DNA of 47,864 nt from Candidatus Izemoplasma sp. (GTDB taxonomy: Bacteria; Bacillota_I; Bacilli_A; Izemoplasmatales; Izemoplasmataceae). The notes under the pieces were generated by a model, which was given only the letters and a program-made list of their open reading frames with translations, searched no databases and had not been told where the DNA came from. Position numbers and translations under genes: made by a program. Shown in pieces: positions 1 through 47,864 of the stretch; position 1 is the first letter of the stretch; each line of letters begins with the position of its first letter. The stretch lies in assembly GCA_007117885.1 (NCBI GenBank), contig SKFS01000088.1, positions 1-47,864 of the forward strand, written 5' to 3'.

Positions 1-2
1 AT

Positions 3-2138
3 CCAGAAAAGCGCTATTTCATTCATTTTGAGGGTGTCATGAGTGAAACCGTTGTCCACTTAAACGGGGTTAATCTTGGTCAACATAGTGGAGGGTATAC
101 GCCATTTGAAATCGAACTGACTGAGGCGTTGCGTGACGGCGAAAACTTTCTTCACGTTCGCGTTGATTCACGCCCTAAAAACCACCCACCCTTTGGCAAC
201 GTCATTGACTACTTAACTTACAGTGGCATCTACCGTGAAGTGAGTTTAATCGAGCGACAAAAAACCTATATAAAGCACACCCTCATCGATGGTGATGAAG
301 CATACCTCAACCTTAAGCTCATCATCGCAGGGGAAATAAAAAACCAAGCTCTACACATCGAAATCTTTGACCAAGGCACGTGCCTTTTGACGCACCGCGA
401 TCAACTCGATGTTTCGCCTAAAACAATCACCCTACCCCATACTCTGACACTTTGGTCCTTAGAAAACCCCAAGCTCTACACAGCAAAAATTTCTTTTGAC
501 GATACGCTTCAAGATGAGGTGCGTTTCGGAGTACGCACTTTAAGTGTCGATGAAAACCACTTTTATCTCAATGGAAAACCGCTCTTTTTACGCGGATTAA
601 ACCGTCATCAATCGTATCCATATATTGGGTATGCGATGCCGAAAAGTGCCCAGTATGACGACGCTGATCACCTCAAATATGAACTAGGGTGTACAATGGT
701 ACGCAGTTCACACTATCCACCGAGTCGCCATTTTCTCGATCGTTGCGATGAAATCGGTCTTTTAGTTTTCACCGAACTTCCCGGCTGGCAACATATCGGT
801 GATGAAACCTGGAAAAATCATGCTTTAAACGACTTAAAAACGTTAACCTTAAACGATTACAATCACCCGAGTGTTGCAATTATTGGCACCCGAATTAATG
901 AATCAAAAGATGACGATGCATTTTATACTAAGACCCGTGATTGCGTTAAATCAATTGACAAAACACGACCGACAGGCGGTGTTCGTTTCTTTGGTAAAAG
1001 TCAACTCCTAGAGGATATTTACACGCTCAATGATTTTTCGCATCGTGGCCAAAATAAAGGGCTAGTAAAAAAAACAAAAATGACCGCAAAAAAACACCCC
1101 TATTTAATTACCGAGTACAATGGGCACATGTTTCCAACCAAAGCAAACGATGCGGAACCTCGACGTATCGAACACACCTTACGCCATTTTAATGTCCTTG
1201 ACGAAGCTTACCGTCAAAAAGGCGTTATGGGTGCCATTGGTTGGTGTATGAATGACTACAACACGCATAAAGAGTTTGGCAGCAACAACGGCATCTGTTT
1301 TCACGGTGTCAACGATATGAACCGCAATCCTAAATATGCGGCGGCGGCTTACGCGTCTCAAGGGGAAAAACCGTATATGAAAGTCTTATCGATGATGCAT
1401 ATCGGCGATCGCAATCACGGCGAACTTAAAGAGGTCATCGTCGCAACGAACCTCGATGCTGTAGATCTTTACAAAAACGATCGCTACATCGGTCGATACA
1501 CCCGAAACAAAGCCTATGCAAACCTACCCTACCCACCGATTATCATCGATGACATCATTGGAAACCAAATTCATGATCAAGAAAACTTTAAACCTAAAGA
1601 CGCCACCCGTGTTAAAAAACTCTTACTGAAAACATTGCGAAATGACCTCAAAATAACCCCAATAATGAAACTGCAATTAGGCATTTTCATGCTAAAGTAC
1701 AAACTCACCTATGATGATGCCGCTAAACTTTACACTAAATACATTGGCGGTTGGGGTGAAAAACACAATGTATACCGTTTTGAAGGCATCAAAAATAACC
1801 AAGTGGTCGTGACTGAACTTAAGGGCCATCAACGTGATTACCGTCTAAAAATAACCTATAAAGAGAACCCGATGGCCATGGATGAAACCTACGATGTTCG
1901 GAAAATAACCGTTGAAGAAGTCAATGCACTCAATGAACGGTCGTATTACTCAAGCACACACTTCAGCATTAAAACAAGTGACCACCTCAAGGTTATCGGA
2001 CCCACAACACGCGTCTTAACAGGCGGCATTGAATCCTTTTGGGTTCGCACCGTAAAACCGGGTTCGGCAACGCTTATCCTCACCTCAAAATACCCTCAAG
2101 AAACCCTCAAACTAACCATAAAAAAAGCCTCGGAATAA
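3..2138 (+). CDS. Glycoside hydrolase family 2 protein (beta-glucuronidase/beta-galactosidase-like), 5' partial
   Basis: Frame is open upstream of the ATG at 39 (PEKRYFIHFEGV-MSETVVHLNG...), so the gene begins before the window. GH2 jelly-roll (VVHLNGVNLGQHSGGYTPFEIELT), acid/base region (GTRINES) and nucleophile-like region (YLITEYNGHMFP). Confidence 0.85.
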   Translation, partial: PEKRYFIHFEGVMSETVVHLNGVNLGQHSGGYTPFEIELTEALRDGENFLHVRVDSRPKNHPPFGNVIDYLTYSGIYREVSLIERQKTYIKHTLIDGDEAYLNLKLIIAGEIKNQALHIEIFDQGTCLLTHRDQLDVSPKTITLPHTLTLWSLENPKLYTAKISFDDTLQDEVRFGVRTLSVDENHFYLNGKPLFLRGLNRHQSYPYIGYAMPKSAQYDDADHLKYELGCTMVRSSHYPPSRHFLDRCDEIGLLVFTELPGWQHIGDETWKNHALNDLKTLTLNDYNHPSVAIIGTRINESKDDDAFYTKTRDCVKSIDKTRPTGGVRFFGKSQLLEDIYTLNDFSHRGQNKGLVKKTKMTAKKHPYLITEYNGHMFPTKANDAEPRRIEHTLRHFNVLDEAYRQKGVMGAIGWCMNDYNTHKEFGSNNGICFHGVNDMNRNPKYAAAAYASQGEKPYMKVLSMMHIGDRNHGELKEVIVATNLDAVDLYKNDRYIGRYTRNKAYANLPYPPIIIDDIIGNQIHDQENFKPKDATRVKKLLLKTLRNDLKITPIMKLQLGIFMLKYKLTYDDAAKLYTKYIGGWGEKHNVYRFEGIKNNQVVVTELKGHQRDYRLKITYKENPMAMDETYDVRKITVEEVNALNERSYYSSTHFSIKTSDHLKVIGPTTRVLTGGIESFWVRTVKPGSATLILTSKYPQETLKLTIKKASE

Positions 2139-2149
2139 TTTCGAGGCTT
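2125..2149. terminator. Bidirectional intrinsic terminator between convergent genes
   Basis: AAGCCTCG(2125-2132) / CGAGGCTT(2142-2149), A-run 5' and T-rich 3'; covers the stops of both convergent genes. Confidence 0.7.
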
Positions 2150-3825
2150 TAAACTTCTTGAATCACCGGTAAAATCATCGGATTTCGTTCCGTCTTCCGA
2201 TAGATATGATCGATTAACAAATGGGTAATCTCGCGTTTTAGTTGCGGCGCATTATAGCGATTCTTTTGCAACGACTCGTCGACGAGCGCCGCCACCATCT
2301 CACTAATCTCATTCGTCAATGGCGTATGGTCTTTCATATAGACAAACCCACGTGACATAATAATCGGTTTACCGATCATTACTTTCTTGTCGTGGTCAAT
2401 GGTTACAATCGCACTTAAAAGACCATCCTCACTTAAGATTTTGCGATCCCGTAAGACCACATTCCCGACATCACCAATACCTTTGCCATCAATGTAAACA
2501 TTGCCGGCTTGAACTTTCCCCGCAACGCGGGCAGAACTACGTGTTAATGCTAAAACATCGCCATTATCTAAAACGAATTCATGCCCTCGCTCCACACCAC
2601 AGGCAATGCCTGTTTCCGCATGAATCTTTAACATCCGATATTCCCCATGAACCGGCATAAAATACTTCGGTTTAATAAGCTTAAGCATTAACTTAAGCTC
2701 CTCATTCCCGGCATGACCAGAGGTATGGGTATCCGTAAATGGCGAATGGGTAATCACATTCGCTTCACGTTTAAAAAGCTGATTGATGGTCTTTGAGACA
2801 CTGCGTTGGTTTCCAGGAATCGGACTCGAAGAAAAAATCACTGTGTCGCCGCGGGCAATCTTAATGTCGCGATGCGTCCCATTCGCAATCCGTGAAAGCG
2901 CGGCAAACGGTTCTCCCTGAGAGCCCGTACAAAGAATCGTAATTTCATGCGCATTAAAATGCCGCAACGCTCTCGCTCCGACAAACGTCCCATGGGGTGC
3001 ATTAATATAGCCCATATCGAGTCCAACCTCAATAGTGCGCTCCATACTTCGACCGAAGACAGCAATCTTACGATGAGTCGCAATACTAGCCTCAACAAGC
3101 TGTTGAACCCGGTGGACATTCGATGCAAACGTTGCCACGATGATACGTCCTTCAATCTTCGTGAAAATATCTTTTATACTCTCACTGACATCCGCTTCAC
3201 TCTTTGTAAAAACATTGACCTCCGCATTCGTCGAATCGCTCATTAATAAAAGCGTACCTTTTGACCCTAAACGGGCCATTTTTGCATACTCCGCATCGGG
3301 GCCTGTCGGGGTAAAGTCAAACTTAAAATCACCGGTATGGACAATATTACCTTCCGGTGAGCGTACCACAACACCAAACGAATCCGGTATGGAATGATTC
3401 GTTCTAAAAAAACCAACACTCAATGTGTTGAAACGGATAATGTCGTTCTCAAAATACTCTAATAAATTGTACTGTAGTCCTTTGTGTTCTTGCATTTTAT
3501 TGCGAATCAGTCCAATCGCTAAACCATTCGCATAAATCTTGGGGATGTGAACATGTCGTAAAAGCCAGGGAATACCACCGATATGGTCCTCGTGACCATG
3601 CGTTATAAAAAGGGCTTTAATCTTTTCTTGGTTCTCCACTAGATACGTATAATCAGGAATAACATAATCAATACCGAGTAAGTATTCATCGGGAAACATA
3701 ATCCCGGCATCGATAATAATAATCTCATCCTGATACTCGACACAATACATGTTTTTACCAACTTCACCCAGACCGCCTAATGCAAAAACACCGACCTCAT
3801 TTGATTTTAATAATGGTTGATGCAT
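2149..3825 (-). CDS. rnj: Ribonuclease J (metallo-beta-lactamase/beta-CASP)
   Basis: ALGGLGEVGKNMY, HGHEDHIGG, HTGDFKFDFTP, SSPIPGNQ, PVHGEYRML. Start set to MHQPLL, preceded by AGGAGG on the minus strand. Confidence 0.93.
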   Translation of the reverse strand: MHQPLLKSNEVGVFALGGLGEVGKNMYCVEYQDEIIIIDAGIMFPDEYLLGIDYVIPDYTYLVENQEKIKALFITHGHEDHIGGIPWLLRHVHIPKIYANGLAIGLIRNKMQEHKGLQYNLLEYFENDIIRFNTLSVGFFRTNHSIPDSFGVVVRSPEGNIVHTGDFKFDFTPTGPDAEYAKMARLGSKGTLLLMSDSTNAEVNVFTKSEADVSESIKDIFTKIEGRIIVATFASNVHRVQQLVEASIATHRKIAVFGRSMERTIEVGLDMGYINAPHGTFVGARALRHFNAHEITILCTGSQGEPFAALSRIANGTHRDIKIARGDTVIFSSSPIPGNQRSVSKTINQLFKREANVITHSPFTDTHTSGHAGNEELKLMLKLIKPKYFMPVHGEYRMLKIHAETGIACGVERGHEFVLDNGDVLALTRSSARVAGKVQAGNVYIDGKGIGDVGNVVLRDRKILSEDGLLSAIVTIDHDKKVMIGKPIIMSRGFVYMKDHTPLTNEISEMVAALVDESLQKNRYNAPQLKREITHLLIDHIYRKTERNPMILPVIQEV

Positions 3826-3924
3826 TAATCGTCCTCCTAAACAGTTGTTTATCTTAAACATTATAACCTATTTGCCGTTATAAACCAACGACTATGTGTT
3901 ATAATTTTTTAGTAGGTGAAGGCA

Positions 3925-4710
3925 ATGAAAAAGAATAAAATCATCTTTTTTGATATCGACCATACGATTTATGATCCTCATCATAAATCGATTCCTAAAA
4001 CAACCATAGAGGCCTTTAAAAAACTCTCAGCACGTCAAGACACGATTATCGCCATCGCGACCGGTCGTGCTTTTTACATGCTCGACATTATCGAAGCATT
4101 ACAACCTTACATCGATGCCTACATTACAATTAACGGTCAAATTGTCGTTGCAGATGGGACAACTATCCACGATGAACCCCTTTCTAAAGCAACCATAAAA
4201 ACCGTTAAAGATGTCTTTAATAAGTACCAATTAACATTTGGCTATATCGGTAAATCAACCCAAGCTATCAACCGGATAAACCACGGCATCGTTCGTTTAT
4301 TTGAAGAAGCCTCAATGCCTTTACCTGAACATAACCCTCAGTTTGAAAAAAAACACACTGTCTACCAAATGTGGGCCTTCGGTGACGATGAAACCTTCGC
4401 AAAAATGCAAGCAGAACTCCCCCATCTTCAACTCGTTCCATGGCTTAGTGATGGCTTTGATGTCGTTTTAGATTCGCGCAGTAAAAAAGATGGCATCATC
4501 AAACTTTTAGCCTACTACGACATCCCTTTACAAAATAGTTATTGTTTTGGCGATGGCGATAACGATCGGGAGATGCTTGAACTCGTCCCTAATTCTATCG
4601 CCATGGGCAATGCCAAAGAAAGCATCCGTAAAAAAGCCAAGCATATTACCGAAGCCATTCATGAAGATGGGGTTTACTTAGCTTTAAAAAGAATCGGTTT
4701 AATCCAGTAG
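3925..4710 (+). CDS. HAD-superfamily hydrolase, Cof-type phosphatase
   Basis: IIFFDIDHTIYDP, IAIATGRAFYM, SYCFGDGDNDREMLELVPNSIAMGNA. Confidence 0.88.
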   Translation: MKKNKIIFFDIDHTIYDPHHKSIPKTTIEAFKKLSARQDTIIAIATGRAFYMLDIIEALQPYIDAYITINGQIVVADGTTIHDEPLSKATIKTVKDVFNKYQLTFGYIGKSTQAINRINHGIVRLFEEASMPLPEHNPQFEKKHTVYQMWAFGDDETFAKMQAELPHLQLVPWLSDGFDVVLDSRSKKDGIIKLLAYYDIPLQNSYCFGDGDNDREMLELVPNSIAMGNAKESIRKKAKHITEAIHEDGVYLALKRIGLIQ

Positions 4711-4719
4711 GAGGCAGCC

Positions 4720-7053
4720 ATGATTGTTGAAGTGCTCGTCGATGTTAAACACCAAGCGGTCGACCACGTTTTTGACTACGCAGTCCCTAATCATCTAAGC
4801 GCTTATCTCGAACTTGGCCAAAGAGTTAAAGTTCCTTTTGGTCATCGTCAAATAAGCGGGATTATTGTCCATATCAAGTCCACCAGTGACGTTCAACCAC
4901 TCAAAGAAGTCATTGCCCTTATCGATCTTGAACCGCTCTACTCTAAAGAACTGATCGACCTCGCTTTTGAACTCGCCAAAAATCACTTTGGTATTACGCT
5001 TAGCTACTTGCATGCGATGGTTCCTAACGCCTTGAAAATGCGTTATAAAAAACGCCTAATTCCCCTTAACTTATCACAACTACCTAAAGCATTACAGGAA
5101 AAATTCAAAAGACACCAGGCGATTGCCATTGAAGATAGTGGCTTACCCTATCGTCAACTGCAACATCTTATCGAAGAAAAAAAACTAGAGATTATAACTG
5201 AGTTTCAGCAAAAACTCGGTATTTATCACCAAGAGTATGTCTACTTAAGAAACGTAAAAAAGGTGAAAGGTTCAAAACAAAACGCCATCATCAAAGCCTT
5301 ACAAGAAAACGATGGTCAACTTAAACCAACCCTCTTGAAAACCACCGCCAGTTCCCACGCAACACTCAACAGCTTATTAAAAAAGGATATTATTACCATC
5401 GAAAGCGTTGAGAGTCATCGTGTGATCACCTCACTGATCAAACTTCCTCATCAAGAGGTCACGTTAAACAACGCCCAAACAGATGCCTATGAGCAAGTCA
5501 AAAACACTTTTGGAAGGTACCAGGCATTCTTACTACACGGGATTACCTCAAGTGGCAAAACCGAAGTGTATATCAAACTGGTAGAAGCCTGTCTAAACGA
5601 CCAAAAAAGTGCTTTAGTCTTAGTCCCTGAAATAAGCTTAACCCCAAACTTAGCTGCCCGCTTCAAAGCGAAATTCAATGACCGTGTCGTGCTTTACCAT
5701 AGCCGTTTGTCGGAAGGTGAGCGCTACGATGAATGGCGTAAAGCAAAACAACAAAAAGCGCGAGTGATGATCGGTGCACGGAGTGCGGTCTTTGCCCCTT
5801 TAAATAACTTAGGTATTATCATTATTGATGAAGAACATAGTGACGCTTATCGTCAAGAAGACCCGCCTAAATACAACGCCATTGACGTTGCGATTCGCCG
5901 TGCTAAGCACCATCATATTCCCATTCTTTTAGGCAGTGCCACCCCGAGTGTTGAACGTTATTATCAAGCCGTCCACCAAGACATCACGCTACTAACCTTA
6001 AAAGAACGGGCCTTAAACAGTGTTTTACCCACGGTTGAAATCGTCGATATGCGGGAAGAACTCTATCAAGGAAACACGTCGATATTTTCTAAAAAAGCAC
6101 AGGCTGCGATCACACAAAGCCTCGCCATGAGCGAACAAGTATTAATCTTAATTAACCGCCGTGGCCATGCGAACTTTGTACTCTGTCGAGAATGTGGCCA
6201 AGCAATACGTTGTCCAGAATGTGAACTTACCATGACCTATCACCATGCCCATAAAAGCTTAAAATGTCATTATTGCCATGTTCAAGAACCGATGCCGATC
6301 ACGTGTCCTTATTGCAGCTCAAAGCATATACGCTACATGGGGATAGGCAGTGAACGTGTTGAAGCCGTATTAAACGAAACCTTTAAAGACGCGGAAGTGA
6401 TTCGTATGGATCACGATACAACCCAGCAAAAAAATGCCCATGAACAGCTGTTATATACCTTTGAAAACCGAGGCGATATTTTAGTCGGCACGCAGATGAT
6501 TTCTAAAGGACTCGACTTTGATCGCGTTCGATGTGTGATTATTCTTAGCGCAGACATGGCGTTAAACATCCCCGATTATTATGCGAAAGAAGAAGCCTTC
6601 CAGCTCTTTATGCAAATGGCTGGTCGTAGTGGCCGCAGAGCATCAAGAGGGCAGGTTATTCTCCAAGCGTATGAACCCAATCATCCAGTTTTGACGTATG
6701 TTAAAAACCATGATTATACGGGCTTTTATAACGATGAGATCGCGCAGCGGGAAATCTTATATTTACCCCCTTTTAGTCAAACCCTTCAACTGACTATCAA
6801 ACATCATAGTAAGAATCAATCGCATTTAAAAACCCTTGAATTGTTGCGCGAACTTAAAAAAACGTCGCATTTAGGAACCCGCATCATTGGACCTATCACC
6901 CCTAAATATGCCCGTATGCAAAAGCAATACCGAACACAAATACTGATTAAAACCACCGCAATCGATCAATGGAAAGCAACCCTTCGTGGCCTTATCGATC
7001 GTTTAGACTTTAAAGACACGGTGATCCAAATTGATGATCGCTTGACCTTATAA
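4720..7053 (+). CDS. priA: Primosomal protein N' (replication restart helicase)
   Basis: LLHGITSSGKTEVYIK Walker A, IIIIDEEHSDAYRQEDPPKYNAIDVA, zinc cysteines CRECGQAIRCPEC/CHYC/CPYC, AGRSGRRASRGQVILQ. Confidence 0.95.
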   Translation: MIVEVLVDVKHQAVDHVFDYAVPNHLSAYLELGQRVKVPFGHRQISGIIVHIKSTSDVQPLKEVIALIDLEPLYSKELIDLAFELAKNHFGITLSYLHAMVPNALKMRYKKRLIPLNLSQLPKALQEKFKRHQAIAIEDSGLPYRQLQHLIEEKKLEIITEFQQKLGIYHQEYVYLRNVKKVKGSKQNAIIKALQENDGQLKPTLLKTTASSHATLNSLLKKDIITIESVESHRVITSLIKLPHQEVTLNNAQTDAYEQVKNTFGRYQAFLLHGITSSGKTEVYIKLVEACLNDQKSALVLVPEISLTPNLAARFKAKFNDRVVLYHSRLSEGERYDEWRKAKQQKARVMIGARSAVFAPLNNLGIIIIDEEHSDAYRQEDPPKYNAIDVAIRRAKHHHIPILLGSATPSVERYYQAVHQDITLLTLKERALNSVLPTVEIVDMREELYQGNTSIFSKKAQAAITQSLAMSEQVLILINRRGHANFVLCRECGQAIRCPECELTMTYHHAHKSLKCHYCHVQEPMPITCPYCSSKHIRYMGIGSERVEAVLNETFKDAEVIRMDHDTTQQKNAHEQLLYTFENRGDILVGTQMISKGLDFDRVRCVIILSADMALNIPDYYAKEEAFQLFMQMAGRSGRRASRGQVILQAYEPNHPVLTYVKNHDYTGFYNDEIAQREILYLPPFSQTLQLTIKHHSKNQSHLKTLELLRELKKTSHLGTRIIGPITPKYARMQKQYRTQILIKTTAIDQWKATLRGLIDRLDFKDTVIQIDDRLTL

Positions 7054-7064
7054 GGAGGAAACCA

Positions 7065-8021
7065 ATGAACATAGTCTTTATGGGAACCCCAGAGTTCAGT
7101 GTACCGATTTTAACCGACCTCGCCGAACGATACACGATTGTCGGTATTGTAACACAACCGGATAAACCGGTCGGAAGAAAAAGGATCCTCAGCGCATCAC
7201 CCGTTAAAAACGAAGCGTTAAGTCTCGGTTTAACGCTACTTCAACCGCAGCGTATCCGTGTGGACTATGACGCTATTTTAGCACTTAACCCCGATTTAAT
7301 TATTACGGCAGCGTATGGTCAAATCCTGCCTAAAGCATTGCTTGAAAGACCACGATACGGTGCCATTAATGTCCACGCTAGCCTCTTGCCAAAACTTCGG
7401 GGCGGTGCGCCCGTCCAACGGGCCATAGAACGAGGGCATAAAACCACCGGCATTACGATTATGAAAATGGCTACCAAAATGGATGCTGGGGACATTTATG
7501 CCCAAAAAGCCATCGCTATTGAAAAGGATGAAACAAGTGGCACACTCTTCCCTAAGTTAAGCCAACTCGGTCGTGATTTACTTATTGAGGTCTTGCCAAG
7601 TATTTTATCGGGCGCGCTAACAGCCACTCCACAAAATGAGGATGCGGTAACCTATGCTTATAATCTAAAGCCGGAAGAAGAATACTTAGACTTCAATCAA
7701 CCTGGTGAACAACTCGAAGCGAAAATACGGGCCTTTTATCCAGAGCCGAGTACCTATACTTACCTTGGCGAAGAAAAATTCAAAATCCGTAAGGCCGAGT
7801 TTTTTAACTGTGAAAGTTTTTTTCCATTGCATGGCAATAAAGCCAATGGTGAAGTGCTCAAAATTATTGATAACGGCATCGGCATAAAAACAGAGACCGG
7901 CGCACTCATCGCAACAGAAGTGCAGCTTCAAGGACGAAAAGCTATGGCCGCACGCGATTTTATGAACGGCATCGGCAAAGCTAAAATCGTTCCTGGTCTT
8001 ATCCTAAAAAAACCGGTTTAG
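7065..8021 (+). CDS. fmt: Methionyl-tRNA formyltransferase
   Basis: MNIVFMGTPEFSVPIL, INVHASLLPKLRGGAPVQRAI; follows priA as in many Firmicutes. Confidence 0.95.
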   Translation: MNIVFMGTPEFSVPILTDLAERYTIVGIVTQPDKPVGRKRILSASPVKNEALSLGLTLLQPQRIRVDYDAILALNPDLIITAAYGQILPKALLERPRYGAINVHASLLPKLRGGAPVQRAIERGHKTTGITIMKMATKMDAGDIYAQKAIAIEKDETSGTLFPKLSQLGRDLLIEVLPSILSGALTATPQNEDAVTYAYNLKPEEEYLDFNQPGEQLEAKIRAFYPEPSTYTYLGEEKFKIRKAEFFNCESFFPLHGNKANGEVLKIIDNGIGIKTETGALIATEVQLQGRKAMAARDFMNGIGKAKIVPGLILKKPV

Positions 8022-8035
8022 TGCACATAAATCGT

Positions 8036-8064
8036 TTGTCGCTAACCACTAAAAATGCTATAAT
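8036..8064 (+). promoter_or_regulatory. Putative SigA promoter for the PgpA-like gene
   Basis: TTGTCG (8036-8041), 17-nt spacer, extended -10 TGC-TATAAT (8059-8064). Confidence 0.6.
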
Positions 8065-8097
8065 AACAACACCATCCTCAAAAAGGAGAGAGATACG

Positions 8098-8661
8098 ATG
8101 AAAGCAAGAGCTTTATTTAACCGTGAAGAAATGTTAGAAATGAATCGTAAAACCTTATTGGAGCGGGGAGTCACCATCGAAGAAATCGCTGAAATAGCCC
8201 ATATGCAACAATCCAAATGGAGCGATGATATATCGATGAAAGATTGCATCGATTCAGTCGAAAAAATTCTTTCATTACGAGATACCTTTCACCTCTTACA
8301 ACTCGGTGCAGAAATCGATCGTTTAACCGAAGAAAACCTTATTCGAGAACCGTTGCGTGAGATTCTTAACGCCGATTTAGGCATGTTTGGAATCGATGAG
8401 CTTTTTGGTTTAGAACTCGCAGGTCTTTACGGCACCATTGGCAAAACCAATTTTGGTGACATCGATGTCAATAAACCGCTCGTCGTAGCCAGGTTAAACC
8501 ACGATGGGAAAAGCGATAAACATCAATGCCACACCTTTTTAGATGATATCGTCGGTGCCATCGCCGCAGCCGCATCCACCCGTGTTGCCCAAATTATTAA
8601 TGAACGTGAAGCGCGCAAAGACCCAAGCTACCAGGAGATAAAACTCGATTTTGATCTATAG
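8098..8661 (+). CDS. YutG/PgpA-family protein (phosphatidylglycerophosphatase A-related)
   Basis: LLERGVTIEEIAEIAHMQQ and HTFLDDIVGAIAAAASTRVAQ resemble Bacillus YutG. Confidence 0.75.
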   Translation: MKARALFNREEMLEMNRKTLLERGVTIEEIAEIAHMQQSKWSDDISMKDCIDSVEKILSLRDTFHLLQLGAEIDRLTEENLIREPLREILNADLGMFGIDELFGLELAGLYGTIGKTNFGDIDVNKPLVVARLNHDGKSDKHQCHTFLDDIVGAIAAAASTRVAQIINEREARKDPSYQEIKLDFDL

Positions 8662-8673
8662 GAAGTGTTCCCC

Positions 8674-10215
8674 ATGGCCAAGCAAGAAAAAAACTTAGAC
8701 GATTTTTTTAAAAAAGTCGATCAGGATCCGAAAAACCCGCAAAAATCCAAAAAGAAGAAAGCTAAAGACGTTGATCCTAATAAAGAGACAACCTTTGATA
8801 AAATAGCACTTTTCTTCAAAAGCAACGTCGAACGGATCCGTTCTTACTCAACACGAAATCCCGATAAAGATGTGTCGACATTCCGTCGACGTTTACGCGT
8901 TTTCTACAAACGCCTTTTAAAACGGGCAAGCGATCGCTTTAGTTTTGAATCGGGTGTCGACATCTTAGATGAAACCAGCGTTCTTTACCGTCGTAATCGC
9001 GTTATTAAAAATATCCTTATCGTGACCAACTTAGTGTTCCTACTCTTTACCGTCATCGGTAATGAAAACCCGAATTACATTGTGATCTTTGGATTCGGTA
9101 TTTTAATGTTCGCAATTAACACAACACTAAAACGAATCATCAAAGAACAACCGCGGACACTCCTCAAACAACAGATGGCGATGTACATCGCCAGTGTCTA
9201 CATCATCTTAGCTTCCTTTGGTGTGTACATTAAACTCCGCGTGGGCGTTCGCCCTGACGAACTCGTTGACTTTTCGATCACCCAAGCAGGGTATGCGCTC
9301 ATTTACTTTGCTTTAGTTGTGATTGCGCTTTATCAAGATGCAACACTATTAAGAATTCTTTTCAAATGGGTTTTAGTACTGATGACAATTATTCACGTGA
9401 CGATTATGTACCCATTATATGAATACGCGGATTCCCTCGAAAACTTGTACAATTATTTGACACAGGATAATTACTATGTGACCGTTGACATCTTTTTACG
9501 CACCTTAGTCTTAATCATTTTTAATATCGCTCTGTATTCATCCGTTGCCATCGGTGAAATGATGAATGAGAAACGGAAAGAAGAACTCATTAAGCGCCGT
9601 GATATGGAAACGGACTTTAAAGCGGTTGTCGGCGATGTATTCGACGTAATCTCTGTATTCAACACCCACTCTGCAGAAGAAGATAGAACCAGTGCTCATC
9701 GTGTCGCAGAAATTGCCTCACGACTTGGTAATGTTCTTGGTTTAAGCCCCAACGTATGCACTGAAATCTTTGATTACTCGAAAATCCATGTCGATAAAGT
9801 CGACAACTTATCAATTTTGGAGTATGAAGCCAAAGAAGTTCTCAATGAAAAAGACTATCAAGTGATCCGTGAAAAAACGATACTGGGTAGCATTATCATC
9901 AAACGCCTACAACTTAACCAAAAAAGTGAGGATATCATACGTTCTCACTTCGAAAAAACCAACGATAAAACCTTTACTGAGCGAATGAAACGTATTCAGC
10001 GTAGTCAAGAAGGTCAAATCATTCTTATGGCGGAAATGTATGAGATTCTCCGTCAACCAAGAAACTATAAAACAGCGTTAACCCATAAGCGTGCTGTCGA
10101 ACTTCTCGAAACGGAGTTCAAAGATTATTTTGAACCTTACATCCTCGATCGGTTCATAAAATATAGCGGTGAGTTCGAAGATTATTACCAACGATTTAAG
10201 TTGAAATTAGCGTAA
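8674..10215 (+). CDS. Membrane protein with degenerate HD/HD-GYP-like C-terminal domain
   Basis: Charged N-terminus, several hydrophobic segments, then an HRVAEIASRLGNVLGLSPN...FDYSKIHVDKV...SHFEKTNDK...MYEILRQPRNYKTALTHKRAVELL layout matching HD-GYP order with ligands lost. Confidence 0.55.
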   Translation: MAKQEKNLDDFFKKVDQDPKNPQKSKKKKAKDVDPNKETTFDKIALFFKSNVERIRSYSTRNPDKDVSTFRRRLRVFYKRLLKRASDRFSFESGVDILDETSVLYRRNRVIKNILIVTNLVFLLFTVIGNENPNYIVIFGFGILMFAINTTLKRIIKEQPRTLLKQQMAMYIASVYIILASFGVYIKLRVGVRPDELVDFSITQAGYALIYFALVVIALYQDATLLRILFKWVLVLMTIIHVTIMYPLYEYADSLENLYNYLTQDNYYVTVDIFLRTLVLIIFNIALYSSVAIGEMMNEKRKEELIKRRDMETDFKAVVGDVFDVISVFNTHSAEEDRTSAHRVAEIASRLGNVLGLSPNVCTEIFDYSKIHVDKVDNLSILEYEAKEVLNEKDYQVIREKTILGSIIIKRLQLNQKSEDIIRSHFEKTNDKTFTERMKRIQRSQEGQIILMAEMYEILRQPRNYKTALTHKRAVELLETEFKDYFEPYILDRFIKYSGEFEDYYQRFKLKLA

Positions 10216-10244
10216 CCTTTTACGTCGGAATAAATAGAACCGTA

Positions 10245-10271
10245 AACACATCGTTTCGATGTGTTTTTTTT
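10245..10271 (+). terminator. Intrinsic terminator after the HD-like gene
   Basis: AACACATCG / CGATGTGTT with TTT loop, followed by a T-run. Confidence 0.85.
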
Positions 10272-10286
10272 GATTTAATCGAAAAT

Positions 10287-10300
10287 TACAAGCGCTTTCA
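10287..10300 (+). promoter_or_regulatory. Candidate cre (CcpA) site
   Basis: TACAAGCGCTTTCA versus cre-type TGAAAGCGCTTTCA (2 differences), upstream of the -35. Confidence 0.5.
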
Positions 10301-10318
10301 CTTTTTTGCGAAAAAGGC

Positions 10319-10346
10319 TTGATTTCTCACTCATACGCGATATAAT
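10319..10346 (+). promoter_or_regulatory. Putative SigA promoter of the glutamate mutase operon
   Basis: TTGATT (10319-10324), 16-nt spacer, TATAAT (10341-10346). Confidence 0.65.
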
Positions 10347-10352
10347 TAAAAA

Positions 10353-10557
10353 TGTATTAAGCAATAAAAACCTATGACAAGATTGATCGGGGTAACGCTG
10401 ATGATTCGCATGCAAATTACTACCTTGAATACCATCTTAATAAACGCCGTATCCTTAGGGAACGACAAGGTTTTTTGCTTAACAAAAAATACGATATTCT
10501 AAGGATGATTTTTGTCAAAAATTGTCCTTTTTGTTAGGGTAATCTAGGAGGAATCCC
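10353..10557 (+). ncRNA. Structured 5' leader of the glutamate mutase operon (candidate attenuator/riboswitch)
   Basis: ~200-nt leader. ATCCTTAG (10451-10458) is complementary to CTAAGGAT (10499-10506), which overlaps the 5' arm of a 13-bp hairpin (10501-10529, two G-U pairs, GTC loop) followed by TTTGTT. Confidence 0.5.
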
Positions 10558-10962
10558 ATGAAAACTATTGTCATTGGTGTCATCGGTGCTGATGTGCATG
10601 CAGTCGGGAATAAAATCATTGAGCATGTTTTAACTGAACAGGGTTACAATGTGGTCAATGTGGGTGTCTTAAGTACACAAGAAGATTTCATTCATGCGGC
10701 GATTGAAACGGATGCGGACGCGATTATGGTCTCATCGCTTTATGGCCATGGTGAAATCGACTGTAAATATATGCGTGAAAACTGTGTCGAAGCCGGGATC
10801 GGTAAAGTGAAACTGTACGTCGGTGGAAATATCGTGGTCGGTAAACAAGATTTTAAAGAAGTCGAACAACGCTTTAAAAAAATGGGCTTTGATCGTGTTT
10901 ATCCACCCGGCACAAATATCGAAGATGCGATTGCGCATCTAAGAGAGGATTTGGGTGAGTAA
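10558..10962 (+). CDS. glmS: Methylaspartate (glutamate) mutase, S subunit (B12-binding)
   Basis: [40 protein letters not shown]12-binding DxHxxG variant; [15 protein letters not shown]. Confidence 0.93.
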
Positions 10963-12338
10963 TGAGTGTTCATCTGCTTGTAGATTTTGGCTCGACGTAT
11001 ACAAAACTTACAGCGGTCGACTTAGAAGAAGAACGCATTGTAGGAACATCTAAAGCGATGACAACTGTAAAAACGAATGTCTTGGATGGCTTTAATAATG
11101 CCATGGATAAGCTTAAAAACACCCATCCAGACATGAAGGAAATTACAGCTATTTCAGCATGCTCAAGCGCTGCTGGAGGACTAAAAATGGCTGCGATTGG
11201 CCTCGTAGAGGAACTCACAGTAGAAGCCGCTAAACGAGCCTGCTTAGGGGCGGGAGCCCTCGTTAACACGGTTTTTAGTCACCATTTAAGCCGCAAAGAA
11301 ATCAAACAGTTAAAAAACGCCGACATTGATATTATCTTACTTGCCGGGGGCACAGACGGCGGGAACAAAGAATGCATTCTTCATAACGCAAAAAAACTTG
11401 CCGATGCGAAACTCTCTGTGCCAATTATTGTCGCTGGAAATAAAGACGCGCAAGATGAAATCGAAGAAATCTTTGAAGCGAGCAACATTGAATATTACAT
11501 TGTTGAAAACGTGATGCCGAAACTTAAGCAATTGAATGTTAAAGAAGCTAAAGAAGTCATCCGTCAAATATTCATTACAAAAATCATTGAAGCCAAGGGA
11601 ATAAAAAAAGCTGAAGAACAAACCGGAGAGATTATTATGCCAACCCCTGAAGCGGTTTTAATCGCTGCAGAACTCTTAGCAAAAGGGCATGAAGACGTCG
11701 AAGGTTTCGGTGAACTTATGGTCATTGATATTGGTGGTGCGACCACCGATGTGCATACTATTGGCGCCGGGTTTCCTAAACGCTCAGAAGTGATTTTTAA
11801 AGGTCTACAAGAACCGTTTGCGAAGCGTACTGTGGAAGGTGACCTCGGCATGCGTTACAGCGCAAATGCCTTAGTGAGCCTTGTTTCACCGTATGAGTTT
11901 AAACAGTATTCAAGCTATCAACACGATATCGGTGAAGCCGCTAAAAAACGCCATGAAAATGTCGATTATCTTCCGGAATCTGATGAAGAAAAAGAGTTTG
12001 ATCGTGCCTTAGCGAAGATTTGCTGTGACTATTCAATGAGCCGTCATGTTGGTCAAGTTGAAGTCGTCTATACACCGCTTGGAAATATGTACTATCAAAC
12101 CGGTAAAGACCTTACCGATATTCGTTATGTGATTGGCACGGGTGGAGTTTTAATCAACAATGAAAACGCCAAAGACATCCTCCGTGAAGTCAACCAAAAA
12201 AGCAATAAAAAACTTGAACTCCGACCCACCGATCCGATTTTCCTAATCGATCAACTGTATATATTATCGGCGATGGGACTGCTCGGACAAAAGTACCCAA
12301 AGCTCGCCATCAAACTTATGAAAAGACACTTGGAGTAG
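10962..12338 (+). CDS. glmL: GlmL/MutL, glutamate mutase-associated ASKHA-fold protein
   Basis: LLVDFGSTYTKLTAVD, IILLAGGTDGGNKE, LMVIDIGGATTDVHT; between glmS and glmE. Confidence 0.9.
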   Translation: MSVHLLVDFGSTYTKLTAVDLEEERIVGTSKAMTTVKTNVLDGFNNAMDKLKNTHPDMKEITAISACSSAAGGLKMAAIGLVEELTVEAAKRACLGAGALVNTVFSHHLSRKEIKQLKNADIDIILLAGGTDGGNKECILHNAKKLADAKLSVPIIVAGNKDAQDEIEEIFEASNIEYYIVENVMPKLKQLNVKEAKEVIRQIFITKIIEAKGIKKAEEQTGEIIMPTPEAVLIAAELLAKGHEDVEGFGELMVIDIGGATTDVHTIGAGFPKRSEVIFKGLQEPFAKRTVEGDLGMRYSANALVSLVSPYEFKQYSSYQHDIGEAAKKRHENVDYLPESDEEKEFDRALAKICCDYSMSRHVGQVEVVYTPLGNMYYQTGKDLTDIRYVIGTGGVLINNENAKDILREVNQKSNKKLELRPTDPIFLIDQLYILSAMGLLGQKYPKLAIKLMKRHLE

Positions 12339-12344
12339 ATAGCT

Positions 12345-13826
12345 ATGATTGAAAATAAGAAATTAGACTGGGATTATTTTTTAAAAAAACGCGCACAAAT
12401 ACTACGGCAATGGGAAACTGGATCGAGCCCATTGCTTGATTTTGAGTCAGCGATTGAAACCTTAAAGAACATCCCTGAAGATAAAAACTTTGCCTTAAAA
12501 CTTCGCAAAGCAAAAGCCTCAGGAGAAACGATGATTCAACCGCGTGCAGGCGTCGCTGTACTCGATGAACACATCGCTTTACTAAAATACCTTCAAGAGG
12601 TTGGCGAAGCCGACTTTTTGCCCTCGACAATTGACTCCTATACCCGCCAAAACCGTTATCAAAATGCTCTAGATGGCATTAAAGAATCGGAAAAAATGGG
12701 CCGGAGCATGTTAAACGGTTTTCCCGCCGTAAACTATGGTGTTGAAGGCTGTAAAAAAGTTATTGATGCTCTAAACGTACCGCTTCAAGCGCGTCACGGT
12801 ACGCCCGATGCGCGCCTGCTTACCGAAATCATTCATGCCGCAGGATGGACCTCTAATGAAGGTGGCGGCATATCCTATAACATCCCTTATGCAAAAAGTA
12901 TTGGCTTAGAAGACACGATCCGTTATTGGCAATATTGCGATCGTTTAGTTGGCTTTTACGCTGAACAAGGCATTGAACTTAACCGCGAACCGTATGGTCC
13001 TTTAACCGGCACATTAGTCCCCCCATCGATTTCACATACCGTGGCCATTATCGAAGCCTTGCTCGCTGCCGAACAAGGGGTTAAAAACATCACTGTTGGG
13101 TATGGTCAAGGGGGCAATATCGTTCAGGATGTGGCGGCGCTTCAAACCTTAGATGAACTCACTAACTACTACTTAAAACTCTTCGGTTATAACGATGTCT
13201 TTGTCACCACCGTCTTCCATCAATGGATGGGTGGTTTTCCCGCAGACGAAGCGAAATCAGTGGGCCTCATCGGTTTAGCCTCAACCGTGGCTGCACTCGG
13301 AAAAGCCACAAAAATGATCACTAAATCCCCCCATGAATCGCAAGGTGTGCCAACGAAAGAAGCCAATGCCGAAGGCTTGCGCGCTTCGAAAATGGTGACA
13401 CGTCTTTTAAAGGAACAGAGCATGCCGTCATCCACAGAACTCTCCACAGAAAAAGAACTCATAAAAAAAGAAGTGAATAATCTAATATACGCAACCTTAA
13501 ATGTTGGCAAAGGCGATCTTGCTAAAGGTGTTGTCAAAGCTTTTGAAATGGGTTTAATTGACATTCCTTTCGCGCCGAGTGAAATGAACGCAGGGAAAAT
13601 CTTACCCGCCCGTGACATCGACGGAAAAATTCGCATCTTAGAATTTGGTAACCTTGCTTTTGATCAAGAAATTAAAGCACTTCATAAAAAAGCGTTAGAA
13701 AAACGCGCTGAAGTTGAAGGGCGTAAAGTTTCTTTCCAAATGACGATTGATGATGTTTACGCCGTGAGTCAAGGTGTTTTAGTTGGGAAGCCTAGAAGAA
13801 AGGATGAGCAAAATGAAAATCATTGA
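12345..13826 (+). CDS. glmE: Methylaspartate (glutamate) mutase, E subunit
   Basis: [58 protein letters not shown]; context. Confidence 0.93.
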
Positions 13827-15063
13827 TGTTCGTTGTTCAACGGGCGTAACAGGGTTTTACTTCGACGATCAAAACGCGATTAAATCGGGCGCATTAATGG
13901 ATGGTTTTATGTATCAAGGCGAACCCCAAACACCCAAGTTTAACGCCATTCGCCAAGCCGGTGAATCATTGTCAATCATGCTTATTTTAGAAGATGAAAC
14001 CATCGCCTATGGTGACGCTGCAGCCGTTCAGTACTCTGGTGCGGGTGGTCGTGATCCACTCTTTTTAGCCGAGGAAGGGAAAACCTTTTTCGAGCAGCAC
14101 GTCAAACCACGCCTTATCGGACGGGACGTGCGAAAGTTTAAAGCCAATGCCGAATACTTCGACAGCTTAAAAATCGCTGGAGAACTTATGCACACTGCGA
14201 TTCGCTATGGCATTACGAGCGCCCTACTTGATGCGACGGCGAAAGCCAATCGTTTAACCATTCCTGAAATAGTACGCAAAGAGTATAAGCTCACCAACAA
14301 GCACTACACTGCGATTCCTATCTTCGCTCAAACTGGTGACGAACGTTATGCCAATGTCGATAAAATGATATTAAAAGAAGTTGATGTTTTACCCCACGCC
14401 CTCATTAACAACATCGACACAAAACTAGGGCGTCAAGGCGAAATCTTAAAAGAATATATTATGTGGCTACGCAATCGCATCCTCGCTAAGCGTGCCCGTG
14501 AAACATACCAACCCATCCTACATATTGACGTTTATGGAACCATTGGCATTATTTTTAATTATGACTACCCAAAAATCTTCAAATATTTAAAAGAACTCTC
14601 AGATATCGCCCATCCCTTTACGTTAAGAATCGAAGGCCCCATCGATCAAGGCAACCGTGAAGAGACGATGATTGCCTTAAAAACTTTACGTGAAATGATT
14701 GATGCTGATGATGACGTGAATGTTGAAATCGTTGCCGATGAATGGTGCAACACCTTTGAAGACGTGAAATATTTCACCGACCATAAGGCGGGTCACATGG
14801 TCCAGGTGAAAACGCCTGATCTCGGTGGCGTCAACAATATAATCGAAGCCTTACGCTATTGCCTCAAGCATAACATGGGGGCCTATAGTGGCGGGTCATG
14901 CAATGAAACCAACATCTCAGCGGAAATCACCACGTCAATTGCCATTGCCTGTGAAGCATCACAATGTTTAGCGAAACCCGGAATGGGCGCGGATGAAGGC
15001 ATCATGATTGTCAAAAACCATATGCAACGGACACTCGAACTTATAAGGAGGCGTTCCTCATGA
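13813..15063 (+). CDS. mal: Methylaspartate ammonia-lyase
   Basis: [80 protein letters not shown]. Confidence 0.95.
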
Positions 15064-15320
15064 ACAACATTGTTGTTGGTAGCTTAGAATCAAGTGATTG
15101 TCTAATGACTCTAAGTCCTCATGAAAGCCGAAAAATCACCATTGAAAGCATCGTATACGATGCATACTACGAAGCGATTCATCAAGCAATCACGACCCTT
15201 TTGGATGAACATAATCTTCATCAAGTGCATGTCCTATGCCAAGATAAAGGTGCCTTAGAATACACGATAAAAGCACGACTCAAAACCGCTATCTTACGCT
15301 ACAAGGAGGTACGATCATGA
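15060..15320 (+). CDS. citD: Citrate/citramalate lyase acyl carrier protein (gamma subunit)
   Basis: 86 aa, GSLESSDCLMTLSP (prosthetic-group serine region); directly upstream of citE. Confidence 0.9.
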   Translation: MNNIVVGSLESSDCLMTLSPHESRKITIESIVYDAYYEAIHQAITTLLDEHNLHQVHVLCQDKGALEYTIKARLKTAILRYKEVRS

Positions 15321-16132
15321 GTCGTAGTTTTTTGTTTATTCCTGGTGATGTTCCAAGGATGATTCAACAACTAGAAATTTTCTCTGCCGATAGTGTCATC
15401 CTCGATTTTGAAGACAGTGTTGCCACACATCAAAAAGATGAAGCGCGCAACCTCGTCGAAAGCTTTTTAACTCAACACCATTTCACCACCCCGGCGATCT
15501 ATGTTCGCATTAATGCAACGGACAGTGATGAATTTATTGCCGATATGCAAACACTGAAAAATCTACCGATTAAAGGCATTGTTTTACCCAAAGCTTCGTT
15601 AGCTGCCATTGAAACAGTCACAAAACATTTAACCTTGCCCATCATTGCTTTATTAGAAACGCCATCAGGCTTTTTATCGCTTCCTGACATTGCCCAACAT
15701 CCAAGTGTCGAAGGACTCTTGCTAGGGGCTGAAGATCTCGCGAAATCATTAGATTTAGAACGCACTGTTTCAGGTGAAGAAATACTTTATTTCCGCAGTC
15801 AGCTCGTCTTAACTGCGAAAGCCTATCATAAATATGCGATTGACACGCCTTTTACGAACACCACGTCCGATATCGGATTACTAGAAGATATTAAGCGATC
15901 TAGACAACTTGGTTTCGATGCCAAAGCCGCCATTCATCCAAACCACATTAGTGCCATTAATCAGCACTTTTCACCGAGTGAAGCGGCGATTCATGAAGCG
16001 CGGCGAATTATGACCATTGCCGAAAAACAGCAATCGGTTCGTTTTAGTCTCGATGGCCGCATGATCGATAAACCAATCATTGACCGTGCAAAAAAAACAC
16101 TCGATTTAGCCAAGCGTTATCGCTTATTATAA
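15317..16132 (+). CDS. citE: Citrate/citramalate lyase beta subunit
   Basis: RSFLFIPGDVPRM, VILDFEDSVATHQKDEAR, IALLETPSGF, AIHPNHISAIN. Confidence 0.93.
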   Translation: MSRSFLFIPGDVPRMIQQLEIFSADSVILDFEDSVATHQKDEARNLVESFLTQHHFTTPAIYVRINATDSDEFIADMQTLKNLPIKGIVLPKASLAAIETVTKHLTLPIIALLETPSGFLSLPDIAQHPSVEGLLLGAEDLAKSLDLERTVSGEEILYFRSQLVLTAKAYHKYAIDTPFTNTTSDIGLLEDIKRSRQLGFDAKAAIHPNHISAINQHFSPSEAAIHEARRIMTIAEKQQSVRFSLDGRMIDKPIIDRAKKTLDLAKRYRLL

Positions 16133-16141
16133 GGAGGGCGT

Positions 16142-17548
16142 ATGCAACCAATCTACCATTCACTCGAAGCACTGTTTAACGACCTGCCTCTTAAGGATGG
16201 TCTAAACATTTCGTTCCACCATCATTTGCGTAATGGCGATGCCACCCAAAACCTCATCTTAAGCTACTTAAGAAAACAACAACTCAACGACTTAAACCTT
16301 TATCCATCCGCAATATTTCCTGTTCATACAGAACTCTTAACACTCCTAAAAGAAGGCCGTGTTAAAAACATTACCACCAACTACATCAATGGCCCAGTGG
16401 CTGAATTCTTAGCGTCTAACCCGCTCCCAGGCCAACTAAAAATGCAAACCCATGGCGGCCGAGCGCGAGCGATTATTAAAGGTGAAACGACGATTGACAT
16501 CGCGTTTATTGCCGCCCCGATCGTTGACGCTCAAGGCAATGCTGCAGGCTATGATGGTCCCTCAGCGTGCGGGAGTTTAGGCTATGCCATCGAAGACAGT
16601 CAGTACGCAAAAAAAACCGTACTCATTACTGACCATCGGGTTGAGAAACTTCCTCAATATGAGATTAAATCTAAGGATGTTGACGCAATACTATGCGTTG
16701 ATTCACTCGGTAATCGTGAAGGCATCGTCAGTGGTACGACCGCCATTACCAAAGACCCAGTCGGCTTAAAAATCGCTAATAACGCGGCCCGTTTAATCGA
16801 TGAACTCAAGTTAGTTAAACCCGGCATGAACTTTCAAAGTGGTGCCGGCGGTATCAGTTTGAAAGTCACCGATCATTTACGTGAAATGCTTCGTGCCCGC
16901 AACGTAAAAGCCGGGTTTTTCTCAGGCGGCATCACACAAAGTCATGTGGAAATGTTAAACGAAGGATTAGTGGAACGTTTGTACGATGTCCAATGCTTCG
17001 ATTTAGCCGCCATCCAAAGTTTAAAAACAAACCCCTCGCATATTGCCATCAGTGCTAGCGACTATGCTAACCCAGACAACCAAAACCGCGTCATCAAAAA
17101 TCTCGACCTCGTAATTTTAGGGGCGACAGAGATCGATCTTAACTTTAACGTTAACGTAACAACTGACTCCTATAACACCATCATCGGTGGTTCTGGAGGC
17201 CATAGTGATACCGCGACAGATAGCTTTGTAAGCCTCATTGTAACACCCCTTTTTAAAGCCCGCACACCGATCATTAAAAAACGTGTGAACACCATTACCA
17301 CCCGTGGTAAAAACATCGATATTTTAGTGACCGAACGAGGGATTGCGATCAACCCTCTACGCCTGGATTTACTAGATCGATTAAAAGAGAGTCACCTGCC
17401 GATTTACCCTATCGAAGCGCTTTTAGAAAAAGCCTATGCTTACACTGGAATCCCCCAAGAATACGATCTTAGAGATCAACCTTTAGGTGTTGTTGAAGAT
17501 CGGGATGGCCAGATTATTGATACACTCTACACTAAAAAAAGAAGGTGA
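16142..17548 (+). CDS. citF: Citrate/citramalate lyase alpha subunit (CoA-transferase type)
   Basis: ISFHHHLRNGD, MQTHGGRARAI, FQSGAGGISLKVTD, GGSGGHSDTATDS, VTERGIAINPLR. Confidence 0.93.
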   Translation: MQPIYHSLEALFNDLPLKDGLNISFHHHLRNGDATQNLILSYLRKQQLNDLNLYPSAIFPVHTELLTLLKEGRVKNITTNYINGPVAEFLASNPLPGQLKMQTHGGRARAIIKGETTIDIAFIAAPIVDAQGNAAGYDGPSACGSLGYAIEDSQYAKKTVLITDHRVEKLPQYEIKSKDVDAILCVDSLGNREGIVSGTTAITKDPVGLKIANNAARLIDELKLVKPGMNFQSGAGGISLKVTDHLREMLRARNVKAGFFSGGITQSHVEMLNEGLVERLYDVQCFDLAAIQSLKTNPSHIAISASDYANPDNQNRVIKNLDLVILGATEIDLNFNVNVTTDSYNTIIGGSGGHSDTATDSFVSLIVTPLFKARTPIIKKRVNTITTRGKNIDILVTERGIAINPLRLDLLDRLKESHLPIYPIEALLEKAYAYTGIPQEYDLRDQPLGVVEDRDGQIIDTLYTKKRR

Positions 17549-17552
17549 GACA

Positions 17553-18566
17553 ATGCTGTTTCATGACATTGTACTCGATGAAGAAAAACAACAGGTTAAA
17601 GCATTTTTAAACAAGTTTAAGCTTCATTACGAAGAAGATATTGATCAAACCATCGTCATCAAAGACAACCAAACCTTGATCGCTACTGCAAGCACAAGCC
17701 ATAATATTATTAAATGCATTGCCATCGAACCTCAATACCAAGGACAAAACCTCCTAGCAACACTGATGACAGAAATGATCAAGCGTTTAGCAAAACGCGG
17801 CATCAACCATTACTTTGTGTATACCAAAGACGACCAAGCGCATTTATTTAAAGCTTTAGGACTTAAGAAAATCGTGCAAACCATTGATGTGGCTCTCTTA
17901 GAAGGAGGGGACAACATCGAAGAAAAACTCCACCAGCTAAAAACCGACTATCACCTTTCAAACAAACCAAAAGCTGCGATTGTCGTCAACGCCAACCCAA
18001 TGACAAAAGGCCATTATCACTTAATTGAAACCGTCGCCTCAAAACATGCAGATGTGCTTGTTTTTGTCGTGAGCGAAGAACGGAGTGTCTTTCCTTTTGA
18101 AAGCCGTTTTAAGATTGTCAAAAACGCCTGCCAATCGCTGACTAATGTGACCGTTTTACCAACTTTGGACTACTTAGTATCGTACGCAACATTTCCTAAG
18201 TACTTTATGAAAAATGAAACAAAAATCCGTGAAGAACACGCCTTAATCGATGTGTTAGTCTTTAAAGAATACTATATGAAAATCTTAAACATTCAAGACC
18301 GATATGTTGGTGAAGAACCGTTAAGTCCGATGACAGAAATGTATAATCAAACAATGAAAAAATACTTAAACCATCGCTTTCATATTATTCCAAGAAAGAC
18401 GCTTGATAATATTCCTATCAGCGCCTCAACAGTCCGTAAACTATTAAAGAAGAATGGCTTAGAGGCTGTGAAACCTTATGTAACGGAGACGACCTATCAG
18501 TGGTTAAAAACCGAGGAAGGCACAAAAACGATTGCGCGGATTAAAGACCATGACCAAAGACATTGA
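17553..18566 (+). CDS. citC: [Citrate (pro-3S)-lyase] ligase
   Basis: N-terminal GNAT-like part then nucleotidyltransferase AAIVVNANPMTKGHYHLIE, FVVSEERSVFPFESRF, ISASTVRKLL. Confidence 0.9.
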   Translation: MLFHDIVLDEEKQQVKAFLNKFKLHYEEDIDQTIVIKDNQTLIATASTSHNIIKCIAIEPQYQGQNLLATLMTEMIKRLAKRGINHYFVYTKDDQAHLFKALGLKKIVQTIDVALLEGGDNIEEKLHQLKTDYHLSNKPKAAIVVNANPMTKGHYHLIETVASKHADVLVFVVSEERSVFPFESRFKIVKNACQSLTNVTVLPTLDYLVSYATFPKYFMKNETKIREEHALIDVLVFKEYYMKILNIQDRYVGEEPLSPMTEMYNQTMKKYLNHRFHIIPRKTLDNIPISASTVRKLLKKNGLEAVKPYVTETTYQWLKTEEGTKTIARIKDHDQRH

Positions 18567-19845
18567 GTCACGGCTGATTCAAGCAAAAGATCAACGTAAC
18601 CATCAACTCCACGCGTTGACAACCCAATCCCCCGTTTGCTTAACACTGAAGGCCAATCAGCCGGGTTGGCCTAAAAACACCATCACAACCGCGATCCTAC
18701 TCAAACTGTTTAATCACTTGATCCGCGCGATATTTAGCTTTACCGCTTGCCAGCAAATCCAAAGTGAAGCCGGGGACACAATTGTTTATACGATCACCGG
18801 CAAGGCTAAACAGCTTAAAAAACAGACCGTTTATTTTGAAAACCATCATCCACTCGGTCGCTATATCGATCTTGATGTTTATGACCATGGAACACCCATC
18901 ACCCGTGAAGATTTAAACATGGCTAGACGAAAATGCTATCTATGCCACGATCCAGCCCATCAGTGTGCTGTCCTTAAACGTCATTCAATCAACACTTTAA
19001 GGGAACATGTTTCTCATCATGTCATAGATTACCTTAAACATTATCTTGCTGAAAGTGTTGCCACCGCCCTCCGAAAAGAACTCGCCCTCTACCCTAAACT
19101 AGGATTGGTTAGTTTTCGGGATTCCGGTATTCACGACGATATGCATTATCGCCACTTCTTAACATCCATCCGTGTATTAACCCCGTTTTTTTATGATTTC
19201 ATTCAACAAGGGGAAAACCATTCGATTTCACTTGAACCTTTAAGAACGATCGGCAAACTCGCTGAAAGCGCCATGTTTGAAGCAACTAAAAATATTAACA
19301 CCCATAAGGGAGCCATCTTTATTTTTGGTGCGTTCTTACCGTATTACACAAAGGCCATCTTTCAGCAAACGACGCTAAAGCACTGTCTCAGTGAATTAAA
19401 ACACGACATACAACCCATGATTGCATCAGACTTCAAAAACATGAATCAGCAAAAACCGCGTTCATTTGGTGAATACTGTTACAAAGAATACCAGCTTGGT
19501 GGTATTCGTGAAGAAGTTTCAAACGGCTTTCCAAGTCTCTTTTCCTGGTACCCCAAAAAGTACGATAACGACTACCAAAAACTGCTTCACATCGCGAGTA
19601 CTTTAGACGATACAACCATAATAAAAAGAACCTCGATTGAGGTTCTCAGGCAATTTCAAAACTCCGCAAAAGATTTTTTAGAACAACCGTTTAATTTTGA
19701 GGCGTATAAAGCGTATTCAAATGACTGCAAAGCACGGTTTATCTCTCCGGGTGGCAGCGCTGATTTACTAGCATTACTTCACTTCATTGAAGCCACCGAT
19801 TATATCTTAAAACCGTTAGATTTATCATCAAATAGCCGACCTTGA
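18550..19845 (+). CDS. citXG: CitX-CitG fusion (apo-citrate lyase adenylyltransferase / triphosphoribosyl-dephospho-CoA synthase)
   Basis: CitX signature HPLGRYIDLDVYD...RKCYLCHDPAHQCAVLKRHS; CitG part ALRKELALYPKLGLVSFRDSGIHDDMHYRHFL and GSADLLALLHFI. Confidence 0.88.
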   Translation: MTKDIESRLIQAKDQRNHQLHALTTQSPVCLTLKANQPGWPKNTITTAILLKLFNHLIRAIFSFTACQQIQSEAGDTIVYTITGKAKQLKKQTVYFENHHPLGRYIDLDVYDHGTPITREDLNMARRKCYLCHDPAHQCAVLKRHSINTLREHVSHHVIDYLKHYLAESVATALRKELALYPKLGLVSFRDSGIHDDMHYRHFLTSIRVLTPFFYDFIQQGENHSISLEPLRTIGKLAESAMFEATKNINTHKGAIFIFGAFLPYYTKAIFQQTTLKHCLSELKHDIQPMIASDFKNMNQQKPRSFGEYCYKEYQLGGIREEVSNGFPSLFSWYPKKYDNDYQKLLHIASTLDDTTIIKRTSIEVLRQFQNSAKDFLEQPFNFEAYKAYSNDCKARFISPGGSADLLALLHFIEATDYILKPLDLSSNSRP

Positions 19846-20753
19846 TGCGTGTTTAATGCACGCATTTTTTTATCGATTTCATTCATCACAACAAACTTTT
19901 TTAGTGTCCACAAGGGGGCAATCAACGACGCTTTGGGACTATCGCCAGTCACTCGGTGGACAATTACGTTTGGATCCAAAACTTCAAGTTGTTTTATAGT
20001 GATATCGACATAGGACGCAAGGCTTAACATCGCAAACGGCTTTTTTTCATAAAGAGCGCCTAACTGTGTCCCTTTCATAACATGTAGCATATGGATTTTA
20101 AGTCCTTGAATATCGAGGGTATTAAGGTGTTTTACCGTTTCAATCATCATTGCTTCGTCTTCCATCGGAAAACCATTAATTATGTGCACAACAACATCAA
20201 TGTTTGCTTTTCGTAATGCCCTCACCGCTTGATTAAAACAGCTGAGATCATGCCCGCGATTCATCCATTGCGCAGTGCCTTCATGAATGGTTTGTAAACC
20301 GAGTTCTACCTGTAGATAAGTGCGCTGATTGAGCGCACTTAGAAGCCTGATTTTAGCCTCATCCAACGCATCACATCGCGTTGCAATCGCTAGCCCAACC
20401 ATCTGTGCATCAAGCGATAAAGCCTCATCAAAAAGTTGCTGCAACGTCACGACATCTTTATAGGTGTTCGTGTTCGCTTGAAAATACCCTATTGTGTACG
20501 CGTCAGGCCATTTTTTAAGCATCGAACTCTTCACTTTATGGTACTGATTTTGCAATGTTTCACAAGGGTCACCCGCGTAGTCACCAGATCCTGAAGGACT
20601 ACAAAAAATACACCCTCCAACTCCTTTAGTGCCATCTTTATTTGGACAGGTGAAACGACCGTTTAAGGCCACTTTAAAAACCTTCTTTCCGAAGCGATTT
20701 TTCAAATAATCATCCAATGTCCGATAGCGTTTGTCTGAACGTTTAAAGTCCAT
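19800..20753 (-). CDS. TIGR01212-family radical SAM protein (YhcC/YtqA-like)
   Basis: RYRTLDDYLKNRFGKKVFKVALNGRFTCPNKDG, GGCIFCSPSGSGDYAG, GYFQANTNTY, VELGLQTIHE, HIINGFPMED. Confidence 0.9.
   Translation of the reverse strand: MDFKRSDKRYRTLDDYLKNRFGKKVFKVALNGRFTCPNKDGTKGVGGCIFCSPSGSGDYAGDPCETLQNQYHKVKSSMLKKWPDAYTIGYFQANTNTYKDVVTLQQLFDEALSLDAQMVGLAIATRCDALDEAKIRLLSALNQRTYLQVELGLQTIHEGTAQWMNRGHDLSCFNQAVRALRKANIDVVVHIINGFPMEDEAMMIETVKHLNTLDIQGLKIHMLHVMKGTQLGALYEKKPFAMLSLASYVDITIKQLEVLDPNVIVHRVTGDSPKASLIAPLWTLKKFVVMNEIDKKMRALNTHQGRLFDDKSNGFKI
19845..19871 (+). terminator. Intrinsic terminator of the cit operon
   Basis: ATGCGTG / CACGCAT with 7-nt loop then T-run, directly at the citXG stop and inside the antisense 3' end of the radical SAM gene. 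Confidence 0.8.
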
Positions 20754-20828
20754 AAAGATCACCCATAAACATTTTAACATATTCCGCCGATAATCACCGC
20801 TTTATGATATAATGTAAACGGTGATAAT

Positions 20829-21647
20829 ATGCTAAATCGTATTCGAGAAAGCTTAGTGAACCCAGGTGCACTCATTCAATACCGTAACGACTCGCTCTTT
20901 AAGGCATTGGGATACATGCTTTTTTTCGCATTGTTTATGAGTGTCTCGATGGTTATTATGATTTTAGCCTTCACTGGTGTTTCTGGCACAACTAAGCAAT
21001 CGATCATGAATGACATGGTCCCTTTAGAAACCAACTGCAAGCTTGAAGATGCGCAGTTAATCTGTGATGAGCCGACCCAACATACCTTTTATCAAATGGG
21101 AAACCTTACCTTTTCAATCAATACTGAATCTAGCCAAGCTCCCAGTGATTATCCAACCAATACGCTTCATTTTATTATCCATGATCAATCGTTGATTTTG
21201 TACGGCAGAACCCTGCTTGGCGCAAGCAGCTTTGAGATACCATTAAGTGAACTAAACCGTTCCGTTCATAACCTTGACTTCGCCATGTTAACCACCAATC
21301 CATCCCAGTTTGAAGTGCTGGTTTTTCGCGCTGTCGATGACTTAATTATAGAGTACCGTGCAGTTTGGGGAAGCCTCTACGTTATTTCGAGTCTTCTTTC
21401 AGGCTTGTTTTTGTTTAGTGTTTTCATTACATTAAATACCTTTTTAACCCGCGCCCGTTTACCGATGATTCCACTGAAACAAATGTTTGTGATGATGACT
21501 TATGCAGGCACCGCTTTGTATATAGTTTTAATCTTTAATAGTTTATGGAACTTCAGCTTTTTTGTTTTAATCATTCTTCTTTTAGTTGCCTTCCGACAAA
21601 TGAACCGATTAACCTTAGAAATCCAAAATCGTGTCTACCGACAATAA
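20829..21647 (+). CDS. DUF1189-like membrane protein
   Basis: N-terminal hydrophobic segment, extracytoplasmic middle, C-terminal hydrophobic segments. Confidence 0.5.
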   Translation: MLNRIRESLVNPGALIQYRNDSLFKALGYMLFFALFMSVSMVIMILAFTGVSGTTKQSIMNDMVPLETNCKLEDAQLICDEPTQHTFYQMGNLTFSINTESSQAPSDYPTNTLHFIIHDQSLILYGRTLLGASSFEIPLSELNRSVHNLDFAMLTTNPSQFEVLVFRAVDDLIIEYRAVWGSLYVISSLLSGLFLFSVFITLNTFLTRARLPMIPLKQMFVMMTYAGTALYIVLIFNSLWNFSFFVLIILLLVAFRQMNRLTLEIQNRVYRQ

Positions 21648-21660
21648 GCTTAATCAAGGC

Positions 21661-21689
21661 TTGCACTATCGATAAACATATGCTATCAT
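21661..21689 (+). promoter_or_regulatory. Putative SigA promoter of the leuS leader
   Basis: TTGCAC (21661-21666), 17-nt spacer, TATCAT (21684-21689) with TGC extension. Confidence 0.6.
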
Positions 21690-21694
21690 GATGT

Positions 21695-21913
21695 CAAGCG
21701 AAGAACCAGAAAGAGTAGTAAGGCCCTTTATTAAAAGAGACTTAGTGGTTGGTGGAAACTAAGATAAACCCTTATGAATTAGTCTGGGGAGCTGTGTAGG
21801 TGCAACCCGTGAGCTTACACCGCAACTCTGCGTTAAAGAGATGAGTGCTAGATATCTAGAACTAAGGTGGTACCGCGGAATTATTTCGTCCTTATTGATT
21901 AAGGGCGTTTTTT
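21695..21913 (+). promoter_or_regulatory. T-box leader of leuS
   Basis: AGTA S-turn, GGTGGAAAC apical element, T-box AAGGTGGTACCGCG (21864-21877), terminator CGTCCTTA/TAAGGGCG (21887-21907) plus T-run. The TGGT bulge is compatible with discriminator A. Confidence 0.93.
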
Positions 21914-21931
21914 ATTGAAGGAGGTTTTACA

Positions 21932-24334
21932 ATGCACTATCATCCCAAAGAAATTGAAAAAAAATGGCAAAATTACTGGTATCAAAACCATGTGTTTAGT
22001 GCGCTTGATAAAAGTGATAAACCAAAATATTACGCCCTCGTAGAGTTCCCTTATCCATCGGGAACAGGCATGCATGTCGGTCATATTCGGGCCTACACAA
22101 GCTTAGAAATAATCGCTAGAAAACGTCGTATGGAAGGTTATAATGTACTTTTCCCTATTGGCTTCGATGCGTTTGGCTTGCCGACAGAAAACTACGCCAT
22201 TAAAGAAAAAGTTCACCCTCGTATTGTTACCGACAACAACATTGAAACCTTTACAAAACAACTTCAAGCGATGGGGTATGCATTTGATTTTAAACGGCTT
22301 GTCGATACGACAGATCCCGATTACTTTAAATGGACCCAATGGATTTTTCTAAAATTGTTTGAGCATGGACTGGCTTACCGTAATAAAACCTACGTCAACT
22401 TTTGTCCATCGTGTAAAGTCGTGCTTTCAAACGAGGAAAGTCAAGGCGGCGAATGCGACCGTTGTGACAGCAAAGTTGAACAAAAAGAAAAAGACGTTTG
22501 GTTTCTCAAAATTACCGCTTATGCGGAAAAACTCTTAGAAGGACTAGAAGATTTAGAAACCTTACCTCGCATCAAAACCGAACAAGAAAACTGGATTGGG
22601 AAAAGCCTAGGAGCAGAGATCACTTTTAAGATTGCTGAAGTCGATGACCAACTCACCGTCTTTACCACCCGACCGGACACCTTATTTGGTGCGACGTTCA
22701 TGGTTATTGCACCGGAACATCCACTAATAGAAAACTATGCCGATATCATTACGAACATCGCTGAAATAAAACACTATCAACAGCAAGCAAAGCATAAAAC
22801 CGAGTTTGAACGAACCCAGCTCGTCAAAGATAAAACCGGGATTCAAATCGAAGGCTTAACGGCGCTCAATCCAGGCACAAAAAAAGCCATCCCAGTCTTC
22901 GTCGCAGACTACGTTATGATGGGGTATGGCACTGGAGCAATTATGGCCGTTCCTGGTCACGATTCTAGAGATTATGATTTTGCAAAAACCTATGGATTGG
23001 ATATTGTAGAAGTCATTCAAGGGGGTGACCTTAGTCAAGAAGCCTACACCGACACGGAGGAAGGAATTCTTGTCAATAGTGATTACTTGAATGGCCTTAA
23101 TGTGAACGCGGCAATCAAAAAGATGATTGCCGTACTTGAAACAGAGAAACTTGGTAAAGAAGCAATCAATTATAAAATGAAAGACTGGGCCTTTAATCGC
23201 CAACGCTATTGGGGAGAACCGATTCCAATCGTTCATTGTGATGATTGTGGTATGGTGGGCGTAAAAGAAGAAGATTTACCGATTCGGCTACCTGATGTTG
23301 AAGCCTTTGCCCCCTCTGAAACCGGGGAAAGTCCGTTAGCTTTAATTCCTGAGTTTGTCAATACAACGTGTCCAAAATGCGGTAAACCAGCGCGTCGTGA
23401 AACCGATACAATGCCGCAATGGGCAGGGAGTTCATGGTATTTCTTACGGTACACTGACCCACATAATAAAGCGGCACTAGCCGCTTACGATAAACTAAAG
23501 TACTGGATGCCTGTCGATTGGTATAACGGTGGTATGGAGCATGTGACACGCCATGTTATTTACTCGCGATTCTGGCATTTGTTCTTGCATGATATCGGTG
23601 TTGTGCCCCAAGCTGAACCGTATAAAAAACGCACGGCACAAGGTTTAATCCTTGGTCCTGATGGCGATAAAATGAGTAAATCAAAAGGCAACGTGGTCGA
23701 TCCTATGGAAATGATTGAGGCCTACGGGGCCGATACGTTAAGACTTTACATTTTATTTATCGGTGATTACGAACAACCCACTCCCTGGAGTGATTCAGGA
23801 ATCAAAGGCTGCCGTCGTTTCCTCGACAAAGTGTGGCGTCTCAAAGACACCATTGGTTCAGAAAGTGATGACACTAAGGTTATCACTGAACTTCATAAAA
23901 CCATCGCCGAAGTCTCCAGTGATATTGAAGCGACGAAATTTAACACCGCCATTGCTAAAATGATGGCTTTGACAAACTTCTTAGCAAAACAAACATCAAT
24001 TAGTCAGTCTACTTACTTAGACCTACTTAAACTGCTCAACCCATTTGCCCCACACATTACCGAAGAAATCAACGCCCTACTCGGACAAAAGACCCAACTG
24101 GCTGATACGTCATATCCGGTTGCCGATCCGCAGAAAATTATCGAAGAGACCGCAACCATTGTCGTGAGTGTCAACGGGAAGGTAAGAGATAAAATTGAGG
24201 TTTCATTAGAGGCTTCAAAAGAAACCATTGAAAACCTAGCAATCAACAATGAAAAAGTTCAAGCCTTTATTCAAGGTAAACCGATAAAAAAAGTCATTGT
24301 TGTGCCAAAAAAACTCGTTAATATTGTTGTATAA
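21932..24334 (+). CDS. leuS: Leucyl-tRNA synthetase
   Basis: YPYPSGTGMHVGH-type HIGH region (FPYPSGTGMHVGHIRAYT), FGLPTENYA, KMSKSKGNVVDP, HHVTRHVIYSRFWH region. Confidence 0.97.
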   Translation: MHYHPKEIEKKWQNYWYQNHVFSALDKSDKPKYYALVEFPYPSGTGMHVGHIRAYTSLEIIARKRRMEGYNVLFPIGFDAFGLPTENYAIKEKVHPRIVTDNNIETFTKQLQAMGYAFDFKRLVDTTDPDYFKWTQWIFLKLFEHGLAYRNKTYVNFCPSCKVVLSNEESQGGECDRCDSKVEQKEKDVWFLKITAYAEKLLEGLEDLETLPRIKTEQENWIGKSLGAEITFKIAEVDDQLTVFTTRPDTLFGATFMVIAPEHPLIENYADIITNIAEIKHYQQQAKHKTEFERTQLVKDKTGIQIEGLTALNPGTKKAIPVFVADYVMMGYGTGAIMAVPGHDSRDYDFAKTYGLDIVEVIQGGDLSQEAYTDTEEGILVNSDYLNGLNVNAAIKKMIAVLETEKLGKEAINYKMKDWAFNRQRYWGEPIPIVHCDDCGMVGVKEEDLPIRLPDVEAFAPSETGESPLALIPEFVNTTCPKCGKPARRETDTMPQWAGSSWYFLRYTDPHNKAALAAYDKLKYWMPVDWYNGGMEHVTRHVIYSRFWHLFLHDIGVVPQAEPYKKRTAQGLILGPDGDKMSKSKGNVVDPMEMIEAYGADTLRLYILFIGDYEQPTPWSDSGIKGCRRFLDKVWRLKDTIGSESDDTKVITELHKTIAEVSSDIEATKFNTAIAKMMALTNFLAKQTSISQSTYLDLLKLLNPFAPHITEEINALLGQKTQLADTSYPVADPQKIIEETATIVVSVNGKVRDKIEVSLEASKETIENLAINNEKVQAFIQGKPIKKVIVVPKKLVNIVV

Positions 24335-24341
24335 AACACTG

Positions 24342-24366
24342 AAAACCCTTCGCAAAAGGGTTTTTT
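24342..24366 (+). terminator. Intrinsic terminator of leuS
   Basis: AAAACCCTT / AAGGGTTTT with CGCAA loop, T-run. Confidence 0.85.
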
Positions 24367-24429
24367 ATTTACCGTAAAATTTGTCATACAGCTGTTTGAA
24401 ATGATTTTAATTTTTTCCGTCAATAATCA

Positions 24430-24458
24430 TTGAAACTTAAAGTTTAAAATGTTATAAT
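24430..24458 (+). promoter_or_regulatory. Putative SigA promoter of the amino-acid oxidation operon
   Basis: TTGAAA (24430-24435), 17-nt spacer, TATAAT (24453-24458). Confidence 0.75.
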
Positions 24459-24465
24459 CGTTATG

Positions 24466-24479
24466 TAAAAACGCTTTCA
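24466..24479 (+). promoter_or_regulatory. Candidate cre (CcpA) site overlapping +1
   Basis: TAAAAACGCTTTCA versus TGAAARCGCTTTCA (one difference), just downstream of the -10. Confidence 0.55.
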
Positions 24480-24523
24480 TCGGATGGCGTTTAATTTTGA
24501 GAGACATTCTTAAGGAGGAAATT

Positions 24524-25594
24524 ATGAAAAAATTTGAGTACATGGAAAAACACGGCTATGAACAACTGGTGTTTTTTTATGACAAAACCACAGGTCTTAA
24601 AGGCATTACATGTATTCATGACACAACATTAGGTCCAGCACTCGGAGGAACCCGTCTTTGGAACTATGAAAAAGAAGACGATGCGACATTAGACGTCTTA
24701 CGTTTAGCACGTGGCATGACCTATAAAGCAGCGGCTGCAGGGCTTAATCTTGGTGGCGGTAAAACCGTATTGATCGGTGATGCTTCCAAAGTGAAAAGTG
24801 AAGCATACTTCCGTGGACTTGGACGATATGTTCAAAGCTTAAACGGACGGTATATTACTGCCGAAGATATTAATACCTCAACCAAAGATATGGATTATGT
24901 CAATATGGAAACAGACTATGTTGTAGGACTTGAAGGTAAGAGTGGCAATCCATCACCGATGACTGCGCTTGGTGCGTTTCACGGAATCCAGGCATCACTC
25001 GAAGAAGTCTATGGCGATATGACCATTGAAGGGCGCACTTTTTCAGTTCAAGGCGCAGGTCAAACAGGCTACTATTTAATCGGCTATCTACTTGAAGCGA
25101 AAGCGAAAAAAATCTATTTCACAGAAATTAATGAGCAACACATCAATAAAGTTAAAAAAGAGTTTCCTGAAGTCGAGTTTGTTCAACCGGACGATATTTA
25201 TGGTCTTGAAGTCGATGTCTTTGCTCCGTGTGCCCTTGGCGCCGTGATGAATGACCAAACGATTCCACAGCTTAAATGTAAAATCGTTGCGGGCACCGCA
25301 AACAATGTTTTAGAAGACGAAGAAAAACACGGCAATATGTTAAAAGAAGCAGGCGTTCTTTATGCCCCTGACTTCGTCATTAACGCCGGCGGTTTAATTA
25401 ACGTTTATCATGAGTTACAAGGCTACAACCGTGAGAAAGCAAAGCGTGATATTAGCCGCATTTACGACCGCATGAGAGATGTTTACCGCTTAGCACGTGA
25501 AAACGACACCCACACACAACAAGCAGCAAAACTCTTTGCTAAAGAACGCATTAAAACCATTAGTAACCTTCGCGCTAACTACATCAAACGCTAG
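24524..25594 (+). CDS. Glu/Leu/Phe/Val-family dehydrogenase (leucine/valine dehydrogenase-like)
   Basis: GPALGGTRLWNY, ALRLARGMTYKAAAAGLNLGGGKTV-like, AEDINTS, FAPCALGAVMND, PDFVINAGGLINVYHE. Confidence 0.9.
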   Translation: MKKFEYMEKHGYEQLVFFYDKTTGLKGITCIHDTTLGPALGGTRLWNYEKEDDATLDVLRLARGMTYKAAAAGLNLGGGKTVLIGDASKVKSEAYFRGLGRYVQSLNGRYITAEDINTSTKDMDYVNMETDYVVGLEGKSGNPSPMTALGAFHGIQASLEEVYGDMTIEGRTFSVQGAGQTGYYLIGYLLEAKAKKIYFTEINEQHINKVKKEFPEVEFVQPDDIYGLEVDVFAPCALGAVMNDQTIPQLKCKIVAGTANNVLEDEEKHGNMLKEAGVLYAPDFVINAGGLINVYHELQGYNREKAKRDISRIYDRMRDVYRLARENDTHTQQAAKLFAKERIKTISNLRANYIKR

Positions 25595-26271
25595 TGAAAC
25601 GCATAACCATACTTACTGGACACTATGGGTCTGGTAAGTCGGAAATCGCGGTTAACTTAGCGCTAAAAAAATCGTTAAATACGCTTGTCGATCTCGATAT
25701 CATCAACCCGTACTTCCGTTCTCGCTCCATTAGTACCTTCTTAAAGGAAAACGGCATTGATGTAATTGAATCAACGATTGAGAATGCATCAGGAAGCGAT
25801 CTCCCTTTCATTAGTTCGAAAGGGAGTCGTCCTTTTGTTAATAAGGATTTAAAGGCCGTCTATGACCTTGGTGGTACCCGCCATGGTGCTAAGTTAATGA
25901 AACAGTTTGATGCGTTTATTAAAAACCTCGATGAAATCGATGTGTTAATGGTTGTGAATATCTATCGCGAAGAAACCGACTCAGTGGCTAAAATACTTGC
26001 CACCATCGATGATCTAGAAGCGGCCAGTCAGCTACGCATCACTGGACTAATCAATAACACTAACCTCATGGATTTCACCGATGAGTCAGTGATTCGAGCG
26101 GGCGAGAATATTTTAAAAGAAGTTTCCAAGAAAAAAGATATACCAATAAAATATACATGCGTTGAGGAACACGTCAAAGCCACAGGGGACTTCCTCGGTG
26201 AACGTCTAAGCTTAAGACGATATCTCGCAGAAAAGACGCTTGGTATAGGAGGACATTATGGCAAAAGGTAG
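25594..26271 (+). CDS. P-loop ATP-binding protein (MinD/CooC-like), function unknown
   Basis: ITILTGHYGSGKSEIAVNLAL Walker A, VDLDIINPYFRSR, VYDLGGTRHGAK; GTG start overlapping the upstream stop. Confidence 0.7.
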   Translation: MKRITILTGHYGSGKSEIAVNLALKKSLNTLVDLDIINPYFRSRSISTFLKENGIDVIESTIENASGSDLPFISSKGSRPFVNKDLKAVYDLGGTRHGAKLMKQFDAFIKNLDEIDVLMVVNIYREETDSVAKILATIDDLEAASQLRITGLINNTNLMDFTDESVIRAGENILKEVSKKKDIPIKYTCVEEHVKATGDFLGERLSLRRYLAEKTLGIGGHYGKR

Positions 26272-26482
26272 AATTATTATTAATACAGACAAATGTAAAG
26301 GGTGTGCACTATGCATATCGTATTGTCCAGTCCATATATTAGAATTGGATACAACAACGACGAACAAAAAGGGTTATACCCCGTTAATTGTAAATGATCC
26401 AGAAAAATGCATCGCCTGTAGTTTTTGTGCGATGATGTGTCCGGATTCAGTGATTACCGTCGAACGTTTCGTAAAGGAGTGA
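26258..26482 (+). CDS. 2-oxoacid:ferredoxin oxidoreductase, delta (2[4Fe-4S] ferredoxin) subunit
   Basis: CKGCALCISYCP and CIACSFCAMMCP. Confidence 0.92.
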   Translation: MAKGRIIINTDKCKGCALCISYCPVHILELDTTTTNKKGYTPLIVNDPEKCIACSFCAMMCPDSVITVERFVKE

Positions 26483-26486
26483 AAGT

Positions 26487-27557
26487 ATGGGAAAAGTCCT
26501 AATGAAAGGCAATGAAGCGATGGCTCTTGCCGCAATTAAAGGTGGCTGTGATGCGTTTTTTGGATACCCTATCACACCCCAAAATGAAATACCAGAATAC
26601 TTATCGTATCATATGGTTAAAGAAGGCCGTGTTTTTGTCCAAGCAGAAAGTGAAGTCGCGGCAATCAATATGGTTTACGGCGCAGCAGGTGCCGGCGCTA
26701 GAGTATTAACCTCATCATCGAGTCCAGGGATTGCTTTAAAACAAGAAGGTATAAGCTACCTGGCGGGTGCAGAGCTTCCCTGTGTCATTATTAGTGTAAT
26801 GCGTGGTGGACCTGGACTTGGCGGCATTCAACCGAGTCAAGGAGACTACAATCAAATTACCCGTGGGGGCGGCAATGGCGATTATCATTTATTGGCCTTT
26901 GCACCAGAATCGCTTCAAGAAACCGTGGATATTGTCAAGCAATCGTTTGACTTGGCGGATTACTATCGCAATCCCGTCATCATTGCCGTCGACGGTTTAA
27001 TCGGTCAAATGATGGAGCCTGTGGAAATCGATAAAGAGGTGCCGAAAAAAACGTTGCAAGCGAAAGATTGGGCCGCCGATGGTCACTCCGGTGAGCGCGG
27101 CAAGCGTAATACGATCGTCTCTTTGCATCTTGACGCCTATGATTTAGAAAGACACAACTTAAAACTAAAAGCAAAATACGATGAAATGATTCAAAATGAA
27201 CAGCGTTATGAGCTGATTAATATCGATCAAGCTGAAGTGGTAATTGTAGCCTATGGCACCATGGCTAGGGTAGCTAGAAGTGCCATTGCTGCGTTGAAAG
27301 AAGAAGGCATTAATGTCGGCATGATACGGCCTATTTCAATTTGGCCTTTCCCACGGAAAGCATTCAAGCAACTACCCGATACGGTCCATACACTTCTTAC
27401 TGTTGAGATGAGTTTAGGACAAATGAATCAAGATGTTCACCTTGCGAATAATGGGCGTTTAAATGTTGAGTTTTATGGCCGTGCCGGTGGCGTTGTGCCA
27501 GAAACTCAAGAAATCGTCGATGCAGTGAAAAAAATCGTAAAGGGGCGAAATCAATGA
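26487..27557 (+). CDS. 2-oxoacid:ferredoxin oxidoreductase alpha subunit (VorB/KorA type)
   Basis: GNEAMALAAIKGGCDAFFGYPITPQNEIPEYLS, RGGPGLGGIQPSQGDYNQ. Confidence 0.92.
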   Translation: MGKVLMKGNEAMALAAIKGGCDAFFGYPITPQNEIPEYLSYHMVKEGRVFVQAESEVAAINMVYGAAGAGARVLTSSSSPGIALKQEGISYLAGAELPCVIISVMRGGPGLGGIQPSQGDYNQITRGGGNGDYHLLAFAPESLQETVDIVKQSFDLADYYRNPVIIAVDGLIGQMMEPVEIDKEVPKKTLQAKDWAADGHSGERGKRNTIVSLHLDAYDLERHNLKLKAKYDEMIQNEQRYELINIDQAEVVIVAYGTMARVARSAIAALKEEGINVGMIRPISIWPFPRKAFKQLPDTVHTLLTVEMSLGQMNQDVHLANNGRLNVEFYGRAGGVVPETQEIVDAVKKIVKGRNQ

Positions 27558-28318
27558 AAACTCAAACAGTGTATAAACCCACAGAAGGGTTAGTAAAACG
27601 TGACTTAACCTATTGCCCTGGTTGCACCCACGGAATCATCCATAAACTTGTCGGTGAAGTCTTAGCAGAAAAAGGATTACTCGATACTTCCGTAGGCATC
27701 GCGAGTGTTGGTTGTAGTGTTATGAGCTACGAGTTTTTCAATTGCGACATGCAACAAGCCGCCCATGGTCGTGCGCCTGCCGTCGCAACAGGGATTAAAC
27801 GTGTCCGTCCCGAAGCCACTGTCTTTACCTATCAAGGCGACGGTGACTTAGCCTCAATCGGTATGGCTGAAATAGTGCACGCTGCCCATCGTGGTGAAAA
27901 CGTGACGGTCATTTTTGTGAACAATGCGATTTATGGTATGACAGGTGGCCAAATGGCACCCACTACCCTTATCGATCAAAAAACTACAACGTCGCCAATG
28001 GGGCGAAAAAAAGAAGATACAGGATTACCATTAAGAATGAGCGAATTGCTTGCGACCATCCCCGGAGCAACCTACTTAGAACGCGTAAGCGTCCACGATC
28101 CCAAACATGTTCGTAAAGCGAAAAAAGCCATAGAAAAAGCCTTTGATGTCCAAACCAAAAAACAAGGATTCTCAATGATTGAGTTTGTCTCAACCTGTCC
28201 GGTTAACTGGGGTATTAACCCCACTGATTCGATTCAATGGGCGGTCGATCATTTAATCCCTTATTATCCTCTTGGAGTCTATAAAGATGCAACAGAGGAG
28301 GCAACCGATGAAAACTAA
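27554..28318 (+). CDS. 2-oxoacid:ferredoxin oxidoreductase beta subunit (TPP-binding)
   Basis: YCPGCTHGIIHKL, GDGDLASIGMAEIVHAAHRGENVTVIFVNNAIYGMTGGQMAPTT. Confidence 0.93.
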   Translation: MKTQTVYKPTEGLVKRDLTYCPGCTHGIIHKLVGEVLAEKGLLDTSVGIASVGCSVMSYEFFNCDMQQAAHGRAPAVATGIKRVRPEATVFTYQGDGDLASIGMAEIVHAAHRGENVTVIFVNNAIYGMTGGQMAPTTLIDQKTTTSPMGRKKEDTGLPLRMSELLATIPGATYLERVSVHDPKHVRKAKKAIEKAFDVQTKKQGFSMIEFVSTCPVNWGINPTDSIQWAVDHLIPYYPLGVYKDATEEATDEN

Positions 28319-28865
28319 TGAGGAAAAACTAATTGTTGCTGGGTTCGGTGGCCAAGGTGTTATGTTAATGGGACAAGTGTTGTCCTACGCAGCAACCAAC
28401 GAAGATTTACACACAATTTGGATTCCATCTTATGGTCCTGAAACCCGAGGAGGCACGGCAAACTGTTCCGTAATTATCGCCCATACAATGATTGCCTCAC
28501 CAGTCATAAGCACCCCCGATACAGTCATTGCGATGAACTTACCATCCTTGCAAAAATTTGAGAAGAAAATTAAACCCAACGGCATCCTTTTCGTCAACTC
28601 ATCATTAGTGAAAGACTATGAATACCGTAGCGACATCGAAGTCATTCCGCTAGATATTAATAATCTCGCCCTCAAACTCGGTAACTTAAAAGTTGCCAAT
28701 ATGATTATGTTAGGGGCCTATATCGAACGCACCGGCGTCTTTGAAAAAGAGGCGTTATTCACCGTCTTTAAAAAAATCTTCTCCGGTGAAAAAGCCAAGC
28801 TAATAACTCTCAACGAAAAAGCCGTTGAACTGGGTATGAGTGTTGTAAAAAAAACTAAAGCTTAA
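28308..28865 (+). CDS. 2-oxoacid:ferredoxin oxidoreductase gamma subunit
   Basis: IVAGFGGQGVMLMGQVLSYAA, WIPSYGPETRGGTANCSVIIA. Confidence 0.92.
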   Translation: MKTNEEKLIVAGFGGQGVMLMGQVLSYAATNEDLHTIWIPSYGPETRGGTANCSVIIAHTMIASPVISTPDTVIAMNLPSLQKFEKKIKPNGILFVNSSLVKDYEYRSDIEVIPLDINNLALKLGNLKVANMIMLGAYIERTGVFEKEALFTVFKKIFSGEKAKLITLNEKAVELGMSVVKKTKA

Positions 28866-28878
28866 GGTGGTGTCCAAG

Positions 28879-29940
28879 ATGAAGATCTTAACGATCAATC
28901 CTGGATCTACGAGTACAAAAGTAGCGATATTTAATGGCTTAAAACGCATTGCTAAAACTACGATTCGTCATACTGACAGCGAGATTTTAGCCTTTGAAAC
29001 CTTAGCTGATCAAATCCCGCTACGTCAAACAGTGATTTTAGATTTTTTAAATGAATACGATTTTTCTTTAGAAGATATCGACGGTTTCATTGCCCGCGGT
29101 GGACTACTTAAACCACTTGATAGTGGGTTATATGAAGTAAACGAAGCGATGATTCATGACTTAAGAAACCACACTTATGGCTCTCACGCATCAAATTTGG
29201 GCGGGCTAATCGCTTATGAACTCGCCTCACAAGTTGGTAAAAAAGCGTATATCGCTGATCCTGTAGTGGTCGATGAAATGTCTACGATTGCCAAAATGTC
29301 AGGACTGAACGGTGTGACACGCCGGAGTTTATTTCATGCTTTAAATCAAAAAGCCGTTGCTCGACATTATGCCGATAAAGTCAATATTCCCTATGAAGAA
29401 CTTCACTTAATCGTGGCCCACCTAGGGGGTGGCATTAGTATTGGCTATCATAAACAAGGACGGGTTGTCGATGTCAACAATGCCCTTGATGGCGATGGAC
29501 CCATGTCACCTGAACGTTCAGGAAGTCTACCGGTTTGCAGCATCATCGACATGGCTTACAGTGGTCAATACTCAAAAGATGACTTAAAAAAACTCATCCA
29601 AGGTTTCGGGGGGATGTTTAGCTACCTCAACACCAAGGATGCAGAAGAAGTTTCCGATATGTTAGCGAGCGGTCGGGTTGAAGCCAATCGAGTGGTTAAA
29701 GCCATGGTTTATCAAATAGCGAAAGAAATCGGGGCCCTTTACGCGATTACAAAAGGCCACCTCGATGCCATCATTTTAACCGGTGGACTCGCTTACAATC
29801 AAGACATTGTCCAACCTCTCATTGAAACGATTGAGCACCTTGGGGACATCGTGCTCTTCCCTGGTGAAAACGAACTTGAAGCACTTGCCTTTAATATGCA
29901 TGCTTTTCTAAAAGGCACCATTGAAGAAAAACAATATTGA
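28879..29940 (+). CDS. buk: Butyrate kinase (branched-chain acyl kinase)
   Basis: ILTINPGSTSTKVAIFNG, FIARGGLLKPLDSGLYEVNEAM, VAHLGGGISIGYHKQGRVVDVNNALDGDGPMSPERSG. Confidence 0.93.
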   Translation: MKILTINPGSTSTKVAIFNGLKRIAKTTIRHTDSEILAFETLADQIPLRQTVILDFLNEYDFSLEDIDGFIARGGLLKPLDSGLYEVNEAMIHDLRNHTYGSHASNLGGLIAYELASQVGKKAYIADPVVVDEMSTIAKMSGLNGVTRRSLFHALNQKAVARHYADKVNIPYEELHLIVAHLGGGISIGYHKQGRVVDVNNALDGDGPMSPERSGSLPVCSIIDMAYSGQYSKDDLKKLIQGFGGMFSYLNTKDAEEVSDMLASGRVEANRVVKAMVYQIAKEIGALYAITKGHLDAIILTGGLAYNQDIVQPLIETIEHLGDIVLFPGENELEALAFNMHAFLKGTIEEKQY

Positions 29941-29962
29941 GCCGATAAAAAGGCTCTTTTTT
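29939..29962 (+). terminator. Intrinsic terminator of the buk operon
   Basis: GAGCC / GGCTC with 8-nt loop and T-run, beginning in the buk stop codon. Confidence 0.75.
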
Positions 29963-30011
29963 GTAGCTGAAAAAGCAACGATACGCTATAATAGAGTTGC
30001 GAGGTGATGAC

Positions 30012-30266
30012 ATGGAGCGGTTTATCTCAAAGCTTATCTACGGTTTAATCGCATTAATTTTTCTTATGGTCATTTTTTTATTCACCCGACTTGGTCGAAG
30101 TGATGTTTGGGTAGCACTAAGTTTTGTGTTTTTAAGTGGCGTTTGGTTTAGCTTAAGCTACCTGCACGTCTTAAAACAAAACATGCAACAAGCTAGAAAC
30201 TATTTACTCTTCGGTTTTGCAACGGTGTTTCTCAGTCTACTTTTATTGCTCTTTATCGTTCGCTAA
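30012..30266 (+). CDS. Small membrane protein of unknown function
   Basis: GAGGTG RBS; three hydrophobic segments in ~84 aa. Confidence 0.55.
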   Translation: MERFISKLIYGLIALIFLMVIFLFTRLGRSDVWVALSFVFLSGVWFSLSYLHVLKQNMQQARNYLLFGFATVFLSLLLLLFIVR

Positions 30267-30273
30267 AAGAAAT

Positions 30274-30315
30274 AAAACCATCCTTTCGTATTATTAATGA
30301 AAAGGAGGTTTTTTT
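30274..30315 (+). promoter_or_regulatory. SD-sequestering hairpin with T-run upstream of the ComFC-like gene
   Basis: AAAACC-a-TCCTTT (30274-30286) pairs with AAAGGAGGTTTT (30301-30312), which contains the Shine-Dalgarno; followed by T-run. Confidence 0.5.
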
Positions 30316-30687
30316 ATGCCACATTGCGCCATCTGCCATCACTTTTTTGTTAGACCCCAAAGCTTTGAAACATTGTTTTCTTTGTTCAAAATATGTGTTA
30401 TTTGTGAAACCCTTTTAAAACGCCAACCCAACTTAGCAGTACTGCCCCTCGATTATAATTACTTAGAAATGACCACCTATCATCATGGTGACCACCCCGC
30501 ATTGACTCACCAGTTTTTTCACACGATTATTAGGGAAAAAACCCCCTCATTATACTATCAACCAGAATGGGAAAAACACCCTGAAGGGTTTCTCATTCTC
30601 GGTAAACTCTTTAACCCATTAAAACTTTTCTACCACATTCCCATCGAACAAACTGTGATGAACATCCTAGAAAAATTAGAAGTTTAA
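30316..30687 (+). CDS. ComFC-like zinc-finger protein lacking a phosphoribosyltransferase domain
   Basis: CAICHHFF...LFSLFKICVICETLL resembles the ComFC N-terminus; location immediately upstream of hpf matches comFC synteny; only 123 aa. Confidence 0.5.
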   Translation: MPHCAICHHFFVRPQSFETLFSLFKICVICETLLKRQPNLAVLPLDYNYLEMTTYHHGDHPALTHQFFHTIIREKTPSLYYQPEWEKHPEGFLILGKLFNPLKLFYHIPIEQTVMNILEKLEV

Positions 30688-30756
30688 ATGTAATCTTTTA
30701 CGCTTAAATAGTTCTATGATATAATAAAACTATATTAACCTAAAGGAGATGAGATT

Positions 30757-31296
30757 ATGCTAGTTGAAGTACGTGGCAAAAATGGATTTAAAGTCACCGA
30801 AGCAATCGAAAACTATGCCAAAGACAAGTTAGAAAAAGTAGAACGATACTTTAGGGACGAACTCGATGCATTTGTCGTTTGCAAAACCTACAGAGATCAC
30901 CACCGTGTAGAGGTCACCATACCGACAAAGTACTATACAATGCGTGCAGAAGTCAGTGAAGACGACATGTACGCAGCGATCGACTTAGCCATTGATAAAC
31001 TCGAAAGTCAAATTCGTAAAAATAAAACAAAGATTACCCGCAGTTTACAAAAGAAAGACGGGGTCGCGGAAATCTTTAACGAAGATATTGATTTAGAAGC
31101 ACTTGAAAGAGAACTTGTTAGAACCCCTGTCAAAAAGAAAAATATTGTATTAGAACGCATGAGTACCGATGAAGCGATTACCGCGATGGAAATGCTGGGA
31201 CATGACTTCTTTATTTATAGAGATGATATTAGTGAAAAAACAAACGTTGTCTACTTAAGAAACGATGGTAAATACGCGGTCATAGAAACTGAATAA
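30757..31296 (+). CDS. hpf: Ribosome hibernation promoting factor, long form
   Basis: N-terminal HPF/YfiA domain (VEVRGKNGFKVTEAIENYAKDKLEKVERYF), C-terminal dimerisation domain (ITAMEMLGHDFFIYRDDISEKTNVVYLRNDGKYAVIE). Confidence 0.93.
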   Translation: MLVEVRGKNGFKVTEAIENYAKDKLEKVERYFRDELDAFVVCKTYRDHHRVEVTIPTKYYTMRAEVSEDDMYAAIDLAIDKLESQIRKNKTKITRSLQKKDGVAEIFNEDIDLEALERELVRTPVKKKNIVLERMSTDEAITAMEMLGHDFFIYRDDISEKTNVVYLRNDGKYAVIETE

Positions 31297-31300
31297 TCTA

Positions 31301-31328
31301 AAGTGCGCCAAGGCGGCGCACTTTTTTT
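31301..31328 (+). terminator. Intrinsic terminator of hpf
   Basis: AAGTGCGCC / GGCGCACTT with 5-nt loop and T-run. Confidence 0.92.
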
Positions 31329-31401
31329 GAGATTATGGTAAAACCCTTTTTTATAAAAGCCCTTTATGATATGATATTCATGACAAAACGAGGTGGAATT
31401 T

Positions 31402-33903
31402 ATGTTAAAAAAACTATTTGACCCAAGCCGAAGAGCACGGAAACAGCTCGAGGCTTTTGCAGATCAAGTGATTGCGCTTTATGATCGCTATAAAGATTAC
31501 TCTGAAGCAGACTTTGTAAAAGCGACAGAAGCCTTTAAACAACGACTCAAAAACGGAGAAACGCTGGATGATATCGAAACTGAAGCATACGCCCTAGTAA
31601 GAGAAGCCAGCACCCGTGTCACCGGTATGACCCCATTTAAGGTGCAAATAATGGGTGCACGAGTTATTCATCAAGGCAACATTGCTGAAATGAAAACCGG
31701 TGAAGGTAAAACCTTAACCGCAGTTATGCCAGCATACTTAAATGCATTAAGTGGTCACGGTGTACACATTGTTACGGTAAATGATTACTTAGCAAAACGT
31801 GAAGCTGAAGGAGAAATCGGCGATATCTTCAAGTATCTCGGTCTAACAGTTGGCTTAAACCATCGTGAGCTTAATAAAGATGAAAAGCGTGAAGCCTATG
31901 CTTGTGACATTCTTTACTCAACAAACAACGAACTTGGGTTCGATTATTTACGTGACCACATGGTCATTTATAAAGAAGACATGGTTCAGCGCCCGTTAAG
32001 CTTTGCGATTATTGATGAGGTCGATTCGATTTTAATCGATGAGGCAAGAACACCATTAATTATTTCCGGTGGTGCGAAGCAAACGGCAAACCTCTATTTA
32101 CAAGCCCAAGCGTTTGTGAAAACACTCGCGGATGAAGATTATGAGGTCGACATAAAGTCAAAAACCGTAAACTTAACTGAAGATGGCATTGCCAAAGCAG
32201 AACGATACTTTAGTGTCGATAATCTATATGATCTCGATCACGTTGGATTATTACATCATATTAACAACGCGATTAAAGCAAACTATACAATGGACTTAGA
32301 CGTTGATTATGTTGTCCAAGACAACCAAGTCATCATCGTTGACCAGTTCACCGGACGCTTAATGCATGGACGCCAGTTCAGTGAAGGCCTTCATCAAGCG
32401 CTGGAAGCTAAAGAAGGCGTTGAAATTAAAAAAGAAACCTCAACGCTCGCAACGATTACCTTCCAAAACTTTTTTAGAATGTACAGTAAGCTCGCCGGGA
32501 TGACAGGAACGGCAAAAACAGAGGAAGAAGAGTTTAGAAACATCTACAACATGTTGGTTATTGAAATTCCGACAAATATGCCAGTCGTTCGCGAAGATGC
32601 CAACGATATGATTTTTGCGACCATGAAAGCAAAGTACAACGCGATTGCCGATGAAATCAAAACACGTCATACTAAAGGGCAACCGATCCTTGTAGGGACG
32701 ATTTCAATCGAGAGCAGTGAACTTTTAAGTAAACTCTTAAAACGTCGCGGGGTAAAACACGATGTCTTAAATGCAAAACAGCATGAACGTGAAGCGGAAA
32801 TCGTCGAAAATGCCGGGAAGAAATATTCCGTGACCATTGCAACAAACATGGCCGGACGCGGTACCGATATTAAACTTGGTGAAGGCGTTAAAGAACTTGG
32901 TGGTCTTGCTGTCATCGGCACCGAACGTCATGAGGCTCGACGAATTGACAATCAGCTTCGTGGTCGTAGTGGACGCCAAGGGGATCCTGGTTACTCACGG
33001 TTCTTCCTATCGGCAGAAGATGACTTAATGCGTCGTTTTGGTGGCGAACGTTTCAAAAATCGTTTGGAGTTTGTCACAAAAGCCAAAGGACAAGATAGTG
33101 AAAAACCTATCGACTTCAAGTTTTTCTCACGTTTTATTGAACGGGCACAACGGCAAATTGAAGGCAATAACTTTGATCGTCGGAAAACCGTTTTACAATA
33201 CGATGAAGTGTTACGTAAACAGCGTGAAATCATCTATAAACAACGTAGCGATATTCTTATGCTCGACAAAATTGATGACATCGTTGTTGAAATGCTTTAC
33301 CGTCAGTTCGATCGACTGATTCAACAACATACCGATTTTGAAAAGAAAATCCCCGCGTTGGATACTAAGGCGTTATTCGAAAGCATCGATGGCAAATTTT
33401 TAGCGCCAGGAACCTTAGAAGAAAACAAACTTTCAAGTGATGCAAATGCATCTTATGCGTACATCAAAGAAACCATTGATGACGACTTAAAAAACAAACT
33501 CGACAAGTTTGGCGAAGCGAAATTTAACGAGTTCTTAAAAGCGGTACTCTTACGTGTTGTTGACACCCACTGGGTAAAACACATCGATCAAATGAGTGAA
33601 CTGCGTCAAAGCATTGGACTTCGTTCCTATGCGCAGCAAAACCCGTTACGTGAGTACCAAGAAATTGGCTTTCAAATGTTTGAAGAAATGGTTGCGGCAA
33701 TCGAGCTAGACACGACACGTTATGTGCTACGCGCCGTGGTTCGAGATAACTTACAACGTGTTCAAGTGGCTAAACCTACAGCAACCTATTCAGGCAAAGA
33801 ACAAGCGGAAAGAAGAGAACCTAAGCGTTCACAAAAAGTCGGTAGAAATGAGCCCTGCCCATGCGGTAGTGGTAAGAAATACAAGCATTGTCATGGAAGA
33901 TAA
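31402..33903 (+). CDS. secA: Preprotein translocase ATPase SecA
   Basis: [31 protein letters not shown]-type region, [24 protein letters not shown]-terminal zinc motif [14 protein letters not shown]. Confidence 0.97.
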
Positions 33904-33938
33904 TGATAAAGACTCAAGCTCAGCTTGAGTCTTTATCA
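33904..33938. repeat. 35-nt near-perfect palindrome between secA and prfB
   Basis: TGATAAAGACTCAAGCT-c-AGCTTGAGTCTTTATCA, 17-bp arms; no downstream T-run. Confidence 0.8.
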
Positions 33939-33957
33939 ACCGTAAGCAGGTGAAATT

Positions 33958-35055
33958 ATGGAGTATCAAGAACTAAAAACAGAACTGGAAAATGCACAAA
34001 AAACCTTAGTAGAACTCGAAGGTTTTTTAAACATAGACGCACTCCAAAAAGAAATTCAAACAATCGAAGCAAAAACTTATGAAAACACGTTTTGGGATCA
34101 TCATCAAACCGCGCAAAAAACCATTGAAGAACTAAAGAGATTAAAACAGAGTTTAAAGCAATACCAACACGTTAAAACTGCATTTGAAGATTTAGAGGTT
34201 GCCCTTGAACTGCTTGAAATGGGTGAAGAAGTTGAGACCCTCGAACGTGATCTTAATCATTTTCACAAACTATTAGAAAACTTAGAAACAAACCTCTATC
34301 TTTCTGAAGAATACGATCGGTTCAATGCCATTGTTGAAGTCCATCCTGGTGCTGGTGGAACCGAATCACAAGACTGGGCTAGTATGCTCTATCGAATGGT
34401 GACGCGCTACGCTGAAAATGAAGGATATAAAATCGATATAAACGACTATCAAGATGGTCTTGAGGCAGGTTTAAAAAGTGTAACATTCACCGTATCAGGA
34501 GCGAACGCATATGGTATGCTTAAAGCTGAAAACGGTGTACATCGACTGGTTCGTATATCCCCCTTTGATGCCTCCGGTCGCCGTCATACAAGTTTTGCGA
34601 GTATCAATGTTATCCCTGAGATTGATGACACCATTGATATCGCCATTGACGAAAGCGATTTAAAAATCGATACCTATCGCTCAAGTGGTGCAGGTGGCCA
34701 AAGTGTTAACACAACCGACTCTGCAGTTAGAATCACCCATTTACCGACAAAACTCACGGTCACATGCCAAAATGAACGAAGCCAAATAAAAAACCGTGAT
34801 CGGGCGTTAACAATTTTAAAAGGAAAGCTTTATCAGCGCGAACTAGAAAAGCAAAAAGAAACCATTTCAAGTTTAAAAGCGAACAATCAAAGCATCGACT
34901 TTGGTAGCCAAATTCGTTCCTACGTCATGCACCCTTACAGCATGGTTAAAGATCACCGTACCGAAGTTGAAACCGGTAACGTTCAAAAAGTGTTAGACGG
35001 CGACCTCAATCCGTTTATTCAAGCCTACTTAAAATCCCGAGTTAAGGAGCAATAA
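33958..35055 (+). CDS. prfB: Peptide chain release factor 2 (no programmed frameshift)
   Basis: HPGAGGTESQDWASMLYRM, SPFDASGRRHTSFAS, SSGAGGQSVNTTDSAVRITHLPT; single continuous 365-codon ORF downstream of secA. Confidence 0.95.
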   Translation: MEYQELKTELENAQKTLVELEGFLNIDALQKEIQTIEAKTYENTFWDHHQTAQKTIEELKRLKQSLKQYQHVKTAFEDLEVALELLEMGEEVETLERDLNHFHKLLENLETNLYLSEEYDRFNAIVEVHPGAGGTESQDWASMLYRMVTRYAENEGYKIDINDYQDGLEAGLKSVTFTVSGANAYGMLKAENGVHRLVRISPFDASGRRHTSFASINVIPEIDDTIDIAIDESDLKIDTYRSSGAGGQSVNTTDSAVRITHLPTKLTVTCQNERSQIKNRDRALTILKGKLYQRELEKQKETISSLKANNQSIDFGSQIRSYVMHPYSMVKDHRTEVETGNVQKVLDGDLNPFIQAYLKSRVKEQ

Positions 35056-35056
35056 T

Positions 35057-35935
35057 ATGTCAACACCCATCCATACATTATCATTTCCCCGTCGCTATAC
35101 AATGATTACCATCGGCATCTTTTTAATGGTGGCAGGATTTTACTACTTTATCGCCCCTTATCAACTTGTCATCGGTGGTGTGAGTGGCGTTGGATTACTT
35201 TTTAATGAGCTGCTCAATGTGCCGATTTCCTTTGTGGTATTGGTGCTGAATGTCTTCTTACTCTTACTCGGGTGGGTCTTTTTAGGCTGGCGATCATTTT
35301 ACCGAAGTTTGTACGGTTCTATCGTCTTTCCTTTCTTTCTCTTTCTCCTTGAAAGATTTTCCCCTCTGCCGACCTTACCGGAAGATTATATTATTGCCAT
35401 CACCTTTGGTGGATTCTTTATGGGACTGGGTTTTGGGTATGTCATTAAGTATGGCGGCACGAGTGGTGGCACCGATATTCCAATCAAAATTTTAAATAAG
35501 AAACTAAGACTCCCCCTCAGTTACTCAATCTATGCGATTGATGGCCTCATCATATTATCTGGTGTCCTATTGTTTTACGAAACCAATGGCTTAGCAGGAG
35601 GCCTATACGCTATTCTTACGATGATTATTGCTGGGTATGTCGCGGACCGTGTTGTCATCGGTGCAAAAACACTAACCACCGTCCAAATTATTACCGATTC
35701 ACCCGAAGCCATTAAAAACCTCATCTATGAAAAAATCTATCGCGGGGTGACAATGGTCCCTATTAAGGGGGGGTACTCACAAGCTGAAAAGACAATGCTT
35801 GTGACAGTTATCACCCGCGACGAATACTATACAATACGGAATATTATCGCTGAAATCGACCCAAGTGCTTTTGTTTTTGCCAATCCTGCACATGAAATTC
35901 GCGGCGATTTTGCATACCGAATGGAGGATGAATAA
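35057..35935 (+). CDS. YitT family membrane protein (DUF2179 C-terminus)
   Basis: Hydrophobic N-terminus with GGVSGVGLLFNELL and YGGTSGGTDIPIKIL; C-terminal VTVITRDEYYTIRNIIAEIDPSAFV. Confidence 0.9.
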   Translation: MSTPIHTLSFPRRYTMITIGIFLMVAGFYYFIAPYQLVIGGVSGVGLLFNELLNVPISFVVLVLNVFLLLLGWVFLGWRSFYRSLYGSIVFPFFLFLLERFSPLPTLPEDYIIAITFGGFFMGLGFGYVIKYGGTSGGTDIPIKILNKKLRLPLSYSIYAIDGLIILSGVLLFYETNGLAGGLYAILTMIIAGYVADRVVIGAKTLTTVQIITDSPEAIKNLIYEKIYRGVTMVPIKGGYSQAEKTMLVTVITRDEYYTIRNIIAEIDPSAFVFANPAHEIRGDFAYRMEDE

Positions 35936-35936
35936 C

Positions 35937-37361
35937 ATGCGTAAAGCCTTAACCGTTAGTGGATTACTCATAACGATTATGCTCGCATTTCTAGCGGGTT
36001 TAACCATCAATCTTCGTCGACCTCAACCGGTCGACAACCAAGCTTTTAGTGAAGTGTTTAACCACATCGTTAATTTTCATTATACAAATCCCGATCCAGA
36101 AACACTGTGGCGTGGTGCCATCGATGGCATGATTCGCTCACTTAACGATGATTTTTCCCATTATTTTGATGCCCAAGAAGCCCGTCAGTATGAGGAAGCT
36201 CAAGGTGAATCGTTTGTCGGTATCGGCGTCACCGTGCAAAATGTTGATGAACAAGCGGTCATTACGAGTATCTTTCCCAACTCACCCGCTCAAGCAGCGG
36301 GGTTAATGGTCGGTGACATCATTCGCTTTATCGACGGTGTGGATTTCCAAAATCGTTCATACATTGAAGCGGTTTTTTCGGTCCGTGGCGAAGAAGGCAG
36401 CGACGTTGAACTTGGTATCGTCCGAAGTGGTGCACCAGAGATTATTACCTTAGTCATGACGCGACAACGCATCGAAAACCCCTCAGTTACCTATCAAATT
36501 ATAAGCCAAAACGGTCGTGATTTTGGCTACATCAAAATCAATATATTCGGCAGTGAAACCGCCGCTAATTTTAATACAGCCCTTCAAGAACTTGAATCAC
36601 AAGGAATCACTGGGCTGATTGTTGATGTGCGGGATAATGGCGGCGGTGATTTAGTCAGTGTCGTTTCGATAATGAACTACGTATTACCAGTAAAAAACAA
36701 CTTGTTCAGCATTGAGTTCTTTGCCCAAGGCACCTCGCAAACACAATACTACCATTCCGCAGATGATCACCAAAAAGACTACCCCATCACCGTACTCATC
36801 AATGGCCAAAGTGCCAGTGCCTCTGAAGTCTTTGCGAGCGTGCTACATGAAGCGGGTGGATACACATTAATCGGCCAAACAACCTTTGGTAAAGGCACCG
36901 TGCAAACACGGATTCCAATGACGACTGTCCCTGGAGACTATGTGCATATTACCCGTGGCGTCTGGCGTACTACAAATGGAAACTGGGTTCATTTTGACGG
37001 TGGAACAGAAGGGTATGATCCACAAATTTTTATCGCACAAAACGAAGCATTTATGATTCCACCTCTTTATATAAGTGCCGAGCGTAGCTTCGCATTTGAT
37101 GACGTCCATCGTCAAATAGAAAACGCCCAAAAAATGCTCAATGCACTCGGTTATCCAGTCCGTACTGACGGGTACTTCGATAGTGCCATGCAAGATATTA
37201 TTCACCAATTTCAGCTCTTGAATAATTTAGAACCCACTGCAACCTTAAATACTGAAACCGCTCAATTTCTCAATCAGGCCATGCTAAACTACCGACAAAA
37301 TAAAGCCAATGATTTCCAATTGCGCGAAGCGATTGAGTACTTGCTCAGTAAAAATGATTAA
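35937..37361 (+). CDS. S41 C-terminal processing peptidase with PDZ and C-terminal peptidoglycan-binding-like domain
   Basis: N-terminal membrane anchor, PDZ (FPNSPAQAAGLMVGDIIRFIDG), catalytic NGQSASASEVFASVLHE...GQTTFGKGTVQ, C-term AQKMLNALGYPVRTDGYFDSAMQDIIHQFQ. Confidence 0.92.
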   Translation: MRKALTVSGLLITIMLAFLAGLTINLRRPQPVDNQAFSEVFNHIVNFHYTNPDPETLWRGAIDGMIRSLNDDFSHYFDAQEARQYEEAQGESFVGIGVTVQNVDEQAVITSIFPNSPAQAAGLMVGDIIRFIDGVDFQNRSYIEAVFSVRGEEGSDVELGIVRSGAPEIITLVMTRQRIENPSVTYQIISQNGRDFGYIKINIFGSETAANFNTALQELESQGITGLIVDVRDNGGGDLVSVVSIMNYVLPVKNNLFSIEFFAQGTSQTQYYHSADDHQKDYPITVLINGQSASASEVFASVLHEAGGYTLIGQTTFGKGTVQTRIPMTTVPGDYVHITRGVWRTTNGNWVHFDGGTEGYDPQIFIAQNEAFMIPPLYISAERSFAFDDVHRQIENAQKMLNALGYPVRTDGYFDSAMQDIIHQFQLLNNLEPTATLNTETAQFLNQAMLNYRQNKANDFQLREAIEYLLSKND

Positions 37362-38127
37362 GATTACCGCGCTTACCCTTAAGCAAAAAGCCGTATTTTG
37401 GGTTCAGATTATAAGAGATAAGCAACACGAAGAACACTTCCTTCATCAAGAAACTGTCTTTAAACACCGTCTTCACCTTAACCAAGAACTGTCGGAAAAA
37501 ACTTTTAAAGATATTCTTAAAGAGGATGCATACATTCAAGCCTATGCACTAGCGATTGCGAAGTTAGCCTATAAAGATCATACCGAACAAAGTATCAAAG
37601 AAGCCCTTAAACCGCACGATGTTCACCCTTCCACGTTAGCTCGTGTTGTCGCTCAACTCAAAAAAGAAAACTATATTAACGAGCAACGCCAACTCGAACA
37701 ACGGATGAAAGAGTATCTTGACTATGACTTAAAAGGCCCTGAGTTCATCAAGCAAAAACTACAAAAACAAGGGTATGATGAAACAGCTATCGATCAAGCC
37801 ATCAATCAAGTCCCTGAACACGTTTGGCAAGAGAAGTGTAAAACCTATGTGCATAGTTTAGTTAAACAACGCCCTCTTGAATCAAACTATTCACGCCAAC
37901 AATACTTAAAACGTAAAGCCTACCAACAAGGATTTCCCCTCGAACTTGCTAGGGAACTCATTGAACGCATCGCGATTCCGCATGACGAGACTGAAGTGCT
38001 TCAAGAAAAACTCAAACGCTATCAAAAACAGTACGATATCACGAACCCAAAAGAGCGTCAACGACTTATCCAAAAACTTCAACGTGAAGGATTTCACTTC
38101 CACGAAATCCAGAAATATTTGAAATGA
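37354..38127 (+). CDS. recX: RecX-family regulatory protein
   Basis: SIKEALKPHDVHPSTLARVVAQLKKENYINEQRQLEQRMKEYLDYDLKGPEFIKQKLQKQGYDETAIDQAI three-helix repeats. Confidence 0.8.
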   Translation: MIKITALTLKQKAVFWVQIIRDKQHEEHFLHQETVFKHRLHLNQELSEKTFKDILKEDAYIQAYALAIAKLAYKDHTEQSIKEALKPHDVHPSTLARVVAQLKKENYINEQRQLEQRMKEYLDYDLKGPEFIKQKLQKQGYDETAIDQAINQVPEHVWQEKCKTYVHSLVKQRPLESNYSRQQYLKRKAYQQGFPLELARELIERIAIPHDETEVLQEKLKRYQKQYDITNPKERQRLIQKLQREGFHFHEIQKYLK

Positions 38128-38135
38128 GGGATACT

Positions 38136-39998
38136 ATGAAACGATTGAATACTGATACCTTGTATTACTTTAATCAAGGTGAGCTCATCGATGCTTACGA
38201 ACACTTTGGTGCGCACCTAGTTAAAGACGCTAAACAGAGAATTACTCACACACGTTTTACCGTCTATGCACCCCATGCTAAAGCCGTAAATCTCGTCGGT
38301 GAGTTTAATAACTACCAAAACTGGACTCACCAAATGACGAAAATTGATGCCTCAGGCGTGTACCGCATTGAAATCCCTGAAAACTTAGAAGGGAAAGCCT
38401 ATAAATACGAAATTCATACCCACGATGGAAGGGTATTATACAAAAGCGATCCATACGCCTATTTTAGTGCGTATCGTCCCGATACCGTATCCAAAGTATA
38501 CGATTTAGAAGGGTACCAATGGCACGACCAGGACTACATGAAAACCCGTGAAAAACTCAACCCCTATCGCGAGCCCATGTTGATATACGAACTCCACTTA
38601 GGGACGTGGATGCAAAAACCTGGAGGCCAGTTTCATCATTACAATGAACTCGTCGATCACTTAATTCCTTACTTACTTAAGCAAGGCTACACCCATGTCG
38701 AGCTTATGCCCATTATTGAGCACCCTTTTGATGGGTCTTGGGGTTATCAAGGAACAGGGTATTACAGTGCGACCAGTCGCTACGGTGTGCCAAAAGACTT
38801 AATGTACTTCATTGACCAATGCCACCAAAACAACCTAAAAGTTATTCTCGACTGGGTTCCTGGCCATGTATGTAAAGATGCCCACGGACTTTACATGTTT
38901 GATGGGCAACCGTTATATGAGTACCGCGACCCCTTTATTCGTGAAAACATTGAGTGGGGAACCGCAAACTTAGATTTAGGTCGCGGTGAAACACAAAGTT
39001 TTCTCATTTCAAACGCCCTATTTTGGATGAAACACTTCCATGTTGATGGCTTTCGTATCGATGCCGTGTCAAACATCATCTATTACTTAGGGGATGCACG
39101 TCATGGAGAAAACCAGGGAGCCTTATCATTTTTAAGAAAACTTTCCAAAAACGTCTTTAAAACATTTAAGAACGCCTTACTCATCGCTGAAGATTCAACC
39201 GCTTACCCGAAAGTAACCATCCCGATAGAGTACGGGGGCTTAGGTTTTAACTATAAATGGAACATGGGCTGGATGAACGATACCTTAAAGTACTTCGAGA
39301 AAGACCCCATCTATCGTAAATTCCATCACGATCAACTCATATTCTCATTGCACTACGCATACAGTGAGCAATATATTCTCCCCTTATCCCACGATGAAGT
39401 GGTTCACGGAAAGAAGTCTCTCGTTGAGAAAATGCCGGGGGATTATTGGCAAAAGTTTGCCAATTACCGAGCATTAATGGGCTATTTTTATACCCATCCT
39501 GGAAAGAATTTACTCTTTATGGGACAAGAGTTTGGCCAAATGCACGAATGGAAAGACAGCAGTGAACTGGATTGGCACCTCTTAAACTATCCTATGCACG
39601 ATGCCGTTCATCGCTTCAATCGTGATTTTAACTTTCTTGTGCAAAACGAAGCTGCTTTGCATGAACTCGACCACGATCGCAGAGGATTCAAATGGATTGA
39701 TCAGCACAATGCAGATCAAAGCATTCTCAGTTACATCCGTTATGCTGATAACGAAAAAGATCACGTTATCGTCGTCCTTAATTTAACACCAATGGTCTAC
39801 CATGCCTATCGCATCGGTGTGCCTAGCCAAGGAATTTACAAAGAACTCATCAACAGTGATCGAGATATATATGGTGGGTCTAACCAATACAACGGTCTGC
39901 CGATTCACACACAAAACGTGCATTCTCATCACTTTTCTCAAAGTATTGAAATGCTCATATCGCCCCTATCTGTCACGGTCTTAAAATGGAGTGAGTAA
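38136..39998 (+). CDS. glgB: 1,4-alpha-glucan branching enzyme
   Basis: FTVYAPHAKAVNLVGEFNNYQ, ELHLGTWM, VILDWVPGHVCKD, DGFRIDAVSNIIY, AEDSTAYPKVT, LPLSHDEVVHGKKSL. Confidence 0.96.
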   Translation: MKRLNTDTLYYFNQGELIDAYEHFGAHLVKDAKQRITHTRFTVYAPHAKAVNLVGEFNNYQNWTHQMTKIDASGVYRIEIPENLEGKAYKYEIHTHDGRVLYKSDPYAYFSAYRPDTVSKVYDLEGYQWHDQDYMKTREKLNPYREPMLIYELHLGTWMQKPGGQFHHYNELVDHLIPYLLKQGYTHVELMPIIEHPFDGSWGYQGTGYYSATSRYGVPKDLMYFIDQCHQNNLKVILDWVPGHVCKDAHGLYMFDGQPLYEYRDPFIRENIEWGTANLDLGRGETQSFLISNALFWMKHFHVDGFRIDAVSNIIYYLGDARHGENQGALSFLRKLSKNVFKTFKNALLIAEDSTAYPKVTIPIEYGGLGFNYKWNMGWMNDTLKYFEKDPIYRKFHHDQLIFSLHYAYSEQYILPLSHDEVVHGKKSLVEKMPGDYWQKFANYRALMGYFYTHPGKNLLFMGQEFGQMHEWKDSSELDWHLLNYPMHDAVHRFNRDFNFLVQNEAALHELDHDRRGFKWIDQHNADQSILSYIRYADNEKDHVIVVLNLTPMVYHAYRIGVPSQGIYKELINSDRDIYGGSNQYNGLPIHTQNVHSHHFSQSIEMLISPLSVTVLKWSE

Positions 39999-39999
39999 A

Positions 40000-41133
40000 A
40001 TGAAGAAACGTGTCATCGCGATGGTCTTAGTTGGCGGTCGAGGCACCCGCCTAGGCCCCATCACAAAATTCACCGCTAAACCAGCGGTTTCTTTTGGTGG
40101 GAAATACCGTCTAATCGATTTCGTTTTAAGCAACCTAACCAACTCGCGCATCGATACCGTTGGCATTGTGACCCAGTATGAACCTCACGAACTGATGCAA
40201 TACATTCAGCGGGGTGCAACCTGGGATCTCGATACGAGCGATGGTGGTATTCACTTTTTGACACCTTACACGAGTTATGAAGGGGAACAATGGCAAAAAG
40301 GGACCGCGCATGCGATTTTACAACACCTTCGATTTATTAAAGAATATAACCCTGATTACGTTCTCATACTATCTGGCGATCACGTCTACAAAATGAACTA
40401 CAAACCCATGATTGAAGCCCATAAAAAATCCCAAGCAGAGATCACCATCGCCACGTTCAAGCCCGAAGACTCGCTCTCTCGCTACGGTGTGCTAGTCACC
40501 GATGAAAAAGAAAATATTATCGATTTTCAAGAAAAGCCCGACCAACCCAAAGGTGAACATGCCTCAATGGGAATCTATGTTTTCAATACCGCATGTTTAG
40601 AGATTATCTTGAAAGATGCTTTAACTGATGAAGCCGATTTTGGCAAAAACATTATTCCCAAAGCACTTCATCAAGGGAAACGCTTGAAAAGCTATCGGTT
40701 CGACGGCTATTTTCGTGATGTCGGTACCATCGAAAGCTTATACGCCGCAAACATGGACTTGATCGATCATCCTGAGTACTTAAAACTCCACGATTATAAA
40801 GCGTTACCACTGTACACGAAATCCCAAGACTTGCCACCTCATCACATCGCAAGTAAAGCGGTGGTAAGCGAAAGCCTCATTAGTGATGGTTCACTCATTA
40901 TGGGTCGGGTTAAACGGAGTATCATATCGAGCAACGTGCTTATTAATCATCAAGCATCCGTTGAAAACTCCCTTGTTCATGCCCATGTAAAAATTGGCGA
41001 AAATGCTAAAATAAAAAATTGCATCCTTTTAGAAAACACCTATGTTTTACCGAATACATCATTACTATTCGATGAGATTACCGTCATTGATAATGAACTT
41101 CTTTGGGCGTTGGGAGGGCACGAACATGAATGA
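40000..41133 (+). CDS. glgC: Glucose-1-phosphate adenylyltransferase
   Basis: AMVLVGGRGTRLGPITKFTAKPAVSFGGKYRLIDFVLSN, ILSGDHVYKMNY, GYFRDVGTIESLYAANMDL. Confidence 0.96.
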   Translation: MKKRVIAMVLVGGRGTRLGPITKFTAKPAVSFGGKYRLIDFVLSNLTNSRIDTVGIVTQYEPHELMQYIQRGATWDLDTSDGGIHFLTPYTSYEGEQWQKGTAHAILQHLRFIKEYNPDYVLILSGDHVYKMNYKPMIEAHKKSQAEITIATFKPEDSLSRYGVLVTDEKENIIDFQEKPDQPKGEHASMGIYVFNTACLEIILKDALTDEADFGKNIIPKALHQGKRLKSYRFDGYFRDVGTIESLYAANMDLIDHPEYLKLHDYKALPLYTKSQDLPPHHIASKAVVSESLISDGSLIMGRVKRSIISSNVLINHQASVENSLVHAHVKIGENAKIKNCILLENTYVLPNTSLLFDEITVIDNELLWALGGHEHE

Positions 41134-43549
41134 AATGTTTGCCGTGATTGATGCAACCACCAAAGGCCAACTCGATAAACTCACCTTTCATCGGATGCCC
41201 GGTGCACTGCCTTTTGCCGGTAAATTTCGCTTGATTGATTTTGCCTTGTCAAACATGAAACACGCACAAATCACCAATGTTGCGATTTTTCCTTACGGCA
41301 ATTACCGGTCCTTACAAGATCACGTAGGGAGTGGCAAACGCTGGGATTTAGATCGTCGTAAAGATGGTCTTTTCGTCCTTCCACCCAAACACTTTGGGAT
41401 CCCGACCGATGACATGATCACCTTTCAACGAATGAATGAGCACATCGAATATTTCAGAAGAAGTACCCAAGATTATGTGCTTTTAACCCAGGCAAATATC
41501 GTCTGGAACATCGATTTTAATGCGGTCTTAAAAGAACACATTGAAAAAAAAGCCACGATCACAGAAATCATGCTTGAAAAGAAACGTTTAAAAACCTTTA
41601 TTATTTCTAAACAACTGCTTATCGATTATATTATCGAGTACGACTTAATTCCCTATAAGACATTAAATGATGTCGTGAACGATGCACCCGCCATCGAGGT
41701 GCATCGCTTCTACCATAAAAACTACTGCCGTACAATCAACACGATCTACGATTATTATCGCGCCAATATCGATATGCTTCGGTTCGATTTTGGTCGTCAT
41801 GTTTTTAAAGAAGATCGCCCCATCTTATCGAAAGAAAAAACCGCCCCTCCAGCGACCTATGAAACGGACGCTGACATCGAAAACAGCATGGTTGCGAGTG
41901 GTTCCTTAATTAATGGTAAAGTCATCCACAGTATTATTGGTCGCGATGTCATTATAAAAAAAGGCGCCGTCATTGAAAACAGCATCGTTATGAGTAATTC
42001 GGTCATCGAAAACGACGCGCACATCAACTACGCAATACTCGATAAAGCCACAATCGTCAAAAAAGGAACGTACATAGAAGGCACTTCACGCGAACCTTTT
42101 GTATCACAAAAAGAACAGATTATGACCAACCAAAATGATTTTTCAATTCTCCATGTTTCAAGCGAATGTTATCCTTTCATTAAGACCGGTGGACTTGCCG
42201 ATGTTGTGAACGGCTTAACCCGCAATTTAGCGAAGAACGGTCTTGAGGTTTCTTTAGTGCTCCCGCTTTATCAAAGCGTTAAAAAGAACTATGAATCGGT
42301 CTATAAGAAACTCTTTTCTAAAATCATTACCTACAACGATGAACCCCATAAAATCCGTGTTTATAGCTTAGTTTATAAACAAGTCAACGTCTATTTTATT
42401 GAACACTTCAAATACTTTGAACGTGATAAAATCTATGGTTATGAAGACGACGGCGATCGCTATGCCTTTTTTAACTTAGCCGTGACCAGTATTTTAAATG
42501 ACATAGGTCCCTTCCATATTATCCATTTACACGATTGGCATACCGGATTAATTCCCTTAATACTCAACGACCAAAAATCCCCTGAACTAACCTTGTTGAC
42601 ATTGCATAATATTGATTACCAAGGTATCGCGGACGCGAACATTATTCGTAAGCTCAATATTAAACAGTTTGTCTACACGCACGATAAAATCAACTTCTTA
42701 GAAATCGGTATCGATAATGCCACTAAACTCACCACCGTGTCCCCGACCTATCGCGATGAACTGAAGTACGATTACTATGGGAAAAACTTAACGCCAGTAT
42801 TGTTGAAAAGAGAGCGAGATTTTTACGGTATCTTAAACGGATTATCACGTAAAGACAGTCCCCAAAATGACTCGTTAATTATTACCAAGTATGACGCTAA
42901 AACAATTTCTGCAAAAATCGATAATAAGCTTTTCTTACAAAAGGAAATGAAACTTGACATGGGACTCGATTACTTTGTTTTAGGCATTGTTTCACGGATT
43001 GCAGAGCATAAAGGTTTTGAGATACTCCTCCCTGCACTTGAGGACTTCTTTACCCACACTGAGGATACGCAACTCGTTTTACTCGGTACCGGCGATCAGT
43101 ACATTATGGAACAACTCAAACACTTAGAAGCGAAATTTAAAAACCGCATAAAACTCAACCTTGGTTATGACTCAACCGTCCCGAACTATATCTATGCCGG
43201 CGCGGACTTATTTTTGATGCCATCACGCATCGAACCATGTGGACTAAGCCAAATGATTGCTATGCGTTATGGAACCGTTCCACTTGTGCGTAAAACCGGG
43301 GGCTTAGCCGATACGGTCACAGGTTATGACCCCATCACGAAATCTGGCAATGGGTTTAGTTTTTATAATTATGATCCCCATGCTTTAAAACAAGCTCTCT
43401 ATGAGGCCTATCAACTATTCAAAAACGATAAAACTACCTGGCGTAAAATGATGCGCCGGGGCATGCAAAGTGACTTTGGACTTAAAAAACAAGCGACAAA
43501 GTTTATTGAACTCTATCAATTAATCTTAGAAAATCGCACGACAAGATAA
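41126..43549 (+). CDS. GlgD-GlgA fusion: AGPase-like regulatory subunit fused to glycogen synthase
   Basis: One uninterrupted 807-aa ORF. N-term FHRMPGALPFAGKFRLIDFALSNMKHAQITNVAIFPYGNYRSLQDHVGSGKRWDLDR (GlgD, lacking GGRGTRL); C-term FSILHVSSECYPFIKTGGLADVVNGLTRNLAKNG...PSRIEPCGLSQMIAMRYGTVPLVRKTGGLADTV (GlgA). Confidence 0.9.
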   Translation: MNEMFAVIDATTKGQLDKLTFHRMPGALPFAGKFRLIDFALSNMKHAQITNVAIFPYGNYRSLQDHVGSGKRWDLDRRKDGLFVLPPKHFGIPTDDMITFQRMNEHIEYFRRSTQDYVLLTQANIVWNIDFNAVLKEHIEKKATITEIMLEKKRLKTFIISKQLLIDYIIEYDLIPYKTLNDVVNDAPAIEVHRFYHKNYCRTINTIYDYYRANIDMLRFDFGRHVFKEDRPILSKEKTAPPATYETDADIENSMVASGSLINGKVIHSIIGRDVIIKKGAVIENSIVMSNSVIENDAHINYAILDKATIVKKGTYIEGTSREPFVSQKEQIMTNQNDFSILHVSSECYPFIKTGGLADVVNGLTRNLAKNGLEVSLVLPLYQSVKKNYESVYKKLFSKIITYNDEPHKIRVYSLVYKQVNVYFIEHFKYFERDKIYGYEDDGDRYAFFNLAVTSILNDIGPFHIIHLHDWHTGLIPLILNDQKSPELTLLTLHNIDYQGIADANIIRKLNIKQFVYTHDKINFLEIGIDNATKLTTVSPTYRDELKYDYYGKNLTPVLLKRERDFYGILNGLSRKDSPQNDSLIITKYDAKTISAKIDNKLFLQKEMKLDMGLDYFVLGIVSRIAEHKGFEILLPALEDFFTHTEDTQLVLLGTGDQYIMEQLKHLEAKFKNRIKLNLGYDSTVPNYIYAGADLFLMPSRIEPCGLSQMIAMRYGTVPLVRKTGGLADTVTGYDPITKSGNGFSFYNYDPHALKQALYEAYQLFKNDKTTWRKMMRRGMQSDFGLKKQATKFIELYQLILENRTTR

Positions 43550-43617
43550 CGGTTTCATATGAGAAAAAACCGCGATTAACTATTTTCTTGTTATAATACA
43601 TCCGAGGAGATGATACG

Positions 43618-46011
43618 ATGGAAACATTTAACAACCAAGAAAACTTTACCACAGCGTTCGTGAACCGTTTAGAAAAGAAATACGCCGTCCCTTTTAAAGA
43701 GTCATCGTTAAGACAACAGTACCATACTTTAGGTGAACTTGTCTTTGAAGCCATTAGCCAACCGTGGTTAACAACAAAGCAAAACTATATAAAAAACCCC
43801 CGAAAAGAAGTTCATTACTTCTCTATGGAGTTTTTAATGGGACGCCTAATTACCAATAACATTAATAACCTAGGCTTAAGAGATGTCATTGAAAAAGGCA
43901 TGAAAAGTCTAAAACTCGATTTAAACGCGCTAGAACACTATGAGGCCGATGCTGGACTTGGTAATGGTGGTCTCGGTCGATTAGCCGCCTGCTTTTTAGA
44001 TTCAATTGCATCATTAGGCTACGCTGGTCATGGTAACGGTATTCGCTACCGCTATGGTCTTTTTGAGCAAGGCATCGAAAACGGCTATCAAGTTGAAAAA
44101 CCCGACGATTGGTTAAAAGAACAGTATGTTTGGGAAGTCCGTGTTGAGGAAGAAGCCCTTGACATTCCTTTCGGTGGCTACACAACCTTTGAAAACGGTA
44201 AAGCTGTCTACACCCCTAATGAGTACATTAAAGCCGTACCCTACGATATCCCAATCGTTGGCAACAAAAATCAAGTCATCAATCATTTGCGTCTTTGGAA
44301 CGCCGAACCAACAAAAGTTTATCCCAAAGATGTTCATGCCTTTGAGTACGATTACGAGATTCGTCAAATCAGTGGGTTTCTCTATCCCGATGATACGACA
44401 AGAGAAGGCAAAATCCTCCGCATTAAACAACAGTACTTTTTTAGTGCTGCGGGTATCCGAAGCCTACTAAAAAAACATTACGATCGCTATCAAACGTTTG
44501 ATAATCTGTCACAACTAAAGGTCTTTCAAATTAACGACACCCACCCGTCACTTATCATTCCAGAAATGATGCGTATTCTCGTGGATGAGTACACCCTTAG
44601 TTGGGATCAAGCATGGGCAATTACCACTCAAACCTGTGCCTATACAAATCACACTATTTTGGCAGAAGCCTTAGAGAAATGGCCAGTGAGTATTTTTCAA
44701 CCTGTGCTGCCAAGAATTTATCAAATTATCGAAGAAATCAACCGTCGCTATTGTGAATGGCTACTTAAGGATAAACAGCTTTCCAACGAAAAGGTTCGTG
44801 AACTCGCGATTATCGCAGATGGTCAAGTACGGATGGCTCACCTTGCGATTGTCGGTTCGTTTAGCGTAAACGGTGTTGCCGCTTTACATACTAAAATAAT
44901 CAAAACCATCGAAATGAAAGACTTTCATGAACTTTATCCCAATAAGTTTAATAACAAGACCAATGGCATTACCCACCGCCGTTGGTTAAAACACATCAAT
45001 CCTGAACTCGCTCAAATTCTTGATAAAGTTAGTGATAACTGGGAGTTTAACGCTCAGGAACTCGAAAAACTACTGCCTAAAGCGACACTAAAAACTTATC
45101 AAAACCAAATCGCTAAAATGAAACGCGCCAAAAAAGTCGCCCTTGCCGCGCGTATCGAACAAGAACAAGGGATTGTTTTAGACCCAGATAGCATTTTTGA
45201 TGTTCAAGTCAAACGGCTCCATGAGTACAAACGTCAATTAATGAACGCCTTACATATTATGATGGTCTATAATCGCTTAAAAACCGATCCAGCATTTAAA
45301 GAAAACTATGTACCCCACAGTTTCATTTTTGGTGCAAAAGCCGCTTCAGGGTATTATTACGCGAAAAAGATTATTAAACTCATTAATACGATTGCCAAAA
45401 AAGTCAATCACGATCCAATGACCAATAGCCATTTAAAAGTTGTTTTTGTGGAAAACTATAATGTCACATACGCCGAACAAATTATCCCAGCTTGTGATTT
45501 AAGTGAGCAAATCTCAACGGCTTCTAAAGAAGCGAGTGGGACTGGGAACATGAAGTTTATGATGAACGGCGCGATGACGATTGGGACAATGGATGGTGCC
45601 AATGTTGAAATACATGAACTGGTTGGCGATGATCACATTGTCATCTTTGGGATGGATGCCGACGAAGTCAATCGATTGAATCAAGAAGGTGGCTATAACC
45701 CACTAGATATTTATCAACGTGAACCAGAACTTGCAACCGCTATCGATCAGCTAACTAATGGATTCTTTGGTGATGTGGATCGTCATGAGTTTAAAGAAAT
45801 TCGTGATCGCTTGCTTGGCCGAGATGAGTACTATGTGTTAAAAGATATTATTGCTTACCGTCAGGCTCATGAAAAAGCCAATGACTTATATAAAGATCGA
45901 CAATACTGGCTAAAAATGGCGATGGTGAACATTGCGAAAAGTGGTTATTTCTCTAGTGATCGCACGATATCACAGTACATTGAAGATATTTGGCACCTTG
46001 AAAAAAAGTAA
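43618..46011 (+). CDS. glgP: Glycogen/starch phosphorylase
   Basis: YFSMEFLMGRLI, DAGLGNGGLGRLAACFLDS, FQINDTHPSL, KRLHEYKRQLMNALHI, EASGTGNMKFMMNGAMTIGTMDGANVEI. Confidence 0.97.
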   Translation: METFNNQENFTTAFVNRLEKKYAVPFKESSLRQQYHTLGELVFEAISQPWLTTKQNYIKNPRKEVHYFSMEFLMGRLITNNINNLGLRDVIEKGMKSLKLDLNALEHYEADAGLGNGGLGRLAACFLDSIASLGYAGHGNGIRYRYGLFEQGIENGYQVEKPDDWLKEQYVWEVRVEEEALDIPFGGYTTFENGKAVYTPNEYIKAVPYDIPIVGNKNQVINHLRLWNAEPTKVYPKDVHAFEYDYEIRQISGFLYPDDTTREGKILRIKQQYFFSAAGIRSLLKKHYDRYQTFDNLSQLKVFQINDTHPSLIIPEMMRILVDEYTLSWDQAWAITTQTCAYTNHTILAEALEKWPVSIFQPVLPRIYQIIEEINRRYCEWLLKDKQLSNEKVRELAIIADGQVRMAHLAIVGSFSVNGVAALHTKIIKTIEMKDFHELYPNKFNNKTNGITHRRWLKHINPELAQILDKVSDNWEFNAQELEKLLPKATLKTYQNQIAKMKRAKKVALAARIEQEQGIVLDPDSIFDVQVKRLHEYKRQLMNALHIMMVYNRLKTDPAFKENYVPHSFIFGAKAASGYYYAKKIIKLINTIAKKVNHDPMTNSHLKVVFVENYNVTYAEQIIPACDLSEQISTASKEASGTGNMKFMMNGAMTIGTMDGANVEIHELVGDDHIVIFGMDADEVNRLNQEGGYNPLDIYQREPELATAIDQLTNGFFGDVDRHEFKEIRDRLLGRDEYYVLKDIIAYRQAHEKANDLYKDRQYWLKMAMVNIAKSGYFSSDRTISQYIEDIWHLEKK

Positions 46012-46033
46012 ACCGACCTTGTCGGTTTTTCTT
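46010..46033 (+). terminator. Intrinsic terminator of the glycogen operon
   Basis: AAACCGAC / GTCGGTTT with CTT loop and T-run. Confidence 0.8.
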
Positions 46034-46067
46034 TTAAGCGTGCTATAATAATCTGGAGGTGAGTCCT

Positions 46068-47372
46068 GTGGATTTAATGGTTTTTATCGTGGCATTAATT
46101 ATCCTAATGTTTTTAATCTACCGAGGAAAAAACATTATTTTTGTTGTGCCGTGCATCCTTTTAGCCATTATCCTCCTTACAAGACAATCCGCCAATATTT
46201 TGGACTATACGACACTCTATATTACTGGCATGCTTGAGTTTATCCTCACAAATGCCCTTTTGTTCTTTTTAGGTGTGTTATTTGGTGGGGTTATCTCGGC
46301 AACGAAAATCGCTGAACAAATGGCGCAATACCTCATCAATACACTCGGTGATAAATATGTAATCTTAGCACTGATTCTTTTAACGAACGCCATGATGCTC
46401 GGAGGCATTAGTGGGTTTATCATTATTTTTACGATATTTCCCATCGCCAATCATGTTTTTCTGACGATGAACATTCCTAAGCGCTTTATTTTTGGTTTGA
46501 TTGGTGTGGCGATGGCGACCTATATGATTGGCGCTTTTCCCGGCGCTTTACAAGTCCAAAACATTCTCCCTATTGCGTTTTTAGATTCGACGATTTTTTC
46601 AGGGTGGCAGATAGGTATTCCCCTTACACTTTATTTATTTTTAACCGGCTATGGGTACTTAATGTTGCGCATTCGTCAAGCCACCTCAAAAAGTGTAAAA
46701 CCCCTCCTTGAGGTCACAGCCATCAAACTATCGGGGATTAAACTCTTTGCCCCGCTGATGACGGTGTTCATTGCCAACTTAGTGTTCTCATTATTTGTGA
46801 TGCCTCTTTTTGATTTAACGAATCATCAACGGACTCTTTTTTCGATAAACAGTGCTCTTGCTTTAGGGATTGTCTTAACCCTTATCTTCTCCAAAACAAA
46901 AGTTCCTCTCAGTCGAGTTGTGCTGAAGAGCGCCTTATTGGCACTTAAACCGCTTTTGTTTGTTGGGACCACTGTTGGCTTTGGTCTAGTTATTAGTCAA
47001 ATGCCTTTTTTATCAGGGACTCAATCGGTGCTTCTTTCGCTGTCACCGATCCTCAGTTTACCGTTGACGGTCGCGATGTTTGCTGCAATCAGTGGCAGTG
47101 CTACCGGGGGCTTAGCGATTGCGTTTCCATTTCTAGGAGACGCGTTCTTAAACCGTGTTGCCGCGGAGTCGATTTCGCATGAGACCTTGCATCGTTTAGC
47201 GTTACTTTCAAGTGTGACAATCGATACACTACCGACCAATGGCACCACCTTGACAATGTTAAAAGTCACCGATTTAAGATATAGGGATGTCTATTTTGAC
47301 TATTTTGTGATTACAGTGCTAAACACGAGTATCGCCTTAGGGATTGGGCTGCTGCTTGTTTTATTGTTTTAG
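46068..47372 (+). CDS. GntP-like permease / organic-acid transporter
   Basis: GTG start 8 nt after GGAGG; many hydrophobic segments; FFLGVLFGGVISATKIAEQMAQYL, AAISGSATGGLAIAFPFLGDAFL, TIDTLPTNGTTLTML. Confidence 0.65.
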   Translation: MDLMVFIVALIILMFLIYRGKNIIFVVPCILLAIILLTRQSANILDYTTLYITGMLEFILTNALLFFLGVLFGGVISATKIAEQMAQYLINTLGDKYVILALILLTNAMMLGGISGFIIIFTIFPIANHVFLTMNIPKRFIFGLIGVAMATYMIGAFPGALQVQNILPIAFLDSTIFSGWQIGIPLTLYLFLTGYGYLMLRIRQATSKSVKPLLEVTAIKLSGIKLFAPLMTVFIANLVFSLFVMPLFDLTNHQRTLFSINSALALGIVLTLIFSKTKVPLSRVVLKSALLALKPLLFVGTTVGFGLVISQMPFLSGTQSVLLSLSPILSLPLTVAMFAAISGSATGGLAIAFPFLGDAFLNRVAAESISHETLHRLALLSSVTIDTLPTNGTTLTMLKVTDLRYRDVYFDYFVITVLNTSIALGIGLLLVLLF

Positions 47373-47391
47373 TAATTCATGAGTATTCGAA

Positions 47392-47420
47392 TTGATATTT
47401 AGCCATAAAAACAGTAAGAT
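47392..47420 (+). promoter_or_regulatory. Putative SigA promoter of the peroxiredoxin gene
   Basis: TTGATA (47392-47397), 17-nt spacer, TAAGAT (47415-47420). Confidence 0.55.
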
Positions 47421-47449
47421 AGACATGTATGAAATAGAGGAGGATTACA

Positions 47450-47864
47450 ATGAAGTACGATAACGATTTTTATGTGACAGCTGCCAAAGTAGGCAAGCAA
47501 GCCCCGCGCTTTGAAATGGACGCTGTCATGCCAACAGGCGATAGTATTGAGCGTTTTGGAAAAGTAAACTTAGATGCCTTATTAAACGATGGTAAATGGG
47601 TAGTACTATACTTTTATCCCCTTGATTTTACCTATGTCTGTCCCACAGAGATTCAGCGCTTTAACGAACTCAATGATGACTTTGAGTCAAAAGGAGCCGT
47701 CTTAGTCGCGACCAGCACGGACAGTGTCTTTTCTCATTTAGCTTGGCAAGAGGGTAAACTCGGGCGCTTAAACCATGTGCATGCAGCGGATGCTAACCAT
47801 ACAGTGAGCGAAGCCTATGGTGTTCTCGATGAAGATAAAGGTATCGCTTGGAGAGGGACGTTTA
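47450..47864 (+). CDS. 2-Cys peroxiredoxin (AhpC/TSA family), 3' partial
   Basis: MKYDNDFYVTAAKVGKQAPRFEMDAV...WVVLYFYPLDFTYVCPTEIQRFNELNDDF; absent from the ORF track because it runs off the window end. Confidence 0.92.
   Translation, partial: MKYDNDFYVTAAKVGKQAPRFEMDAVMPTGDSIERFGKVNLDALLNDGKWVVLYFYPLDFTYVCPTEIQRFNELNDDFESKGAVLVATSTDSVFSHLAWQEGKLGRLNHVHAADANHTVSEAYGVLDEDKGIAWRGTF

Follow-up and report, generated by a model that had tools for sequence, protein, structure and literature searches.

Conserved leader reading frame running into an intrinsic terminator upstream of the glutamate mutase operon of Izemoplasmatales: a probable translation-dependent transcription attenuator

In the pyrL leader of Escherichia coli, a U-rich stretch and a hairpin lie upstream of the terminator, and the sequence of the leader peptide is unimportant. 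Control of the pyrBI operon by this leader has been described in terms of translation-transcription coupling and of terminator position (PMC4824070). In E. coli, a stop codon lying a few nucleotides upstream repressed a terminator almost completely, and full activity was seen when the distance exceeded about 27 to 30 nt; a terminator located within 100 bp of the start of a coding region is able to evade the ribosomes unless a pause exists (PMC4824070). In the pil1 locus of S. gallolyticus, leader peptides whose end falls inside or past the terminator raised transcription, whereas one ending 39 bp before it led to termination (PMC3894217). Finally, leaders with a small upstream open reading frame (uORF) have been described in M. 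tuberculosis, with an effect on downstream transcription or translation (PMC12810186, PMC11260477).

The leader described here, which precedes a glutamate-fermentation operon, is probably a translation-dependent transcription attenuator of the pyrL/pil1 kind, a reading that draws on sequence comparison and on analogy. As in pyrL, a short leader open reading frame (ORF) overlaps an intrinsic terminator, with a hairpin and a U-rich stretch upstream and a peptide whose sequence is probably unimportant, and by analogy translation close behind the polymerase is proposed to block the terminator. It differs from pyrL in operon and phylum and in an extra pairing of the 5' end that can close the Shine-Dalgarno (SD) sequence of the leader, and UTP sensing is a feature of pyrL. 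As in pil1 (PMC3894217), where the length of the peptide counts and its sequence does not, readthrough is predicted here when the ORF reaches into or past the terminator; however, pil1 switches by repeat slippage, whereas here the frame is constant and there are no repeats. The resemblance to the Mbox-uORF and B12 riboswitch-uORF leaders of M. tuberculosis (PMC12810186, PMC11260477) lies in an RNA structure that is predicted to govern the access of ribosomes to a small uORF, although those leaders rely on known aptamers and on Rho-dependent termination or coupling, in contrast to the intrinsic terminator and lack of a recognised aptamer found here. The trp/his attenuators likewise combine a leader ORF, hairpins and an intrinsic terminator before a metabolic operon; unlike them, this leader has no regulatory codons, no general antiterminator, and a stop codon inside the terminator foot. 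The leader would thus be a switch of an established type at a site where none had been described. No paper on leader control of glutamate mutase operons was found in the literature searched, and the Izemoplasma culture paper does not mention glutamate.

The glmS locus and its relatives

The window, that is, the whole stretch of 47,864 nucleotides analysed, carries on its forward strand, as are the promoter and the leader parts described below, an operon whose first gene is glmS (positions 10558 to 10962), encoding the B12-binding chain of glutamate (methylaspartate) mutase (PF02310, 1.2e-15). It is followed, from 10962 to 18566, by mutL, glmE, methylaspartate ammonia-lyase, citD-, citE- and citF-like lyase chains and citrate lyase ligase, assigned by Pfam. 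This content is consistent with the methylaspartate route of glutamate fermentation, which we take to be the function of the gene set. The Izemoplasmatales are close relatives of the mycoplasmas, and the host bacterium is wall-less. A sigma-70-type promoter, TTGATT-N16-TATAAT, lies at 10319 to 10346 (10/12 matches), with TTGATTT/TATAAT at the same position in most of the relatives' leaders, and transcription would start at around 10353.

Of 90 genomes belonging to the order, 77 carried glmS, and 80 glmS loci were found on named contigs, the nearest neighbours of the window being Candidatus Izimaplasma metagenome bins. Regions upstream of glmS were extracted from these metagenome assemblies and duplicates were removed, which yielded 40 distinct leaders of the family, 42 after later additions, and these were sorted into types A, B and C. 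In the GlmS tree, Candidatus Izemoplasma acidinucleici and a second Izemoplasma bin were nested inside the family, which is therefore in all likelihood Candidatus Izemoplasmataceae. None of the 46 other glmS loci, including those of a neighbouring family and that of the family member G009 (L048), showed an ORF running into a terminator before glmS. When covariance models of the A and B leaders were run against 49 family genomes, under strict filters with which weak copies may be missed, the strong matches were glmS leaders, found once per genome and only before glmS; one strong match, on a contig end, was not assignable to a gene. Six weaker full-length matches were inspected and none showed such a leader, the remainder covering the terminator part only. 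In these data the element is confined to one family and one operon. Elsewhere in the window a single weak candidate with a similar architecture was noted (29851 to 30012), probably internal to a coding region.

The leader reading frame and its terminator

The best-supported feature of the leader, overlooked by an earlier reading made from the sequence alone (the sequence-only reading), is an ORF of 33 codons (MIRMQITTLNTILINAVSLGNDKVFCLTKNTIF; 10401 to 10502), preceded by the SD GGGG (10389 to 10392; GAGG in most relatives) and ending with a TAA codon (10500 to 10502) on the foot of the terminator. An ORF was found at the homologous position in all 42 leaders, with an SD-led start codon located 145 to 166 nt before glmS, which was ATG in all cases but L045 (GTG). 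This frame (frame 0) was open to the terminator or through it in 42 of 42 leaders, as opposed to 1/40 and 16/40 for the other two frames. Similarly, among the first 40 leaders it remained open for 28 codons in every one, while the other frames did so in 1 and 15. In none of the 42 leaders did the frame 0 stop codon precede the terminator stem by more than 10 nt, whereas the other two frames met an earlier stop in 39/40 and 24/40. The frame 0 stops fell within -13 to +10 nt of the start of the stem in 30 leaders out of 40 and beyond this interval in the remaining 10; five leaders had their stop 10 nt ahead of the stem, a distance that a ribosome would barely cover. Shuffling gave a mean chance of 0.28 per leader of finding the frame open, but the product of this value over the leaders is not a valid probability because the leaders are related, and the other two frames constitute a better control.

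The intrinsic terminator, AAGGATGATTTTT-GTC-AAAAATTGTCCTT followed by TTTGTT (10501 to 10535), was present in all 40 leaders first collected, the two later additions also fitting, and its stem began 90 to 102 nt after the leader ATG. Its conservation in the leader sequences indicates that it is real, and the proposal of the sequence-only reading that the hairpin at 10501 to 10529, which is indeed followed by TTTGTT, terminates transcription in an attenuator leader is supported. Comparison of the leaders has therefore demonstrated, at the sequence level, the ORF, its frame, the spacing between stop codon and terminator, and the terminator itself. Most leaders retained AAGGAUGAU within the 5' arm of the terminator, even though the sequence of a terminator stem may change freely; the leader stop codon (GGA TGA or GGA TAA) is provided by a part of AAGGAUGAU.

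Close pairs of leaders gave information on what is being conserved. Between L084 and L086, which share 97% nucleotide identity, a one-base insertion and a one-base deletion shift the frame over 31 aligned columns, yet both peptides finish in ...KNDLYFN. A compensated frameshift across about 37 columns separates L050 from L141 (about 90% identity), and a shorter one was observed between L037 and L046, while that between L111 and L183 is in sequences too diverged and poorly aligned to be counted firmly. Thus, in at least two close pairs, paired +1/-1 indels scramble the middle of the peptide, the frame being restored before the stop. An assembly artefact is disfavoured, because the error would have to happen twice and compensate. 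These frameshifts indicate that selection acts on translation up to the terminator, that is, on the frame and end point of the ORF, and not on the peptide; leader peptides were not conserved among the leaders. The leader ORF is probably translated.

In most leaders the ORF stopped 48 to 77 nt before glmS, which carries its own SD. In about six (L010, L025, L033, L038, L042 and L060) it ended at or inside the glmS start; in L010, L033, L038, L042 and L060 it passed through the terminator to the region of the glmS start codon, so translational coupling of the leader ORF to glmS is possible there.

RNA structure around the ribosome site of the leader

Two structural elements, P1 and P3, were recognised. 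In P1, the beginning of the transcript, in many cases together with the SD, pairs with the segment just before the terminator. In the window its 5' arm (TTAAGCAA..AAAACCT, 10357 to 10373) pairs with 10468 to 10482 (AGGTTTTTTGCTTAA), a segment that includes the U-run, which lies some 30 nt ahead of the stem of the terminator. In duplex tests against shuffles, P1 pairing gave Stouffer z values of -6.5 in type A, -6.2 in type B and a weak -2.1 in type C, compared with +0.7, -0.2 and +1.6 for a control pairing of the 5' end with the middle of the leader, and own versus swapped partners gave a z of -5.5 (0 of 5,000 permutations), all of them scores that overstate independence, as the leaders share descent. 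A second control in type A, the middle of the leader with the pre-terminator segment, gave -4.0, which implies that P1 is not the sole pairing in this type. By energy, P1 was absent in several leaders, besides being weak in type C.

The predicted pairing of the SD was 0.99 in the window and averaged only 0.69 in type C. The window SD was predicted to pair with the local segment UUACUACCUUG (approximately 10418 to 10428), inside P1; a relative of the same genus retains UACCUUG, and GAGGU/ACCUU pairing was frequent in type B. The U-run had a median length of 5 and was located mostly 22 to 31 nt before the stem in types A and C. Compared with shuffles, the whole leader did not fold better (z of -1.2), while its pre-terminator part folded somewhat better (z of -2.3).

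P3 is a hairpin with conserved flanks, GC-[CGTATCCTTAGGGAACG]-AC (10446 to 10466), found in 27 of 27 A and B leaders with invariant GC and AC. Its third pair was T-A in 20 of these leaders, C-G in 5 and T-G in 2, and its fifth formed in 25 of 27, with several pair types. Since the block GCCG..CGAC falls in different reading frames in different leaders, P3 is conserved as RNA. The comparison of sequences thus demonstrated covariation in P3 and an excess of P1 pairing, and covariation among homologous glmS leaders, which the sequence-only reading had named as a check, was found in P3 of types A and B. The type C leaders lacked the P3 motif, and a hairpin at its position was no better than in shuffles. 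Given that type B splits off first in the GlmS tree and that A and C form one clade, P3 looks ancestral and lost in type C. The RNAalifold consensus of the B alignment contained only P3 (5 pairs), with no covariation term; P1 was missing from it because MAFFT does not align this pairing, and the evidence for P1 consists of the duplex tests and of anchored counts.

P1 and, in two of the three leader types, the covarying P3 enclose or abut the leader SD, and the best reading of the predicted structures is that they can hide the ribosome site of the leader, P1 acting as a gate for the SD. That P1/P3 constitutes a new element responsive to a small molecule or a protein, opening or closing the leader SD, with the ribosome as the expression platform at the intrinsic terminator, is conceivable but unlikely. 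More specifically, a metabolite riboswitch, in which a junction of P1 and P3 around the SD would bind glutamate, adenosylcobalamin, methylaspartate or a similar ligand and act on leader translation or directly on the terminator, would account for the preservation of P3 and its flanks as RNA and for the single copy per genome before glmS, and no Rfam family fits the leader. Scans of the window, of the leader alone with lax filters and of 18 homologous loci yielded no gathering-score match for it, in agreement with the sequence-only reading, and relaxed thresholds added only chance microRNA and snoRNA matches below the cut-off. However, the aptamer is usually the most conserved part of a riboswitch, whereas here the candidate aptamer is the least universal part of the leader: the only blocks common to all leaders were the SD-AUG, the stop codon with the terminator, and the pairing of the 5' end to the pre-terminator segment; between the AUG and P3, loop and junction showed hardly any conservation; the B consensus was limited to the five pairs mentioned above; and type C has lost P3 while retaining ORF and terminator. 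We therefore consider a riboswitch improbable. The attenuator proposed by the sequence-only reading stands as regards its kind, but its riboswitch interpretation is not supported, lacking an aptamer-like block shared by all leaders, and the part that it considered for an antiterminator protein would effectively fall to the ribosome.

A T-box was also discarded for the glmS leader, with no match to RF00230 there. The only T-box of the window is an ordinary one (21692 to 21896; RF00230, 127.5 bits) that precedes an aminoacyl-tRNA synthetase-like gene.

Proposed mechanism and antitermination

Judging from the leader sequences, a ribosome on the conserved ORF is most likely the antiterminator. RNA polymerase would start at around 10353 and make the SD and AUG of the 33-codon ORF, on which a ribosome would load and trail the polymerase, melting P1 and P3. 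On reaching the stop codon on the terminator foot, it would cover the 5' arm of the terminator, thus blocking it and allowing transcription of glmS and the following genes. With no timely ribosome, the 5' end of the RNA would pair with the pre-terminator segment to form P1, closing the SD of those transcripts, and the terminator would form and end transcription. The sequence of the peptide would be immaterial, only frame and end point being of importance. By the E. coli and S. gallolyticus precedents, these leaders should read through if the ORF is translated and terminate if it is not, so leader translation would be the cause of readthrough. P3 and the U-run may serve as a polymerase pause that lets the ribosome catch up.

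As the Glu codons of the leader ORFs were not enriched (41 versus 45.4 expected), we guess that the signal is the state of translation or of the nucleotide pools, in other words how readily ribosomes load and elongate compared with the speed of the polymerase, reflecting amino-acid or nucleotide sufficiency; glutamate would then be fermented only when translation is well supplied. If correct, this would link the fermentation of amino acids to the translational state of the cell and, as far as the literature searched shows, no control of this kind would have been reported before for the methylaspartate pathway of glutamate fermentation or for the Izemoplasmatales. It would also represent an attenuator in which selection keeps reading frame and end point rather than peptide, a property readable directly from compensated frameshifts, and other terminators blocked by translation could be sought by comparing sequences for this simple signature.

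The presence of a leader ORF, a hairpin and a terminator would also be expected of amino-acid attenuation of the trp/his type or of an arrest peptide, with slow or stalled translation at certain codons, or the nascent peptide, choosing between antiterminator and terminator. In a few B leaders (L084, L086 and L139) the pre-terminator segment does pair with the terminator arm (CCUUUAUUU/AAAUAAAGG). Nevertheless, a search for a cluster of regulatory codons in the leader ORFs yielded none; apart from Glu, at expectation, Ala, Val, Asp, Asn and Gln codons were in excess, probably owing to the nucleotides of P3 and of the N-terminal region. Furthermore, the middle of the peptide was changed wholesale in the frame-compensated pairs, the antiterminator pairing was not general, and the stop codon lies in or at the terminator, where a ribosome that has finished would block the terminator rather than allow it. 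Such a mechanism is thus quite improbable. Finally, that the ORF serves glmS translation through re-initiation or translational coupling, or that its product is a small protein with a function of its own, with the terminator secondary, is very improbable, since its reaching the glmS start in about six leaders is outweighed by the earlier stop in most of them, the SD of glmS itself, the lack of peptide conservation, and the terminator in all leaders.

With respect to antitermination by RNA pairing, the sequence-only reading had proposed that CTAAGGAT (10499 to 10506) either pairs with ATCCTTAG (10451 to 10458), enclosing TTTTTTG/CAAAAAA (10471 to 10489), or contributes to the terminator hairpin, with AAGAT/ATCTT (10379 to 10383/10434 to 10438) and ACCTTG/CAAGGT (10422 to 10427/10466 to 10471) as further pairings. 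All of them are present in the sequence. When the leader was shuffled with its dinucleotides preserved, 34% of the shuffles contained an exact 8-bp inverted repeat, so ATCCTTAG/CTAAGGAT is by itself nothing unusual and counts only if conserved; the leader holds five such repeats, a number reached by 1.2% of shuffles. In the relative of the same genus the pairing shrinks to 5 bp (AUCCU/AGGAU) and it is missing from the other leaders, and hence the proposed exchange between terminator and antiterminator is conserved only within the genus. A general antiterminator formed by the pre-terminator segment and the terminator 5' arm was likewise rejected, own versus swapped partners giving a z of 0.28 and thus no specificity; this pairing was better than in shuffles only in a few B leaders, among them L084, L086, L139 and L111.

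A cre-like site was noted in the window and in the corresponding region of L032, L035, L039 and others. In the window (10287 to 10301; TTACAAGCGCTTTCA) and in type A and B leaders it lies upstream of the glmS promoter. In the family member G009 (L048), the promoter and the cre-like site are kept while the leader ORF and terminator are absent, which amounts to a natural deletion of the attenuator; the whole element being absent there, it is dispensable. In the type C leaders, the cre-like site lies directly 3' of the -10 box (AAAGCGTTTACA), where it also forms part of P1 and would act as a roadblock. Because the site changes position between clades, its displacement suggests altered catabolite control.
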